Below are positions 1-64,000 of a stretch of DNA of 64,000 nucleotides, one piece after another. The position numbers were made by a program, and so were the translations under genes. The DNA is from Rhodovulum euryhalinum (lineage in GTDB: Bacteria; Pseudomonadota; Alphaproteobacteria; Rhodobacterales; Rhodobacteraceae), in assembly GCF_004342445.1 (NCBI RefSeq), contig NZ_SLWW01000015.1, positions 1 through 64,000 on the forward strand. Reading direction: 5' to 3'. Each line of letters starts with the position of its first letter. The stretch's first letter is position 1. A model generated the notes under the pieces. It searched no databases. It saw only the letters and a program-made list of their open reading frames with translations, and had not been told where the DNA came from.

Positions 1-28
1 GGTAACGGGCGGGCTTGGGCTTGCTCAT
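1..28 (-). CDS. IS5-family transposase, first nine codons only
   Basis: The ATG at 28 opens a frame reading MSKPKPARY before the window ends. This short peptide matches the start of IS5-family DDE transposases, and it sits at the normal distance from the terminal repeat of such elements. Nothing can be said about whether the gene is intact. Confidence 0.6.
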
Positions 29-94
29 GCCACCCGTCTAACCGCATGGATTCGTGATGTGAATCCTTCACGGCGAGAGTTCTGCAACAATGCC
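1..94 (-). mobile_element. End of an IS5-family insertion sequence (continues beyond the window)
   Basis: Read on the minus strand, bases 94 to 75 carry a terminal sequence beginning GGCATTGTTGCAG, typical of IS5-family ends. About 65 bases inside it lies an ATG (28 to 26) that opens MSKPKPARY, the usual N-terminus of Rhodobacteraceae IS5 transposases. The frame of the neighbouring IS630-type transposase is interrupted exactly here, so this element has inserted into it. The target duplication cannot be confirmed because the other end is outside the window. Confidence 0.75.
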
Positions 95-533
95 CCTTGA
101 AGCCCTTCGTCAGATGCGGTTTCAGTCCTGCCTCGGCCCAGATGCGCCCCACGCTCGATGGCGAGATGCCCACCGCCTCGTCCATGGTCGACCGGCTCCA
201 GTGCGTGGCATCGGGCGGCGTCTCCTTAACCGTCATGGCGATCACCTTCAGCCGCGTCTCCCTCGGCAACGTCGGCACCCGCGGGGGCCGGGTCTTGTCG
301 CGCTGCGGCCCCTCGATGCCTTCGTCGAGATAACGCTCCTGCCAGCGCCAGACCGTTGGCTTCGACGTCCTGGCGCGCCGCATGATCTCGCTGGTGCCGC
401 AACCGTCGGCCGTCGCCAGCACGATCTCCGCACGCCAGACACCCTTGCGCGGCGTGTTTCGATTGCCGCAGAGCGCCATGAGTTGCTCGCGATCAGCGGG
501 GCCGAGATACAGGCAGATGTCGTAACGTCTCAT
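95..533 (-). pseudogene. IS630-family transposase, N-terminal DNA-binding part, interrupted
   Basis: The frame from ATG 533 begins MRRYDICLYLGPADREQL and continues as a helix-turn-helix / winged-helix region (about residues 30-110, with ...TSKPTVWRWQERYLDEG and ...SPSSVGRIWAEAGLKPH). This is the N-terminal half of IS630-type transposases. After the motif LKPHLTKGFK it runs directly into the IS5 terminal sequence near base 94, so the DDE catalytic half is missing here. The rest, if it survives, lies beyond the IS5 copy and outside the window. The fragment cannot be an active transposase. Confidence 0.75.
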
Positions 534-670
534 GCCTCCATAGTGACACAACCACTCACCGACGGGAGTCTTCCGTCAGGTGGCGAACACTGGCGCAAAC
601 CCGCTCCTTGAAAAAGCGCAAGCAGCCGAAGGCCGGCAGACCGCCCCGCGCGGGCAGATCCTGTTCCCGG

Positions 671-2020
671 CTATCCGGGCCAGCCGTCGAAGGCCGAGGG
701 GTTGGCAACGGTCGCGGTGACCCCTTCGCAGGTCAGTGTGCGCCCCATCGACAGGTAGCAAGTCACCAGTCCCTCGTCGGGCACGTCGAGATACATCACC
801 CCGTCCGGACCCCCGGTGAAGGTTCCCGTGGCCGTGTGACGTTCGACCTCTCCGGTCACTGCCGTTATCAGCACGAAGCTCACGGTGACCCCCTCGCGCC
901 CGGGTTCGCGTGCGCCGACATTCCAGAACTCGAAATTCGCCTGCGTCGAGCCATAGGATTCCTCGACCAGGAAGGACGCGGTGACCCGCTGGGCGCGGAA
1001 CCCGGTTTCCTGGTCCTGTTCCACGGCCATCCGTTCGGCCTCTTCGCGCATGCGGTCCGCGGCCTCCAGACGTGCCTCCGCCTCGTCCGGATTCCATTGC
1101 CGATAGGGTTCGCGCGCGGCGTAGTCGCGGATCATGCGCTCGTAATGCGCGTGGTCGATCTCGCCCAGGCGCAGCCGCTCGTCGAGGCTTTCCAATGCCT
1201 TGCGGTCCTGCCAGACCTTGCGCAACTCTGCCACATGGGCTGCTTGCTCGGCTGGGCTACGGACCTGGACAAGGCCGGTCGTCCTGTCGACATACTGGTC
1301 TTCGGCAAGCACGCGCATCCTGCCATCGGTGCCCAGAACCTCGATCTTCTGCATCCAGGGCGTGCTGCGGTAGCGTTCGTCATATTCCCGCTGGCGTTCG
1401 TCGGCCTCGACGCGTTCGAGTCCCGGCTTGATGTTGCGATCGTGGAATTCCGTGGCAAGCGTGGTGCCGACAATGCCACCGACGGGCCCGCCAAGTGTTC
1501 CAACCGCGCCGCCTCCGAATTCCAGGGTCTTCTTGATGACATCATCGACGATGACCGTCTTCGCCCCGGTCGTGTCGCCTTCCCACAGATACCCGGCAGT
1601 CTTCGCGACGGTGGACGTGACATCCATCGCCTTCAGCAGATTTCCGGCCTTGCCGATCCAGTCGGCGCGCTTGGCGTTCTGTGCCGCGCGGTCGCCCAGT
1701 TCGGACGATTTCAGGTCCAGCTTGATGTTCCTCCTGTCCTTCCAGGGGATGCCCTTGTCATAGGCCTGACGCTGCATGTCGGCCAGTTTGGCCTCGATCC
1801 GTGCGGCGCTGTCCGAGAAATGCCCGCCCGTGAATTCGACGACCTTTCCGACATCCGCGCGGGTGACGATATCGCCGCCGCGGATCAGGGCGTTTTCGGT
1901 CGGGCCGATGGCGATCTCCGTGCCATGCGACAGCACCGCCGTATCGCCCGCGTTCTGCGCCACTGCGGGCAGGGGCGACAGAGCCAGGGCAATCAGCGCG
2001 ACGGCGGCAAGGCGGTTCAT
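671..2020 (-). CDS. Exported protein of unknown function (449 aa)
   Basis: I do not recognise the family. The first 21 residues are a clear signal peptide (MNRLAAVALIALALSPLPAVAQ), so the product is periplasmic or outer-membrane associated. A glycine-rich stretch near residue 170 (GGGAVGTLGG) resembles the small-residue membrane segments of some toxins and colicin-like proteins, but I infer no such function. A charged, Arg/Glu-rich helical region follows (about residues 190-300), then a C-terminal beta-rich portion with two cysteines (CYL, LTCEG) that could form a disulfide. Its ATG overlaps the stop of the upstream gene (ATGA at 2017-2020), so the two are translated together. Confidence 0.7.
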   Translation of the reverse strand: MNRLAAVALIALALSPLPAVAQNAGDTAVLSHGTEIAIGPTENALIRGGDIVTRADVGKVVEFTGGHFSDSAARIEAKLADMQRQAYDKGIPWKDRRNIKLDLKSSELGDRAAQNAKRADWIGKAGNLLKAMDVTSTVAKTAGYLWEGDTTGAKTVIVDDVIKKTLEFGGGAVGTLGGPVGGIVGTTLATEFHDRNIKPGLERVEADERQREYDERYRSTPWMQKIEVLGTDGRMRVLAEDQYVDRTTGLVQVRSPAEQAAHVAELRKVWQDRKALESLDERLRLGEIDHAHYERMIRDYAAREPYRQWNPDEAEARLEAADRMREEAERMAVEQDQETGFRAQRVTASFLVEESYGSTQANFEFWNVGAREPGREGVTVSFVLITAVTGEVERHTATGTFTGGPDGVMYLDVPDEGLVTCYLSMGRTLTCEGVTATVANPSAFDGWPG

Positions 2021-4446
2021 TTCACGCGCTCCTCGATCAGGTCGAGATTGCTCTGAAAACCCGAAAAGGTCAGCAGGCTGGCAGAGGTTAGCGGCGCGTC
2101 ACCCGAGGCGGCCGCTTCGACGGCGATGAACAGATCGGGGCGGTCTTTCGCATGCAGGATCAGCATCGCCCGCCCCTCGGCCCCACCGAAGGCGGCGGGC
2201 CGGAATCCGTGCCACAGATCGGCGGGCAGGCCCTCGAAAGCGCGCCGGTCGGTATCCGACAGCCCCTGCGCCCTGCCCTGCGCCAGCCCGAACTCGCCGT
2301 AAAGCGCGTTCCAGGCGTCCCGCGCGGCGGCGGCCTCGCTCGTCCCGGCCTCGACGACGGTCATGGCCTGGACCTGTGACCGGGTCCAAAGCACCATCGC
2401 AAGTGTGGCCAGCACGCCAAATCCCTCTTCGTCATGCCCGCCCCAGGGGCAGCTTTCGGACCCTGCACCCGCGGCGCAATCGGCCCCCAGCGCGGCATGG
2501 GTGCGCGCGGCATTCAGCCCGAGCGCGACCGGCGCCGACAGGCCCAGCACCTGCCAGCCCGGCGCAGCGTCCAGCGGGGGGGCGAGGCCGCGCAGAGGGG
2601 CGCCCGGTACCATCTCCACGGCCTCGATGCGCTCGAAGGCGGCATCCCATACCGTCAGCAGGGCGATATCGGCGAAGGGATGGTAAAAGGCGGCAACCGG
2701 CGCGGCGCTGCCCAAGCCGTACAGCGAGGTGATGGCGCCCCCCAGCACCGGGGCAAGGCGCTCTGCCCGGCCCTCGGGGTCGAAGATCAGGGCGATCTGC
2801 GCGATCTGAAGCGCCGCCCCGTCAGAGACCCGATGGCCGAGCGCCTCGATCGGCGATCGTGCGGCGATCTGGCGGAATGCTTCGGCGCGGCCGAATGCCC
2901 TGGCGGGGTCGATGGCGGCTTCGCCGGACGTGGTATCCGCGCCCAGTTCCAGCACCCTGACCGAGAGCCCGTTTGGTCCCGGCTCGATGGCCATCACGGC
3001 GCGGCGGGCGGGATCGACCAGGGCGAGGGGGGCGCCCTGGGCGGCCTGGGCGCGTTGCGCGGCGAGGCCGAGCAAGCCCGCGGCGCCGCCGCGCGGATCG
3101 ACCGGCAGGGTCACGGCATAAAGCGCAAGCGGCCCGCAGCGCGCGCCATGCTGCGGGGCAAGGCCGAGTTCCGCAAGCGCCCCGCTGGCCGCAAGCCCGG
3201 CCGGGTCCGCCGGGGCGCAGTCCGCCTTGCCCAGCAGCGCCCCGACCTGCGCGAGCACCGCCTCCCAGCCCGGCGTGGCGGACGGTGTTCGCGGGGCGGG
3301 GCCGGTCTGCGTGGGCGTCTGCGCGGGCGGCGGGTCCGCCGGGACCGCGGCCATGGGGGGTGGGGCCTGCGGCGGCCGGAGCTGTGCCATCGGCGTCGGG
3401 ACGTCCGGGCTGTCGGCATGATGGCGCTCGGGGGCGAGGGCGACGCTCTGGCGCACGCCCTCCAGCAATGCCACCAGATACGCCCCGGCCTCGGGGTGAT
3501 GGACCTGCAGCACCAGCACCGCGCGGTCCGCGTCGCCCGCCCGCGACAGCGTGGCCAGCCCGCGCTCATAGGGCAGGCTCAGACCGCCGATGGAATAGAG
3601 CCGCGCCAGGACCGTCGTGCTGCGCCCGGGCAGGCCCGCCAGCGTCACATCGCGCTCGGCCTCGATCTGGCGCGGGATCACCGCCTCGCGATACAGCAGC
3701 GTCTCGTACTCGGCCAGCACCTGCGCCGCATCGCGCCCACCCTGCGGGCGGGCCACCGCCACCTGCACCAGCGCATCCGCCCCCTGTGGCATCAGCGCGA
3801 TCAGCCGCAGCCCCGGCAGATCGGCGCCGTAGCGGCTCCAGCCTTCGGGCACATGCAGCGCAAGCCCGCTGGCCGGGTCGGTATGGTTCGCCGCCAGTCC
3901 CGGCCCCGATCCCGGAGCCGATACCGCTGCGGCCGCCTGCCCGGCAAAGTGCACCTGCCCGGCCAGATCCAGCAGCTGCGCCAGCAGGGCGGCTGGGTCC
4001 ATCCCCTCGCCTTCCAGCCGCAGGATCAGCCGCTCGCCCTCGGCATTGGCATGCTCGAAGACCACGCTGGCGCTGGCAAGACGCCCGATCCGCTGCGTCT
4101 GCACCAGCGCAGGCCCGGCGGGAAAGCTGCGCATCTCGAACAGAAGCGTGTCGGGTTCGGGCGCCAGCGGCTCGTCGGGGAACCACCAGAACGCCATCAG
4201 AACCTCGCCCCCCGGCCCGGCCAGATCAACCCCGTGATCGCGCGCCGCGCCCGTCACCGCCCAGCCCAACGGAAGCGAAACCGTCGCTTCGCCCAGAGAA
4301 TAGGGATCAAGGGGGTCGGCATGCGCGGGCAAACCGACCAGGGTGCAGACCGCCAACGGCGCTATCGGAGCGATTGTCGCGGCGCATATCGTTGCAAGGC
4401 CCAGATGAACGGCCGCACTGATCCGGCGAAGACCGCTTCCCGACAT
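2017..4446 (-). CDS. Large exported protein of unknown function (809 aa)
   Basis: I do not recognise the family. A long N-terminal signal sequence ends near residue 43 (GLPAHA|DP). Two related beta-rich modules follow, at about residues 50-170 and 190-340; each starts with a hydrophobic strand and a GW motif (SLPLGWAV, HVPEGWSR). A proline-rich linker (about residues 345-390) separates them from a long C-terminal alpha/beta region of about 400 residues that contains a Cys pair (CAAGAGSESC). It is the first gene of a two-gene unit with the 449-aa exported protein. A long open frame on the opposite strand is a high-GC shadow. Confidence 0.7.
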   Translation of the reverse strand: MSGSGLRRISAAVHLGLATICAATIAPIAPLAVCTLVGLPAHADPLDPYSLGEATVSLPLGWAVTGAARDHGVDLAGPGGEVLMAFWWFPDEPLAPEPDTLLFEMRSFPAGPALVQTQRIGRLASASVVFEHANAEGERLILRLEGEGMDPAALLAQLLDLAGQVHFAGQAAAAVSAPGSGPGLAANHTDPASGLALHVPEGWSRYGADLPGLRLIALMPQGADALVQVAVARPQGGRDAAQVLAEYETLLYREAVIPRQIEAERDVTLAGLPGRSTTVLARLYSIGGLSLPYERGLATLSRAGDADRAVLVLQVHHPEAGAYLVALLEGVRQSVALAPERHHADSPDVPTPMAQLRPPQAPPPMAAVPADPPPAQTPTQTGPAPRTPSATPGWEAVLAQVGALLGKADCAPADPAGLAASGALAELGLAPQHGARCGPLALYAVTLPVDPRGGAAGLLGLAAQRAQAAQGAPLALVDPARRAVMAIEPGPNGLSVRVLELGADTTSGEAAIDPARAFGRAEAFRQIAARSPIEALGHRVSDGAALQIAQIALIFDPEGRAERLAPVLGGAITSLYGLGSAAPVAAFYHPFADIALLTVWDAAFERIEAVEMVPGAPLRGLAPPLDAAPGWQVLGLSAPVALGLNAARTHAALGADCAAGAGSESCPWGGHDEEGFGVLATLAMVLWTRSQVQAMTVVEAGTSEAAAARDAWNALYGEFGLAQGRAQGLSDTDRRAFEGLPADLWHGFRPAAFGGAEGRAMLILHAKDRPDLFIAVEAAASGDAPLTSASLLTFSGFQSNLDLIEERVK

Positions 4447-4644
4447 GTCACTCTCTCACCGCGCTAACGATATTGGCCCGGACCACGATCGAAACGCCGA
4501 CATGGACCGAATTCACGCTGTGACGACGAGCAGGGGAAGGGCAATGATCTGGGTCAACAGGCGCGGGGCTTCGCCTTGCACGCCAAGTCGGTCGGACACG
4601 GCGCGGCGGGCCTGAGGGAACCGGGCCCACCGCGCCGCCCGGGA

Positions 4645-4666
4645 CCGGCGGAGTTCACTCCGCCGG
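4645..4666. repeat. Perfect 10-bp hairpin
   Basis: CCGGCGGAGT and its exact reverse complement are separated by only TC. The stem is GC-only but is not followed by a T-run on either strand, so it is not a classic rho-independent terminator. It lies between the exported-protein gene pair and the broken tRNA region, in DNA where I see no intact gene. Confidence 0.5.
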
Positions 4667-4696
4667 CTAGAGTACGTCCATGGCCTCGCCGCCCTC

Positions 4697-4885
4697 TTAG
4701 GTCTGGAATTCCTTGCGCAATTCCGCGCCATAGGCGCAATAGGCGGCGGGATCATAAGTCGCCAGCGCCATTTCGCCGCCCTTGATGATGCCATAACCCG
4801 CTGTCCACGAAACCGGTAGAAGGCCACGGCGCGCGATTACCTTGAAGGCGTCGAGGAGGACGTTTAAAGGTCGTCCCACGCACAA
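4697..4885 (-). other. Short open frame, possibly the tail of a lost gene
   Basis: A 62-codon frame ends ...YDPAAYCAYGAELRKEFQT and stops just before the hairpin at 4645. The last 24 codons read like the C-terminus of a real protein; the upstream part is less protein-like and runs into the tRNA remnant. There is no convincing ribosome binding site. I treat it as a possible gene remnant in the 4447-5021 interval, where I see no other gene. Confidence 0.2.
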
Positions 4886-4939
4886 GGACCCATAGCTCAG
4901 CTGGATAGAGCAGCCGACTTTTAAGCGGAGGCTCTGGGG
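4886..4939 (+). pseudogene. 5' two-thirds of a tRNA, broken in the T arm
   Basis: The sequence starts with acceptor strand GGACCCA, then TA, a D stem and loop (GCTC AGCTGGATA GAGC), an anticodon-like arm around CTTTTAA, and a variable-loop/T-stem start (GGCTCTGGG). It then diverges completely: there is no T loop, no TGGGTCC acceptor strand and no CCA. The anticodon stem is also mispaired. It resembles the intact tRNA-Arg 80 bases downstream. Breakage in the T arm is where tRNA-targeting integrases recombine, so it may be an old attachment site. Confidence 0.55.
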
Positions 4940-5021
4940 CCGAAAAGATGAGAGGAAACAGGCGGGTAGATTTTCCGGTGCGCGTTGCGAACCGTTTTCC
5001 GAACCGTTATCACGGCGTCAC

Positions 5022-5098
5022 GGCCCCGTAGCTCAACTGGATAGAGCAAGCGCCTTCTAAGCGCTAGGTTCCGGGTTCAAGTCCTGGCGGGGTCGCCA
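5022..5098 (+). tRNA. tRNA-Arg (anticodon TCT)
   Basis: A complete 77-base cloverleaf: acceptor GGCCCCG pairs with CGGGGTC (one G-T), D stem GCTC/GAGC, anticodon stem AGCGC/GCGCT with loop CTTCTAA, T stem CCGGG/CCTGG with loop TTCAAGT, discriminator G and an encoded CCA. Anticodon TCT reads AGA. It lies in a scarred stretch next to a broken tRNA-like sequence. Confidence 0.95.
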
Positions 5099-5156
5099 AC
5101 TCCCTTCCCTCAAGCCATTCAAATCTGGCACATATCCGCCATTGCTGCTACTCAGG

Positions 5157-5176
5157 CGCTGAAATTGATTTCAGCG
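5157..5176. promoter_or_regulatory. Perfect palindrome just ahead of the 5187 ORF
   Basis: CGCTGAAAT and its exact complement ATTTCAGCG are separated by TG. The palindrome ends 10 bases before the ATG at 5187, so it overlaps the translation-initiation region. It could be an operator for a small regulator or a terminator for the tRNA-Arg transcript; no T-run follows. Confidence 0.45.
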
Positions 5177-5186
5177 TGGTTGGGCA

Positions 5187-5954
5187 ATGGGCAGGGACTA
5201 CAAACAGGCTATCGCGGCAAGTGGGCTCACGATCTATGACCCAATTAAAGTTGGCGACCCAGACCTGTGGGTTCCCACGCCCGAGCTTGAATCCCTGCTT
5301 GATGAGCGGCTGCGCGGCATCAGTCTAGCCGGGTACGCACTTAGGACGCGGTCGAAGGTCGTCAAGGAGCACGTCTGCCGCGCACTGGGCTACCCTGTGC
5401 CCCCGAGTTTCAAGAAGACACAGCCGCGCTTTGTGGGCCAGATGTTCGATACCTATGCCCAGAAGGCAAACAACCTTCAAGTCTGGAATGAGGAGCTGTC
5501 CCCGTCGCGCCGCTACGTGATCCTGCGTGTTGACGAGGCGGACCAGGTTGCGCGCGTGAAGGTCGTCAACGGCGAGGAACTGGCGCAGCTCGACACGACC
5601 GGGACGCTGACACAGAAGTATCAGGCACGGCTTGTCCCCGGGGACCCTTGCATCGTCCGAAACGGGGGGCCGCGGTCGTGTCTCCTTCCGCCCGTCCGCC
5701 GTTCCGCCAGTCGGTTGCGCCGCCGTCGGCCCTGCGAGAACCGCCAGAACCAGAAGCGACAGCCCGAACCTGCCTGCGGCCTTCATGGTGTTTATCCTTT
5801 CGACGGTTCCGGTCTAAGCTGCGGGTGTATCGACCGTATCCCGGCCGCGTCGGAGAGTGTCGCACTCTGTCGCAGTATGTCGCAAGCGGCGTGGCGGGAC
5901 CTGCCGGAGGCATCCCATGGCCGAGCCCCAGTTGCCCTCGGTTCTGATCGTTGA
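5187..5954 (+). CDS. Truncated ORF, possibly restriction-endonuclease-like, fused to unrelated sequence
   Basis: The frame runs 255 codons, but only about the first 150 look native (MGRDYKQAIAASGLTIYDP... to ...TGTLTQKYQARL). From about base 5640 it reads antisense through the start of a secreted-protein gene and into the promoter of the response regulator, giving an Arg-rich nonsense tail. The native part has charged helices and an aromatic-rich core and reminds me of small type II restriction-endonuclease-like proteins, but I see no PD-(D/E)XK motif that I would trust. I infer a gene truncated at its 3' end by rearrangement. Its upstream neighbours are a palindrome and tRNA genes. Confidence 0.4.
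   Translation: MGRDYKQAIAASGLTIYDPIKVGDPDLWVPTPELESLLDERLRGISLAGYALRTRSKVVKEHVCRALGYPVPPSFKKTQPRFVGQMFDTYAQKANNLQVWNEELSPSRRYVILRVDEADQVARVKVVNGEELAQLDTTGTLTQKYQARLVPGDPCIVRNGGPRSCLLPPVRRSASRLRRRRPCENRQNQKRQPEPACGLHGVYPFDGSGLSCGCIDRIPAASESVALCRSMSQAAWRDLPEASHGRAPVALGSDR
5640..5786 (-). pseudogene. Severed 5' end of a secreted-protein gene
   Basis: From ATG 5786 the minus strand reads a well-formed signal peptide (MKAAGRFGLSLLVLAVLAGP, then TAAQ) and about 25 further residues. Near base 5640 it collides with the 3' end of the truncated plus-strand ORF, and the downstream minus-strand frame no longer looks like protein. The gene is divergent from the response regulator at 5917 and shares its control region, so it was probably a target of that regulator before truncation. 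The mature function is unknown. Confidence 0.45.
5858..5884 (+). promoter_or_regulatory. Three TGTCGCA repeats with exact 10-base spacing
   Basis: TGTCGCA occurs at 5858, 5868 and 5878, each start 10 bases after the last, ending 32 bases before the response-regulator ATG. Tandem direct repeats with one helical turn between them are the usual binding pattern of OmpR-family regulators. I infer autoregulation of the 5917-7967 operon and former control of the divergent secreted-protein gene. Confidence 0.6.
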
Positions 5955-6627
5955 TGACGACCAGGAGTTGTGCGATCTCCTGCAGACCTATCTTGAAACG
6001 AACGGGTTCCGGGCACGCTCGGCAGGCGACGCGGCAGGCATGCGCGCCGCGGTGGCGGCCCGGTGGCCTGACGCGCTGGTGCTCGACCTGATGCTGCCGG
6101 GCGAGGACGGGTTGTCGATCCTGCGCCAGATCCGGGCCGAGCGCGACGTGCCGGTGCTGATGCTGTCGGCCCGCGGCGAGGACATGGACCGGATCATCGG
6201 GCTGGAGGTCGGGGCCGATGACTACATGGCCAAGCCGTTCAACCCGCGCGAGCTTCTGGCGCGGCTGCGGGCGCTCCTGCGCCGCCAGACCGGCCCCCAG
6301 ACGGCCGGCGGCACGGAATTCCGGTTCGGCCCCTTCCGGCTGGACGTGGCGGCGCGGCTGCTCTGGCGCGGCCCGGACGAGCTTGCGCTGACGACTGCGG
6401 AATACGACCTGCTCGAGGCGTTCGTGCGGCACCCGAACCGGGTGCTCACGCGCGACACCCTGATCGACCTGATCCAGGGCCACGACCGCGACCCGTTCGA
6501 CCGCAGCATCGACAACCGGGTGACGCGGCTCAGGCGCAAGATCGAGGCCGACGCGGGTGCCCCGCACTATATCCGCACGGTGCGCGGGTCTGGCTATCTC
6601 TTCAATCCGGCGGGCGACCGGTCATGA
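5917..6627 (+). CDS. OmpR-family response regulator
   Basis: A 236-residue DNA-binding response regulator. The receiver domain (about residues 8-120) has the acidic pocket D13/D14, phospho-acceptor D57 in VLDLMLPGEDG and the conserved K106 in MAKPFNP. A winged-helix output domain (about 135-232) carries the typical RVTRLRRKIE recognition helix and the final hairpin (VRGSGYLF). I chose ATG 5917 because GGAGG lies 6 bases upstream and the protein then starts at the usual place; the frame is open further upstream. The stop overlaps the histidine kinase start (ATGA). The protein most resembles OmpR of EnvZ/OmpR pairs. The signal is unknown. Confidence 0.92.
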   Translation: MAEPQLPSVLIVDDDQELCDLLQTYLETNGFRARSAGDAAGMRAAVAARWPDALVLDLMLPGEDGLSILRQIRAERDVPVLMLSARGEDMDRIIGLEVGADDYMAKPFNPRELLARLRALLRRQTGPQTAGGTEFRFGPFRLDVAARLLWRGPDELALTTAEYDLLEAFVRHPNRVLTRDTLIDLIQGHDRDPFDRSIDNRVTRLRRKIEADAGAPHYIRTVRGSGYLFNPAGDRS

Positions 6628-7967
6628 GCGCGCCCAGCCTCGTTCGGCGGCATACGCTGTGGATGACCGGGGCGTTCGCCCTGTTCGAACTGCTGCTCGC
6701 GGGGCTCTTCGTGGCGCTTGTCGCGATGCCGATGCTGCTGCGGGCGGCGGACGATTTCGCGGGGCTGATGGTGCTGGCGGCCCAGACATGGTCCGAGCTG
6801 CCACCCGAAACGCGGCCCGCGCTGGAGCGGGAACTGCGGGAGAGCCACGGCCTGGTTCTGGCGCCTGCCATCGACTACGACCCGGTCGCGGAGTTCCATC
6901 CGCCCTGCATCCTGTTTCTCGAGGCAGCCCTTGCCCGGCGCAGCGGCGACCGGGTCCATCTCCATCGCGAGGAGCGTGACGGCGAGGCCTGGTATTGGGC
7001 AAACCTGCCCGCCGGTGCGCAAGAGCTTGCGTTCGGCTTCCCGCAAAGCCGCTACAACAGCGAGCCCGAGACGGTGATCGCCCTCGGCGTCGTGGCCGGG
7101 CTCGTGCTCGCACTGGGGCTGTCGGCCTGGATCGCGCGGCGCCTCACGCAGCCGATCCTGCGACTGGAACGGGCGATGGCGACCTTCGGGTCGGGAGGCG
7201 ACGCGCCACTCCTGCCCGAGGACGGACCGCGCGAACTGGCCTCGCTCAGCCGGCATTTCAACGGCATGGTATGGCAGATCCGCGATCTGCTGGCCGCGCG
7301 CACGACCCTGCTGGCCGGGGTGTCGCACGACCTGCGCTCGCCGCTTGCCCGGATGCGGCTGTCGCTGGCGCTGATGCGCGGCTCGGCCGAGGCGGCGCAT
7401 CTGGACCGGCTCGACCGCGATGTCGAGCGGATGAACGTGCTGATCGGGGACGTGCTGGACCTTGCCCGCGGGCTTGGCCGCGAACCGCCGCAGCGGCTGG
7501 AGATCGCGGCGCTGTTCGAAGGGGTCGCTGCGGATCACGCCGGGCCCGACCATCCGGTCGAGATCACGCCCGTTTCCGGCACGGTGGCCGCGCCGCCGCT
7601 CGCGCTGCGCCGCGCGCTGGGGAACCTCTTGCAGAATGCGCTCCGCTATGCGCCCGGTCCGGGCATCGCCCTCGTTGCCCGGCGCGAGGGCGGCACGGTC
7701 CGGCTGGGCGTGCTCGACCGTGGTCCCGGCATCCCCGTCGACCGCCTGCAGGTGATGACGGAGCCCTTCCAGCGGCTCGACGATTCCCGCAGCCCCGCGA
7801 CCGGAGGCGCGGGACTCGGGCTTGCCATCGCCAAGGAACTGGCGCGGGCAAACGGCTGGGTGCTGGATCTTCAGAACCGCGGGGGCGGCGGCCTCGAAGC
7901 CTGGATCGGGATTCCCGAGACGAGGGAGGCGGGGATCCCGGAGCCGGTGTCCGGACGTCCCGATTGA
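6624..7967 (+). CDS. Membrane sensor histidine kinase (EnvZ-like)
   Basis: A 447-residue sensor kinase paired with the upstream response regulator. One transmembrane helix lies near residues 13-40 and another near 150-172, enclosing a periplasmic domain of about 110 residues. A HAMP region follows (from about 173), then the dimerisation/phosphotransfer helix with H235 in VSHDLRSPLARMR. The ATPase domain has the N box (GNLLQNALRYAP), G1 (LDRGPGIP) and G2 (GGAGLGLAIAKEL). The gene starts inside the regulator's stop codon. The periplasmic sensor domain is not one I can name. Confidence 0.92.
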   Translation: MSAPSLVRRHTLWMTGAFALFELLLAGLFVALVAMPMLLRAADDFAGLMVLAAQTWSELPPETRPALERELRESHGLVLAPAIDYDPVAEFHPPCILFLEAALARRSGDRVHLHREERDGEAWYWANLPAGAQELAFGFPQSRYNSEPETVIALGVVAGLVLALGLSAWIARRLTQPILRLERAMATFGSGGDAPLLPEDGPRELASLSRHFNGMVWQIRDLLAARTTLLAGVSHDLRSPLARMRLSLALMRGSAEAAHLDRLDRDVERMNVLIGDVLDLARGLGREPPQRLEIAALFEGVAADHAGPDHPVEITPVSGTVAAPPLALRRALGNLLQNALRYAPGPGIALVARREGGTVRLGVLDRGPGIPVDRLQVMTEPFQRLDDSRSPATGGAGLGLAIAKELARANGWVLDLQNRGGGGLEAWIGIPETREAGIPEPVSGRPD

Positions 7968-8024
7968 CCGGCCGACAGGAGGGCCGCAGGCGGGGCGCCC
8001 GCGGCCCGTCGTCTCGCCCGCCGA

Positions 8025-8660
8025 TCAGGGTCTCTTGTCGCCGGAGATCATTGCATGGGCCAGGTTCTCGCGATGGACCATGCTGGCCCAGGCCACACCG
8101 CCGAGATGCAGCAGGATCAGCACGAGCGACAGGGTGGCGGCGGATTCGTGGACCTCTTCCCAGACGGTCTCGCCCCCTTCGTGCTCCTCCTCTCCATGCG
8201 CCTCGTGGTCATCAGGTGCGCCATGCTCCGCGCTTTCGCCCTGCGCGATCACCCTGGCAAGCGGGCCTTTGCCCTCCTCGGCGGCCAGCGTCGCCATGCC
8301 GGAAAACGCCGTGACGCCCAGCATGGCCAGCAGCGCCACGGTCATCGCGCCGCCGGCCGGGCTGTGGCCGAGATGCCGCTCGGCCTTGCCCGAGACCAGC
8401 CCCTTGAGATAGGCGACGACCTTGCCCGGCCCGGTCACGAAATCCGAGAACCGGGCGCGCTCCGGGCCGATCAGCCCCCAGAAGACACGGAGCAGAACGG
8501 TGGCCGCGATGGCATAGCCGGCCCAGGTGTGCAGCCATTCCGGCTCGCCCTCGGTCAGATAGGCGGTGGCGAACGCCGCCACCAGCACCCAGTGTCCGAT
8601 GCGCACCACCGGGTCCCAGACCCGGATCAGAGCGGTCTCTTGCATGGTTTGGTTCGCCAT
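8025..8660 (-). CDS. Membrane b-type cytochrome (cytochrome b561 / Ni-Fe hydrogenase b-type family)
   Basis: A 211-residue inner-membrane dihaem cytochrome b. The start RVWDPVVRIGHW carries the first haem-ligand histidine of this family. Four hydrophobic helices follow with further histidines (LHTWAGYAI, LILLHLGGVAW). An insert of about 30 residues rich in Glu/Asp/His (HGAPDDHEAHGEEEHEGG) lies between helices 3 and 4 and could bind metal. The family passes electrons between quinones and periplasmic c-type cytochromes. The gene starts inside the stop of the PepSY gene (ATGA at 8660), so the two form one unit, divergent from the PepSY/two-component operon. Confidence 0.88.
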   Translation of the reverse strand: MANQTMQETALIRVWDPVVRIGHWVLVAAFATAYLTEGEPEWLHTWAGYAIAATVLLRVFWGLIGPERARFSDFVTGPGKVVAYLKGLVSGKAERHLGHSPAGGAMTVALLAMLGVTAFSGMATLAAEEGKGPLARVIAQGESAEHGAPDDHEAHGEEEHEGGETVWEEVHESAATLSLVLILLHLGGVAWASMVHRENLAHAMISGDKRP

Positions 8661-8959
8661 CAGTCAGCGCCCCGGCCGGACCGTTCGGCGGGGGCGCCGG
8701 TGGCCGGGTCGAGATAGGCCTCGACCACCATCCCGTTCGCGTCGCGCATCTTGACCTCCCAGTAGCGGCCATCCTCGCGCTCGGCTTCGAGCACGGTGTA
8801 CCCTTGGTTCTCCAGCTTCTCGATCAGCTCGGCCAGCGGCATCCACTGGGCCGATTGCGTCATGGCCTGCGGCGTGTCGGGCGCGGCCTGCGCCGCACCG
8901 AGGGCGGACAGTCCGGCGGCCGTGGCCAGTACGGCGGTGAACAGAAGCGTGCGTTTCAT
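8660..8959 (-). CDS. Secreted PepSY-domain protein
   Basis: A 99-residue periplasmic protein: signal peptide to about residue 25 (AAQA|AP), then one PepSY domain with the diagnostic pattern ...GYTVLEAEREDGRYWEVKM... and ...EAYLDPATGAP. PepSY proteins are small periplasmic inhibitory or metal/redox-associated modules often encoded beside two-component systems and cytochromes b561. It is the first gene of the pair with the membrane cytochrome b and reads away from a second PepSY gene at 9097, with which it shares a 137-base control region. Confidence 0.88.
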   Translation of the reverse strand: MKRTLLFTAVLATAAGLSALGAAQAAPDTPQAMTQSAQWMPLAELIEKLENQGYTVLEAEREDGRYWEVKMRDANGMVVEAYLDPATGAPAERSGRGAD

Positions 8960-9033
8960 TGGGATTTTCCTTTCCGGTTCGGGTGTGCCGGCACGCAGGC
9001 CGACGGCTGTAACGACGTTCTATCCCGGCGCAC

Positions 9034-9072
9034 CTGACACGGGCCTGAGCGCGCTTGTCAGCGTCCTGTCAG
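9034..9072. promoter_or_regulatory. Facing pairs of CTGACA/TGTCAG repeats in the divergent PepSY promoter region
   Basis: CTGACA at 9034 and CTGAGC at 9045 form one direct-repeat pair with 11-base period. TGTCAG at 9056 and at 9067 form a second pair in the opposite orientation, also with 11-base period. The cluster ends 24 bases before the ATG at 9097. The same hexamer pair recurs ahead of the SHP operon (11413-11429). I infer binding sites for the response regulator encoded at 9402. Confidence 0.6.
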
Positions 9073-9096
9073 CCGGGGCAGTGTAGAGATGTCGCC

Positions 9097-9402
9097 ATGA
9101 AACATTCCGTTCTCCTCTTCGCTTCCGCGCTCTTGCTCGCTGCCCCCGCCGGGGCGGAGCGCGACCGCGACCACGACCGTGCGCGCGCGGCGCTGGAACG
9201 CGGCGAGATCCGGCCCCTGCACGTGATCCTGCCCGGGGTGGAGGACCGCTTCGACGCCCGCCTCCTGGAGGTCGAGCTGGAGCGCGAGGACGGCCGGCTG
9301 GTCTACGAGATGGAACTGATCACGCCCGCCGGCCGGATCGTCGAGGTGCTGGTCGATGCCGCCTCCGGCGATGTGCTGGAGCATGCGTTCGAGGACGACT
9401 GA
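9097..9402 (+). CDS. Secreted PepSY-domain protein, first gene of a two-component operon
   Basis: A 101-residue periplasmic protein with signal peptide (MKHSVLLFASALLLAAP) and a PepSY domain over the remainder (...LLEVELEREDGRLVYEMELI..., ...VLVDAASGDVLE). I chose ATG 9097 over the upstream in-frame ATG because the signal peptide then starts correctly. The stop TGATG shares a base with the response-regulator start. PepSY-regulator-kinase operons usually sense envelope or metal conditions, the PepSY protein acting as a modulator of the kinase; that role is inferred here. Confidence 0.88.
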   Translation: MKHSVLLFASALLLAAPAGAERDRDHDRARAALERGEIRPLHVILPGVEDRFDARLLEVELEREDGRLVYEMELITPAGRIVEVLVDAASGDVLEHAFEDD

Positions 9403-10073
9403 TGCGCGTGCTGACCGTCGAGGACGACCCCCGGATCGCGGCCGACCTGTCCGCCGCGCTCGGCGCCGCCGGTTTCCGGGTCGAGACCTGCGGAGACGGC
9501 GAAGAGGCATGGTTCCTTGGCGACACCGAGGATTATGGGCTGGTGGTGCTGGATCTCGGGCTGCCGGGGCTCGACGGGCTGAGTGTTCTGAAACGTTGGC
9601 GGGCGAATGGACGCGAGATGCCGGTACTGGTGCTGACCGCGCGCGGCACCTGGACCGAACGGGTCGAGGGGATCGACGCGGGCGCCGACGACTACCTGCC
9701 CAAGCCCTTCCGCATGGAAGAACTGGTGGCGCGTGCCCGCGCGCTGGTGCGCCGGTCGGCCGGGCGCGGCAGCGCGGTGCAGGAGGCGGGCGACCTCGCG
9801 CTCGACACCAACCGGATGACGGTTTCCTTGCGCGGCGTGCCGGTGCCGGCCACCGCGCTGGAATACCGCCTGCTCGCCTACCTGATGCTGCACCGCGACC
9901 GCGTCGTGCCACCGACGGAACTGCTGGAACATCTCTACGGCGACGACGATTCGCGCGAGGCCAATGCTCTGGAGGCGCTGGTCGCGCGGCTGCGGCGCAA
10001 GCTGGGGCCGGGCGTGATCGGCACACGGCGGGGCTTTGGCTATTTCCTCGACGGCGTGGAAGACGCGCCATGA
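9402..10073 (+). CDS. OmpR/PhoP-family response regulator
   Basis: A 223-residue response regulator. Receiver residues are E7/D8/D9, phospho-acceptor D51 (VVLDLGLPG) and K101 (YLPKPF). The winged helix at about 125-218 includes ALEYRLLAYL and ALVARLRRKLG. Length and sequence fit the PhoP/QseB/BasR branch, which commonly autoregulates through direct hexamer repeats. It is translationally coupled on both sides (TGATG from PepSY, ATGA into the kinase). Likely targets are the CTGACA-repeat promoters at 9034-9072 and 11413-11429. Confidence 0.92.
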   Translation: MRVLTVEDDPRIAADLSAALGAAGFRVETCGDGEEAWFLGDTEDYGLVVLDLGLPGLDGLSVLKRWRANGREMPVLVLTARGTWTERVEGIDAGADDYLPKPFRMEELVARARALVRRSAGRGSAVQEAGDLALDTNRMTVSLRGVPVPATALEYRLLAYLMLHRDRVVPPTELLEHLYGDDDSREANALEALVARLRRKLGPGVIGTRRGFGYFLDGVEDAP

Positions 10074-11416
10074 CGCGGCTGTCGCTGCGGCTGCGGCTGG
10101 CGCTGGCCGGGGCGGTCGCGGTGACGCTGGCGATCGTCGTGTCGTCGCTGGGCCTTGCCGCCCTCTTCGGCGCGCATGTCGAGCGCCGGGCGCTGGCCGA
10201 GCTGTCGGTGCAGCTCGACCAGGTTCTGGCGGGGGTGGAGCGCGGGACCGATGGCGCGCTGGAACTGGCCACCGATCCCGCCGATCCGCGCTTTCGTCGG
10301 GTCTATGGGGGGCTTTACTGGCAGATCGCAGCCGAGGGGCAGGTACTGCGCTCGCGCTCGCTCTGGGACTACGAGATCCCGCTTCCCGCGGACACGCTGG
10401 GCGACGGGGCCGAGCATGTGCATACCCTCGTTGGGCCTGTGGACCAGCCGCTTCTGGCCATCGAGCGCAGCGTGACCCTGCCCGCGCGGCTGGGCGGTGG
10501 CGTGATGCGTGCGGCCGTGGCGATGGACCGGACCGCCCTGGCGGTGGCGCGCGCCGATTTCCTGCGCGACCTCGCGCCCTATTCGGCAGTGCTGGCCGCG
10601 GCGCTGATCGCCGCGGGCTGGGCGCAGATCGCCGTGGGCCTGCGCCCGCTTGGGGCGATCCGGGCCCGCGTTGCCGACATCCGCTCGGGGCGGGAGCGGC
10701 GGCTGGGCGCCGATTTCCCGGCCGAAGTGCAGCCGCTGGCGGCCGAGGTGGACGACCTTCTTGCGGCGCGGGAACAGGAGGTCGAGCGTGCCCGCACCCG
10801 TGCCGGTGACCTCGCGCACGGGCTCAAGACGCCGCTTCAGGCGCTGATGGGCGAGGCGGGGCGGCTCAGGGCCGGGGGGCGCGGCGCCGCGGCCGATGCG
10901 GTCGAGGAGATCGCCTGCGCCATGCGTGCCCATGTCGACCGCGAACTTGCGCGCACGCGCGTCGCCATGCGGGGGCGCCAGGCCCGCGCCGATCTCGCCG
11001 ACGCCGTCGCCGGGCTGCTGCGCGTGATCCGCCGAACCGAGGACGGGGCGCGGCTTGACTGGCGCGTGGATCTGCCCGAGGGGCTGATCGCCGCCGCCGA
11101 TTCCGCCGATCTCTCCGAGGCGTTGGGCGCTCTGATCGAGAACGCCGCGCGCCACGCCCGGTCCTGCGTGGAGATCGCCGGACGCCCCAGCGGCCAACAG
11201 ATCGAGATCGTCATTCGCGACGACGGTCCCGGAATCGCCCCTGACCGGATCGAGGCACTGATGGCGCGCGGCGCGCGGGCCGACACGCGCGGCTCGGGCC
11301 TCGGTCTCGCCATCGCGCGGGACATCGTCGAGGCGCTGGACGGCACGCTTGACCTCAGCGCCGCCGATCCCGGGCTCGCGGCGCTGCTCACCCTGCCCGG
11401 AGCCGATCCTTCCTGA
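10070..11416 (+). CDS. Membrane sensor histidine kinase (PhoQ/QseC-like)
   Basis: A 448-residue sensor kinase for the 9402 regulator. There is a transmembrane helix at about 9-30, a periplasmic region of about 130 residues, a second helix near 165-185, then HAMP. The phosphotransfer motif is DLAHGLKTPLQAL with H250; the HGLKTPL form is typical of PhoQ-like kinases. The ATPase domain has N box (GALIENAARHA), G1 (RDDGPGIAPD) and G2 (GSGLGLAIARD). The ATG at 10070 overlaps the regulator's stop; the open frame extends far upstream but lacks sense there. Its last codons overlap the operator-like repeats for the next operon. Confidence 0.92.
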   Translation: MTRLSLRLRLALAGAVAVTLAIVVSSLGLAALFGAHVERRALAELSVQLDQVLAGVERGTDGALELATDPADPRFRRVYGGLYWQIAAEGQVLRSRSLWDYEIPLPADTLGDGAEHVHTLVGPVDQPLLAIERSVTLPARLGGGVMRAAVAMDRTALAVARADFLRDLAPYSAVLAAALIAAGWAQIAVGLRPLGAIRARVADIRSGRERRLGADFPAEVQPLAAEVDDLLAAREQEVERARTRAGDLAHGLKTPLQALMGEAGRLRAGGRGAAADAVEEIACAMRAHVDRELARTRVAMRGRQARADLADAVAGLLRVIRRTEDGARLDWRVDLPEGLIAAADSADLSEALGALIENAARHARSCVEIAGRPSGQQIEIVIRDDGPGIAPDRIEALMARGARADTRGSGLGLAIARDIVEALDGTLDLSAADPGLAALLTLPGADPS

Positions 11417-11451
11417 CACTTCGCTGACAGGCGCGGTCAGGCCCGCGTCAG
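11413..11451. promoter_or_regulatory. CTGACA direct repeats ahead of the SHP operon
   Basis: CTGACA occurs at 11413 and 11424 (11-base period). TCAG then occurs at 11437 and 11448 (again 11 bases apart). The first repeat overlaps the kinase stop codon. The pattern matches that at 9034-9072, so I infer the same response regulator drives the cytochrome/SHP genes starting at 11503. Confidence 0.55.
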
Positions 11452-11502
11452 CCAGCCCGTGCGAAGACCGCGCGACGGTTGCCCGGTGGAAGGTCAGCGC
11501 CC

Positions 11503-12627
11503 ATGTCACCCCGAACGAGTCTCTCCCCGTTCCCCCTCGTTCCCGTCTGGGATGTCTGGGTTCGCCTGTTCCACTGGGCGCTTGTCCTCTGCATCGGCGG
11601 GGCGGCCCTCACCGGCTTTCTCGCCGATGCACGCTGGGCCGCGGTGCACCTCGCCTGCGGGTTGGGGGCCGCCGCGCTCGTGATCGCGCGGATCATCTGG
11701 GGCCTCTACGGCACCGCGCATGCGCGCTTTGCCGATTTCCTGCCGCGCCCCGCTGCGCTGGTCGCCCATCTTCGCGGCACGGACGGCCGCCATCGCGGCC
11801 ACAACCCGCTGGGCGCGCTGATGGTGCTGGCGATGTTCGCCGCCATCCTGGCGCTCGCCTTCAGCGGCCTTGCGATCCTCGGCGGCTGGCTGCGCCTCGG
11901 CCCGCTCGCCGCCGATCTTGGCACCGAGGCCGGCCGCGCCGCGCGCGCGGCGCATGAGGCCGTCGCCCTTGTCGTGCTCGCGATGATCGCGCTGCATGTG
12001 GGCGGCGTCGTCGTCGAAAGCCGCCGCGAAAGCGAAAACCTCACCCGCGCCATGCTGACCGGGCTGAAGCAGGTGCGTCCCGGCGACGCCTCGCCCGCCG
12101 AGGCGACGCCAAAGGGCCGCCGCGCGCTCGTCGTGCTCGCCGGTCTCGCCGCAACCATCGCCCTTGCCGTCGCCGCACTCTCGGCGCGGCCCGCGCCGAA
12201 CCTGCCGGTCGCCGAAATCGATCCGCTGGTCGCCGCGGAATGTGGCGCCTGTCACATGGCCTACCACCCCAGCCTCCTGCCCGCCAGATCGTGGAAGCAG
12301 TTGATGGCCGGGCTCGACGACCATTTCGGCGAGAACGCCTGGGTCGACGCGGGCGACGCCGCCGAGATCGAGGCCTGGCTGACCGCCCATTCCGCCGAGA
12401 CCGTGGACACCGCGCCCGCGCGCATTTTCGCCCGCACCGATCCCGAGGCCCCGGCCACGCTGACCGAAGCCCCCGCCTGGAAACGCCTGCACGGCGACCT
12501 GCCCGACGCGCTGTTCGACCGCGCGCCGATCTTCAGCCGTGCGAACTGCGCCGCCTGTCACGCCGATGCCGCGACCGGCCGCTTCAGCCCGTTTGCCATT
12601 TCAATCCCGAAGGAGACCGCCGAATGA
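11503..12627 (+). CDS. Cytochrome b561-type membrane domain fused to a dihaem cytochrome c domain
   Basis: A 374-residue fusion. Residues about 1-190 are a four-helix membrane cytochrome b with WDVWVRLFHWALVL at the start and further haem-type histidines (VHLACG, ALHVGGVVV). Another hydrophobic helix lies near 210-228. The C-terminal part is a periplasmic dihaem cytochrome c of the DHC type with two CXXCH sites (CGACHMAYHPSLLPARSW and CAACH). ATG 11503 is preferred because AAGG lies just upstream; a TTG 24 bases earlier is also open. In SHP loci the b cytochrome and DHC are usually separate genes. The gene is coupled to shp by ATGA. Confidence 0.88.
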   Translation: MSPRTSLSPFPLVPVWDVWVRLFHWALVLCIGGAALTGFLADARWAAVHLACGLGAAALVIARIIWGLYGTAHARFADFLPRPAALVAHLRGTDGRHRGHNPLGALMVLAMFAAILALAFSGLAILGGWLRLGPLAADLGTEAGRAARAAHEAVALVVLAMIALHVGGVVVESRRESENLTRAMLTGLKQVRPGDASPAEATPKGRRALVVLAGLAATIALAVAALSARPAPNLPVAEIDPLVAAECGACHMAYHPSLLPARSWKQLMAGLDDHFGENAWVDAGDAAEIEAWLTAHSAETVDTAPARIFARTDPEAPATLTEAPAWKRLHGDLPDALFDRAPIFSRANCAACHADAATGRFSPFAISIPKETAE

Positions 12628-13013
12628 AACGACTGATCGCCCTTTTCGTCCTGTCCGCAGCGCCCGCGCTGGCGCAGGATACCTCGCCCGCCCAACTGAT
12701 CGCCACATACGAGGCCGAGGCCGGCCGCGCAGCCGACCCCGCGGCGGGCGCGGCGTTCTTCATGGCCGACCACACCGGCGGCAAGCCCGAGACGCCCTCC
12801 TGCACGTCCTGTCACACCAGGGATCCGCGCAGCCCGGGGCAGGCCCGCACCGGCAAGGTGATCGAGCCCCTTGCGCCTTCGGTCAACCCCGTGCGCCTGA
12901 CCGAGACCAAGGAGGTCGAGAAATGGCTGGGACGCAACTGCGACAGCGTGCTGGGGCGCGACTGCACCGCCGCCGAAAAGGCCGACATCGTTGCCTGGCT
13001 TGCCAGCCTCTGA
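12624..13013 (+). CDS. shp: Sphaeroides heme protein (SHP), oxygen-binding cytochrome c
   Basis: A 129-residue periplasmic monohaem cytochrome of the DUF1924/SHP family, with signal peptide to about residue 18 (ALAQ|DTSPAQL). The haem site is C60-C63-H64 in PSCTSCHTRDP. The SHP-specific segment KWLGRNCDSVLGRDC supplies the unusual axial Asn (N105 here, Asn88 in the Rhodobacter sphaeroides mature protein) and a likely disulfide. In the characterised family the Asn leaves the iron on reduction so that O2, NO or cyanide can bind. The physiological donor is the dihaem cytochrome c, encoded on either side here. It is coupled to the upstream b-DHC fusion. Confidence 0.93.
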   Translation: MKRLIALFVLSAAPALAQDTSPAQLIATYEAEAGRAADPAAGAAFFMADHTGGKPETPSCTSCHTRDPRSPGQARTGKVIEPLAPSVNPVRLTETKEVEKWLGRNCDSVLGRDCTAAEKADIVAWLASL

Positions 13014-13030
13014 CCCGGAAGGAAGAAACC

Positions 13031-13465
13031 ATGATCCGTTCATTGATCCTCGCCTTCGTCCTCGCCGCCAGCCCGGCGCTGGCCGACGACGACTACATGC
13101 CCCCCGTGACCCATCCCGCCACGCTGGAGGAATGTTCCGCCTGCCATATGGCCTATCCCGCCGGCTTCCTGCCCGCGCGGTCCTGACGCGCGATCATTGG
13201 CGACCTGGAGAACCATTTCGGCGAGAACGCCCAGCTCGACGCGGCCACCCGCGCCGAGATCGAGGCCTATCTGGTCGGGGCCGCCGCGCCGCGCATCCGG
13301 GGCCTGTCGGATACCGCGACGCCGCTCCGGATCAGTGAATTGCCTTGGTTCAAGCGCAAGCACAGCGATGAGGTGACCCCGCGCATGATGGAGAAGGCCA
13401 AGTCTATGGCGAATTGCGTGTCCTGCCATCGCGGCGCCGAGCGTGGCTATTTCGAGGACGACTGA
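13031..13465 (+). pseudogene. Dihaem cytochrome c (DHC) with an in-frame TGA
   Basis: The frame opens 18 bases after shp with a signal peptide (MIRSLILAFVLAASPALA) and the first haem site CSACHMAYPAGFLPARS. It then meets TGA at 13184-13186. Without any shift it continues for 92 codons (RAIIGDLENHFGENAQLD... to CVSCHRGAERGYFEDD), including the second haem site. The homologous motif in the 11503 fusion is LPARSW, so the TGA replaces a Trp TGG by one base. Translation as it stands gives a 51-residue fragment with one haem site. It is either a recent nonsense mutation or a sequencing error. DHC is the known electron donor to SHP. Confidence 0.85.
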
Positions 13466-13857
13466 CGCCCCGCCGGCGGCACGGCCCCGGTGATCCCGGA
13501 GTCGCTAGGGTTCGGCATGTGAGGATGCCCCTGAAGGCGTGGATGGAGATGATCTGGGGCGGCTCGATGCGGCGCACCGCCTGTCGTGCCGGACCGCGCG
13601 GATCATCCGCCAGAACCGGCGGTTCGCAATGGGCGATCGGCTTCGCGCAACCGGGCCCCTGCGCAGATCGCCCGATGTTCCGTTAACGCAACCGCACGAG
13701 GTTCAACCAAGGACTCTGGCCTAAGTCGGAAGGAGCATCAGGGGTCACAGCAATCACATCGGCATAGTGTGATGCCGCCGGGAGGGTGGCATCCATGCCA
13801 TCAGCAGAGCCAGGGTGAGCGGCAGCGGGGACTGTCCGTGGAATGGTGGCGGGTCAG
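13466..13857. other. Intergenic, no gene supported
   Basis: Short open frames exist on both strands, but none has a plausible ribosome site, signal or family resemblance. The plus-strand cytochrome operon ends here and the next gene converges from the minus strand. I do not see a convincing hairpin with a T-run. Confidence 0.5.
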
Positions 13858-14544
13858 TCAGTTGCAACGCAGGTCGAACACACCGATCAGGTCCGGACTG
13901 TCCCGTGCGATCTTGCGCAAGAGCGCGTCGCAGGCCTTCTGCAGATCCAGGAACTCGCCCGGCTGGCCCGAGTTGTTGAATTCACGGGTCCGGCGATTCA
14001 GTTCGGCGACGAAGCTTTCCCGGTCCTTGAAGCTCTCTCTCCGGTATTGCTCGGGGATATGCGCGGTGAAGCAGGCGTCATAGTCGGTCCAATGGGCCAG
14101 CGCATCATCCCTGTTGCGCCGAACCTCGTCGTCCAGAGACCCGTAGTGCAGCGCGCAATGAAGTTCGAGATAACGGTTGCGCGACCTGACCCAGTCGTTC
14201 CACGGCGCCGAGCAGGTGCCGTCGGTCAGCACGCTCGGCTCTACCTCCTGCCGGCCCATCGAAACGCCGCACTCGTAGGTGGCCTCGGTGCCCCGTCGCG
14301 CAGTCCCGCGGATCGCGGTCGCCGTCTGCAAAAACGCGCCGATCTGCTCGCGTGCGAAGCGGATATCGTCCATGTGCTCGGCATAGCATTGCACCCGGTA
14401 AGGTTCGTTCTCGACGCCGGGGTGAAGACGCTCGCATCGGCTTGCGAGTTCTCCGGCCTGTCCCGCGGACCCGGATGCGACAAGCCCGGAGATGGTGCAC
14501 AGGCAGACCGCCAGCGCCCTGTTCAGTATGTGGTGGTATGTCAT
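13858..14544 (-). CDS. Secreted protein of unknown function (228 aa)
   Basis: I do not recognise the family. The start MTYHHILNRALAVCLCTISGL followed by ASGSAGQA|GE is a signal peptide. The mature part has eight or so cysteines (CERLHPG, VQCYAEHM, YECGVSMG, GTCSAP, LHCALHYG, YDACFTAH, KACDALL, DLRCN), which suggests several disulfides in the periplasm. It is mostly charged and probably helical. There is no transmembrane segment after the signal. It faces the cytochrome operon tail to tail. Confidence 0.65.
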   Translation of the reverse strand: MTYHHILNRALAVCLCTISGLVASGSAGQAGELASRCERLHPGVENEPYRVQCYAEHMDDIRFAREQIGAFLQTATAIRGTARRGTEATYECGVSMGRQEVEPSVLTDGTCSAPWNDWVRSRNRYLELHCALHYGSLDDEVRRNRDDALAHWTDYDACFTAHIPEQYRRESFKDRESFVAELNRRTREFNNSGQPGEFLDLQKACDALLRKIARDSPDLIGVFDLRCN

Positions 14545-14808
14545 GGCAATGCCTTCGCTTCGAATTTGCGGTTCGATGGGCCGGGCGGTGCGAACCGCCT
14601 GAGACCGTGTTCCTGGCCAGGTCCGAGACCGGCCGCGACAAATGGGTCAGGCAGGCATTTCCGTATCCGTCGCAGGGCGCGCGCCTGCTACGCTATGCGC
14701 AGTCAGGTGCATCGCGCAAGGGCGCGGGCGTAGGAGGGGCAGCGCCGTGGACGGTTCCGAGGACAACGCCGGCTCGGACCCGGCGGTCTGCTCCAAAAGG
14801 GGGGCGTC

Positions 14809-16074
14809 ATGCAGTTTGCTGTTCGGGGACGAGATGTCGCTCGTCCGGTTCTTTTGCCGCCGACTGGTGTCCGGCCTGCTTGTCTCGCGGTGATTGTCGC
14901 ACTGGCAACGTTTGCGGCTGCACCGCCCTTGGGCGCGGGACCGACCTACAGCATCGGTGGGGTTGACCTCACTGCCCATTCCTCCTGGTCGGACGAGGAT
15001 CTGGCCACTTTCGTGGAGACCAGCGAGGCGATGTCGCTGGCCGCGGGTGACGTGTTGCGCGCGGCAGGCTGGCAGGGCACCTGGGATAGCGGCAAGCGGA
15101 CATACGACGGAATGAATTCGGCCTACATGGAGTTCGGGACCAAGGCGGCCTTTTCCCATCCGCAATTCACCGGTGGCCGGCGGACGACGCTTTTCGTGCG
15201 GACGACGATGGTCCGGGATGCCGACAAGGCCAGTGCAGGTGCGGCGAGCTTTGCCCGCTACATGGAGGGTATCGCTCAGCACTCGGATCAGGGCACGACC
15301 TACAGGCTGGTCGAAAACCGCCCCCTGGGTCTCGGTTCGGACTCGCGGATCTTCGTCGTCGAACAGACGAAGAAGACCGTTGTCGGAAAGGTCAGGACCG
15401 AAATGCAGGTCGCGGCCTATTTCGTCTCCGGCCGCTGGATGGTCTCGGTCGAGGATGCTGCGGACGCAGTTGCGGTCGAGGCGGCGATGCGCGCGCTTGC
15501 CCAGGGCCTTTCGGCGCCGCGCGCGCCGGTCGGTGGCGGCGCCGGGAGTGCGGAGGACAGCGCCGAGGCCCCAGACGAGGCATGGATCGAAGACCGTCTG
15601 TCCGAGTCGGCCGAGGCCGAGATGACCGGTTTCGACCAGTTCTTCTACCGGGTCGAGATCCCGGAGGACCAGGCGCTGCTCTTGCTTGAGGCGCCCTCTG
15701 CCGGAGCCCTTGAAGTGATCCGGCTCTTGCCCGGAGCGACCGATCTGCGGGTGCGCGGGCTCGACCGTAGCGAGGGGCTGCTCTGGGCCGATCTCTGTGC
15801 CGGTGCACAATGCGGCTGGGCCGTGGCTCACCATCTGCGTCGTCAGGCCCCGATCGCGCCCAACCGCGCGCGCTATGTCGAGGCCGCCTATCCGGAGGTG
15901 AACGTCTTCCTGGAGCCCTCGGTGCGCTCTGGATACATGGGCAAGGTGGAGGCCGGACAGCGGTTCGAACCGGGTGTGACCGCAACCGACGAGAACGGCG
16001 ATACGTGGGTCCGGATCTGCGGCGAGGGCTGGTGTGGCTGGGCGGGAGAGGAGTTCTTCACCCATGTCGACTGA
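14809..16074 (+). CDS. Secreted protein with C-terminal SH3-like repeats (421 aa)
   Basis: The family is not recognised. A long signal region ends near residue 44 (PPLGAG|PTYS). Residues about 45-235 form an alpha/beta domain without motifs known to me. An acidic linker follows (SAEDSAEAPDEAWIEDR). The last 150 residues contain two bacterial SH3-like modules: the first ends ADLCAGAQCGWAVAHHL, the second (...SVRSGYMGKVEAGQRFE...) ends WVRICGEGWCGWAGEEFF. Such modules often bind cell-wall peptides. ATG 14809 gives the signal peptide at the start. Confidence 0.7.
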   Translation: MQFAVRGRDVARPVLLPPTGVRPACLAVIVALATFAAAPPLGAGPTYSIGGVDLTAHSSWSDEDLATFVETSEAMSLAAGDVLRAAGWQGTWDSGKRTYDGMNSAYMEFGTKAAFSHPQFTGGRRTTLFVRTTMVRDADKASAGAASFARYMEGIAQHSDQGTTYRLVENRPLGLGSDSRIFVVEQTKKTVVGKVRTEMQVAAYFVSGRWMVSVEDAADAVAVEAAMRALAQGLSAPRAPVGGGAGSAEDSAEAPDEAWIEDRLSESAEAEMTGFDQFFYRVEIPEDQALLLLEAPSAGALEVIRLLPGATDLRVRGLDRSEGLLWADLCAGAQCGWAVAHHLRRQAPIAPNRARYVEAAYPEVNVFLEPSVRSGYMGKVEAGQRFEPGVTATDENGDTWVRICGEGWCGWAGEEFFTHVD

Positions 16075-16098
16075 AGCCGCCGGGGCCGGATACCCTAC

Positions 16099-16512
16099 CT
16101 AGTCGTCGGAGAGGGGCATCCGAAGCAGGGGCGCGCCGCAGAACGCGCAGTTCCGGGCCTCGGTCCGCGTGAAGACCCGGCAAGCCGCGCATTTCCGGCC
16201 GAAGCGCTCAGGATGGGCGAGGTTCTCCCGATGGGCCTCTGGTTCCAGCCGCGCGAAGATCTCTTCGCTGAGCTGTCCGAACAAGATCTCCAGCGCTGGT
16301 GGGACGTCGTAGTTTCCGGCGAAGGGCTCCCAGATATGGCCGTGCCCCGCCACGGGCGGACGCTGCAGATCCTGCTCGATCTGGTCCACCGTCCGTTCGG
16401 GCGCCTTCGTCCAGTCGAAATAGGTCTCGACGAAGCGCGCCCATCCGTCCCAGTGCGAGAGACGCGCTGCCTCGGCTCGAAGGAGGTCGGGATCGGTTTC
16501 CAGGGCTTTCAT
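16099..16512 (-). CDS. Small protein with a C-terminal zinc-ribbon-like motif (137 aa)
   Basis: I do not recognise the family. It starts MKALETDPDLLRAEAARLS; the frame is open upstream but that part is not protein-like, so ATG 16512 is chosen. The body is acidic and aromatic (GWARFVETYFDWTKAPER). The C-terminus has two cysteine pairs, CAAC and CAFC, 17 residues apart, as in zinc ribbons of the rubredoxin type. No signal peptide is present, so it is cytoplasmic. Convergent with the SH3-like protein gene. Confidence 0.55.
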   Translation of the reverse strand: MKALETDPDLLRAEAARLSHWDGWARFVETYFDWTKAPERTVDQIEQDLQRPPVAGHGHIWEPFAGNYDVPPALEILFGQLSEEIFARLEPEAHRENLAHPERFGRKCAACRVFTRTEARNCAFCGAPLLRMPLSDD

Positions 16513-16811
16513 GGCGGGCCTCGGGATCGGACTTTCGGCGCAAGGGGAGGGGCTGGTCAATGACGAGAGAGTGCCGAACTTCCGAAAAAGGTACCACAGG
16601 CAGGTGGTCTTTCGACGGTCTTCTTTTTCCCTTTCCGAGCCGCGGAATGATGGCTGGAGTCGACTGCGACATATAGAATATCTCCTTGTCCTCTCCTGCC
16701 TGCGCCCCGTCATGCGACGATGCGCGTGGTGCGGGCGGCTGCGCCGGGCCCTAGGGTGCCGACGGGAAACGAGGCGTGGACCGGCGCCGGCTGTCTGACG
16801 AGGCACGGGGA
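16513..16811. other. Divergent intergenic region
   Basis: This 299-base stretch separates the minus-strand zinc-ribbon protein from the plus-strand LuxR-type gene. It is less GC-rich than its surroundings around 16600-16690, as expected for promoters. I see no gene. Confidence 0.4.
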
Positions 16812-17375
16812 ATGCAGAGCTTGAAGCCAAGGCCGGGGATGCGCGCCATGCAGGTCGGCTGTGCTACCTTCTTTGCCGGCGACGTGCTGTACGACCTCTT
16901 CGAACTGGCCTCGCGGAAATCCCTCCCTGGTCTCGTGGATGCGCTGCACCTGGGAGTCGAAAGCCTGGCCGTCGGCTTCCTGCTCGCAAGCTTGCGAACT
17001 GGCGCCGAATACGAACGCGCCCTTCGCACCCTGGGCGAGAACAAGGACTAGACCCTGTCGGCCCTGCGCGCCTCGTTCGACGATCTGGTCTGCGCCAAGT
17101 TCGACCAATGGGCGCTGTCGCAGGCCGAGCGCGACGTCGCCCTGCTTGCGTTTCGCGGGCTGCGGATCTCGGAAATCGCGACCTTGCGCGGCACCCGCGA
17201 AGGCACCGTAAAAGCGCAGATGAGCGCGATTCTGCACAAGTCCGGGGTCAAGACCCGGGCGGAGTTTCTCGCGCTGTTCATGGACGAGTTCATCGACCTG
17301 GGCGTCGGCTCGGCGGCAGACGGCACCGCGATCCCGTGCAGGGACGGCGAGCACCGCGCGCAAATCTGGGATTGA
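16812..17375 (+). pseudogene. LuxR-type transcriptional regulator with an in-frame amber codon
   Basis: The first part (from MQSLKPRPGMRAMQVGC) has two hydrophobic segments (about residues 11-30 and 42-60) and ends ...RTLGENKD at TAG 17049-17051. With no frame shift it continues TLSALRASFDDLVCAKFDQW and then a LuxR-type helix-turn-helix (LSQAERDVALLAFRGLRISE, IATLRGTREGTVKAQMSAIL, ...SGVKTRAEFLALFMDEFID). In membrane-anchored regulators of this kind the position is commonly a charged or Gln residue, so one base change (e.g. CAG to TAG) explains it. As it stands the DNA-binding half is not made, unless an internal start is used. Confidence 0.8.
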
Positions 17376-17794
17376 TGGCGCCGATTGCACTTTTGTTTAC
17401 ATTGCTGCGGGCCTGTCCGACGCTCGCGGCACGGCGCAGCGGCCGCCTGGCCGCCCCCGACCGGCCTCACCGAAGAATTATCCTTTTTTGGCAACATGAT
17501 GGACGGCGCCCGGCGGGCCGTCCTGCTTGCCAAGGCATGCCATTAACGCATGGCGGTCATGCACAAAAAGGCGCATCTTGGGCCTCCGTGTTTCTGGAGA
17601 CGGAATAGATCCGAACCAACATGAAGCCATTTTTTTCAATGCCTTGCGCCCATCTCAGCCCAGGGTTGAAGTCGTTTCGGACATCTTGACCAACGATCCG
17701 TCAATTGCGTGAGCTTTCCGGAGGGAGGCGTGGCTCTTGAGGGGACCGACGGCGTCGCCCGCACGCAATCGTGTTTTGGTCAGGGAGGGAACGG
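17376..17794 (+). other. Intergenic region ahead of the dihaem cytochrome gene
   Basis: No gene is supported. Bases around 17470-17500 and 17615-17645 are AT-rich compared with the rest and may hold the promoter for the operon at 17795. A strong ribosome site, GGGAGGGA, ends about 5 bases before that ATG. Confidence 0.4.
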
Positions 17795-18700
17795 ATGACG
17801 ACCTTGAAGGATTTTCACCGGACGATGATCGGGCTCTTGTTCTGTGCCGGCGCCGCGCTGGCGCAGGTGGCGCATGCTGACCCGGGCGACGACGATGACG
17901 ACCACGAAGAGCACGAGGAACAGATGCTCACGCTGGCGCAGAAGCTGGCCATTGACCTGTCGGACGGGACCGGGACATTTGATGCCGACACCTCGGTGGT
18001 CGAGGACCTCATCATCGGGCGGGGACTATCGATCCCCTACAGCTACGTGAACATGCTGATGCACACGCCGAACGCGTTCGGCCCCGGGCCGGCCTGCGTG
18101 GTCTGCCATTCCAGCGCGGACCCGGCAAAGAGCTATCGCGGGCTCGACCTGTCGTCATGCGACGGCATCCGCACCGGGTCGACCGAGGCCCCGGCGCGGC
18201 CGATCATCACCCCGGGCAACAATCCCGCGAAGGGCATCCTGGGCCGCCGGCTGCGCAACAACCGGATGCCGTTCGGCACCAATTTCCAGGTGCCCACACG
18301 GTCGCCCAACATCGAACTGGTGGAGGCATGGATCCGCGACGGTGCGGTGGACGACCAGTATTTCAATGACAATGTTCTGCCGCTGTTCGCCACCGAGGGG
18401 GCCTTCGGGTCCGACGCGCCGGCCTGCACCGACTGCCACATGTCGAACCATGAACCTCCCAGCTTCCACGAGATGGACCTGACCTCGTTCAGGGGCATCA
18501 TGCTGGGGGCGGATTCGGTCGCCAAGGGGGTCGAGAACGCGACGAAGATCGTGATCCCCGGCGCGCCCGAGGCCAGCCCGCTGTTGCAGCACCTGACCGA
18601 GAACCGCATGCCGCCGGGCATCAGCCCCGTGGAGGATCGCGACCACCCCAACACGTTGATCCTGTTCGAGTGGGTGCGGCAGGGGGCGCCTTGCGAGTGA
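17795..18700 (+). CDS. Periplasmic dihaem cytochrome c with two repeated domains
   Basis: A 301-residue exported cytochrome. Signal peptide to about residue 30 (AQVAHA|DPG), then an acidic run (DDDDDHEEHEEQ). Two homologous haem domains follow: CVVCHSSADPAKSYRGLDL... with NRMPFG, and CTDCHMSNHEPPSFHEMDL... with NRMPPG. Each CXXCH is therefore paired with a Met about 55-80 residues later as the probable sixth ligand. Both domains end in a similar LVEAWIRDGA / LFEWVRQGA segment, which shows an internal duplication. The stop overlaps the GTG of the PQQ-like gene, so the two products probably work together in periplasmic electron transfer. The substrate is unknown. Confidence 0.85.
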   Translation: MTTLKDFHRTMIGLLFCAGAALAQVAHADPGDDDDDHEEHEEQMLTLAQKLAIDLSDGTGTFDADTSVVEDLIIGRGLSIPYSYVNMLMHTPNAFGPGPACVVCHSSADPAKSYRGLDLSSCDGIRTGSTEAPARPIITPGNNPAKGILGRRLRNNRMPFGTNFQVPTRSPNIELVEAWIRDGAVDDQYFNDNVLPLFATEGAFGSDAPACTDCHMSNHEPPSFHEMDLTSFRGIMLGADSVAKGVENATKIVIPGAPEASPLLQHLTENRMPPGISPVEDRDHPNTLILFEWVRQGAPCE

Positions 18701-19779
18701 GGCTGCCGCGGCGAAGCCTGCTGGCGGCGGCGCCCGCGCTGCTGCTGTCCGGTCGGGGGGCTGCCGCGGCGCAGCCCCTCGAGACGGTGCGGGACTGGCG
18801 CACCGGCAACGCGGCGCTCGGCCCCCCGGCGCTGGACAGCGGCCGGCTTTACTTCTGCGGCACTAGGACGGCGGGCTGCGTCTCGCCCGGCACCGGCACA
18901 CCGCTCTGGGAGCGTCCGCACGGCCTGCCCGGGCCGGCCGTGTTCCGGCCCCGGCTGCAAGGCGACCGGGTAGTCGTCGGCGGCCGCGCCGGGATCGCCT
19001 GCCTTGGCCGCGAGGACGGGCGCGAACTATGGCGGCACGTCGCGCGGATCCAGACCGGGGTGCCGGCCGTGGACCCGGACACGGTGGTTTTCGGTGACGG
19101 ACACGAGATCGTCGCCCGCGACCTGCAGAGCGGCGCGGAACGTTGGCGTTTCGCGGCCATTCCCGATACGCTGGCCAGCTATGCGCCCTGCATTTCGGGT
19201 GGGCGCGTCTTCGCCGGGCCGGGCGACGGCGTGCTCTACTGCCTCGACCTGGCAACGGGGCGCCGCGTCTGGGCGCAGGAGCGGCGCGGGTTGTGGCAAT
19301 ACCTGCGCCAGATCCACGCCGCCGACGGGATACTCGTCGCGGGCAGCTACAAGGAGCAGCTTTTCGGTATCGCGCCGGACGACGGAAGCATCCTGTGGCA
19401 GTTCGTGGCCGGCAACTTCATCAATTCGCACCACCTGGCCGGCGATCTGGCCTGCCTGTGGTCGCCCACGGGCTGGATCTACGCGATCGACATCCTGTCG
19501 GGGGCAGTGCGGTGGCGCCACCAGACGACCGACTATCGCCCCGGCGGCGGGGATTGGGCGTCGCTGATGGCCGAACTGACCAGCCGGGCGGGCCTGCTCT
19601 ATACGCTCGACATGGACGACACGCTGCGGCTGCTCGACCTCGCGAGCGGAGATCTGCGCGGCCAGGGGCGGGTTCCAGGACGGGTGCGCCACGCGGTCCT
19701 GCCCGTCGGCGACCGCCGTGTGGTCTTTCCGATGACGGATGGCAGCCTGCGCATGACACGGATGCCGTTCGCCCGCTGA
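18697..19779 (+). CDS. Exported PQQ-type beta-propeller protein
   Basis: A 360-residue protein starting at GTG 18697, which overlaps the cytochrome's stop (GTGA). The N-terminus LPRRSLLAAAPALLLS has a twin-arginine look, so the protein may be exported folded. The body is a beta-propeller of repeats with the DLxSGxxxWRF-type tryptophan docking motif (SGAERWRFAA, TGRRVWAQE, DGSILWQFVA, SGAVRWRHQT). At 360 residues it is much shorter than quinoprotein alcohol dehydrogenases, and I see no vicinal Cys pair, so it may be a BamB-like scaffold rather than an enzyme. Its coupling to a dihaem cytochrome c favours a redox role. Confidence 0.8.
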   Translation: MRLPRRSLLAAAPALLLSGRGAAAAQPLETVRDWRTGNAALGPPALDSGRLYFCGTRTAGCVSPGTGTPLWERPHGLPGPAVFRPRLQGDRVVVGGRAGIACLGREDGRELWRHVARIQTGVPAVDPDTVVFGDGHEIVARDLQSGAERWRFAAIPDTLASYAPCISGGRVFAGPGDGVLYCLDLATGRRVWAQERRGLWQYLRQIHAADGILVAGSYKEQLFGIAPDDGSILWQFVAGNFINSHHLAGDLACLWSPTGWIYAIDILSGAVRWRHQTTDYRPGGGDWASLMAELTSRAGLLYTLDMDDTLRLLDLASGDLRGQGRVPGRVRHAVLPVGDRRVVFPMTDGSLRMTRMPFAR

Positions 19780-20214
19780 CGGACCGGCATGGGTTGACCA
19801 TGCGAGCGAGCAAATCCGTTGCACTGGGGGGCGGTCACATCATCAGGACCGATTGGGCGCGCGCGATTCGGTCCCGGCTTGCGACTGCCTGTTGTGCGTG
19901 CCGGATCCCGGCCATCCGCCCGGCGATGCGTCGATCCGGGAGGGGGTACACCGGCGGCGGGTCTTCGCCGCGGGCGATGCGGGCCCTTCGCTTCTGCACG
20001 CCGGTGCCTGACTTTCTGGGCGCCCGGTGACCGCCTCGGTCTCCTGATGCCAGCAGCCTGCTTCGGCGAGGCGGCAGGAGCAGGCTTTGCGCGGGCCGTG
20101 CGGCGAGCAGTCGGATTGCGCCGCCGCGTTGCAGCGGTTCCGCATCCGGTTGCCGCACTCCGCTGCCGGGGAAGCGCGTCCATGTTCCGTGAGCTGGCCG
20201 GTGGGCGCGATCGC
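19780..20214. other. Convergent intergenic region, no gene supported
   Basis: The plus-strand propeller gene and the minus-strand hyf operon both end here. Long open frames on both strands are Arg-rich and look like high-GC artefacts. I found no hairpin with a T-run that I would call a terminator. Confidence 0.45.
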
Positions 20215-20748
20215 TCATCCCGGTCCGGATCCGGCGCCTTGCCGTTCGACAAGCGCGAGCAGGCCGTCGAGCAACGCCAGCGGGGCGGGCGGGCAGCCGG
20301 GGATGTGCAGGTCGACGGGCAGCACCGCCGCGACCCCGCCGGCGATGGCGTAGCTGCCGGCGAAGCAGCCGCCGTCCTTGGCACACTCGCCCACGGCGAT
20401 CACCCATTTCGGCGCCGGGGTGGCGTCAAATGTGCGCCTGAGCGCCTCGGCCATGTTGCGCGTCACAGGCCCCGTGACCAGCAGCACGTCGGCATGCCGC
20501 GGCGAGGCGACGAAATGCAGCCCGAACCGTTCGAGATCGTAGAACGGGTTGCTCAGGGCGTGGATTTCAAGTTCGCAGCCATTGCAGGATCCGGCATCGA
20601 CCGCGCGGATCGACAGGCTGCGCCCAAGCCTCGTGCGGACCGCCCGGGCAAGCGCCGCGCCGAGTTCGTCGCGCGCCGCCTGGCCGGGCTCGGGGGCGGG
20701 CTCGGTCATCGGAGCCCGGATCAGGCCGTCGAGCAGAAAGCGAAGCAC
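20215..20748 (-). CDS. hyfI: NuoB/HyfI-like iron-sulfur subunit of a complex-I-like complex
   Basis: A 177-residue subunit homologous to the small subunit of group 4 [NiFe] hydrogenases and to NuoB. It keeps the ligands of the proximal [4Fe-4S] cluster: C55 and C58 in SCNGCELEI, C122 in GECAKDGG and C152 in IPGCPPAP. The GTG start at 20748 is chosen because GGGAG lies a few bases upstream and the start falls 10 bases after the stop of the large subunit. It is the last gene of the hyfBCEFGI unit. Because the large subunit lacks nickel ligands, the cluster probably serves another redox partner. Confidence 0.85.
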   Translation of the reverse strand: MLRFLLDGLIRAPMTEPAPEPGQAARDELGAALARAVRTRLGRSLSIRAVDAGSCNGCELEIHALSNPFYDLERFGLHFVASPRHADVLLVTGPVTRNMAEALRRTFDATPAPKWVIAVGECAKDGGCFAGSYAIAGGVAAVLPVDLHIPGCPPAPLALLDGLLALVERQGAGSGPG

Positions 20749-20758
20749 GGCGTCTCCC

Positions 20759-22270
20759 TCACAGATCTTGCCCGGAATACGAGCAGTTGAAGGATTTGTT
20801 GCAGAGCGGAAAGTCGGCGATGATGTCGCCCTCGATCGCAGCCTCGAGAAGCGGCCACTGGAACCAGGACGGATCGCGCATGTGGCAGCGCGCGATGGTG
20901 CCTTGCGCATCGAGCGCCAACCAGACCAGAATGTCACCGCGGAACCCCTCGACAAGGCCAAGACCCGAGCGTGGGCCCCCGGCGGGGCTGACCGGCGCCC
21001 GCACCGGTCCCGGCGGCAAAGCATTGAGGATCTGGGTGATCAGGGAACAGCTTTGTTCCACTTCCCTGATCCGGATCCATATCCGGGCGTTGATGTCGCC
21101 ATCGGTGCGCACCGGCACCTCAAGCCGCAGGCTGTCGTAAGGGGCATAGCGCAGGTCGCGCCGGGCGTCGAAGTCGCGTCCCGAGGCCCGGCCGACATAG
21201 CCGCCCGCGGCAAAGCGGTGGGCGAGGCCGGGGTCCAGCCGTCCGGTCGCCACGGTCCGGTCCAGCAGCGATGGCGTATTGTCATAAAGCTCGACAAGCG
21301 CCGGGAAGCGCGCCCGGAGCATCTGGATCAGGGCCTGGATTTCGGCCGCACCGCCAGTGTCGAGATCCACCGTCACGCCGCCGGGCACGATCCGGTCACG
21401 CATGAAGCGGTGACCGAAGACCGATCCCGCGACCCGCAGCACCTGCTCGCGAAGCGCGCCGGTCTGTGCCAGCATCATCGCGAAGGCGGCATCGTTGCAG
21501 ATCGCCCCGATGTCGCCCAGGTGATTGGCCAGCCGTTCCAGTTCCGCCATCAGCCCGCGCAGGTACAGGGCGCGCGGCGGCACCGCGACCGACAGCGCCG
21601 CCTCGGCCGCCTGCGCAAAGGCGAAGGCATAGGCGACGGTACTGTCGCCGCTGGTCCGGCCGGCCAGCTCTGCCCCGCGCTCCAGCGTCGCCCCCTGCAT
21701 CAGCCGGTCGATGCCCTTGTGGACATAGCCCAGACGCTGTTCCAGCCGTACCACGGTCTCGCCCTGCGCCGTAAAGCGGAAATGCCCGGGCTCGATGATC
21801 CCGGCATGCACCGGTCCAACAGGCACCTGGTGAAGGCTCTCGCCCGCGACCGGCAGGAAGGCATAGGGCGCGGGACCGGCATGCGGTGTGGGCTTGCCCA
21901 GCGGATGGGCGATGTCCCAGTGACCATGGTCGAGCCAGGGGCGCCGGTCCTCGGCGCCGTGCAGCTCGTACCCGTAGAGATCGGCCGCCGCGCGCTCCAG
22001 CCGTTGCGCCGGGGCATGGCGGGCGCCGATGGACGGAAAGCCGTCGTGCACCCCCGCAAGGCGTGCCACCGCAACGGCGCGGGCGTCCGCGTCATGCAGC
22101 GCAAGACATACGGCGTCGGTTTCGCCCCAGAGACCGAGCAGCGCGAACCGGCCCGCGGCAAGTGCCCGGCCAAGCGCGATCCATTCGGTCGCCTTGACCC
22201 CGGTTGCGGCCAGCGGCGCCGTGCGAAAATCGCGGGAGCGGGTCCAGTCGAGTCCGGGCAGGTCGGTCAT
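20759..22270 (-). CDS. hyfG: HyfG/NuoCD-like large subunit lacking the [NiFe] ligands
   Basis: A 503-residue fusion of a NuoC-like domain (about 1-140) and a NuoD/hydrogenase-large-subunit domain (about 145-503). The N-terminal motif region VHKGIDRLM...LAGR is conserved, but where HycE/HyfG have RVCGIC this protein has GRTSGDST (residues 204-211), so both cysteines are gone. The C-terminal DPCxxC is replaced by FPLCNKSFNCSYSG. It therefore cannot hold a nickel-iron centre. This fits the energy-converting-hydrogenase-related (Ehr) class of complexes, thought to couple an unknown redox reaction to ion translocation. It precedes hyfI by 10 bases and lies 7 bases after hyfF. Confidence 0.85.
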   Translation of the reverse strand: MTDLPGLDWTRSRDFRTAPLAATGVKATEWIALGRALAAGRFALLGLWGETDAVCLALHDADARAVAVARLAGVHDGFPSIGARHAPAQRLERAAADLYGYELHGAEDRRPWLDHGHWDIAHPLGKPTPHAGPAPYAFLPVAGESLHQVPVGPVHAGIIEPGHFRFTAQGETVVRLEQRLGYVHKGIDRLMQGATLERGAELAGRTSGDSTVAYAFAFAQAAEAALSVAVPPRALYLRGLMAELERLANHLGDIGAICNDAAFAMMLAQTGALREQVLRVAGSVFGHRFMRDRIVPGGVTVDLDTGGAAEIQALIQMLRARFPALVELYDNTPSLLDRTVATGRLDPGLAHRFAAGGYVGRASGRDFDARRDLRYAPYDSLRLEVPVRTDGDINARIWIRIREVEQSCSLITQILNALPPGPVRAPVSPAGGPRSGLGLVEGFRGDILVWLALDAQGTIARCHMRDPSWFQWPLLEAAIEGDIIADFPLCNKSFNCSYSGQDL

Positions 22271-22277
22271 GCTTGCC

Positions 22278-23723
22278 TCATCCCAACACTCCCGCCACCG
22301 CCTGGAACCAGTCGACCATCGCCTGCGGCATGTGCAGACCGATCAGATAGACCAGCGCCAGATGCAGCCAGAGCGGCACCAGAGAGCCCTGCATCGGCGC
22401 GTTCTGTCCCGTTGGCTCGCCGAAGGCGATCCCGGTCAGCCGCAACAGCAGCGCCCCGAAGGCGAGCACCAGGCCGAACACCAGGATCAGCGCCATGAGC
22501 GGCATCCGGGCAAAGCTGGTGGTCACGATCAGGAACTCGCTCATGAACACGCCCGAAGGCGGCATCCCGGCGATCGAGAGCACCGCCAGAACCAGACCCC
22601 AGCCGAGCGCCGGATGGCTTTGCGTCAGGCCGCGGATATCGGCCAGTCGCTGGGTGCCCTTGATCTGTGCGACATTGCCGACGGCGAAGAATATGGCCGA
22701 TTTGGTCAGGGAATGCATCACCATGTGCAGCAGCCCCGCGAAATTGGCGAGCGGCCCGCCGATGCCGAATGCGAAGACGATGATGCCCATGTGCTCGATC
22801 GAGGAATAGGCAAACAGCCGTTTGATGTCGCGGCGGCGGTACAGCATGAAGGCGGCAAAGACCAGCGACAGAAGTCCCAGCCCGATCATCAGCGGCCCCG
22901 GTGCAAGGGCGGCCTCGTTGGCGGTCATCAACAGCTTGAAGCGCAACACCGCATAGAGCGCCACGTTCAGCAGAAGCCCCGACAATACAGCCGAGATGGG
23001 GGTCGGGCCTTCGGCATGGGCGTCCGGCAGCCAGGCGTGGAAGGGGGCAAGCCCCACCTTGGTCCCGTAGCCCACCAGCAGGAACACGAAGGCCACGTTC
23101 AGCATCGCCGGATCGAAGCGTGCCGCCGCCCCGATCAGGTTGGTCCAGACCATCGCGGGCGTGCCTTCGCCCAGAACCGGCTGCGCCGCCATGTAGACGA
23201 GGATCGTGCCGAACAAAGCCAGCGCAATGCCCACCGAGCCGAGGATGAAGTACTTCCAGGCCGCCTCCAGCGCCTCGTGGGTGCGGTAGAGGCCGACCAT
23301 GAGGACCGTGGTCAGGGTGGCAAGCTCGATCGCCACCCACATCAGGCCGATATTGTTCGACACCAGCGCCAGGTTCATGCCGAACATCATCGTCTGGTAC
23401 ATGGCATGGTAGAACCGCAGGTTGACCGGCGTCAGGTGGCCGCTTTTCAGTTCCTGGCCGATATAGCCGGCCGAAAAGGTGGCGGCGGTGGCCCCGACGA
23501 AGGTGTTCAGCACGATGAAGACGATGTTGAGATCGTCCACATGGAGGAGATCGCCCGGCGCCGGCCTGTCCAGCACCACCAGCGCGGCAGCAGCAAGAAA
23601 CGCAAGGAAACTGGCCGCGACATTGATCCATGCGCCCGCCCGATAGCCCGGCAGCAATGCCAGCAGCGCGGCGGCCCCGACCGGCACCGCCAGAACGGCG
23701 ACAAGCGCGTCGGCCCCGGTCAT
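22278..23723 (-). CDS. hyfF: HyfF-like proton-pumping membrane subunit
   Basis: A 481-residue integral membrane protein of the NuoL/M/N (Mrp antiporter) family with about 13-14 hydrophobic helices. Family signatures are present: LMWVAIELATL with the conserved Glu of helix 5, KVGLAPFHAWLPDAHAEGP with the helix 7 Lys, and HMVMHSLTKSAIFFAVGN in the second half-channel. The stop of hyfE overlaps its start (ATGA region at 23720-23723). Together with HyfB it would form the ion-translocating arm of the complex. Confidence 0.9.
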   Translation of the reverse strand: MTGADALVAVLAVPVGAAALLALLPGYRAGAWINVAASFLAFLAAAALVVLDRPAPGDLLHVDDLNIVFIVLNTFVGATAATFSAGYIGQELKSGHLTPVNLRFYHAMYQTMMFGMNLALVSNNIGLMWVAIELATLTTVLMVGLYRTHEALEAAWKYFILGSVGIALALFGTILVYMAAQPVLGEGTPAMVWTNLIGAAARFDPAMLNVAFVFLLVGYGTKVGLAPFHAWLPDAHAEGPTPISAVLSGLLLNVALYAVLRFKLLMTANEAALAPGPLMIGLGLLSLVFAAFMLYRRRDIKRLFAYSSIEHMGIIVFAFGIGGPLANFAGLLHMVMHSLTKSAIFFAVGNVAQIKGTQRLADIRGLTQSHPALGWGLVLAVLSIAGMPPSGVFMSEFLIVTTSFARMPLMALILVFGLVLAFGALLLRLTGIAFGEPTGQNAPMQGSLVPLWLHLALVYLIGLHMPQAMVDWFQAVAGVLG

Positions 23724-24385
23724 GGCCGGTCTCCCCGGAACTCGCCCATCGTCTCGACATCCACCGAGTCGAACCGCTCGCGAATACGGAACAGGAACAC
23801 GCCGATCACGATCATCGCGATCAGCACCGAAAACGCGACGCTGATCTCCACCACCAGCGGCATCCCCTGCGCCCCGGCGGCGGCCAGGATCAGCCCGTTT
23901 TCCAGCGACATGAAGCCCACCACCTGCGTCACCGCGTTGCGCCGTGTCACCATCATCAGCATGCCCAGCAGGATCACTGACAGCGCAAAGGCGAGATCCT
24001 CGCGTGCCAGTGCGCTTTCGGCCGCGGCGGTCAGTTGCAGCATCAGCAGGATCGACAACGCCACCAGACCCATGCCCGCCAGCATCGTGGGCACGACGCC
24101 TGTGACCGTCTCGACCTGGCGCTGAATCCCCATTCGTGCCACCATCCGGTGCAGCGCCCAGGGGACGATCATCGCCTTGAAGACCAGTGCAATCGCCGCC
24201 GTCGCGTACAGATGCGGTGCACCCTGGATGAACGCCTGCCAGGCCACCGCCAGCGCCAGGACCACGGCCTGCATCGCGAAGGTGTTGAGCAGGGCATAGA
24301 TCCGGTCCTGGTAGATCATCATGAAGCTGACCAGCACCAGGCTGCCGGACAAGAGATGCGCGATGTCGAAGGCGTAGCCGTCCAT
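23720..24385 (-). CDS. hyfE: Hydrogenase-4 component E-like membrane subunit (NuoK-related)
   Basis: A 221-residue membrane protein with about six or seven helices. It carries the NuoK-like motif GFMSLENGLILAA, with its conserved membrane Glu, and a C-terminal helix (FSVLIAMIVIGVFLFRIRERF). It sits between hyfC and hyfF as in Hyf/Hyc-type operons. The start at 24385 is 1 base beyond the stop of hyfC (24387), so the two are effectively contiguous. Confidence 0.88.
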   Translation of the reverse strand: MDGYAFDIAHLLSGSLVLVSFMMIYQDRIYALLNTFAMQAVVLALAVAWQAFIQGAPHLYATAAIALVFKAMIVPWALHRMVARMGIQRQVETVTGVVPTMLAGMGLVALSILLMLQLTAAAESALAREDLAFALSVILLGMLMMVTRRNAVTQVVGFMSLENGLILAAAGAQGMPLVVEISVAFSVLIAMIVIGVFLFRIRERFDSVDVETMGEFRGDRP

Positions 24386-24386
24386 C

Positions 24387-25343
24387 TCAGAGGCTCCTCG
24401 ACACGAACAGAAGAAGCGTTCCCAGCAGCCCCAGCATCAGCCCGACACCCAGAAAGTCGGGAATACGGAACACCCGCATCTTCGCGACCGACGTCTCGAA
24501 GATCGCCAACAGCGTTCCGCCGGCCGCAAGCTTTGCAAGGAAGAACAGGAACCCGGTCACGAAACCGGCGGGCCCGGCATCGGCCGGGGCGATCCCCCAG
24601 GGCGCGGCAAGGCAGCCGATCAGTGCGACATAGAGCAGGAGCTTCAGCGCCGCGGCGAGTTCGATCATCGCCAGGTGACGGCCGGAATATTCCAGCACCA
24701 TCGCCTCGTGCACCATGGTCAGTTCCAGGTGGGTCGCCGGGTTGTCGACCGGGATGCGGGCGTTTTCCGCGATGGCCACGATGATCAGCGCGATCAGCGC
24801 CATGCCCATCGACACGCGGATGCCCATCTCGCCCGAGGACATGAACGCGACGACGTTCGACAATTGCGTCGATCCCGCGATCAGCGCGACGGTGAACACG
24901 GCCAGCAGCATGGCCGGCTCGGCGATCGCCCCGATCATCATCTCGCGCGACGCGCCGAGGCCGCCGAAACTCGTGCCGACATCCAAGCTGGCGAGCGCCA
25001 GGAAGAACCGCGCGCTGCCCAGAAGCGCCACAAGCGCGATCAGGTCGGCGGTCCAGCTGAACTGGAGACCGATGGCAAAGGTCGGCACCAACGCCGCTGC
25101 CACCCAGGTCGCGGAGAAGATCATGTAGGGCGCGGCGCGGAACAGCCACGACGCGTTGTCCGCCAGCACCACGTCCTTGCGCATCAGCCGCGCCAGATCG
25201 CGATAGGGTTGCAGGATCGAGGGCCCCCGCCGGCGCATCAGCCGCGCCTTGACCTTGACGATCAGTCCGGTCAGTCCGGGTGCCAGAGCCAGCACGACCA
25301 GCATCTGCACCCCTTGCAGCACGAGATTGCCGATCAGTTCCAT
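24387..25343 (-). CDS. hyfC: HyfC/NuoH-like membrane subunit
   Basis: A 318-residue membrane protein related to NuoH and HycD/HyfC, the subunit that docks the peripheral arm to the membrane. About eight helices are visible. Family motifs: LKVKARLMRRRGPSILQPYR-type loop near residue 30-50 (the protein has VKARLMRRRGPSILQPYRDL), and AIAENARIPVDNPATHLELT with the conserved acidic residues followed by MVHEAMVLEYSGR. ATG 25343 lies 10 bases inside the end of hyfB. The frame is open far upstream, but this start is the family's. Confidence 0.9.
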   Translation of the reverse strand: MELIGNLVLQGVQMLVVLALAPGLTGLIVKVKARLMRRRGPSILQPYRDLARLMRKDVVLADNASWLFRAAPYMIFSATWVAAALVPTFAIGLQFSWTADLIALVALLGSARFFLALASLDVGTSFGGLGASREMMIGAIAEPAMLLAVFTVALIAGSTQLSNVVAFMSSGEMGIRVSMGMALIALIIVAIAENARIPVDNPATHLELTMVHEAMVLEYSGRHLAMIELAAALKLLLYVALIGCLAAPWGIAPADAGPAGFVTGFLFFLAKLAAGGTLLAIFETSVAKMRVFRIPDFLGVGLMLGLLGTLLLFVSRSL

Positions 25344-27337
25344 ATGGTCAGCCCCGTCAGCAACAGGATCAATGACGCAAAGACCAGCGCCAGATAGCGC
25401 CGGATCGTGAGAAACTGCAGCGCGTTCAGACGGGTCGCAGCCAGGCCGACAAGTGCGCTCAGCGGCAGGTAGAGGCGTGTCCAGGCAAGGTCTTCGGTCA
25501 CCACGCTGTGGCGCGCCGGCCCCATGTCGCCCGGCGGCGGCATGATCACCGTCTCGCGCGCGGCGATCATCGGCGCCATCACCCGGCGGATCGGCTGCGC
25601 AAAGCTGCCCGCACCGTATTGCGTGATCGGATCGGCATCGGGAAAGCCGCAATCCCAGGCCGGGGCGCGCCGCGTCCGTCGCGACGAGAACCGGTACACC
25701 GCCGCGGCCGCCGCGCCGCCCGAGATCGCGACGAAAACCATGACGAGGAAACCGCTATAGCTGCTTTGCACCTCTGCCACCGGGACCAGGGTGAACCAGG
25801 CATTGTCCGCCTGAGCCGGCATCCGCGCGCCCAGAACCAGATCGATGGCGGGCGCGATCAGGTCGATCAGAAGGCCCGGCACGACCCCCGCAAGGACGCA
25901 GAGCAGCGCCAGCCCGGCCATCGCCGCCAGCGACCAGCGGTCGGTCTCGGCCGCATCGCGGGCCATATTCGTGCGCGGACGGCCGAGGAAGATCACGCCG
26001 AAGAAGCGAACGAAACAGGCCGCCGCCAGCGCTGCCGCCAGCGCCAGCAAGCCGCCCGCCGCCGGCACCAGGAACTGCAGCCCGGGCTGGGTCAGGTTCG
26101 GGCTTTGCAGCACGGCCTGGAACAGCAGCCATTCCGAGACGAAGCCGTTGAGCGGCGGCAGGGCCGCGATCGCGGTAACGCCCACCAGCGCCAGCAGCGC
26201 GGTCTTCGGCATCCGGTGGATCAGCCCGCCAAGCGCGTCGAGATCCTGCCGCCCGGTGGCGGTCAGTACGGCGCCCGCGACCATGAAGAGCAGGCTCTTG
26301 AACAGCATGTGGTTCATCGCATGGATCAGCCCGGCGGTCAGTGCCAGCGCCGCCAGCACGTCCATTCCGTTCGCCCGGAAGGCCAGCGCAAGGCCGAGCG
26401 CCGCGAAGATGACGCCGATATTCTCGATCGTCGAATAGGCCAGTATCCGCTTGGCGTCCGCGTCGACATTGGCAAACAGGATGCCCATCACCGCGGTGCC
26501 TGCGCCCGCCACGATCACCGGCACGCTCATCCACCAGACAACCGGGTCCAGCAGGTCGAACGCGACGCGAACGAAGCCGTAGACGGCAACCTTGGTCATC
26601 ACGCCGCTCATCAGTGCCGAGACGTGGCTGGGGGCTGCCGGATGCGCGACCGGCAGCCAGACATGGAGCGGCACAAGCCCCGCCTTGGACCCCGCGCCAA
26701 CCATCATCAGCCCCAGCACCAAAGCCGCCACCCCCGGACTGCGCTCGGCCTCGCGCATCGCCGCGAACTCGTAACCACCCGCGGCGCCCGCCATCAGGCC
26801 GAAGGCCAGAAGCAGCATCATCGTGCCAAGGCTGGCCATCACCAGATAAAGATAGGCCGCGCTGCGCGTCTCTTCTTCGCGGTGATGGGTCAGCACCATC
26901 GCCCAGGACAGCAGCGACATCACCTCCCAAGACAGCAGGAAGGTGAAAGCGTCGGCTGCCAGCACCACCAGCGTCATCGCCCCCAGGAAGCCGGGATAGA
27001 ACGGCAGCACCCGCAGCGGCGCATGTTCGTGCCGGCCGTAGCCGATGGCATAAAGGCTTGCCGCAGCGCCGCCGGTGCCGAGCAGCACCAGAAACACCGC
27101 CGCAAGCGCGTCGATCTGCAGATGGGCACCCAGCCAGGGCAATCCGACGGGAACGCGCATGCTTTCCGCGTCGGCCTGCGTCGCCAGCACCCGAAGCCCA
27201 ACCACCACCAGGCCCGCACAAAGTACGCCGCTTGCGCCATAGACGATCGCCGACGCCGCCCGGATGTCCCGCATGCCGATTGCCGCCAGCGACAGCCCCA
27301 GAAGACACAGCACGCTGCAGACCGCGAAAGCGATCAT
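25334..27337 (-). CDS. hyfB: HyfB-like proton-pumping membrane subunit
   Basis: A 667-residue NuoL-like membrane protein with about 15-16 helices. Signatures include FLLSWEVMSLLSWAMVLTHH (conserved helix 5 Glu), GSKAGLVPLHVWLPVAHPAA (helix 7 Lys) and HAMNHMLFKSLLFMVAGAVL. The soluble end (RRTRRAPAWDCGFPDAD) is typical of HyfB/HycC. ATG 27337 is preferred because it overlaps the stop of the XRE regulator (ATGA) and opens directly on a membrane helix (MIAFAVCSVLCLLG). The upstream extension is Arg-rich and unlikely to be translated. Confidence 0.9.
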   Translation of the reverse strand: MIAFAVCSVLCLLGLSLAAIGMRDIRAASAIVYGASGVLCAGLVVVGLRVLATQADAESMRVPVGLPWLGAHLQIDALAAVFLVLLGTGGAAASLYAIGYGRHEHAPLRVLPFYPGFLGAMTLVVLAADAFTFLLSWEVMSLLSWAMVLTHHREEETRSAAYLYLVMASLGTMMLLLAFGLMAGAAGGYEFAAMREAERSPGVAALVLGLMMVGAGSKAGLVPLHVWLPVAHPAAPSHVSALMSGVMTKVAVYGFVRVAFDLLDPVVWWMSVPVIVAGAGTAVMGILFANVDADAKRILAYSTIENIGVIFAALGLALAFRANGMDVLAALALTAGLIHAMNHMLFKSLLFMVAGAVLTATGRQDLDALGGLIHRMPKTALLALVGVTAIAALPPLNGFVSEWLLFQAVLQSPNLTQPGLQFLVPAAGGLLALAAALAAACFVRFFGVIFLGRPRTNMARDAAETDRWSLAAMAGLALLCVLAGVVPGLLIDLIAPAIDLVLGARMPAQADNAWFTLVPVAEVQSSYSGFLVMVFVAISGGAAAAAVYRFSSRRTRRAPAWDCGFPDADPITQYGAGSFAQPIRRVMAPMIAARETVIMPPPGDMGPARHSVVTEDLAWTRLYLPLSALVGLAATRLNALQFLTIRRYLALVFASLILLLTGLTIWN

Positions 27338-27633
27338 CCGGCGTCTCCAATGCTCCCCGGTGCAACGGCGTCCGGGCGTTCGCCTGCGCGTTCCCGCAGC
27401 CGAACGCCCCGGCCGCAACCGGTGCTGGGCCCGCCCTCGGCGATCAGTTCTATGCCTGCCGTCTCCAGCGCCGTGATGATGCGGGTCAGGCTGTCGACCA
27501 CACCGCGCACATTTCCCTTGTTTGCCTCCATTCGCTGGATGGTGGGCACCGACAGCCCGGCCATCCGGGCCAGGGTCTTCTGATCGACCCCAAGAAGCGC
27601 CCGTGCTGCCTTGATCTGTGGCCCGGTGATCAT
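27334..27633 (-). CDS. XRE-family transcriptional regulator, first gene of the hyf unit
   Basis: A 99-residue protein with a lambda-repressor-type helix-turn-helix at residues about 5-60 (ITGPQIKAARALLGVDQKTL, then LARMAGLSVPTIQRMEANKG). The C-terminal 35 residues are basic and Gly-rich. ATG 27633 has GAGG about 12 bases upstream; a further ATG at 27675 would translate through the palindrome at 27660-27678, so I consider it less likely. Its stop overlaps hyfB (ATGA), so regulator and complex are co-translated. I infer autoregulation through the palindrome. Confidence 0.75.
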   Translation of the reverse strand: MITGPQIKAARALLGVDQKTLARMAGLSVPTIQRMEANKGNVRGVVDSLTRIITALETAGIELIAEGGPSTGCGRGVRLRERAGERPDAVAPGSIGDAG

Positions 27634-27659
27634 GTCGATCGATACCTCGTGGAAGAGAG

Positions 27660-27678
27660 TTGATGTATAAAACATCAA
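27660..27678. promoter_or_regulatory. Palindromic operator candidate TTGATGT-ATAAA-ACATCAA
   Basis: Two perfect 7-base arms around a 5-base AT centre lie 27 bases upstream of the regulator's ATG on the minus strand, in the only AT-rich stretch of the region. Position and symmetry fit a dimeric XRE repressor controlling its own operon. Confidence 0.55.
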
Positions 27679-28252
27679 TTTGGAATTATCATACAGCTTG
27701 TCTGGGGGATTCTGCAATATCCGGATCAGGTGCAAATGGTCGTCATCAACCGCGGCGCGAGCCGACCAATGGTCGTCCGTGTCCGAAAACCGTTCTGGAT
27801 CATGATCCTTCATGTCTGGCGGGTGCCGCGGTCTGTTTCGATGACGCTTGTCGGACGGCATGCCCTGTGCCCGAAGGGCTTTGTGGAGAGCGGCCCGCCG
27901 CTCTGGAGAGAATTCCGAACCCGGCGCCGGGGTCGCGTGTTGAAAACCCCTGCAACACAGTTGCCGCGGGAACGGCCAAGCGTTCTCCGGGATCGGCGGG
28001 TGGAACGCCAGGAGAGTGATATCGTTGAGGCCAGGTTGCGGATTTGCCACGATGGCGACGCTCGGGCGGGTTTTCTCGGTTCAGGGCGTGAAAGTGGGCG
28101 AGTTGTTCTGCAAATCCCGGCCAGTCTGCTGAAGGTCCGGTTGCCGATGTGGGGCTTGCGGACGCTTGCCGGTCACAGGGTCCGGCTGGCGGTGGCATCG
28201 AACCGCGCAGCGGGGGCGGGGCCGATCGTACCTGCCGCTGGCTGGAGGCGCC
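27679..28252. other. Intergenic region between hyf regulator and hutC
   Basis: A 574-base stretch. The part near 27680-27720 is AT-rich (AATTATCATACAG), as expected for the hyf promoter. Open frames on both strands up to about 180 codons show no signal, motif or ribosome site, and I do not support them as genes. Confidence 0.45.
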
Positions 28253-28954
28253 TCAGATCTGCGCGCAAAGATGATAGCCCGGCCGGGTGATGGCGCGCAG
28301 ATGCGTGATGGGCGCCGCGCCGATCCAGGTGGTCCGCTCGATCACCAGAAGCGCCTCGCCAAGCCCCGTTTCAAGCATCCTTGCGTCCGCGGCACTGGCA
28401 TTCACAGCGTGAAACCGCAGGTCGCAGCGGCTGTAGGGGCGGTTCAGCACCAGCCATTCATTGGCGCTGATCGCTTCCAGGTCGACCTCGGCGATCTCTG
28501 GCACGGTGTCGAGCGAGATCCAGCGATCCTCTAGGATATAAGGCGCACCGTCCGCGCTGTGCAGCGCCTCGACCCGCAGCATGCGGCAGGGGGCGGGCAG
28601 GCCGAACCGGGCGACGACCTCGGGCGGCGTCTGCTGGACCTTGCGTCGGATCAGGCGGTAGCCATAAACCGCGCCCTTCTGCTCGACCTCACGCCGGGTT
28701 ATGGGAATGTCGAGCGTGGCGCGGGTGACCCGTTCCCGCCGTACCGTTGTCCCGCCCTTGCGGCGGCGCTCGACGATGCCGCTATCGGCAAGGGCGCGCA
28801 TCGCCCGGTGCACGGTCGAACGGGCGCAGCCGAATACACGGGCGATGTCCTCGTCGCGGGGCAGCTTGTCTCCGGGCGCGTAGGTGGAATTGAGGATCAG
28901 CGCATGGATGCGGTCGCGCACCTCGGTCCAGGATTGCCGCGTCGCGCCGGTCAA
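28253..28954 (-). CDS. hutC: HutC, GntR-family histidine-utilisation repressor
   Basis: A 233-residue repressor. The GntR winged helix covers about residues 5-75 (LPRDEDIARVFGCARSTVHR, ALADSGIVERRRKGG). A UTRA ligand-binding domain covers about 90-228 (LRVEALHSADGAPYILEDRW, ...YSRCDLRFHAVNASAADARML). In the family urocanate is the inducer. The TTG at 28954 is chosen because it overlaps the stop of hutF by 4 bases and gives the normal N-terminus (MTGATRQSW). The frame upstream is antisense to nothing useful. It is co-transcribed with hutF and probably acts at the inverted repeat 30337-30373. Confidence 0.9.
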   Translation of the reverse strand: MTGATRQSWTEVRDRIHALILNSTYAPGDKLPRDEDIARVFGCARSTVHRAMRALADSGIVERRRKGGTTVRRERVTRATLDIPITRREVEQKGAVYGYRLIRRKVQQTPPEVVARFGLPAPCRMLRVEALHSADGAPYILEDRWISLDTVPEIAEVDLEAISANEWLVLNRPYSRCDLRFHAVNASAADARMLETGLGEALLVIERTTWIGAAPITHLRAITRPGYHLCAQI

Positions 28955-30321
28955 ATCCCCTCTCCCAGCCGGGCGATGGTGGCCATGTAGGTGGCGGTGA
29001 TCCGCGTGCGGTCGATGTGGCGGCCCTCGCGGACGATGTGGCGGCCGGCGCTCCAAAGGTCGGTGATCGCGCGCGGACCGTGGCCGGTGAAGATGAGGCA
29101 ATCGAGTACCGTGTCGCCCCGCCGCCCGGCGACCCAGGGATTCCCGGTCGCGATCCCGAGAATGTCAGCGACATGCCCCGGCGCCAGCACGCCCGCCGCG
29201 CGTCCTGCCGCCCGCGCGCCCGCGGCGGCGGCCGTTTCGAACAGGACGCGGCCGGTCGAGCGGTCGGCGGTGGCCAGCGCCGCGCGGCTGCGGTCGCGCA
29301 GGCGCTGGGAGTAATCCAGCGTGCGCAACTCGTCGAGCAGCGCGATATGGATGTTGGAATCCGTACCCACCCCGAAGGTGCCATCCGCTGCCTGCAACCC
29401 CGTCGCATCGAAGATGCCGTCGCCGAGGCTCGACTCGGTGATCGGGCAAAGCCCGGCAACCGCGCCCGACCGGGCCAGGCGGGCGGTTTCCGCGGGCGTG
29501 GTCTGGGTGCAGTGGATCAGGCACCAGCGCCCGTCGATGGGGGCGTTGTCCAGAAGCCAGGTCACCGGGCGGGCGCCCAGATGCGCCTCGACCTCGGCCA
29601 CCTCGGCGACCTGTTCGGCCAGGTGCATGTGCACCGGCGCGCCGGGCCTGAGCGCCGCGGCCTCGGCCAGCGCCGCGGGGTCGACCGCGCGCAGCGAATG
29701 GGGGGCGATGCCGATCCGGTCGTCGGGGCGGCCGGCGGCGGCCAGCGCGGCCTCGGCCCCCTCGACCAGGCGGGCGAAACCGTCGGGGTCGTTGCCAAAG
29801 CGGCGCTGGCCGCCGTCCAGCGGGCGGCGGTCGCAGCCGCCATGGCGATAGAGCACCGGCAGCAGCGTCAGGCCAAGCCCGGTGCGGGCGGCGGCCGCGA
29901 CGATCCGTTCGCACATCTCGGCGAGACAGGCATAGGGCGTGCCGCCGGGGGCGTGGTGCAGGTAGTGGAACTCGGCCACCGCGCCGAAGCCCGCCTCGGC
30001 CATCTCCATGAAGGCCAGTGCCGCGATCGCCTCGACATCGTCGGGCGTCAACCGGTCGAGAAAGCGGTACATCAGCCGCCGCCAGGTCCAGAATGTGTCG
30101 GACGGGTCGGGGCCCCGCGCCTCGGTCAGCCCCGCCATCGCCCTCTGGAAGGCGTGGCTGTGCAGGTTCGCGGGCGCGGGCAGGGCAAGGTCGACGCGGG
30201 CGTCGGGGGCGCGCCGCTGCGGGCCGAGCGTGGCGATTCTGCCGTCCGGGCCGATCTCGATCTCGACGTCGTCCTGCCAGCCCTCGGCGGCAAGGGCCTG
30301 ACCGGCGTGGAGGATCTGCAC
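28951..30321 (-). CDS. hutF: Formimidoylglutamate deiminase (HutF)
   Basis: A 456-residue amidohydrolase that converts N-formimidoyl-glutamate to N-formyl-glutamate and ammonia, the fourth step of the five-step histidine pathway. Metal-binding motifs of the family are visible: LPAPANLHSHAFQRAM near residue 60, VHMHLAEQ near 205 and the Asp of GVGTDSNIHIAL near 320. GTG 30321 is chosen because GGAGAG lies 7-12 bases upstream and the family starts with a short beta segment (xxILHAGQAL); the frame extends about 100 codons further without homology. It is divergent from hutI. Confidence 0.92.
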   Translation of the reverse strand: MQILHAGQALAAEGWQDDVEIEIGPDGRIATLGPQRRAPDARVDLALPAPANLHSHAFQRAMAGLTEARGPDPSDTFWTWRRLMYRFLDRLTPDDVEAIAALAFMEMAEAGFGAVAEFHYLHHAPGGTPYACLAEMCERIVAAAARTGLGLTLLPVLYRHGGCDRRPLDGGQRRFGNDPDGFARLVEGAEAALAAAGRPDDRIGIAPHSLRAVDPAALAEAAALRPGAPVHMHLAEQVAEVAEVEAHLGARPVTWLLDNAPIDGRWCLIHCTQTTPAETARLARSGAVAGLCPITESSLGDGIFDATGLQAADGTFGVGTDSNIHIALLDELRTLDYSQRLRDRSRAALATADRSTGRVLFETAAAAGARAAGRAAGVLAPGHVADILGIATGNPWVAGRRGDTVLDCLIFTGHGPRAITDLWSAGRHIVREGRHIDRTRITATYMATIARLGEGI

Positions 30322-30334
30322 CCGATGCTCTCCA

Positions 30335-30383
30335 TTGACAAAATTAAGTAGCAACATATTAATGGATTTTGTCCGCATGACAA
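30335..30383. promoter_or_regulatory. Divergent overlapping hut promoters with flanking inverted repeat
   Basis: Plus strand (hutI): TTGACA at 30335-30340 and TATTAA at 30357-30362, 16-base spacer. Minus strand (hutF): TTGTCA at 30383-30378 and TAATAT at 30361-30356, 16-base spacer. The two -10 boxes overlap. GACAAAAT (30337-30344) and its exact complement ATTTTGTC (30366-30373) flank the shared -10, so a bound repressor would block both. HutC is the obvious candidate. Confidence 0.65.
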
Positions 30384-30393
30384 GGCCCTGACG

Positions 30394-31596
30394 ATGCCCG
30401 ACCCCGCGCTCTTCACCGCCGAGACGGTGGCCACGATGGCCGGGCCGGACGGCGGCTATGGGCTGGTCAGGCAGGCCGGGATCGCGGTGCGCGGGGGCCG
30501 GATCGACTGGGTCGGGCCGATGGCCGAGTGCCCGGCAGAGTTCGCCCGGGCGCCCCGGACCGATTTCGGCGCGCGTCTGGTGACGCCTGCGCTGGTCGAC
30601 TGCCACACCCATATCGTCCATGGCGGCAACCGTGCGCGCGAATTCGAGATGCGGCTGGAAGGGGCCAGCTACGCGGACATCGCGCGGGCGGGCGGGGGCA
30701 TCGCCGCGACCGTCGCGGCCACCCGCGCGGCGGACGAGGCCGCGCTGCTGGAGGCGGCGCTGGCCCGGGCGGATGCGCTGATCGCCGAAGGCGTCGCGGT
30801 GATCGAGGTCAAGTCAGGCTATGGGCTCGACATCGAGACCGAACTGAAGATGCTGCGTGTCGCGCGCGAGATCGGCGAGATGCGCCCCGTGCGCGTTGTC
30901 ACCAGCTTCCTCGGCGCCCACGCGGTGCCCGCGGGGCAGGATGCGGACGCCTATGTCGCGCAGGTCTGCCTGCCCGCGCTGGACGCCGCCCATGCCGAGG
31001 GGCTGGTCGATGCGGTGGACGGGTTCTGCGAGGGGATCGCCTTCTCGCCCACCCAGATCGCGCGGGTCTTCGACCGGGCGGCGGCGCTGGGCCTGCCGGT
31101 GAAGCTCCATGCCGAGCAGTTGAGCCATCTGGGCGGGGCGGCGCTGGCCGCAGAGCGCGGCGCGCTTTCGGCCGATCACCTAGAATACGCGACCGATGCC
31201 GATGCCGCCGCGATGGCCGCCGCGGGGACGGTCGCGGTGCTCCTGCCCGGCGCGTTCTACACCCTGCGCGAAGGGCAGGCGCCGCCGGTGGCGGCGTTCC
31301 GGGCCGCGGGCGTGCCGATTGCAGTGGCGACCGACTGGAACCCGGGGTCCTCGCCCATGGGCTCGCTGCTGCTGGCGATGAACATGGCCTGCGCGCTGTT
31401 TCGCCTGACCCCGGCCGAGGCGCTGGCGGGCACGACGCGCAACGCCGCGCGGGCGCTGGGGCTGGACGATTGCGGGGTGATCGCGCCGGGCATGCGCGCC
31501 GATCTCGCGGTCTGGGACGTGGCGGACCCGGCGGAATTGTCCTACCGGATCGGCGGCAACCCCCTGCATGCCCGGATCTTCGGGGGGCGGGCATGA
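30394..31596 (+). CDS. hutI: Imidazolonepropionase (HutI)
   Basis: A 400-residue metal-dependent amidohydrolase that opens imidazolone-5-propionate to N-formimidoyl-glutamate. The TIM-barrel metal motif [20 protein letters not shown] lies near residue 70; later ligands are in [12 protein letters not shown] (about 235) and [13 protein letters not shown] (about 310). Length is normal for the family (about 400). ATG 30394 follows the divergent promoter closely. The stop overlaps hutH. Confidence 0.94.
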
Positions 31597-33110
31597 GCCT
31601 GATCCTGCGCCCCGGCGAGACCGACCTTGCCACGCTCGCGGCGGTCTGGCGCGGGGCGGGCGTGCGGCTTGACCCGGAGGCGCGGCCCGCGGTCGAGGCC
31701 GCCGCCGCCCGGGTGCGCGAGGCCGCCACGGGCGCGGCGCCCGTCTATGGCGTCAACACCGGCTTCGGCAAGCTCGCCTCGGTGCGGATCGACCCCGCCG
31801 ATACCGAGGCGCTGCAGCGCAACCTGATCCTCAGCCATTGCTGCGGCGTGGGCGAGGCGCTGGACGCGCCCACCACGCGGCTGATGATGGCGCTGAAATT
31901 GCTGTCGCTCGGCCGCGGCGCCTCGGGCGTGCGCTGGGAGATCTGCGCGCTGATCGAGGCGATGATGGCCGCGGGGGTCACGCCCGTGATCCCGGTGCAG
32001 GGCTCGGTCGGGGCCTCGGGCGACCTGGCGCCGCTGGCCCATCTGGCGGCGGTGATGATCGGCGCGGGCGAGGCGGTGGTGGGCGGCGAACGGATGGCCG
32101 GCGGCGCGGCGCTGGCCCGCGCGGGGCTTGCGCCCGTGGTCCTCGGCCCGAAGGAGGGGCTGGCGCTGATCAACGGCACCCAGTTCTCGACCGCCTGCGC
32201 GCTGGCCGCGCTGTTCGACGCGGGCACCCTGCTGCGCGCCTCGGTGGTCACGGCGGCGATGGCGACCGACGCGATCATGGGCTCGACCCAGCCGCTGCGT
32301 GCCGAGATCCACGCCCTGCGCGGCCAGCCCGGCCAGATCGCGGTGGCCGCCGCGATGCGGGCGCTGATGGCGGGCAGCGCGATCCGCGACAGCCACCGCG
32401 AGGGCGATACCCGCGTGCAGGACCCCTATTGCATCCGCTGCCAGCCGCAGGTGGCGGGCGCGGCGCTGGACCTGATGCGCTTCGCCGGGCGCACGCTGGA
32501 AATCGAGGCCAACGCGGTCACCGACAACCCGCTGGTGACCGAGGGCGGGATCCTGTCGGGCGGGAATTTCCACGCCGAGCCCGTGGCCTTCGCCGCCGAC
32601 CAGATCGCGCTGGCGCTGGCCGAGATCGGCGCCATCGCCCAGCGGCGCGTGGCCTTGATGGTCGACCCCGCGCTCAGCTTCGACCTGCCGCCGTTCCTGA
32701 CGCCCGCGCCGGGGTTGAACTCGGGCCTGATGATCGCCGAGGTCACCACCGCCGCGCTGATGAGCGAGAACAAGCACCTGGCCAACCCCTGTTCGACGGA
32801 TTCGACCCCGACCTCGGCCAACCAGGAGGACCATGTCAGCATGGCCGCCCATGGCGCGCGGCGGCTGGCCCGGATGAACACCAACCTCTCGGTGATCCTG
32901 GGCGTCGAGGCGATGTGCGCCGCGCAGGGGGTCGAGTTCCGCGCACCGCTGGCGACCTCCGGGCCGTTGCGGGCGGCACTGGCCACGCTTCGGATAGAGG
33001 TACCGACCCTTGGGCCTGACCGCTACCTGGCGGGCGATATCGAGGCCGCCGCCCGGCTGGTCCGGGGCGACGCGCTGGCGCGGGCGGCGGGACTGGAGCT
33101 GGTGCCATGA
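31593..33110 (+). CDS. hutH: Histidine ammonia-lyase (HutH)
   Basis: A 505-residue lyase that deaminates histidine to urocanate, the first pathway step. The Ala-Ser-Gly triad that cyclises to the MIO electrophile is present in [20 protein letters not shown] (about residues 135-155). Other family motifs: VYGVNTGFG near 50 and [12 protein letters not shown] near 275. ATG 31593 overlaps the hutI stop; the open frame that extends about 350 codons upstream is only the other reading of hutI. The stop overlaps hutG. Confidence 0.95.
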
Positions 33111-33891
33111 GTGTCTTCGAGGTCAAGCGGGGCGACAGCCCCTTGGTGCTGGGCCTGCCCCATACCGGTACCGATCTGCCGGACGGTATCCGCGAGCGGC
33201 TGAACGACCGGGGGCGGGAACTGGCCGATACGGACTGGCACATCCACCGGCTCTACGCAGGGCTGGTCGGGGACGTGACCACGGTCCGGACCCGCATCCA
33301 CCGCTACGTGATCGACGCGAACCGCGACCCCTCGGGCGAAAGCCTCTATCCGGGGCAGAACGCCACGACTCTGTGCCCGCTGACCGATTTCGACGGGCGG
33401 CCGATCTGGCGCGAGGGCCACGCCCCCGACGCGGCCGAGATCGCCCGGCGGCGCGACGCCTTTCACGCGCCCTACCACGCGGCGCTGGCGGCCGAACTCG
33501 ACCGGGTGCGGGCGCGCCACGGTTTCGCGATCCTCTACGATTGCCACTCGATCCGCTCGCGCATCCCGTTCCTGTTTCCCGGCACGCTGCCCGATTTCAA
33601 CATCGGCACCGATGGCGGCCGTACCTGCGCGCCCGGCATCGAGGCCGCGGTTCTGGCACGCTGCGAGGCGGCGACCGGCCTGACCACGGTCCTGAACGGC
33701 CGGTTCCGCGGCGGCTGGACCACGCGCCACTATGGCCGCCCGGCCGAGGGGCTGCACGCCGTCCAGATGGAACTGGCGCAGTCCACCTACATGCTGGAAC
33801 GTGCGCCCTGGGCCTATGACGACGAGAGTTCCGGGCGCCTTCGTCCGCACCTGCGGGCGATCCTCGAAACCCTGCGCGCATGGAGGCCCGC

Positions 33892-33895
<4 letters not shown>
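33107..33895 (+). CDS. hutG: N-formylglutamate deformylase (HutG)
   Basis: A 262-residue zinc amidohydrolase of the FGase family that gives glutamate and formate, the last step. Motifs: [18 protein letters not shown] at the start, [11 protein letters not shown] near 42, [16 protein letters not shown] near 72 and [15 protein letters not shown] near 142, which contains His ligands. Together with hutF it defines the formylglutamate branch of histidine degradation. Coupled to hutH (ATGA) and to hutU (GTGA). Confidence 0.93.
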
Positions 33896-35562
<1,667 letters not shown>

Positions 35563-35587
35563 CCACACCAGCAGAGAGGGAAGACAG

Positions 35588-36673
35588 ATGGAACGACGCA
35601 CATTCCTGACGGCCGGCGCGGCCGGGGCCGCGGCCAGCGCGCTTGCCGCGCCTGCCATCGCGCAGGACATCCGCCAGTGGAAGATGGTCACGGCCTGGCC
35701 CAAGAACCTGCCGGGGCCGGGGGTGGCCGCGCAGATGCTGGCCGACCGGATCACCACGCTGTCGGGCGGGCGCATCGCGGTCACGCTTTACGCCGCGGGC
35801 GAGATCGTACCGGGCCCCGGCGTGTTCGACGCGGTCAGCGAGGGCACGGCCGAGCTTTACCACGCCGTGCCTGCCTACTGGGGGTCGAAGTCCAAGGGGA
35901 TCCTCTTGTTCGGCTCGCAGCCCTTCGGCCTGCGCGCGGACGAACAGGTGGGCTGGCTTTACCACGGCGGCGGGCAGGCGCTTTATGACGAGATGTATGG
36001 CCGCTTCGGCATCAAGCCCTTCCTCTGCGGCAATTCGGGGCCGCAATGGGGCGGCTGGTTCCGCACCGAGATCAATTCGGCCGAGGACCTCAAGGGGCTG
36101 AAGTTCCGCACCACGGGGCTGGCCTCGGAAATGGCCTCGAAGCTCGGCATGGCGTCCGAGGCGATGAGCGGGCCGGCGATGTTCCAGGCGCTGCAGACCG
36201 GCGCGCTGGACGCGGGCGAGTTCATCGGGCCCTGGACCGACAGCGCGCTGGGCTATTTCCAGGTCGCCAAGAACTATTACTGGCCGGGCGTGGGCGAGCC
36301 GTCCTCGGCCGAGGAATGCGGGGTCAACATGGCCGCCTACGAGGCGCTGCCGGACGATCTGAAACAGGCCGTCGCCTTCGCCTGCGAAAGCCTCTACAAC
36401 CCGGTCTGGACCGAATACACCACCAAGCACGCGCTGTCGCTGAAGAAGCTGGTCGCGGACGAGGGCGTGCAGGTCCGGCGCTTCCCCGACGACGTGATCG
36501 CCGCGATGGGCACCGCCGCGGCCGAGGTGATCGACGAGCTGCGCCAGAACGACGACGAACTCGTCCGGCGCATCACCGAAAGCTTCGTCAGCTACCGCGA
36601 TCTGGTGGGCGGCTACATGACCTATGCCGACAACGGGCAGATGAACGCCCGCGCGGCGGTGATGGGCTACTGA
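35588..36673 (+). CDS. TRAP transporter substrate-binding protein (DctP/TakP-like)
   Basis: A 361-residue periplasmic binding protein. The N-terminus MERRTFLTAGAAGAAASALA followed by APAIAQ looks like a twin-arginine signal. The body resembles the TakP-type DctP branch: GGWFRTEINSAEDLKGLKFR near residue 155 and GEFIGPWTDSALGYFQVAK near 215, with the conserved Arg that binds a carboxylate. It begins 25 bases after hutU with GAGAGGGAAG as ribosome site, so it is part of the hut transcript. I infer import of a carboxylate of the pathway, such as urocanate or histidine. Confidence 0.88.
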   Translation: MERRTFLTAGAAGAAASALAAPAIAQDIRQWKMVTAWPKNLPGPGVAAQMLADRITTLSGGRIAVTLYAAGEIVPGPGVFDAVSEGTAELYHAVPAYWGSKSKGILLFGSQPFGLRADEQVGWLYHGGGQALYDEMYGRFGIKPFLCGNSGPQWGGWFRTEINSAEDLKGLKFRTTGLASEMASKLGMASEAMSGPAMFQALQTGALDAGEFIGPWTDSALGYFQVAKNYYWPGVGEPSSAEECGVNMAAYEALPDDLKQAVAFACESLYNPVWTEYTTKHALSLKKLVADEGVQVRRFPDDVIAAMGTAAAEVIDELRQNDDELVRRITESFVSYRDLVGGYMTYADNGQMNARAAVMGY

Positions 36674-36683
36674 GACTTGCGGC

Positions 36684-36709
36684 GCGCCCGGGGGTGTGTC
36701 CCCGGGCGC
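36684..36709 (+). repeat. Strong hairpin between TRAP dctP and dctQ
   Basis: GCGCCCGGGG and its exact complement CCCCGGGCGC enclose GTGTGT. The hairpin lies 11 bases after the binding-protein stop and 24 bases before the small permease. Such structures after binding-protein genes usually protect the upstream mRNA or attenuate the downstream genes, so more binding protein is made than permease. No T-run follows, so it is not a full terminator. Confidence 0.6.
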
Positions 36710-36732
36710 CCGGCAGCGGGGCAGGGGGCGGC

Positions 36733-37230
36733 ATGGGGCGCGTCGCGGACATTCTGGACGGCATCAACCGGGGGCTGGCGCTGGGCCTGCGCTGGCTGGC
36801 CGTCGCGATGGTCATGGTGCAGTTCGCCATCGTGGTCGGCCGCTACGTCTTCGGCGTGAACTCGATCGCGGTGCAGGAAAGCGTGCTCTACCTGCACGCG
36901 ACGCTGTTCATGCTGGCCGCGGGCTACACGCTTCTGGTGGACAAGCACGTGCGGGTAGACGTGTTCTACGCCAGGGCCAGCCCCGGGGCGCGGCGGCGGA
37001 TCGACATTTTCGGCCACGCGGTGCTGCTGTTGCCGTCGATGGCCGCACTGCTCTACTGGTCCTGGCCCTCGGTGCGGAACTCGTGGAGGATCCTCGAAGG
37101 CCCGATCTCGGTCGGCGGCATCGAGGCGGTGTTCCTGATGAAATCGCTGATCCCGGCCTTCTGCATCCTCGTGATTCTGCAATCGCTGGCGATCCTGATC
37201 CGGCTTCTGCGGCCGGGGGCGCGCGCGTGA
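36733..37230 (+). CDS. TRAP transporter small permease (DctQ)
   Basis: A 165-residue inner-membrane protein with four helices (about 15-37, 52-72, 95-115, 135-158), typical of DctQ. The loop GVNSIAVQESVLYLHATLF matches the family. It pairs with the DctM permease, whose GTG overlaps its stop. ATG 36733 has GGGGCAGGGGG upstream. Confidence 0.88.
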   Translation: MGRVADILDGINRGLALGLRWLAVAMVMVQFAIVVGRYVFGVNSIAVQESVLYLHATLFMLAAGYTLLVDKHVRVDVFYARASPGARRRIDIFGHAVLLLPSMAALLYWSWPSVRNSWRILEGPISVGGIEAVFLMKSLIPAFCILVILQSLAILIRLLRPGARA

Positions 37231-38777
37231 CGGAGTATCTCGACCTCGTGATGTTCGCGGCGCTGATGGGGGCGATCCTGCTGGGCTTTCCGGTGGCGTT
37301 CTCGATCGCGGGCGTGGCGATCCTGTTCGCCTATCTGGGCTGGGCGCTGGGGGCGATGGACATCTCGCTGTTGGGCGCGCTGGGGCAGCGGGTGTTCGGG
37401 CTGTTGTCGAACCAGGTGCTGATCGCGATTCCGCTGTTCGTACTGATGGGCGCGGTGCTGGAGAAAAGCCGCATCGCCGAGGAGTTGCTCGACACGATGG
37501 GGCGGGCCTTCGGCGGCTTGCGCGGGGGGCTCGGCATCTCGGTCGTTCTGGTGGGCGCGCTGCTCGCGGCCTCGACCGGGATCGTCGGCGCGACGGTGGT
37601 GGCGATGGGCATGATCGCGCTGCCGACCATGCTGCGGGCGGGGTATGACGCGCGGGTGGCCTCGGGGATCGTGTGCACGGCGGGGACGCTGGGGCAGATC
37701 ATACCGCCCTCCACGCTGCTGATCATCCTGGCGGACGTGATGTCGAACGCCTACCAGCAGGCGCAATACGAACAGGGCCGCTTCGCGGTCGAGGCGCTGT
37801 CGGTCGGCCAGTTCTTCGCCGCCGCGCTGCTGCCGGGGCTGGTGCTGGTCGCCCTCTACCTGCTCTACATCCTCGCGCGTGGCCTGATACGTCCGGCCGA
37901 CATGCCGCCCGCGGCGCTGGGGCAGGCGCGGCCCGGCGGGGCCGAGATGCTGCGGGCGATCCTGCCGCCCGTGCTGCTGATCTTTGCCGTGCTGGGGGCG
38001 ATCCTCGGCGGCGTCGCAACGCCCACCGAGGCGGCGGCGGTCGGTGCGATCGGTGCGCTTCTGATGGCCGGGCACCGGGCGGGGCAGAACCGGCGGCTGA
38101 TCCTGCTGGGCGCGGGCGCGCTGATCGCGCTGGGCGTCCTTGCGGGGCTGTTCCCGGTGCGGCTCCAACGCAGCGACCTGGGGCCGGTCGAGATCGCGGC
38201 GGGGATCGGCTACGGGGTGCTGACGGCGCTGGGGGCGCTGGGCATCCTGCTTGCGCTGCGCGGCACGTTGCGGGGACGCATGCTGCACGAGGCCACGCTT
38301 TCGACCATGACCATGACCGCGATGATCTTCGCCACGATCCTGGCGGCGGGCATGTTCTCGCTGGTCTTCATCGGCCTGGGCGGCGAGGAACGGGTGGCGG
38401 CGATCCTGTCGGCGATGCCTGGCGGCGCGACCGGCGCGCTGGTCTTTGCCATGGCGTTCATCTTCGTGCTCGGCTTCTTCCTCGATTTCGTCGAGATCGC
38501 GGTGATCGTGCTGCCGCTGGTCTCGCCCAGCCTGATCCTGATGGGGCATGATCCGATCTGGCTGGGCGTGCTGATCGCGATCAACCTCCAGACCAGCTTC
38601 CTGACGCCGCCCTTCGGGTTCTCGCTGTTCTACCTGCGCGGCGCCGCGCCGCCTGAGGTCTCGACCGCCCAGATCTATCGCGGCGTCGCGCCCTTCATCC
38701 TGTTGCAGGTGCTGGGCGTGGTGATCGTCTGGCTGATGCCGCCCATCGCGACCTGGTTGCCGGCGGCGGTGTTCTGA
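37227..38777 (+). CDS. TRAP transporter large permease (DctM)
   Basis: A 516-residue membrane protein with about 13 helices, of the DctM family that uses an ion gradient to move substrate from the binding protein. It is longer than the usual 425-440 residues: an extra segment of about 80 residues (around 290-365, between the AAAVGAIGALL and MLHEATLSTMTMT motifs) adds two or three helices, as in the subgroup linked to TakP-like proteins. GTG 37227 overlaps the dctQ stop. It ends 16 bases before convergent iolB. Confidence 0.88.
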   Translation: MTEYLDLVMFAALMGAILLGFPVAFSIAGVAILFAYLGWALGAMDISLLGALGQRVFGLLSNQVLIAIPLFVLMGAVLEKSRIAEELLDTMGRAFGGLRGGLGISVVLVGALLAASTGIVGATVVAMGMIALPTMLRAGYDARVASGIVCTAGTLGQIIPPSTLLIILADVMSNAYQQAQYEQGRFAVEALSVGQFFAAALLPGLVLVALYLLYILARGLIRPADMPPAALGQARPGGAEMLRAILPPVLLIFAVLGAILGGVATPTEAAAVGAIGALLMAGHRAGQNRRLILLGAGALIALGVLAGLFPVRLQRSDLGPVEIAAGIGYGVLTALGALGILLALRGTLRGRMLHEATLSTMTMTAMIFATILAAGMFSLVFIGLGGEERVAAILSAMPGGATGALVFAMAFIFVLGFFLDFVEIAVIVLPLVSPSLILMGHDPIWLGVLIAINLQTSFLTPPFGFSLFYLRGAAPPEVSTAQIYRGVAPFILLQVLGVVIVWLMPPIATWLPAAVF

Positions 38778-38793
38778 GCCGGGCGGCGGCGGG

Positions 38794-39603
38794 TCAGGCG
38801 CTGTCGCGCTGGTAGATCCAGTCGTGGTCGGGATGGTTCCGGAACCGCCATTTCCGCAGCGGCCCGGCCATCACGTTCAGGTAATACATCTCGTAGCCGT
38901 AGGGCGCGCCGCAGGGGTGATGCCCGCGCGGCACCAGCACCACGTCGTGATCCGAGACCGCCATCGTCTCGTCCAGCGTGCCGTCCTCGGTGAACACCCG
39001 CTGGATGCCGAAGCCCTGGGTCGGGTTCAGCCGGTGGTAGTAGGTCTCTTCCAGGTAGGTCATGGCCGGGTAATCGTCCTCGTCATGCCGGTGCGGCGGA
39101 TAGGACGACCAGTGCCCCGCGGGCGTGAACACCTCGGTGACCAGCAGGCTGTCGGCCACGTCGCGCTCTTCCATCGCGATGGCGTTGATGTGGCGTGTGT
39201 TGGTGCCCTTGCCGCGGGGGGTCAGCGTTATGCCCGCGGGGCCGATGACCTGCGCCGAGTGCCCGCCCTTGCCGGGCGCGGTGCAGACGGCCAGCGTGCA
39301 GGGCGTGGTCGCGGTCGCGCGCCACTCGGCCCCGTTCGGCACGTAGACGCAGTGCGGCGGGGTCTTTTCGAAGACGTCCATCCGGTCGCCCAGCTCGCCG
39401 AAGTCGCGGCCGCCGCCCGCGACCGCCGCCTTGCCCTCGACAAGCACCAGGATCGCCTCGCGATCACCCGTCGCCTCGGCCGCGGTTTCGCCGGGCGCGA
39501 GCCGCCAGAGGTCGAAGCCCACATAGGACCAGCCCGCATCGGCCGGCGTGATCGCATGGACCTTGCCCGACAGGCCCACCGGTTTTCGCAACAGCCCGCT
39601 CAT
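38794..39603 (-). CDS. iolB: 5-deoxy-glucuronate isomerase (IolB)
   Basis: A 269-residue cupin-fold isomerase that converts 5-deoxy-glucuronate to 5-dehydro-2-deoxy-gluconate in myo-inositol catabolism. Metal-site motifs: [20 protein letters not shown] near residue 165-185 and [20 protein letters not shown] near 235. The C-terminus [11 protein letters not shown] is characteristic. Its start overlaps the iolE stop (39600-39603). It is the last gene of the minus-strand iol unit. Confidence 0.94.
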
Positions 39604-40514
39604 GCCGCGCCCTCGCTCAGCAATCCGGTTTCGGCGGCCAGCGCCTTCAGCGTCCGCAGCCCCATCGACTGGTAGGTGACCGGGTCGCGCACCTCCGGGT
39701 CCTGCTCGGCTTCGATCACGATCCAGCCGTCATAGCCCGCCTGGGCCAGCACCGAAAGGCAGGGGCCGAAATCGACGCCACCCTCGGGATCGCCCGGCAC
39801 GGTGAAGACGCCGCGGCGCACCCCTTCGAGGAAGCTCAGCCCCTGGGCACGGACCTCGGCCATGATCGCAGGCCGCACGTTCTTGGCGTGGACATGGGCC
39901 ACCCGGTCCGCGTGGCGGGCGAGCCAGGGCGCCGGGTCCACCCCGTTGCCGCCGAAAAAGAAGTGCCCCGTGTCGAACAACAGCTTCGTCGCCGGGCCGG
40001 TATGGGACATGAAGAGGTCGAGTTCGGCGGGCGTCTCGACCACGGTGCCCATGTGGTGGTGATAGACCAGCGGCACGCCCTCGGCCGCGCAATGGCGGGC
40101 CAACGCCTCGACCTTGGCGCCGAATTCGGGCCAATCCTGGCGGGGCAGCACCGGCGCGGCCGAGAGCGGCACCGCGTCGTTCCCATGGATCGCGTTCGAG
40201 GTCTCGCAGGCGATGCAGACGCTGCAGCCCATCGCCTTGAGCCGGTCGAGATGGGGCTGGATCCGCGCGATCTCTTCCTCGGCGGAGTGCCTGAGCAGGT
40301 TCAGCGAATACCAGGCCGAGACGAAGGCCAGGCCATGGGGCGCGAGCACGGCGCGAAGGTCCGCCGCGTCCCACGGGAACTTGTGGCCATTCTCGATGCC
40401 GTCAAAGCCGATCCGGGCGGCGTCGGACAGGCAGGTCTCCAGCGGGATATGCGCGCCGAGGCTCTGGTCGTCGTCGTTCGACCAGGCGATCGGGTTGGTG
40501 CCGAAGCGGATCAT
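39600..40514 (-). CDS. iolE: Myo-inosose-2 dehydratase (IolE)
   Basis: A 304-residue TIM-barrel enzyme of the xylose-isomerase-like family that dehydrates 2-keto-myo-inositol. Visible motifs: [13 protein letters not shown] at the start, [14 protein letters not shown] near 35, [12 protein letters not shown] near 150 and [11 protein letters not shown] near 180, which carry metal-binding residues. ATG 40514 overlaps the iolD stop. The frame is open upstream but that is iolD in another frame. Confidence 0.94.
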
Positions 40515-42334
40515 GGGCGCTCCTTCAGATGCGCCTCGTAGGCGGCGCGGGCCTCGTTGACCGCCGCACGGGGGCTGACCTCGGGGACAGCGACATCCCA
40601 CCAGTGCCCGCCATGGGGCGTGGACGGGTAGGGGTCGGTGTCGGTCACCACGACAAAGGGGCCGTCGGCCGCCTTCGCGCGGGCCAGCGCCTCTTCCAGC
40701 TCGGCGATGCTGCCGACATGGACCGCCGCCGCGCCCATCGCCGCGGCATGCGCGGCGAAGTCGATATTGGCCGGGCTCTCGTGCACGGCGTGGTCCAGCA
40801 GGTTGTTGAACTCGGCCCCGCCGGTCGCCATCTGCAGCCGGTTGATGCAGCCGAAGCCGCGGTTGTCGGCGATCACGACGGTGATCCTGATGCCCATCAT
40901 CACGGCGGTCGCAAGCTCGGAATTCATCATCATGTAGCTGCCATCGCCCAGCACGCAGACCACGTCGCGGTCGGGCTCTGCCATCTTGATGCCCATGGCG
41001 CCCGCGATCTCGTAGCCCATGCAGGAATAGCCGTATTCCATGTGGTAGCTGCCGGGGCGGCCCGCCTTCCACAGCTTGTGCAGCTCGCCCGGCATGGTGC
41101 CCGCGGCGCACATCACGACCGTTTCGGGGCCCGCGGCGCGTTGCACGGCGCCGATCACCTGTTGGTCGGTGGGCAGCGCGTTGCCCTCGGGCGGCGGGTC
41201 GGTCAGCGGGTCGACCCGGGCGAACCAGTCGGATTTGAGCGCCGGGTCCGGGGGCGCGGCCCGGAACTCGCCCAGTGCGCGACCCAGCGCCGCCAGCCCG
41301 TCCCGGGCGTCGCCGCAGACCGGCAGCGCGCCGTGCTTCACCGCGTCATAGGCATTCACGTTCAGGCTGATCAGCCTGCGGCCGGGCGCCTTGAACAGCG
41401 CCCGGGACCCGGTGGTGAAATCCTGGAAGCGGGTGCCGACGCCCAGGATCACGTCGGCGGTTTCGCAGACCGTGTTGGCGGGCTCGCCCCCGGTGACGCC
41501 CACCGGGCCGAGGTTCAGCGGGTGGTCCCAAGGCAGCGCCGATTTACCCGCCTGGGTCTCGACCACGGGGATGCCGTGGGCGGTCGCGAAGGTGTCGAGC
41601 GCCATGTGGGCCTCGGCGTAGTGCACGCCGCCGCCCGCGACGATCACCGGGCGTTTCGCGGTTTCAAGGACTGCCGCGGCGGCCTCGATCTCGGCGGGGT
41701 CGGGCTGGGGGCGGCGGATGCGCCAGACCTGTGGCGCAAAGAAGTGCTCGGGCCAGTCATGCGCCTCGGCCTGCACGTCCTGGCAGAGCGCCAGCGTCAC
41801 GGGGCCGCAGTCGGCCGGGTCGGTCATCACGCGCATCGCCCGGGGCAGGGCGGTCAGCAACTGCTCGGGCCGGGTGATCCGGTCGAAATAGCGGCTGACG
41901 GGGCGGAAGCAGTCGTTGACGCTGACCGTGCCGTCGGCGAAATCCTCGATCTGTTGCAGCACCGGGTCGGGGCCGCGGCCCGCGAACACGTCGCCCGGCA
42001 GGAACAGCACCGGCAGCCGGTTCACATGGGCGAGCGCCGCGGCCGTGACCATGTTGGTGGCCCCCGGCCCGATCGACGAGGTCACCGCCATCGCCCGGCG
42101 GCGGCGCAGCTGTTTCGCATAGGCGATGGCGGCATGCGCCATGGACTGCTCGTTATGGCCGCGCCATGTGGGCAGGGTGTCGCGCGCGGCATAAAGCGCC
42201 TCGCCCAGCCCGGCGACGTTGCCATGGCCGAAGATCGCCCAGACGCCGGCGAGGAAGGGTGCGCCCTCCTCGGTCATCTGTGCGGAGAGGTAGCGGACCA
42301 GCGCCTGCGCGGCGGTCAGTCGGATCGTGGTCAT
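40511..42334 (-). CDS. iolD: 3D-(3,5/4)-trihydroxycyclohexane-1,2-dione hydrolase (IolD)
   Basis: A 607-residue thiamin-diphosphate enzyme that opens the ring of the inositol-derived dione to 5-deoxy-glucuronate. It has the acetolactate-synthase fold: Pyr domain with [17 protein letters not shown] near 60, central domain, and PP domain with the TPP motif [16 protein letters not shown] near 455-470. ATG 42334 overlaps the iolC stop (42331-42334); the longer open frame upstream is a shadow of iolC. Confidence 0.94.
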
Positions 42335-44241
42335 GCGGCCTCCGATGCGGCGGCGCGCGCCTCGTCCCAGGCGCGGCAGAGGGTGCGGTAGTTGCGGGCC
42401 ATCAGCGCGACGGCCTCGGCCTCGGTGATGGTGCCCGCCATGAAACGATCGGCCGCCTCGGCGAAGATCGTGCGGCCCACGGCGAAACCCTTGACCAGCG
42501 GGAAGCGGGCGGCGCTGCGGAAGCTTTCGGCCAGGCTTTCGGCATCTTCGCCAAGGCCGAGGACCACGATGCCGCGGGTATGGGGGTCGTGCGCTTCGAT
42601 GGCGGCGCAGGCCGCGGCCCAGGCGGCGTCCGAGCGCATCGGCTCCAGCTTCCACCAGTCGGGGAAGATGCCCGCGCCGTAGACCCGGGCGATGACGCGG
42701 GCGGTGGTGTCGTCGGCCATCGGCCCGGCCCGGGAGGGGATCACTTCCAGCAGGAAGTCCAGCCGGTTGCGGCGGCAGGCGGCGAAGAGCCGGCGCAGCG
42801 TCTCTTCCTGGTCGGCCCACATCGCCGCGTCGTCGTCGGGGTGGCAGAAGCATAGCACCTTGACGACGTGTTCGGCGGGCCATTCCGACAGGCCGCCGAA
42901 ATCGGCGCCGAGCTCGGGTTCCAGCCGCAGCGGCCGCGAGCCCGGCCATTCGACGGGGCGCCCGATCCACAGCCCGCGCCCTGCGGCGGCGAAAAGCGCC
43001 TCGCGCCCCAGGCGGCCGTCGCACAGAAGTCCATGGCCGGGGGCGCCGCCGGCCACCTCGGCACAGGCCTGAAGGCACAGCGTCTTGAACGCGCCGATCT
43101 TGGCGGGCGTGGCGCCGGGGATGTCCTCCAGCTGCTTGCGGTGATCGAAGGCGAAGACGCGCAGGTCGGGCCAGTCGCGCTTGCGCGTCGTGGCCCAGTG
43201 CACCTGTTCCAGATCGGCATCGTGACGCAGCGCCTTGTCCCGGATTCCGCGCCGAAGGAAGAATTGCAGTTCCGTCCAGCTGGGATAGGCCGGAGCGCAG
43301 CCATGGCGGCTGACGGCAAAGGCGCCGCAGGCGTTCGCATAGGTCAGCGCGGTCGGCCAGTCGGCCCCGTCGAGCCAGCCCCTCAGCAGGCCGGACATGA
43401 ACCCGTCGCCCGCGCCGAGCACGTTGAACACCTCGATCGGGAACCCGGGTCCGGTTTCGCCGTTGTCGAGACTGTCGGGGATGGCGCCGGTGAACGCCAC
43501 CGCGCCCATCGGTCCGCGCTTGCAGACCAGAGTGGCGCCCGTGACCGCGCGGACGGCGTTCAGCGCCGCCAGCGTGTCGGTGCTGCCGCCCGCGATGTGG
43601 AATTCCTCTTCGGTGCCCACGATCAGGTCGAAGAGGGGCAGCGTCGCCTGCAGCCTGGCGGTTACCGCGGCGCTTTCGATGAAACGCTCCTCGCCCGAGC
43701 CGTGTCCCGCGAGCCCCCAGAGGTTCGGCCGGTAGTCGATGTCAAGGGCGGTGCGCGCGCCGCCCTCGCGGGCCAGCCGCAGCGCCTTGAGCACCGCGGC
43801 CTCGGTGCGCGGGTGCGACAGGTGCGTGCCGGTCGACACCACGGCACGGGCGCGGACGATGAAATCCGGGTCGATATCGGCCTCGCACAGGCCCATGTCG
43901 GCGCAGTTCTCGCGGTAGAAGATCAGCGGAAAGCGGTGCTCGTCGCGGATGCCGAGGATCACCAGCGCGGTCAGCCGCTCGGGGTCGGTCTTGACGCCCG
44001 TGGTGTCGACCCCCTCGCGCGCCAGTTCCTCGCGGATGAAGCGGCCCATGTGCTCGTCGCCGACCCCGGTGATGACCGCAGATTTCAGCCCCAGCCGGGC
44101 GGTGCCGACCGCCATGTTGGTGGGCGAGCCGCCGACATACTTGTCGAAGCTGCGCATGTCCTCGAGCCGCCCGCCGACCTGCCCGCCGTAAAGGTCGACC
44201 GACGACCGCCCGATGGTGATCAGGTCGAGATCCCGCGCCAT
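42331..44241 (-). CDS. iolC: 5-dehydro-2-deoxygluconokinase fused to a DUF2090 aldolase-like domain (IolC)
   Basis: A 636-residue bifunctional protein. Residues about 1-320 are a PfkB-type kinase (IGRSSVDLYGGQVGGRLEDM, ...NVLGAGDGFMSGLLRGWLDG with the catalytic Asp) that phosphorylates 5-dehydro-2-deoxy-gluconate. Residues about 330-636 are a DUF2090 domain (LRVFAFDHRKQLEDIPGA...), a TIM barrel thought to replace the separate IolJ aldolase. This fusion occurs in several proteobacteria. Its start overlaps iolG by one base. Confidence 0.93.
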   Translation of the reverse strand: MARDLDLITIGRSSVDLYGGQVGGRLEDMRSFDKYVGGSPTNMAVGTARLGLKSAVITGVGDEHMGRFIREELAREGVDTTGVKTDPERLTALVILGIRDEHRFPLIFYRENCADMGLCEADIDPDFIVRARAVVSTGTHLSHPRTEAAVLKALRLAREGGARTALDIDYRPNLWGLAGHGSGEERFIESAAVTARLQATLPLFDLIVGTEEEFHIAGGSTDTLAALNAVRAVTGATLVCKRGPMGAVAFTGAIPDSLDNGETGPGFPIEVFNVLGAGDGFMSGLLRGWLDGADWPTALTYANACGAFAVSRHGCAPAYPSWTELQFFLRRGIRDKALRHDADLEQVHWATTRKRDWPDLRVFAFDHRKQLEDIPGATPAKIGAFKTLCLQACAEVAGGAPGHGLLCDGRLGREALFAAAGRGLWIGRPVEWPGSRPLRLEPELGADFGGLSEWPAEHVVKVLCFCHPDDDAAMWADQEETLRRLFAACRRNRLDFLLEVIPSRAGPMADDTTARVIARVYGAGIFPDWWKLEPMRSDAAWAAACAAIEAHDPHTRGIVVLGLGEDAESLAESFRSAARFPLVKGFAVGRTIFAEAADRFMAGTITEAEAVALMARNYRTLCRAWDEARAAASEAA

Positions 44242-45242
44242 CAGAGCACCTCGGCGACCTTGACCGCGCGCCCCTCGCGTGCCGAGACCAGCGCCGCCTC
44301 GGCCAGCGCCAGCGCCATCAGCCCGTCCTCGCCGGTGGTGGGCGGCGGCGTGCCGTCGCGGATGCAGGCGACAAAGGCCGCGATCTCGGCGGCGTAGGCG
44401 GCGGTGTAGCGGTCCATGAAGAAGTTCAGCAGCGGCGGGCGGGCATAGCCCGTGGCGGTCGCGACCTCGATCCGGGCCGCGTGCGGGTTCTCGGCCGCGA
44501 CGGCGCCCTCCGAGCCCAGCACCTCGATCCGCTGGTCGTAGCCATAGGCGGCGCGGCGCGAGTTCGAGATCGTGGCCTGCCGGCCGCCGGCCGTGACGAG
44601 GATGACGTTCGCGCTGTCGTAATCGCCCAGCTCGCCGATCTTCGGGTCGACCAGCACCGAGCCCTGGGCGAACACCGTCTCGACGGGCTCGTCGAGCAGC
44701 CAGCGGGCGATGTCGAAATCGTGGATCGTCATGTCGCGGAAGATGCCGCCCGAGCGCTCGATATAGGCATGGGGCGGCGGGCCGGGATCGCGCGAGGTGA
44801 TCGCCACCATCTCGACCGTGCCGATGCGGCCCGCGTCGATCGCGGCCTTGAGCGCGCGGAAATCGGGGTCGAAGCGGCGGTTGAAACCGACCATCAGCGT
44901 CGTGCCCGTCTCTTCGACCACCTTCAGGCAGGCCTTCACCCGGTCGACCGACAGGTCCACGGGTTTCTCGCAGAAGACCGCCTTGCCCGTGCGGGCAAAA
45001 CGTTCGATCAGGTCCGCATGGGTGTCGGTCGGCGTGCAGATCGCCACCGCGTCGATATCGTCCGCGGCCGCGATCTCGTCGATGATCCGCACCGCGCAGC
45101 CGTGGCGGTCGGCGACCGCCCGGGCCACCTCGGCGACCGGGTCGGCCACGGCCACCAGCGTGGCCCCCGGCACCGAGGCGATGGCCGCCGCGTGGACTTG
45201 CCCGATCCGGCCCGCCCCCAGAACCGCGATCCTCACGCTCAT
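44241..45242 (-). CDS. iolG: Inositol 2-dehydrogenase (IolG), Gfo/Idh family
   Basis: A 333-residue NAD-dependent dehydrogenase that oxidises myo-inositol to 2-keto-myo-inositol, the first pathway step. Rossmann motif [15 protein letters not shown] at the N-terminus, the family's [11 protein letters not shown] with the Lys near residue 96, and catalytic [15 protein letters not shown] with Asp/His near 172. ATG 45242 overlaps the ABC ATPase stop by 4 bases, and the long upstream open frame is that ATPase in another frame. Confidence 0.92.
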
Positions 45243-46033
45243 ACCGTTCCTCCCAGGGACCCTTCGAGTTCCGCCATTTCCTGCCCGCCGGCCATCAGGT
45301 CCTGCAACTCGTCCGGCGTGATCTGGCCGCGCTGGGCGGTGCCCAGCGTCTTGCCGCGGTTCAGGACCGTGAAGCGGTCGCCCACCGCCATCGCGTGGCG
45401 CACGTTGTGGGTGATGAAGACCACCGCGACGCCCTGCTTGCGCACCTTGTCGATGGTGGCCAGCACGTTCGCCGTCTGCCGCACCCCCAGCGCCGAGGTC
45501 GGCTCGTCGAGGATCAGCACCTTGGCGCCGAAATAGACCGCCCGCGCGATGGCCACCGTCTGCCGTTCGCCCCCCGACAGCGTGCCCACCGCCTGGTCGG
45601 GGCCGCGCAGGTTGATGCCGAGCCGCCGCATTTCCTCCATGGTGACGCGGTTCGCCGTTTCGGTGTCGAACCGTTTCAGTGGCCCCCAGCCCACCGTCGG
45701 CTCGCGCCCCATGAAGAAGTTCCGCGCCACGCTCATCAGCGGGATCATCGCGAGGTCCTGATAGACCGTGGCGATGCCCGCCTCCATCGCGTCGCGCGGG
45801 CTGTCGAAACTCATCGGGCGGCCCTGGAAATGGATGCTGCCCGCGGTCGGCTTGTGCACGCCCGACATCGTCTTGATGAAGGTCGACTTGCCCGCGCCGT
45901 TGTCGCCCAGCAGGCAGTGGCATTCGCCGGGGGCGACGTCGAAGGAGACGCCCGCCAGCGCGATCACGTTGCCGAAATGCTTTTCGATGTTCTCCATGTG
46001 GAGGATCGGTTCGTGGGTGGTGCGCGTGTTCAT
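45239..46033 (-). CDS. iatA: Sugar (inositol) ABC transporter ATP-binding protein
   Basis: A 264-residue single-domain ABC ATPase of the carbohydrate-uptake-2 family. Walker [10 protein letters not shown] near residue 43, signature [14 protein letters not shown] near 150, Walker [13 protein letters not shown] near 170 and the switch His in FITHNVRHA. Most sugar CUT2 ATPases have two such domains, but the inositol/ribose-type single-domain form is also common in alphaproteobacteria. The name rests on the iol context. One base separates it from the permease. Confidence 0.85.
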
Positions 46034-46034
46034 C

Positions 46035-47144
46035 TCAGCGCTCCCCGGTGACGCGCTTGCGGATCATGTTGTTGAACAGCACCGCGATCAGCAGCATGCC
46101 GCCCAGGAAGACCAGGTACCAGTCCTGGTCGATATTCGTGTAGGTCAGCCCGATCAGCACCATGCCGAAGATGATCGCGCCGAAGAACGCACCGATGGCC
46201 GAGCCGTAGCCGCCGGTCAGCAGGCAGCCGCCGATGACGGCCGCGATGATCGCCTCGAACTCCTTCTGAAAGCCGCGGCGCGCGTCGGTCGAGCCGCTGT
46301 CGAGCACGGTGATGATGGCCACCAGCGCCGCGCAGGCGGCGGTGAACATGAACAGCGTCAGCTTGACCCGGCGCACGGGAACGCCCGAGTTCGACGCCGC
46401 GGTCGCATCGCCCCCCGATGCGAAGATCCAGTTCCCGGCAGCGGTTTTCAGCAGGATGTAGGTCGCCACCAGCGCCACCGCGATGAACCACAGGATCTCG
46501 ACCGGGATGCCCTGGACCTTGGGCATGCCGTTCTTGAACGTGTCGATCAGCCCGGCCTCGGCCAGCATCACGAACAGGCCCGGGAAGGCGTCGCCCGAGA
46601 AGAGCGGGGCCAGCACATCGCCCTCGACCGCGTCGCGCACGCCGCGCAGCTGCGTCGAGCCGTCGGTCGCCCATTTCAGGCCCACCAGCGACAGCCCACG
46701 ATAGATGAACAGGAAGGCCAGCGTCACGATGAAGGAGGGCAGGCCGGTCTTGAGCACGATCTGCCCGTTGAACGCCCCGCAAAGTGCCGCGAAGGCCAGC
46801 GTCAGCGGGATCGCCAGGATCAGCGGCATCCCGAAGGTCACGACGCAGGCCCCGAAGACCAGCCCCGCGAAAGCCACCATCGAGCCGACCGACAGGTCGA
46901 ACTCGCCCCCGACCATCAGCATCGCGGCGCCGATGGCAAGGATGCCGAGCTGCGCTGCGGGGCTGAGGAAGTTCAGCACGCCGGCCAGCGTGAACATCGC
47001 GGGATCGGCCACGATCAGGAAGAATACCGTCACCAGCACGACCCCGGCGATGGCGCCGAGTTCGGGGCGCTTCATCAGGCGGGCCAGGAACGGCTCGGTC
47101 TTCAGGCGCTCGTCGGCGCCCGTTGGTGCGCTGTCCGCGGGCAT
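46035..47144 (-). CDS. iatP: Sugar (inositol) ABC transporter permease
   Basis: A 369-residue membrane protein of the BPD_transp_2 (RbsC-like) family with about 10 helices. Family features: [20 protein letters not shown] near residue 85 and the conserved SGINxR-like region ([20 protein letters not shown]) near 260. A long loop at about 165-205 separates helices as in inositol-type permeases. The start is ATG 47144; upstream extension is not protein-like. Function is inferred from position in the iol unit. Confidence 0.86.
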
Positions 47145-47212
47145 CGGTCTCCTCCCTCGCTTGCGATGCCGGGGCGGCCGGCGTGCGGCCGCCCCCGTTC
47201 ACGCCGCACCGA

Positions 47213-48127
47213 TCAGCGGATGCCCTGAGCCGACAGTTCGACCACCTGGGCGGCCTTGTCGGCGGTGATCAGGTTCGGCCCCGAGGGCACGTCGCCGCCC
47301 GGGATCAGCCCGTATTGTGCATGCAGGTTCAGGAACACGACCGGCAGGTAGCCTTGCAGGAACTGCTGCTGGTCGATCGCGAAGGCGGCGTCGCCATCGG
47401 CCACCATCTGCAGGAACCCGGCCGACATGTCGAAGGTCGCGACGTTCACCTCGTCCCGGCCTGCGGCCTTGACCGCCTCGGCCGACGGCTCGCCCGCCAG
47501 CGACGCGCCCAGCGCCATCACCGTGTCGATGTCGGGGTCGGAGTCGAGGGCAGCGCGTACCTTGGCCGCGACCTCGGCTGGGTCGTTGGTGGTGGGCAGG
47601 ACGGTCGTCTCTCCGCCGAAACCTTCGGCGAAGCCCTCGCAGCGCAGGTCGAGCGAGACATTGCCGACCTCGTGGTTCACGCAGATCGCCTTGGTGCCGC
47701 CCATCTCGGCCAGTCTGGCGCCCGCGGCCTTGCCCGCGTCGAACTCGTCCTGGCCGACATGCAGCAGCGCGCCCAGGCCCCTGGCGACATCCGCGCCCGA
47801 ATTCATCGAGATCACCGGGATGCCGGCCGCGACCGCCCGTTCGATCGACGGGCCCAGCGCGTCGGCATCGGGAATCGAGACCACCAGCCCATCGGGTTCC
47901 TGGTTCACGGCGGCGTCGATGAGCTGGCCCATCGCGACCATGTCGAAGGTTTCCGGTGCGCGGTAGTCGACATTGGCGCCGGTATCGGCGGCGGCCTTGT
48001 CGACGCCGTTCTTGACCACCGACCAGAATGGATCGTTGGCCTGGCCATGGCTGACCACGATGATGTCGGCGGCAAAGGCCGGCGCGGCAATGGCGACCGC
48101 GGCCAGCGGTGCAAGGATGCGGTTCAT
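47213..48127 (-). CDS. ibpA: Sugar (inositol)-binding periplasmic protein
   Basis: A 304-residue periplasmic-binding protein of the ribose/inositol type (Peripla_BP_4). Signal peptide to about residue 19 (APAFA|ADII). Motifs: VVSHGQANDPFWSVVKNGVD and GIPVISMNSGADV near 100, both part of the sugar-binding cleft. It is encoded 68 bases ahead of the permease and is the first transporter gene after the promoter region that holds the IolR-like site. Confidence 0.87.
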   Translation of the reverse strand: MNRILAPLAAVAIAAPAFAADIIVVSHGQANDPFWSVVKNGVDKAAADTGANVDYRAPETFDMVAMGQLIDAAVNQEPDGLVVSIPDADALGPSIERAVAAGIPVISMNSGADVARGLGALLHVGQDEFDAGKAAGARLAEMGGTKAICVNHEVGNVSLDLRCEGFAEGFGGETTVLPTTNDPAEVAAKVRAALDSDPDIDTVMALGASLAGEPSAEAVKAAGRDEVNVATFDMSAGFLQMVADGDAAFAIDQQQFLQGYLPVVFLNLHAQYGLIPGGDVPSGPNLITADKAAQVVELSAQGIR

Positions 48128-48210
48128 GTTGTCCTCCCTGATAGATCCCGGTCCGGCGGCGTACCGTCGGCCGACGCGAGTCCGTTCGTTGTCGAATCGA
48201 ATTCATCGCG

Positions 48211-48236
48211 TGGAAAAATAATGGAATTAAAATTCT
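48211..48236. promoter_or_regulatory. AT-rich operator candidate upstream of ibpA
   Basis: TGGAAAAATAAT (48211-48222) is followed by GGAA-TTAAAA-TTCT (48223-48236), one mismatch from the GGAA-N6-TTCC pattern that I recall for rhizobial IolR. It lies about 85-110 bases upstream of the binding-protein start and in an unusually AT-rich stretch. A nearly identical TGGAACAAATAAT occurs in the other iol promoter at 49125-49137. Confidence 0.5.
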
Positions 48237-48257
48237 ATTTCTGTCAATCCAGCACGA

Positions 48258-49073
48258 TTAGTCCAGCATCTTCGCGCCAGAGGCGACTGCCAGCGTGGTG
48301 GCCAGCGCGAGCGTTGCAGACAGCGCGCGGAACGCGCCGAAGTCGACCTCGCGCACCATCAGGCTGATCGCGTCAAGCTGCATCAGGGGGCTGAGCGCGG
48401 TATCGGTGATCGCCACCACGGGCACGCCCCGGGCGGTGCAATGCTCGGCCAGGTCCACCGTTGCCGCGCTGTAGGGGGCGAAGGTGATGGCGATCAGCGC
48501 GTCGCCCTCGCGCACCGCGTGGCGCGCATCAAGGTTCGCGGTGCGGCTGTGCAGCATTGCGGGCCGCTCCATCTTTTCGAAGGCATAGGCCAGGTAGGCG
48601 GCGACCGGAAAGGCGCGCCTGAGCCCGGCCACATGCACCGTCCGCGCCTCGGAGATCACTTTCACCGCCCGGTCAAGCTGGCGTGAATCAACATTGGAAA
48701 CAAGGGCTTCCAGAGATCTTGTCCCGGCCTCGGCGAATTCCGCCAGCAGCGCCGAGGGACTGCCCGCGCCACTGTCGCGCAGGCCCTTCAGCCGCTCGCG
48801 GTAATCGGGCCATGCCGCGGTGAGGCTGTCGCGGAACAGCTTCTGCATCTCGGAATAGCCCGAGAACCCCATGAGCTGGCAGAACCGCATCACCGCCGAG
48901 GGCTGCACGCCCGCTGCCGCCGCGATCTCGGCCACGGTCGAGACCGCGATCCGGTCGGTATGCGCGGCCAGGTATTCCGCGCATTGCCGCAGCCGCTTTG
49001 GCAGCCCCTCCTGGATCTCGAGCAGCCGATCGTGGAACCCCTCGACGCTGCGGGGGGCAGGGCGCTGGCGCAT
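48258..49073 (-). CDS. MurR/RpiR-family transcriptional regulator (IolR-like)
   Basis: A 271-residue regulator. The N-terminal helix-turn-helix (about 1-78) includes STVAEIAAAAGVQPSAVMRF and CQLMGFSGYSEMQKLFRD. A SIS sugar-binding domain follows (about 110-260) with EARTVHVAGLRRAFPVAAYL and GDALIAITFAPYS. Such proteins repress iol genes in rhizobia and sense a phosphorylated inositol intermediate. It is transcribed with the iol unit and divergent from the Gfo/Idh gene at 49159. The symbol iolR would be a fair inference from context. Confidence 0.88.
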   Translation of the reverse strand: MRQRPAPRSVEGFHDRLLEIQEGLPKRLRQCAEYLAAHTDRIAVSTVAEIAAAAGVQPSAVMRFCQLMGFSGYSEMQKLFRDSLTAAWPDYRERLKGLRDSGAGSPSALLAEFAEAGTRSLEALVSNVDSRQLDRAVKVISEARTVHVAGLRRAFPVAAYLAYAFEKMERPAMLHSRTANLDARHAVREGDALIAITFAPYSAATVDLAEHCTARGVPVVAITDTALSPLMQLDAISLMVREVDFGAFRALSATLALATTLAVASGAKMLD

Positions 49074-49089
49074 GGAGCCTCCAATCCGT

Positions 49090-49142
49090 GTTGACGGAAC
49101 GATTGCGAAATATCATAGAAATGATGGAACAAATAATCCATC
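49090..49142. promoter_or_regulatory. Promoter and inverted repeat between the RpiR regulator and the Gfo/Idh gene
   Basis: TTGACG at 49091-49096 is followed after 17 bases by CATAGA (49114-49119), a weak plus-strand -35/-10 pair. The inverted repeat GATGGA-ACAAATAA-TCCATC (49123-49142) lies just downstream, and ATCAT-agaa-ATGAT at 49112-49125 overlaps it. The motif TGGAACAAATAAT within it repeats one seen at 48211. I infer RpiR-type regulator sites. Confidence 0.5.
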
Positions 49143-49158
49143 AAGGGAAGGGCCAACC

Positions 49159-50283
49159 ATGACGGCGCTGGGGATCGGGCTGATCGGCACGGGCTTCATG
49201 GGCAAGACGCATGCGCTGGCGTTCCGGTCGGTGCGCGCGGTGATGGGTGACGTGCCGGAGGTGCGGCTGGAGTGCCTGTGCGACACGCCCGCCGACAAGG
49301 CAGCCCGGTTCGCCGCGCAGTTCGGGTTCGTCCGCGCCACGGCCGACTGGCGCGAGATCGTGGCCGATCCCGCGATCGACATCGTGTCGATCACCACGCC
49401 GAACAACCTGCATGCGGAGATGGCGATCGCCGCGCTGCAGGCGGGCAAGCATGTCTGGTGCGAAAAGCCGATGGCGCTGACGCTGGCCGATGCGGAACGG
49501 ATGGAGGCGGCCGCGCGCGCCGCGGGCCGGATCACGCTGGTCGGCTACAACTACCTGCACAACCCGGCGATCCTGCATGCGAAACGTCTGGTCGGGGCGG
49601 GTCGGATCGGCCGCGTCGTGCATGTTCGCGGCTGGGTGGACGAGGATTACCAGGCCGATCCCGACCTTCCCTGGACCTGGCGCGCACGGCTGGCCGATGC
49701 GGGGCTGGGGGCGCTGGGCGATCTGGGCTGTCATCTCGTGTCGCTGGTCCTTGCCCTGGCGGGGCCGATCGAAAGCCTGATCGCCGACACCCAGATCGTG
49801 CATGCCGACCGTCCGCTGGCGGATGGGTCGGGCCGCGCTGCGGTCGAGAACGAGGACACCGCGACCGCGATCCTGCGGTTCGCGAACGGTGCGCAGGGGT
49901 CGATCTCGGCCTCGCGTTCGGCCTGGGGGCGCAAGAATCGGCTGGATGTCGAGGTGCACGGCACCAAGGGGATGATCGCCTTCGCGCAGGAGCGGATGAA
50001 CGAGCTTCAGCTTTACGTCAACGAGGGACCGAAGGCCGAGCAGGGCTTTCGCACCATCCTGACCGGCCCCGAGCACGCGCCCTATGGCCGCTTCGTGCCC
50101 GCGCCCGGCCACCAGCTTGGCTTTCTGGATCTCAAGACCATAGAGGCGGCGGAACTCCTGCGTGCCATCGCGGGCGGGCGCGTGGCCCATCCCGGCTTCG
50201 CCCATGCCCTGGGGATCGAGCGCGTCATCCACGCCATCGCCCAAAGCGGGGCTGAGGGCGGCCGGCGGGTGACTCTCGGCTGA
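49159..50283 (+). CDS. Gfo/Idh/MocA-family oxidoreductase, probably for an inositol isomer
   Basis: A 374-residue NAD(P)-dependent dehydrogenase. The Rossmann motif LIGTGFMGKTHALAF is N-terminal; the family motif is CEKPMALTLADAERM with the Lys near residue 102; the C-terminal domain has GDLGCHLVSLVLALAG with the catalytic-type Asp/His near 195. It is divergent from the RpiR regulator and shares its promoter region. In iol loci a second dehydrogenase of this kind oxidises scyllo- or chiro-inositol, which is my inference. ATG 49159 follows AAGGGAAGGG. Confidence 0.85.
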   Translation: MTALGIGLIGTGFMGKTHALAFRSVRAVMGDVPEVRLECLCDTPADKAARFAAQFGFVRATADWREIVADPAIDIVSITTPNNLHAEMAIAALQAGKHVWCEKPMALTLADAERMEAAARAAGRITLVGYNYLHNPAILHAKRLVGAGRIGRVVHVRGWVDEDYQADPDLPWTWRARLADAGLGALGDLGCHLVSLVLALAGPIESLIADTQIVHADRPLADGSGRAAVENEDTATAILRFANGAQGSISASRSAWGRKNRLDVEVHGTKGMIAFAQERMNELQLYVNEGPKAEQGFRTILTGPEHAPYGRFVPAPGHQLGFLDLKTIEAAELLRAIAGGRVAHPGFAHALGIERVIHAIAQSGAEGGRRVTLG

Positions 50284-50396
50284 AATCCGACCGCGTTTCG
50301 CGCCATGCGGGTGCTGCATGGCGGCATTTCCACGGTGGTCATTGTGCGGGTGCAGAAAACGTCTATCTCTCGGCCGCAACCCGATACTGGAGAGAT

Positions 50397-50618
50397 ATGA
50401 TGTCCTTCGTGACCCATGCGTTCACGACCCGCGGCGGAGTCGCCGACAAACTTTCGCGGACGGCCAATGCCCTGCATGGCTGGGCGCGGTTCTACGCCGC
50501 CCGTCGCGCCACCTTTCACGAACTGTCGGCGCTGAGCGATCGGGAACTCGACGATCTCGGCATCGGCCGCGGTGACATCGCCCGCATCGCTGTCGAATCC
50601 GCGCGCCGGATCCGATAG
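50397..50618 (+). CDS. DUF1127 protein
   Basis: A 73-residue basic protein. The C-terminal half has the DUF1127 pattern: FYAARRATFHELSALSDREL and DDLGIGRGDIARIAVES. Such small proteins are frequent in alphaproteobacteria; some bind RNA and affect phosphate or stress responses. Two ATGs in a row (50397 and 50400) are possible starts; GGAGA lies 7-11 bases upstream of the first. It stands alone ahead of tRNA-Gly. Confidence 0.8.
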   Translation: MMSFVTHAFTTRGGVADKLSRTANALHGWARFYAARRATFHELSALSDRELDDLGIGRGDIARIAVESARRIR

Positions 50619-50672
50619 GACGCCGACATCCGGCTTGACCGTCGCGCGGACGTGCCCTAGTCACGGACACAC

Positions 50673-50746
50673 GCGGGTATAGCTTAATGGTAAAGCCCCT
50701 GCCTTCCAAGCAGGCTATGTCGGTTCGATTCCGTCTACCCGCTCCA
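50673..50746 (+). tRNA. tRNA-Gly (anticodon TCC)
   Basis: A 74-base cloverleaf: acceptor GCGGGTA/TACCCGC, D arm GCTT/AAGC, anticodon stem CCTGC/GCAGG with loop CTTCCAA, T loop TTCGATT, discriminator T and an encoded CCA. The T stem GTCGG/CCGTC contains one T-T mismatch, since CCGAC would be expected. All other elements are normal. Confidence 0.93.
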
Positions 50747-50852
50747 GCCCCGTCCCGCCCCTGGCCGTCCCCGGCGCCGTGAAATCGGCGCCTGCGGCTT
50801 GTTGTCCCTGCCGTCCGGCCCTACAACACCCCGGAACAAGCAGGAGCGAACG

Positions 50853-52646
50853 ATGCCCCCAAGGGCGAAGCTGGACGAAGAGCGCGCGAAATCGAAGCGG
50901 ATCGGGGCGCTCAAGGCGCTTTGGCCCTTCGTCACGCCCTACAAGGGGATGCTGGGCGCCGCGTTGACGGTGCTGGTGCTGACGGCAGCGGTGTCGCTGG
51001 TCCTGCCCGTGGCGGTGCGCCGCGTGGTGGATGCGTTCGAGACCGAGGCCGCTGCCCTTCTGGACAGCTATTTCGCGGCGGCGCTGGCCATTGCGGGGCT
51101 GCTCGCACTGGGTACGGCGCTGCGCTATTACCTTGTCACCCGGCTGGGCGAACGGGTGGTGGCCGACATCCGCACCGCCGTCTTCGACCGCATGATCGGG
51201 ATGAGCCCCGCCTTCTACGAACGGACCATGACCGGCGAGGTGCTTAGCCGGATCACCACCGACACCACGCTGATCCTGTCGGTGATCGGGTCTTCGGTGT
51301 CGGTGGCGCTGCGCAACGTGCTGATCTTTTTCGGCGGGCTGGTGCTGATGCTGGCCACCTCGGCCAAGCTGACCAGCGCGGTGCTGGTCCTTGTTCCCGC
51401 GGTGATCGTGCCGATCGTACTGCTGGGCCGGAGGCTGCGGCGGTTGTCGCGCGAGAATCAGGACTGGATCGCGGTGTCGTCCGGCAACGCCTCCGAGGCG
51501 TTGCTGTCGGTGCAGACGGTGCAGGCCTTCACCCACGAGGCGGCCAGCCGCAGCACCTTTCACGACGTGACCGAGAAAAGCTTTGTCGCCGCGAAACAGC
51601 GGATCGGCACGCGCGCGGTAATGACCGTGATCGTGATCTTCCTGGTCTTCGCGGGCATCGTCGGCGTGCTGTGGGTGGGCGCGCGGGACGTGCGCGCCGA
51701 CGCGATGACGGTGGGTGAACTTGTCCAGTTCGTGATCTACTCGGTGATGGTCGCGGGCGCCGTGGGCGCGATGACCGAGGTCTGGGGCGAGTTGCAGCGC
51801 GCTGCGGGGGCAACCGAACGCCTGGTGGAACTGCTGACCGCCGAGGACAGCGTCAATGACCCCGCGCGCCCCGTGGCGCTGCCCGCGCGCATCCGTGGCG
51901 ACATCCGGTTCGACAGCGTGCTTTTCCACTATCCCTCGCGCCCGGGCATCGCGGCGCTTGACGGGGTGAACCTGCATGTGCGGCCGGGCGAGACCGTGGC
52001 GCTGGTCGGTCCCTCGGGGGCGGGAAAATCCACGATCATCCAGCTTCTGCTGCGGTTCTACGATCCGCAGGGAGGGCGCATCCTGCTGGATGGGGTGGAT
52101 CTGCGCGACACCACGCGGGCCACTTTCCGCCACCACATCGCGCTGGTGCCGCAGGACCCGGTGATCTTTGCCGCCACCGCGCGCGAGAATATCCGTTTCG
52201 GCCGGCCCGAGGCGACCGATGCCGAGGTCGAGGCCGCCGCCCGGGCTGCGGCTGCGCACGATTTCCTGACCGCGCTGCCCGATGGCTATGAGACCTATGT
52301 GGGCGAACGCGGCATCATGCTGTCGGGCGGGCAGAAGCAGCGCATCGCCATCGCCCGCGCGATCCTGCGCGACGCGCCGGTCCTGCTGCTGGACGAGGCG
52401 ACCTCGGCGCTGGATGCGGAATCCGAACGCGCCGTCCAGCACGCGGTCGATGAATTGGCGGCAACGCGCACCACGCTGATCGTGGCGCACCGGCTGGCCA
52501 CGGTGAAGAAGGCCGACCGCATCCTCGTGTTTGATGCGGGCCGGGTTGTCGCCGAGGGCACGCATGAGGCGCTGGTCGCCCAGGGCGGGCTTTACGCGCG
52601 CCTTGCCCGGCTGCAATTCACCGATGGCATCGAAAGCGCGGCCTGA
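50853..52646 (+). CDS. ABC transporter with fused membrane and ATPase domains (MsbA/lipid-exporter-like)
   Basis: A 597-residue half-transporter that would dimerise. The N-terminal membrane domain (about residues 25-320) has six helices; the ATPase domain (about 345-590) has Walker A GPSGAGKST, signature LSGGQKQRIAIARAI, Walker B VLLLDEATSALD and the switch His in VAHRLAT. The GEVLSRITTD motif near residue 128 is typical of exporters of lipids or drugs. ATG 50853 has AGGAG 8 bases upstream. Substrate unknown. Confidence 0.9.
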   Translation: MPPRAKLDEERAKSKRIGALKALWPFVTPYKGMLGAALTVLVLTAAVSLVLPVAVRRVVDAFETEAAALLDSYFAAALAIAGLLALGTALRYYLVTRLGERVVADIRTAVFDRMIGMSPAFYERTMTGEVLSRITTDTTLILSVIGSSVSVALRNVLIFFGGLVLMLATSAKLTSAVLVLVPAVIVPIVLLGRRLRRLSRENQDWIAVSSGNASEALLSVQTVQAFTHEAASRSTFHDVTEKSFVAAKQRIGTRAVMTVIVIFLVFAGIVGVLWVGARDVRADAMTVGELVQFVIYSVMVAGAVGAMTEVWGELQRAAGATERLVELLTAEDSVNDPARPVALPARIRGDIRFDSVLFHYPSRPGIAALDGVNLHVRPGETVALVGPSGAGKSTIIQLLLRFYDPQGGRILLDGVDLRDTTRATFRHHIALVPQDPVIFAATARENIRFGRPEATDAEVEAAARAAAAHDFLTALPDGYETYVGERGIMLSGGQKQRIAIARAILRDAPVLLLDEATSALDAESERAVQHAVDELAATRTTLIVAHRLATVKKADRILVFDAGRVVAEGTHEALVAQGGLYARLARLQFTDGIESAA

Positions 52647-52727
52647 GCCGCGGCGTTTTCGTTTGCTTGTTGCAGAACCCGGTCTAGGCTGCGGCATCGT
52701 TAACGATTGTCGCGGAGGACGACAGAG

Positions 52728-53156
52728 ATGGGTTTGTGGAAATTCATGAAGAACGCGGGCAAGAAGCTCAGCGGCCGCGCCGAGGCCGCCGAGGCCCCCA
52801 GCGCCGAGGAACTGAGCAAGGAGATCGCCGATCTCGGCCTTGATGCCGAGGGACTGGAGATCGAGGTCGAGGGCGACAAGGTCAAGGTCAAGGGCACGCC
52901 AAAGAGCCAGGAGGCCAAGGAAAAGGTCATGCTGGCGGTCGGCAACATCGACGGCGTGGCCGAGGTCGAGGACGAGGCTGGCGGTGCCGATCCTGTTTTC
53001 CACACTGTCGTCAAGGGCGACAGCCTGTGGAAGATCGCCGAGAAGACCCTGGGCAACGGCGCCCGCTACACCGAGATCTTCGAGGCCAACAAGCCGATGC
53101 TGACCGATCCCGACAAGATCTATCCCGGCCAGGTGCTGCGCATCCCGCAGGACTGA
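52728..53156 (+). CDS. lysM: BON and LysM domain protein (Kbp/YgaU-like)
   Basis: A 142-residue protein. After MGLWKFMKNAGKKLSG a BON domain follows (about 30-85: GLEIEVEGDKVKVKGTPKSQ, ...VEVEDEAG) and then a LysM domain (about 92-140: HTVVKGDSLWKIAEKTLGNG, ...NKPMLTDPDKIYPGQVLRIP). E. coli Kbp with this architecture binds potassium ions in the cytoplasm. No signal peptide is present. GGAGG lies about 10 bases upstream of the ATG. Confidence 0.88.
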   Translation: MGLWKFMKNAGKKLSGRAEAAEAPSAEELSKEIADLGLDAEGLEIEVEGDKVKVKGTPKSQEAKEKVMLAVGNIDGVAEVEDEAGGADPVFHTVVKGDSLWKIAEKTLGNGARYTEIFEANKPMLTDPDKIYPGQVLRIPQD

Positions 53157-53294
53157 GGGCAAGAACCGTCCGCCGTTTGACGTCGCGTTGACGGTGTCGC
53201 GCGACATCTTGCGGCGAACGGATTTTGCGGCCATCCTCACCTTCCGACAGGGAGAAGAGGGACCGGCAGGAACGGTTCCCTGGGAGGAGCGACG

Positions 53295-55190
53295 ATGGCA
53301 GCCTATGCCTCACGCGCCGATCGCGACGCGATCGAGGCCGAGTCCGTCTGGAACGACCGCCAGCTGCCGCGGAGCATCCACGAATTCGTGAGCGCGACCG
53401 CCAGGGCACATCCTTCCCGCCCGGCGCTGTCGTTCCAGTTGTTGTCCGATCCCGGGGCTCCTGCCGAAACGCTGAGTTGGCGCGAGCTTCACGCCCGCGT
53501 TACCCAGGCGGCGAACCTTTTCCGCCGTCTCGGCGTGCAACAGGACGACGTCATCGCCTATATCCTGCCCAACTGCACCGAGACGGCGGTGACGTTGCTG
53601 GGCGGCGCCGTGGCCGGGATCGTCAACCCGATCAACCCGCTTCTCGAGGCCGAACAGATCGCCGCGATCCTGCGCGAGACCGGGGCCAAGGTTGTGGTCA
53701 CGCTGAGGACGTTCCCCAAGACCGATGTGGGCCAGAAGGTCGCCGAGGCGGTGCGCCACGCGCCCTGCGTGGACACGGTGCTCGAAGTGGACCTGCTGCG
53801 CTATCTGACCGGGATCAAGAGGCTGATCGTGCCGCTGATCCGGCCCAAGAACCCCGACAACCACCACGCCGACCTGATGGATTTCCACAAGGAACTGGCG
53901 AAGGAACGCGCCGACGGGCTGGACTTTGCCGACCACACCGAGGACCGGATCGCCGCGCTGTTCCACACCGGCGGCACCACGGGGATGCCCAAGATCGCCC
54001 GGCACACGGTTTCGGGGATGGTCTATAACGGCTGGCTGGGCCATCGTCTGCTGTTCTCGGAACAGGACACGCTGATCTGCCCCTTGCCGCTTTTTCATGT
54101 CTTTGCGGCCTATCCGGTGCTGATGTCGGTGATCGCCGCGGGCGCGCATGTCGTGCTGCCCACGCCCGCGGGCTATCGGGGCGACGGTGTCTTCGACAAT
54201 TTCTGGAAGCTGATCGAGCGTTGGGGTGTGACCTTCGTCATTACCGTGCCCACCGCCATCGCCGCGCTGATGCAGCGCAAGGTGGACGCCGATGTCTCGA
54301 CCCTGCGCTACGCGTTCTCGGGCTCGGCGCCGTTGCCCATCGAGCTTTACAACCGCTTTGAAAAGGCCACCGGCGTCACGATCTGCGAGGGCTACGGGCT
54401 GACCGAGGCGACCTGCCTCGTGTCGATCAACCCGCCGGACGGGGCCAAGAAGATCGGCTCGGTCGGGTTGCCGTTTCCCTATACCCAGGTGCGCATCCTG
54501 AAATGCGATGCCGAGGGCAACGTGATCGCCGAATGTGACATCGACGAGGTGGGCGAGATCTGCGTGGCCAATCCCGGCGTGCTCGCGGGGGCGACCTATA
54601 CGGATGCGTCCAAGAACCTTGGGCTCTACGCCGACGGCCAGTTCCTGCGTACCGGCGATCTGGGCCGGTTCGACGCCGATGGCTATCTCTACATCACCGG
54701 CCGCGCCAAGGACATCATCATCCGGGGCGGCCACAATATCGACCCCGCCGAGATCGAGCAGGCGCTGGCCGGCCACCGCGACGTGGCCTTCGTGGGTGCC
54801 ATCGGCCAGCCCGACGCCTTTGCGGGCGAACTGCCCTGTGCCTATGTGGAACTGGTGCAGGGTGCGACCGCCACGCCCGAGGACCTGCTGGACTATGCCC
54901 GCGTCCATATCCACGAACGTGCCGCGATCCCCAAGCATGTCGAGATCCTGGACGAACTGCCCAAGACCGCGGTCGGCAAGGTGTTCAAGCCAGACCTCAG
55001 GAAGCGCGCGATCCAGCGGGTCTATGATGCCGCGCTGTCCGAGGCGGGGCTGGCCGTACGGGTCGCCGAGGTGGTCGAGGACCGCAAGCGCGGCCTCGTC
55101 GCCCATCTCGAACGGCAGGGGGGCGAAGACGACGCGGCGGTGCGCCATGTGCTTGGCAATTTTACCGCGCCGTGGGAATGGAGGCAGTGA
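53295..55190 (+). CDS. Acyl-CoA synthetase (AMP-forming)
   Basis: A 631-residue adenylating enzyme that activates a carboxylic acid to its CoA thioester. The phosphate-binding motif is HTGGTTGMPKIARHTVSG near residue 220. The A5-type motif is EGYGLTEATCLVSIN near 370. The C-terminal domain has TGDLGRFDADGYLYITGRAKD and the catalytic-type Lys region KTAVGKVFKPDLRK near 560. Length matches medium/long-chain enzymes of the family. ATG 53295 follows GGGAGGAG. The substrate cannot be told from the sequence. Confidence 0.88.
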   Translation: MAAYASRADRDAIEAESVWNDRQLPRSIHEFVSATARAHPSRPALSFQLLSDPGAPAETLSWRELHARVTQAANLFRRLGVQQDDVIAYILPNCTETAVTLLGGAVAGIVNPINPLLEAEQIAAILRETGAKVVVTLRTFPKTDVGQKVAEAVRHAPCVDTVLEVDLLRYLTGIKRLIVPLIRPKNPDNHHADLMDFHKELAKERADGLDFADHTEDRIAALFHTGGTTGMPKIARHTVSGMVYNGWLGHRLLFSEQDTLICPLPLFHVFAAYPVLMSVIAAGAHVVLPTPAGYRGDGVFDNFWKLIERWGVTFVITVPTAIAALMQRKVDADVSTLRYAFSGSAPLPIELYNRFEKATGVTICEGYGLTEATCLVSINPPDGAKKIGSVGLPFPYTQVRILKCDAEGNVIAECDIDEVGEICVANPGVLAGATYTDASKNLGLYADGQFLRTGDLGRFDADGYLYITGRAKDIIIRGGHNIDPAEIEQALAGHRDVAFVGAIGQPDAFAGELPCAYVELVQGATATPEDLLDYARVHIHERAAIPKHVEILDELPKTAVGKVFKPDLRKRAIQRVYDAALSEAGLAVRVAEVVEDRKRGLVAHLERQGGEDDAAVRHVLGNFTAPWEWRQ

Positions 55191-55295
55191 GGCCCGCGCC
55201 AAAGCTGCAACGCTAGCGGCCCGTGCACGCGAAACTCGCACGGATCGGGTGCGCGTGACAACATCAAGGGGATCGGTCTTTGCCGGGTGCCGCAA

Positions 55296-55370
55296 TGGTG
55301 CCGCAGGGGAGGATTGAACTCCCGACCTCACCCTTACCAAGGGTGCGCTCTACCACTGAGCTACTGCGGC
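55296..55370 (-). tRNA. tRNA-Thr (anticodon GGT)
   Basis: Minus-strand 75-base cloverleaf: acceptor GCCGCAG/CTGCGGC, D stem GCTC/GAGC, anticodon stem CACCC/GGGTG with loop TTGGTAA, T stem GGGAG/CTCCC with loop TTCAATC, discriminator A and an encoded CCA. All stems are fully paired. Confidence 0.96.
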
Positions 55371-55458
55371 CGTCGCGTGGGCGGCTGATTAGACGCAATC
55401 GGGTTCCGACGCAAGCGCTATCTGGACGCTTTTTGGCCCCTGCGGTAGAGAGGGTTCC

Positions 55459-55614
55459 ATGAACGGAAAATCCCCGAAAACGGGTGCGGACAAGGCGGCT
55501 GCGCCGCGCGAGGACCGCCTCAAGCAGGCGCTCAAGGCGAACCTCGCCCGGCGCAAGGCGCAGGCGCGGGCCCGCGGTGCCGCCAGCGCCGCCGGGCAGA
55601 AAGAGCAGGGCTGA
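55459..55614 (+). CDS. Small basic protein ahead of murA (51 aa)
   Basis: The frame [20 protein letters not shown]... ends AAGQKEQG. It is rich in Lys, Arg and Ala and predicted helical in its centre ([20 protein letters not shown]). GAGAGGG lies 6-12 bases upstream of the ATG. The stop TGATG shares a base with the murA start, which makes translation of both likely. I recall small proteins of this kind before murA in Rhodobacterales. Function unknown; nucleic-acid binding is only suggested by the charge. Confidence 0.65.
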
Positions 55615-56882
55615 TGGACCAGATACTGATCCGGGGGGGCGGGCCCCTTCATGGCGACATTCCCATCGCGGGGGCCAAGAACGCCTGCCTGGCGCTCATG
55701 CCCGCGACGCTGTTGACCGATGCGCCGCTGACGCTGACAAACACGCCCCGACTGTCGGACATCCGCACCATGACAACGCTGTTGCAGTCGCTGGGCGCCG
55801 AGGTTTCGGCGCTGCACCGGGGCAAGGTGCTGGCGCTGTCGTCGCACGACCTGACCGGCACCCGGGCGGACTATGACATCGTGCGCAAGATGCGCGCCTC
55901 GATCCTGGTGCTTGGGCCGCTGCTGGCGCGCTGCGGGCAGGCGCAGGTCTCGTTGCCCGGCGGCTGCGCGATCGGCGCGCGGCCCGTGGACCTGCACCTT
56001 GGCGCGCTCGAGGCGCTGGGGGCCGTGCTCGATCTGCGCGATGGCTATGTGCATGCCAAGGCGCCTGGGGGGCTGAAAGGCGCGGTGGTCGCGTTTCCCA
56101 AGGTCTCGGTCGGCGCCACCGAGAACGTGCTGATGGCGGCGACGCTGGCACGTGGCACCACGGTGCTGAAGAACGCCGCGCGCGAGCCCGAGATCGTCGA
56201 TCTTGCCCGCTGCCTGCGCGCGATGGGGGCGCAGATCGACGGCGAGGGCACCGATACAATCACCATCGACGGCGTGGCGGCGCTAGGGGGCGCCACCCAC
56301 CAGGTGGTGACCGACAGGATCGAGCTGGGCACCTACATGCTGGCCCCCGCGATCACCGGGGGCGAGGTGACCTGCCTCGGCGGGCGGCTGGAACTGGTGC
56401 GGGCCTTTGCCGACAAGCTGGAAGAGGCGGGGGTCTCTTGCGAGCAGACCGAACGCGGCATCCGCGTCGTCCGCCGGAACGACCGGGTGAACGCGGTCAA
56501 TGTCCGGACCGAGGCGTTTCCGGGCTTTCCCACCGACCTTCAGGCGCAGATGATGGCGCTCTTGTGCACCGCCGAAGGCGTCAGTGAACTGGAAGAGACG
56601 ATCTTCGAGAACCGCTTCATGCATGCGCCCGAACTGGTGCGGATGGGCGCGCGGATCGAGGTTCAGGGCGGCACCGCCCGGGTGACGGGGATAGAACGGC
56701 TGAAGGGCGCGCCGGTGATGGCGACCGACCTGCGGGCCAGCGTGTCGCTGATCCTTGCCGCGCTGGCGGCCGAGGGCGAGACGGTGGTCAGCCGCGTCTA
56801 CCATCTGGACCGCGGCTACGAGAAGGTGGAACAGAAACTCGGCGCCTGCGGCGCCCATATCGAGAGGGTGGGGGGGCAATGA
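55614..56882 (+). CDS. murA: UDP-N-acetylglucosamine 1-carboxyvinyltransferase (MurA)
   Basis: A 422-residue enzyme for the first committed step of peptidoglycan synthesis: transfer of enolpyruvate to UDP-GlcNAc. The catalytic, fosfomycin-target Cys is C118 in [14 protein letters not shown]. Other family motifs: [15 protein letters not shown] near 20 and [16 protein letters not shown] near 305. Length is normal. Coupled to the small basic protein upstream and to the DUF2948 gene downstream (ATGA). Confidence 0.95.
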
Positions 56883-57367
56883 CCGGGCCGCGCGACGCGC
56901 GTTTTGCCGAAGGGGCGGAACAACCCCTGCACCTGCTGGCGGTCGCGCCCGACGATCTGGGCGTGATTTCGGCGCTGGTGCAGGATGCGGTGCTGCCCGC
57001 AACCGAGATGCGCTGGGACCGGCGCGGGCGGCGCCTTGCGCTTTTGCTGAACCGGTTCCGCTGGGAAATCCGCGACGCGGCCGAGCGTCACCACCGCAGC
57101 TACGAGCGCGTACAATCGGTGCTGACCGTCGAGGATGTGCGCCTTGTGGCCAGCCAGGGCTTTGACCGGCGCGACCCGGAACTGGTGCTTTCAGTACTGT
57201 CGATCGCGTTCGAGCCGGGCGAGGACGGCGCCGGGCGGGTGATCCTGACGCTGGCGGGCGATGGCGCCATCGCGATTGATGTCGAATGTCTCGAGGTGAC
57301 GCTGCATGACGTCACCCGGCCCTACGAGGCGCCGTCGGGCAAGGCGCCGCACCATCCCGAGGATTAG
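56879..57367 (+). CDS. DUF2948 family protein
   Basis: A 162-residue cytoplasmic protein of the alphaproteobacterial DUF2948 family, recognised from [20 protein letters not shown] at the start, [13 protein letters not shown] near 55 and [20 protein letters not shown] at the end. The function is unknown. It follows murA with an ATGA overlap, as in related genomes. Confidence 0.85.
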
Positions 57368-57389
57368 CGCGGCGCCTGGTCTTCATGTG

Positions 57390-57791
57390 TCATTCCTGGA
57401 TCGACTCCAGGTAATAGGCGATCGACAGGACTCGCCCGCGCACGATGACCTCGGCGCCGTAGTCGCCCATTCCGCCCACCAGCGGCGTCTTGAACAGATC
57501 ACCCCAGATCGGCATCGGCTCGCCATGGCTGCGCACGCCGGTCCGCCCGTCGATGATCTGGATCACCTGGAGCATCGGGAACGCGCCGTCATTCTCGGCC
57601 GACAGGCGGTTCAGCCCCGGAACGGGGATCGTCAGGAATTCGGCGATCGGCCCCTGGCCGAGACCGCTTTCGCCATGACAGGACGCGCAGGCCCGCATGT
57701 ATTCCGCCTTGCCGGTCTCGTCGGCCGGCGCGGGCCCGGCGGCAAGCGCCGCTGCGGCCAGGATCGCGAGGGTCTATGTTGCCTTGATCAT
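57390..57791 (-). pseudogene. Cytochrome c gene with an amber codon in its signal peptide
   Basis: From ATG 57791 the frame reads MIKAT, then TAG (57776-57774), then TLAILAAAALAAGPAPADET, which is the hydrophobic part of a signal peptide. The mature part follows: MRACASCHGESGLGQGPIAE with one CXXCH, an MLQVIQIIDGRTG helix and a probable Met ligand in EPMPIWGD. Without the TAG the product would be a normal 133-residue class I cytochrome c. The only downstream ATG (57698) lies after the signal peptide, so the protein could not be exported. It faces DUF2948 tail to tail and is divergent from hisD. Confidence 0.8.
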
Positions 57792-57992
57792 CGGTCATCC
57801 TCCTTCGTTTCCGGATGCGAAGTCCCGCCCCCTTGCGGGCCCGCGCGCGCAACAGCCAGAGCCTAGGGCCCCGTTCGCGCGGCGCGCATTGACGGGGCGC
57901 AACGCAACGGTGCGGCCGGCATCCCTATTGGGGTGTTCCCCCTGCGCGGAATTGCCGTTACACACGGGCGCGACAGGCTCACGGGGGACGAC

Positions 57993-59303
57993 ATGCCGGT
58001 ATTCCTGGACAGCACTTCTGCGACCTTCGAGGCGGAGTTCGCCGCGCTTCTCGGCGCCAAGCGCGAGGACTGCCCCGATGTGGATGCCGTCGTCTCCGAG
58101 ATCATCGCCGACGTGCGCGCCATGGGCGACGCCGCGCTGATCGAACTGACCGCGCGCTTCGACCGGCTGGCGCTCAGCCCGGCGACGCTGGCCTTTTCCC
58201 AGGACGAGATCGACAGGGAATGTGCCAGGGTGCCGACGGCAGAACGCGCGGCACTGGAACGCGCCGCCGAGCGTATCCGGGCCTATCACGTCCGCCAGAT
58301 GCCCGAGGACGTGCAATGGACCGACCCCGAGGGTGCGACGCTGGGCTGGCGCTGGACGCCGGTCTCGGCGGCGGGGCTCTACGTGCCGGGGGGGCTGGCA
58401 AGCTATCCGTCCTCGGTGCTGATGAACGCGATTCCGGCGCAGGTGGCGGGCGTCGAACGGCTGGTGATCTGCGCGCCCACGCCCGATGGCAAGTCCAACC
58501 CGCTGGTCTTGCTGGCGGCCCGGCTGTCAGGGGTTGATACCGTCTACCGGATCGGCGGTGCGCAGGCCATCGCGGCCATGGCCTATGGCACGCAGACGAT
58601 CCGGCCCGTCGACAAGATCACCGGCCCCGGCAACGCCTATGTGGCGGCGGCCAAGCGGCGGGTGTTCGGCAAGGTCGGTATCGACATGATCGCGGGGCCG
58701 TCGGAAATCCTGGTGATCGCGGACCGCGACAACGATCCCGACTGGCTGGCGCTCGACCTGCTGTCCCAGGCCGAGCATGACGAAAGCGCCCAGTCGATCC
58801 TGATCACCGACGACGCCGCGTTCGGCCGGGCGGTGGCGGCGGCGGTGGACAGGCGGCTGGAAACGCTGGAACGCCGCACGATCGCCGGGGCAAGCTGGCG
58901 CGACTATGGCGCGGTCATCACCGTGCGCGATCTGACCGAGGCGGCCGAGCTGTCGAACCGCGTGGCCCCCGAGCATCTGGAACTCTGCGTGGCCGATGCC
59001 GACGCGCTGGCCGCCCGGATCACCCATGCCGGCGCGATCTTCCTCGGTCCATGGACGCCCGAGGCGATCGGCGACTATATCGGCGGGCCGAACCACGTGC
59101 TGCCGACCGCGCGCTCGGCCCGCTTTTCATCCGGCCTGTCGGTTCTGGATTTCATGAAGCGGACAACCGTCGCCCGCATGACGCCCGAGGCGCTGAAGGC
59201 GATCGGCCCCGCCGCCGAGACGCTGGCCATCTCGGAAAGCCTCGAGGCGCATGGCCTGTCCGTCCGTGCCCGGCTTGACCGGCTGAACGAGGAAAGCGCA
59301 TGA
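57993..59303 (+). CDS. hisD: Histidinol dehydrogenase (HisD)
   Basis: A 436-residue zinc enzyme for the last two oxidations of histidine synthesis. Motifs: AGLYVPGGLASYPSSVLMNA near residue 125, TGPGNAYVAAAKRRVFG near 210, PSEILVIAD near 235, and SQAEHDESAQSILIT with Gln/His ligands near 260. Catalytic Glu/His are in APEHLEL and GGPNHVLPT. ATG 57993 is chosen because GGGGGACGAC precedes it and the family starts there. Coupled to the UPF0262 gene. Confidence 0.95.
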   Translation: MPVFLDSTSATFEAEFAALLGAKREDCPDVDAVVSEIIADVRAMGDAALIELTARFDRLALSPATLAFSQDEIDRECARVPTAERAALERAAERIRAYHVRQMPEDVQWTDPEGATLGWRWTPVSAAGLYVPGGLASYPSSVLMNAIPAQVAGVERLVICAPTPDGKSNPLVLLAARLSGVDTVYRIGGAQAIAAMAYGTQTIRPVDKITGPGNAYVAAAKRRVFGKVGIDMIAGPSEILVIADRDNDPDWLALDLLSQAEHDESAQSILITDDAAFGRAVAAAVDRRLETLERRTIAGASWRDYGAVITVRDLTEAAELSNRVAPEHLELCVADADALAARITHAGAIFLGPWTPEAIGDYIGGPNHVLPTARSARFSSGLSVLDFMKRTTVARMTPEALKAIGPAAETLAISESLEAHGLSVRARLDRLNEESA

Positions 59304-59785
59304 ACACCGCGCGCCTGATCCATGTCGAACTGGACGACACGAACCTGCCGCCCCCCACACCCGAGATCGAGCAGGAACGCAAGGTCGCGCTGTTCGACCT
59401 GATGGAGGACAATTCCTTCGCGCTGCCCGGCCGCGATGACCGGTCCGCGCCCGCCGGACCCTACCGGCTGGTGCTGTCGATCCGGGAAAAGCGGCTGGTC
59501 TTCGACGTGAAGACCGAGGCGGGTGATCCGGCGGCCGAGTTCCACCTGTCGCTGTCGCCCTTCCGGCAGGCGGTCAAGGATTACTGGCAGATCTGCGAAA
59601 GCTATTTCGAGGCGGTCAAGCGCCTGCCCCCCAGCCAGATCGAGGCGATCGACATGGCCCGGCGCGGCATCCACAACGAGGGCGCGCGGCTGCTGCAGGA
59701 ACGTCTCGACGGCAAGGCCGAGCTTGACATCGACACCGCCCGGCGCCTCTTCACCCTGGTATGCGTCCTGCATTTCGGGGGTTGA
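59300..59785 (+). CDS. UPF0262 family protein
   Basis: A 161-residue alphaproteobacterial protein with the family's conserved segments: ERKVALFDLMEDNSFALPG near 30, GPYRLVLSIREKRLVFDV near 55 and SPFRQAVKDYWQICESYFEA near 85. The C-terminus RRGIHNEGARLLQERLDGK is characteristic. Function unknown. Start overlaps the hisD stop (ATGA), as is usual for this gene in Rhodobacterales. Confidence 0.9.
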   Translation: MNTARLIHVELDDTNLPPPTPEIEQERKVALFDLMEDNSFALPGRDDRSAPAGPYRLVLSIREKRLVFDVKTEAGDPAAEFHLSLSPFRQAVKDYWQICESYFEAVKRLPPSQIEAIDMARRGIHNEGARLLQERLDGKAELDIDTARRLFTLVCVLHFGG

Positions 59786-59786
59786 G

Positions 59787-60254
59787 GTGGCCGGCACGAT
59801 CCCCTCGTCGGTGCTGTTCTGCTGCGATCACAACTCGGTCCGCTCGCCGATGGCCGAGGGGATCATGAAGAAATTCTATGGAACCGACACCTATGTCCAG
59901 TCCGTGGGGGTCAGGAACGACCGCGAGGTGGACGGTTTTTCCGTCGCCGTCTGCGAGGAGATCGGCGTCGAGATCGACCGCCACCAGGCGCGGTCCTTTG
60001 ACGAGATGGAGGAATGGGGCGATGACCTGTCGAGCTATGACCTGATCATTGCCATGTCGCCCGCCAGCCTGCGCCGGGCGCAGGAGTTGACGCGCTACTA
60101 CCATCTCGACGTGGAATACTGGCCGGTGCTGGACCCCACCGGCCTGGGCGAGACCCGGGCCGACAAGCTGGCCGCCTATCGCCAGACCCGCGACCAGATC
60201 GTCGAGCGGCTGATCGGCCGCTTCGGTCCGCCAACCCAAGGGAGCAAGCCATGA
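59787..60254 (+). CDS. Low-molecular-weight phosphotyrosine-phosphatase-family protein
   Basis: A 155-residue protein with the phosphatase P-loop C-X5-R in FCCDHNSVRSPMAEGI near residue 14 and the late catalytic-type Asp in YWPVLDPTG near 115. ATG is absent; GTG 59787 starts 1 base after the UPF0262 stop and gives VAGTIPSSVLF. The sequence CCDHNSVRSP deviates from the usual CxGNxCRSP, as in relatives next to hisD and infA, whose role is undefined (protein phosphatase or arsenate-reductase-like). Confidence 0.85.
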   Translation: MAGTIPSSVLFCCDHNSVRSPMAEGIMKKFYGTDTYVQSVGVRNDREVDGFSVAVCEEIGVEIDRHQARSFDEMEEWGDDLSSYDLIIAMSPASLRRAQELTRYYHLDVEYWPVLDPTGLGETRADKLAAYRQTRDQIVERLIGRFGPPTQGSKP

Positions 60255-60646
60255 GCCGCGACGCGATCGACCGCTATTTCGCCGCCTTCAACGCAGGCGA
60301 CATCGACGCCATGCTGGCGGAACTGTCCGAGGACGTGGACCACCACGTCAACGAGGGCGTGATCCGCCGCGGCAAGCCCGCCTTTGCGGAATTCTGCGCG
60401 CACATGTCCCGCTGCTACCGCGAGACCCTGACCGACATGGTGATCTTCGCCAATGACGACGGCACGCGCGCCGCCGCCGAATACGTGGTGAACGGCACCT
60501 ACCTGGAGACCGACGAGGGCCTGCCGCCCGCGCGCGGCCAGACCTACCGCCTGCCGGCGGGGTCGTTCTTCACGCTGAAGCACGGCAAGATCGCGCGCGT
60601 GACCACCTATTACAACCTTGCCGACTGGCTGCGGCAGGTGAAATGA
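60251..60646 (+). CDS. NTF2-like / ketosteroid-isomerase-related protein
   Basis: A 131-residue protein with the SnoaL/NTF2 fold: RYFAAFNAGDIDAMLAELSE at the start, DVDHHVNEGVIRRGKPAFAE near 30 and RLPAGSFFTLKHGKIARVTT near 100. Such proteins are small enzymes or ligand carriers; the substrate is not evident. Start overlaps the phosphatase stop, and its own stop overlaps the acetyltransferase start, so it is part of a three-gene insert with the next two genes. Confidence 0.85.
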   Translation: MSRDAIDRYFAAFNAGDIDAMLAELSEDVDHHVNEGVIRRGKPAFAEFCAHMSRCYRETLTDMVIFANDDGTRAAAEYVVNGTYLETDEGLPPARGQTYRLPAGSFFTLKHGKIARVTTYYNLADWLRQVK

Positions 60647-61230
60647 CGCTGGACTTCCGCACCCTCACCGGCGCGGAAGTCGAGGCCGCCCTCGACGACC
60701 TGGCCGCCCTGCGCATCCGGGTGTTCCGCGACTGGCCCTATCTCTACGACGGGGATCTGGCCTATGAACGGCGCTATCTTGCGACCTACCGCGACAACCC
60801 ACGCGCGATCCTGGTGGCGGCGTTCGACGGCGGCCGGATCGTCGGCGCCTCGACCGGCACGCCGCTGGAAGACCACGCCGACGATTTCGCCGCGGCCTTC
60901 GCGGGCACGGGCTATGATCTTGCCCAGGTCTTCTACTGCGCCGAAAGCGTGCTCTTGCCCGAATATCGCGGGCAGGGGGCGGGGCATGCCTTCTTCGCCG
61001 CGCGCGAGGCGCATGGCCGCAGGCTCGGCCGCCGGTTCTGCACCTTTTGCAGCGTGGTCCGCCCCGCTGACCATCCGCTGAGGCCAGCCGACTACCGTCC
61101 GCTCGACGCCTTCTGGAAGAAGCGCGGCTATGATCGACTCGACGGCGTCGTGGCGCAATTCGCCTGGAAGGACATCGACCAGCCCGCCGCCACACGTCAC
61201 GACCTGCAATTCTGGATCAAGCCGCTATGA
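60643..61230 (+). CDS. GNAT-family N-acetyltransferase
   Basis: A 195-residue acetyltransferase. The acetyl-CoA-binding motif is LPEYRGQGAGHAFFAAREAH near residue 107-125. Before it, SVLL forms the usual beta-strand. The C-terminal VRPADHPLRPADYRPLDAFW and KKRGYDRLDGVVAQFAWKDI fit a subgroup seen next to nitrilase-like genes. The acceptor is unknown. Coupled to both neighbours (ATGA). Confidence 0.87.
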   Translation: MTLDFRTLTGAEVEAALDDLAALRIRVFRDWPYLYDGDLAYERRYLATYRDNPRAILVAAFDGGRIVGASTGTPLEDHADDFAAAFAGTGYDLAQVFYCAESVLLPEYRGQGAGHAFFAAREAHGRRLGRRFCTFCSVVRPADHPLRPADYRPLDAFWKKRGYDRLDGVVAQFAWKDIDQPAATRHDLQFWIKPL

Positions 61231-62120
61231 GGATCGCCGCCGCCGCGTACCCGATCGACTGGCACGACAGTTGGGCCAGCTACGAGGACAAGCTGTCGGG
61301 CTGGGTGGCCGAGGCGGCGGGGCAGGGGGCGGATCTGCTGGTCTTTCCGGAATACGGCGCGATGGAACTGGCCTCGCTTGCCGGGCCGGATGCGGCGGGC
61401 GATCTGGAACGCTCGCTCAGGGTCGTGTCCGACCTGATCGAGGCGGCCGACGGGCTGCACGCCCGGCTCGCGATGTCGCACGGGGTGCATATCCTTGCCG
61501 CCAGCGCGCCGGTCTGGTGCGGGGAACGCCCCGTGAACCGGGCCCGGTTCTTCGGGCCAAGGGGCCAGACCGGCCATCAGGACAAGCAGATCATGACCCG
61601 CTTCGAGCGCGAGGTCTGGGACGTGCGCCCGGGTGGGCCGCTGACGCTGTTCGACACCGCGCTGGGTCGGATCGGGGTGCTGATCTGCTATGATTCCGAA
61701 TTCCCGCTGCTCGGCCGTGCCCTTGTCGCGGCCGGGGCCGAGATCCTTCTGGTGCCGTCCTGCACCGACACGCTGGCGGGGTATTGGCGGGTGCGCGTGG
61801 GCGCCATGGCCCGCGCGCTGGAGGGGCAATGCGTCGTGGTGCAGGCGCCCACCGTGGGCCCGGCCGCCTGGTGCCCCGCGGTCGATGAAAATGCCGGTGC
61901 CGCAGCGATTTACGGCCCGCCCGACCTCGGTTTCCCGCCGACCGGCGTGCTGGCCGAGGGCGCGCCGAACGCCCCCGGCTGGACCTATGCCGAGGCCGAC
62001 CGGGCCGCCATCGAACGGGTCCGTACCGAAGGCGCGGTCCTGAACCTCGCCCACTGGCCCGAGCAGGACGCCCGCACCTTCCCGGTCGTTTCGTCACCAT
62101 TCGATGCATTTACGGCTTGA
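61227..62120 (+). CDS. Carbon-nitrogen hydrolase (nitrilase superfamily amidase)
   Basis: A 297-residue hydrolase with the Glu-Lys-Cys triad: Glu in LLVFPEYGAMELASL near 42, Lys in GHQDKQIMTRFEREVWD near 118 and Cys in GVLICYDSEFPLLGRAL near 155. It probably cleaves an amide. It is co-translated with a GNAT acetyltransferase, so an acetylated or amide metabolite may pass between the two. An AT-rich stretch (62110-62140) separates it from infA. Confidence 0.88.
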   Translation: MRIAAAAYPIDWHDSWASYEDKLSGWVAEAAGQGADLLVFPEYGAMELASLAGPDAAGDLERSLRVVSDLIEAADGLHARLAMSHGVHILAASAPVWCGERPVNRARFFGPRGQTGHQDKQIMTRFEREVWDVRPGGPLTLFDTALGRIGVLICYDSEFPLLGRALVAAGAEILLVPSCTDTLAGYWRVRVGAMARALEGQCVVVQAPTVGPAAWCPAVDENAGAAAIYGPPDLGFPPTGVLAEGAPNAPGWTYAEADRAAIERVRTEGAVLNLAHWPEQDARTFPVVSSPFDAFTA

Positions 62121-62188
62121 AATATTGATTAATCAGGAGCATCTACTTGGCGCCCGCGACATGGCGGGTAACATGAGATGGAGTGTTC

Positions 62189-62407
62189 ATGGCCAAGGAA
62201 GAAATGCTCGAATTCCCTGGTGTCGTGAAGGAACTCCTGCCGAACGCGACATTCCGGGTCGAGCTTGAAAACGGCCATGAGATCATCGCGCACACGGCAG
62301 GCAAGATGCGCAAGAACCGCATCCGCGTTCTGGCCGGCGACCGGGTGCAGGTCGAGATGACCCCCTATGATCTGACCAAGGGTCGGATCAACTACCGCTT
62401 CAAGTAA
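62189..62407 (+). CDS. infA: Translation initiation factor IF-1
   Basis: A 72-residue S1/OB-fold protein, the exact family length. It occludes the ribosomal A site during initiation. Motifs: [40 protein letters not shown] and [23 protein letters not shown] 62189 follows GGAG at 8 bases. It has its own promoter-like AT-rich region upstream and is followed closely by maf. Confidence 0.97.
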
Positions 62408-62410
62408 GCG

Positions 62411-62989
62411 TTGCGGCTGATCCTCGGCTCAGCCAGTCCGCGCCGGAAGGATCTTCTGGCGCAGATCGGCGTCGTGCCCGATGCGGTGCGCGCTGCCGAT
62501 ATCGACGAAACCCCCCGAAAGGGCGAAGAGCCGCGCCCCTATTGCGCACGCATGGCCACCGAAAAGGCCCGCGCCGTCGAGGCCGCCCCGGACGAGCTGG
62601 TGCTGTGCGCCGATACAACCGTGGCGCTGGGCCGCCGCATCCTGGGCAAGCCTGCGGATGCCGGCGAGGCCGCGCAGTTCCTGCTGGCGTTGTCGGGCCG
62701 TCGGCACCGCGTGATCACCGCCGTCGCCCTGCGACTCGGCGACCGGCTATGGGAGCGTGACGTGGTGACTGCGGTCAAGTTCAAGAACCTCTCTGATACC
62801 GAACTGAACGCCTATCTCGCCTCGGGGGAATGGCAGGGCAAGGCCGGCGGCTATGGAATCCAGGGGATGGCCGGGGCCTTCGTGCCGTGGATCAATGGCT
62901 CGTTCTCGGCGGTCGTGGGTCTGCCGCTGGCCGAGACGGCGGCGTTGCTGGCGGGGGCGGGTTATCCGGCCTGCGGGGCCGCCCGATGA
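62411..62989 (+). CDS. maf: Maf-family nucleotide pyrophosphatase
   Basis: A 192-residue Maf/Ham1-like protein that hydrolyses canonical or modified nucleoside triphosphates. Motifs: [18 protein letters not shown] at the start, [17 protein letters not shown] near 70, and [20 protein letters not shown] near 138. The start is TTG 62411, 3 bases after the infA stop. Stop overlaps the RNase G start (ATGA). Confidence 0.93.
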
Positions 62990-64000
62990 AGGGGCGCAGT
63001 GTCATCCTCGACGAGGTTGCGGGCCGCAAGGCCGCAGCGCTGATGGTCGATGGCCAGCTTGACGACCTGTTGATCGACCCGCCCGACGACCGGCCAGCGC
63101 CGGGCGCGATCCTGCGTGCCGTGGTGGATCGTCAGGTCAAGGGGCAGGGCGGCGTGTTCCTGCGCCTGCCCGACGGCTCGGCCTTCCTGCGGCAGGCCAA
63201 GGGCTTGAAGCCGGGGCAGGGGCTTCTGGTGCAGGTCACGGGCTATGCCGAAGAGGGCAAGGCCGTCCCGGTGACGCCGCGGCTGCTGTTCAAGAGCCGC
63301 TACGCCATCGTCACCCCCGATGCACCCGGCTTCAACGTCTCGCGCACGATCCGCGACGAGGACGAGCGCGACCGCCTGCTGGAAATCGCCCATGACGCGA
63401 TGGCGGGGGCCGCGGCCCATCTGGGCGTGATCCTGCGGTCGGCCTGCGCGGATGTCGCCGAAGACGCCATCGCCGAGGATATCGCGATCATGCGTACCCT
63501 GGCCCAGGACATCCTGGCCGAGCCCGCCGAGGGGCCGCCGGAACTGTTGCTAGACGCCCCCGACGCCCATACCCGCGCCTGGCGCGACTGGGCCGAGCCC
63601 GACCCCGACGAGGTGATCGACCGGCCCGGCAGTTTCGCCGAGACAGGCGTGCTGGAGGCGATCGAGGCGCTTGCAGGGCCCGCGCCGCTGCCCGGCGGCG
63701 GGCGCGTCTATGTCCAGCCGACGCGCGCGCTGGTTGCGGTCGACGTCAATACCGGCCCCGACACCTCGCCCGCGGCCGGTCTCAAGGCGAACATCGCCGC
63801 CGCCCGCGCCCTGCCGCGGCTGTTGCGGGTCCGCGGGCTGGCGGGCCAGATCGTCGTCGACTTCGCGCCGATGCCGAAAAAGGACCGCACCGCGCTGGAC
63901 CAGGTGCTGACAGCGGCCTTCCGCGCCGATCCGGTGGAAACCACCCTCGTCGGCTGGACCCCGCTGGGCCATGCCGAACTGACCCGCAAGCGCGAACGCC
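62986..64000 (+). CDS. rng: Ribonuclease E/G, 5' part (continues beyond the window)
   Basis: The first 338 residues are present. An S1-like domain (about 35-100: [40 protein letters not shown]) precedes the RNase H-like and 5'-sensor regions. The metal-binding Asp pair of the catalytic site is visible in [15 protein letters not shown] near 250 and [14 protein letters not shown] near 290. This is the compact form seen after maf in alphaproteobacteria, shorter than RNase E. Start overlaps the maf stop. Confidence 0.9.

Follow-up and report, generated by a model that had tools for sequence, protein, structure and literature searches.

The foxEY gene pair of the phototrophic Fe(II)-oxidation operon, with no foxZ beside it, in Rhodovulum euryhalinum

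Identification of the gene pair as foxEY

In the stretch of Rhodovulum euryhalinum DNA analysed here (64 kb, hereafter the window), two overlapping genes for a dihaem cytochrome c and an exported propeller were assigned, by comparison with their homologues, to foxEY of the described phototrophic Fe(II)-oxidation operon foxEYZ. We consider it very likely that this pair serves phototrophic Rhodovulum in the oxidation of Fe(II) that feeds light-driven growth, with FoxY as the partner of FoxE. The sequence-only reading of this DNA had taken the pair for a self-contained periplasmic redox module which could not be assigned to a described system. A periplasmic redox module is probably what it is, but the system is a described one, since the cytochrome is FoxE, whose structure has been solved. 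Both open reading frames lay where they had been placed, the propeller frame running to 19779. The features of the pair are as follows.

17795..18700 (stop codon included), + strand: foxE, dihaem c-type cytochrome of 301 aa; PDB match 5mab
17888..17920, + strand: acidic/His stretch of FoxE, residues 32-42, after the predicted signal peptide, as read from the sequence
18095..18109, + strand: haem I motif, CVVCH at residues 101-105; unchanged across all 5 aligned sequences, motif in 9 of 9 FoxE
18158..18160 and 18692-18694, + strand: Cys122 and Cys300, expected disulfide pair; invariant in 5 of 5 aligned sequences, present in 9 of 9 FoxE
18266-18268, + strand: Met158, sixth ligand of haem II by homology
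18425..18439, + strand: haem II motif CTDCH, residues 211-215; invariant in 5 of 5 aligned sequences, motif in 9 of 9 FoxE
18608-18610, + strand: Met272, sixth ligand of haem I by homology
18691..18700, + strand: foxE-foxY overlap of 10 bases (4 bases, GTGA at the foxE stop, if GTG is the start)
18691..19779, + strand: foxY, exported PQQ-like beta-propeller; 362 aa from TTG 18691, 360 aa from GTG 18697

The FoxE of Rhodobacter ferrooxidans SW2 (5mab/5mvo) was the sole PDB match to the window cytochrome (E 3.9e-106, residues 45-301), and the two proteins were 59% identical over 256 residues. Genome G150 was taken as that of SW2, because its FoxE matched 5mab over residues 1-291 with zero mismatches. 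The order of the genes at its locus (L043) was foxE-foxY-foxZ, which, together with the 5mab match, fixed the family of the window pair. The haem ligands and the disulfide of FoxE, given in Rhodoferax numbering in the available text of PMC10654088, were transferred to the window protein by a constant offset of 64 residues. The mapped sites were Cys101-Cys104-His105-Met272, Met158-Cys211-Cys214-His215, and Cys122-Cys300, and all ten residues were invariant across the five aligned sequences. The two haem domains had been described as duplicated, and the internal duplication was borne out by local alignment of the halves, which scored 121, whereas 1000 shuffled versions of one half reached 54 at most. 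The acidic/His tail was present in all three Rhodovulum FoxE and in neither SW2 nor G027 FoxE; as a speculation, it might hold metal ions.

The FoxY of the window was 48-49% identical to that of SW2 (49% over 330 residues). The propeller had been described as a 360-residue exported protein coupled to the cytochrome through GTGA, and this holds when foxY is started at GTG 18697. However, TTG 18691 appears to be the likelier start, because the 10-base overlap then matches the equivalent overlap at all five foxEY loci, where the start codons were TTG, GTG, GTG, ATG, and ATG. The Tat route recognizes a twin-arginine motif as its export signal. Two arginines near the N terminus of FoxY were invariant in all five sequences, suggesting that FoxY may be exported by this route. 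No internal stop was present in foxE or foxY, and both proteins could be aligned almost end to end with their homologues in four further genomes, which excludes chance open reading frames. The promoter scan gave 0 promoter-like sites, and the terminator scan gave 2 terminator-like sites within foxY, compared to 1.4 expected.

Comparison with the SW2 operon and the position of foxZ

Like the SW2 operon, the window has foxE followed by foxY with a 10-base overlap, and the haem ligands and disulfide cysteines are kept. The two differ in that foxZ is not adjacent to the window pair and a close copy of it is absent from the genome, that SW2 FoxE is devoid of the acidic/His tail, and that PQQ genes are present in the window genome, whereas in SW2 none of pqqB, pqqC, and pqqE exceeded the cut-off. 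No FoxZ match was found in the 64-kb window, and SW2 FoxZ as a query retrieved only distant matches from the genome, at 30% (E 3.1e-6) and 22% (7.2e-6). The same query gave a single match of 26% in G008. A FoxZ homologue of 49% was located in R. adriaticum on a contig other than that of foxEY, and one of 33% in G027 away from foxEY. In the three-gene foxEYZ operon foxZ stands directly downstream of foxY; the window locus is foxEY.

The available text of PMC10654088 describes the lack of foxZ as the usual state of foxEY operons outside Rhodobacter, and it lists Rhodovulum with the genera that have pet, pio, mto, and foxEYZ components. The foxEY operons described there consist of foxEY alone, as in the window, and nothing essential appears to differ. 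That text has no mention of the upstream cluster or the interrupted LuxR-like gene described below, and no foxE appears in the available text of PMC9230146. Our assignment adds one more phototrophic Rhodovulum to the carriers of the Fe(II)-oxidation pair, here lacking foxZ.

Relatives of the FoxY propeller

The AlphaFold2 model of FoxY had a mean pLDDT of 83.2, a pTM of 0.82, and 32 strands, which we read as eight blades with the N-terminal strand closing the propeller. An eight-bladed FoxY is also predicted in the available text of PMC10654088. When the model was searched with Foldseek, the best 28 of the 50 matches listed were BamB. VIA-align placed the tetrathionate hydrolase of Acidithiobacillus ferrooxidans (6l8a) first among the matches listed (Z 33.4, rmsd 2.8, 323 aligned), in a tie with BamB and designed propellers. 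The hydrolase has its fold in common with FoxY at 18% identity, and this common fold shows no shared function. No PQQ dehydrogenase was among the 50 matches listed by Foldseek or VIA-align, an absence that excludes nothing.

BamB and FoxY are both propellers of about equal size. However, they are only 15-20% identical, FoxY is coupled to foxE, and the score of FoxY against the BamB model TIGR03300 (85 bits) was far from the cut-off of 285.2, so BamB proper was rejected. BamB carries a lipoprotein cysteine at the end of its signal peptide, whereas FoxY has no cysteine in residues 1-53, its first being residue 54.

The coupling of a PQQ-like propeller gene to a cytochrome c gene could also be that of a quinoprotein dehydrogenase and its own cytochrome subunit. 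We regard this as extremely improbable, because FoxY has only about 330 residues after the signal, the cytochrome is FoxE, and the models of PQQ-dependent dehydrogenases were far below their cut-offs (PF01011, 18.6 versus 26.7 bits; TIGR03075, 17.8 versus 480). The earlier view that the propeller belongs to no known quinoprotein dehydrogenase was thus upheld, and the finding that would have spoken against it, homologues forming a known dehydrogenase and its cytochrome subunit, was not made among these models.

FoxY and PQQ

FoxY is called PQQ-containing in papers including PMC10654088 and PMC3753534, as far as their available text goes. In the portion of the literature covered, this label was repeated and not questioned, and doubt may have been voiced elsewhere. 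When the five foxEY genomes were compared, pqqB, pqqC, and pqqE exceeded the family cut-offs in two, the window genome and G008. None of the three did so in R. adriaticum, G027, or SW2, each given as 99% complete. Below the cut-offs, the best pqqE match was that of SW2 (100.7 bits, E 7.5e-29; cut-off 381), and pqqB matches of 25-29 bits were obtained in R. adriaticum, G027, and SW2. Matches of this kind were also given by 14 control genomes (the pqqE model in 14, pqqB in six, and pqqC in none), suggesting that they represent relatives from wider superfamilies. Since the genes exceeded the cut-offs in only two of the five foxEY genomes, and neither of these is SW2 or R. adriaticum, the PQQ label of FoxY appears doubtful.

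Two readings of FoxY were weighed on these data. FoxY may be a cofactor-free propeller, perhaps exported folded by Tat, with the task of docking or assembling FoxE or of dealing with Fe(III); we give this about an even chance. On this reading the label came over from the propeller family as an annotation; SW2, from which it stems, has none of pqqB, pqqC, and pqqE above cut-off. The 100.7-bit pqqE match of SW2 weighs against it, as do the pqq genes that the window genome carries. Conversely, FoxY may be a true PQQ protein acting as a quinone electron relay beside FoxE, with PQQ imported where the genes are missing, as uptake of external PQQ can occur. This is somewhat unlikely in our judgement. 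It is favoured by the published label, by the PF13360 match of 104.8 bits (a family that also holds BamB), and by the presence of pqqB, pqqC, and pqqE above cut-off in two genomes, the window's and G008; it is opposed by the lack of pqqB, pqqC, and pqqE above cut-off in the other three foxEY genomes and by the low scores of the dehydrogenase models. Furthermore, adjacent cysteines, which are typical of alcohol dehydrogenases but not of every quinoprotein, were found in neither window nor SW2 FoxY. Phototrophic iron-oxidation models in which FoxY figures as a quinone redox protein would have to be revised if it needs no PQQ.

Distribution of foxE

Genes for the reaction-centre L and M subunits were present in all 16 genomes of the genus, the window genome included, and foxE was present in three. 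Among 394 genomes drawn from the family, six gave a match to FoxE, three of them strong; the three weak ones were 37-40% over 88-89 residues. Among 398 genomes drawn from the phylum, 27 gave a match and five were strong, one being that of the window genome and the remaining four coming from different families. The weak matches (three family-draw genomes and 22 further phylum-draw genomes) were left out of the FoxE count. FoxE is not a known plasmid-borne module, as tblastn gave no match to it in 72,556 plasmid records.

Four genomes of two other families carried a FoxE homologue at about 50% identity (loci L077, L078, L079, and L080). The examined flanks of these genes (0.7 to 6.5 kb on each side) yielded no match to FoxY or FoxZ, and pqqB was not found in the four genomes. 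Because no FoxY match flanks these four genes, FoxE can apparently stand without an adjacent FoxY, which may not always be needed.

Proposed role of FoxE and FoxY

FoxE would be exported to the periplasm, where single electrons from Fe(II) would pass onto its two His/Met haems. From FoxE the electrons would reach the photosynthetic reaction centre, probably by way of a soluble carrier (cytochrome c2, for instance), and Fe(II) would thereby feed light-driven growth. FoxY would be made together with FoxE through translational coupling; rather than working as a PQQ enzyme, it would most likely partner FoxE, provide it with a propeller scaffold, or help to handle the Fe(III) produced. We infer the electron route and its direction from the kept ligands and from published work linking foxEYZ or FoxE to phototrophic Fe(II) oxidation (including the available text of PMC10654088 and PMC3753534). 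The proposed roles of FoxY without PQQ follow from the two of five foxEY genomes with pqqB, pqqC, and pqqE above cut-off and from the dehydrogenase models below theirs.

Several observations count against the proposed role in Fe(II) oxidation. foxZ is missing and the LuxR-like neighbour is interrupted in the window; foxE occurs in only three of the 16 genomes of the genus, and the matches in the family and phylum draws were mostly weak; FoxE has no FoxY beside it in four other genomes; and FoxY could hold PQQ in the window genome, which has the pqq genes. The opposite direction or another donor or acceptor was also considered, with FoxE reducing Fe(III) or serving more generally in periplasmic electron transfer. 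FoxE was earlier assumed to catalyse Fe(III) reduction (available text of PMC11570789), and the solitary FoxE homologues would suit such a function. However, the same text reports a FoxE fraction with weak Fe(III)-reducing activity, and heterologous expression ties the operon to Fe(II) oxidation (available text of PMC3753534). We therefore consider this alternative improbable, and Fe(II) oxidation remains the preferred role.

Gene neighbourhood of foxEY

Open reading frames of at least 120 residues were compared among nine foxE loci, the window being represented by its stretch 8001-30000. The sequence-only reading had proposed searching other genomes for the same pair and noting constant neighbours. 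The pair itself was compared at five foxEY loci, the window included. The window and R. adriaticum had a cluster in common upstream of foxEY; the LuxR-like and SHP proteins found no match in the examined regions of the other three foxEY loci. The neighbours are as follows.

8025-8660, - strand: cytochrome b561, in the cluster common with the R. adriaticum fox locus (whole cluster 8025..13465)
9402-10073, + strand: response regulator, same cluster
within 9356-11416, + strand: kinase frame, same cluster
11479-12627, + strand: b561-DHC (dihaem cytochrome) fusion, same cluster
12624-13013, + strand: SHP-type cytochrome (DUF1924), same cluster
13031-13465, + strand: second dihaem-cytochrome-like gene with an in-frame TGA at 13184, judged by eye, same cluster
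16812..17375, + strand: LuxR-like regulator gene with an in-frame TAG at 17049-17051, adjoining foxE

The cluster had Pfam support for four genes in the window and three in R. adriaticum, and we take its DUF1924 cytochrome to be SHP. A small PepSY protein was also seen in the R. adriaticum cluster, with a window counterpart judged by eye. The second dihaem-cytochrome-like gene had an uninterrupted homologue in R. adriaticum. Likewise, the LuxR-like gene had an intact counterpart in R. adriaticum (L035 8052-8585; 50% identity), which also lies upstream of foxE and whose product was weakly LuxR in Pfam (PF00196, 18.4 bits versus a cut-off of 23.5). The in-frame stops at 13184 and 17049 may be real or assembly errors. 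The LuxR-like product is a possible regulator neighbouring foxEY, and the R. adriaticum locus, with the intact gene beside foxEY, offers the candidate. At E 1e-3, the LuxR-like and SHP proteins had no match in the examined regions of G008, G027, SW2, and the four solitary FoxE loci; therefore, the upstream neighbourhood is common to two of the five foxEY loci.

A hydrogenase-4-like membrane complex was observed at 20215-27418 on the - strand, convergent with foxEY. Its subunits were NuoB-like, 49 kDa-like, HyfF (845 bits, cut-off 533), and HyfE-like, with two further membrane subunits judged by eye. Hydrogenase large subunits usually have nickel-binding cysteine pairs, and by eye these were absent from the large subunit of the complex. 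A tie between foxEY and this complex was rejected, as the two are convergent on opposite strands and the large subunit was found in one of the 16 genomes of the genus (E 1e-60), versus three for foxE. In G008, the surroundings were unlike those in the window, and foxEY had a protoglobin chemotaxis receptor on one side and an E1-E2 ATPase on the other (L034 7894-9234 and 11687-13600).
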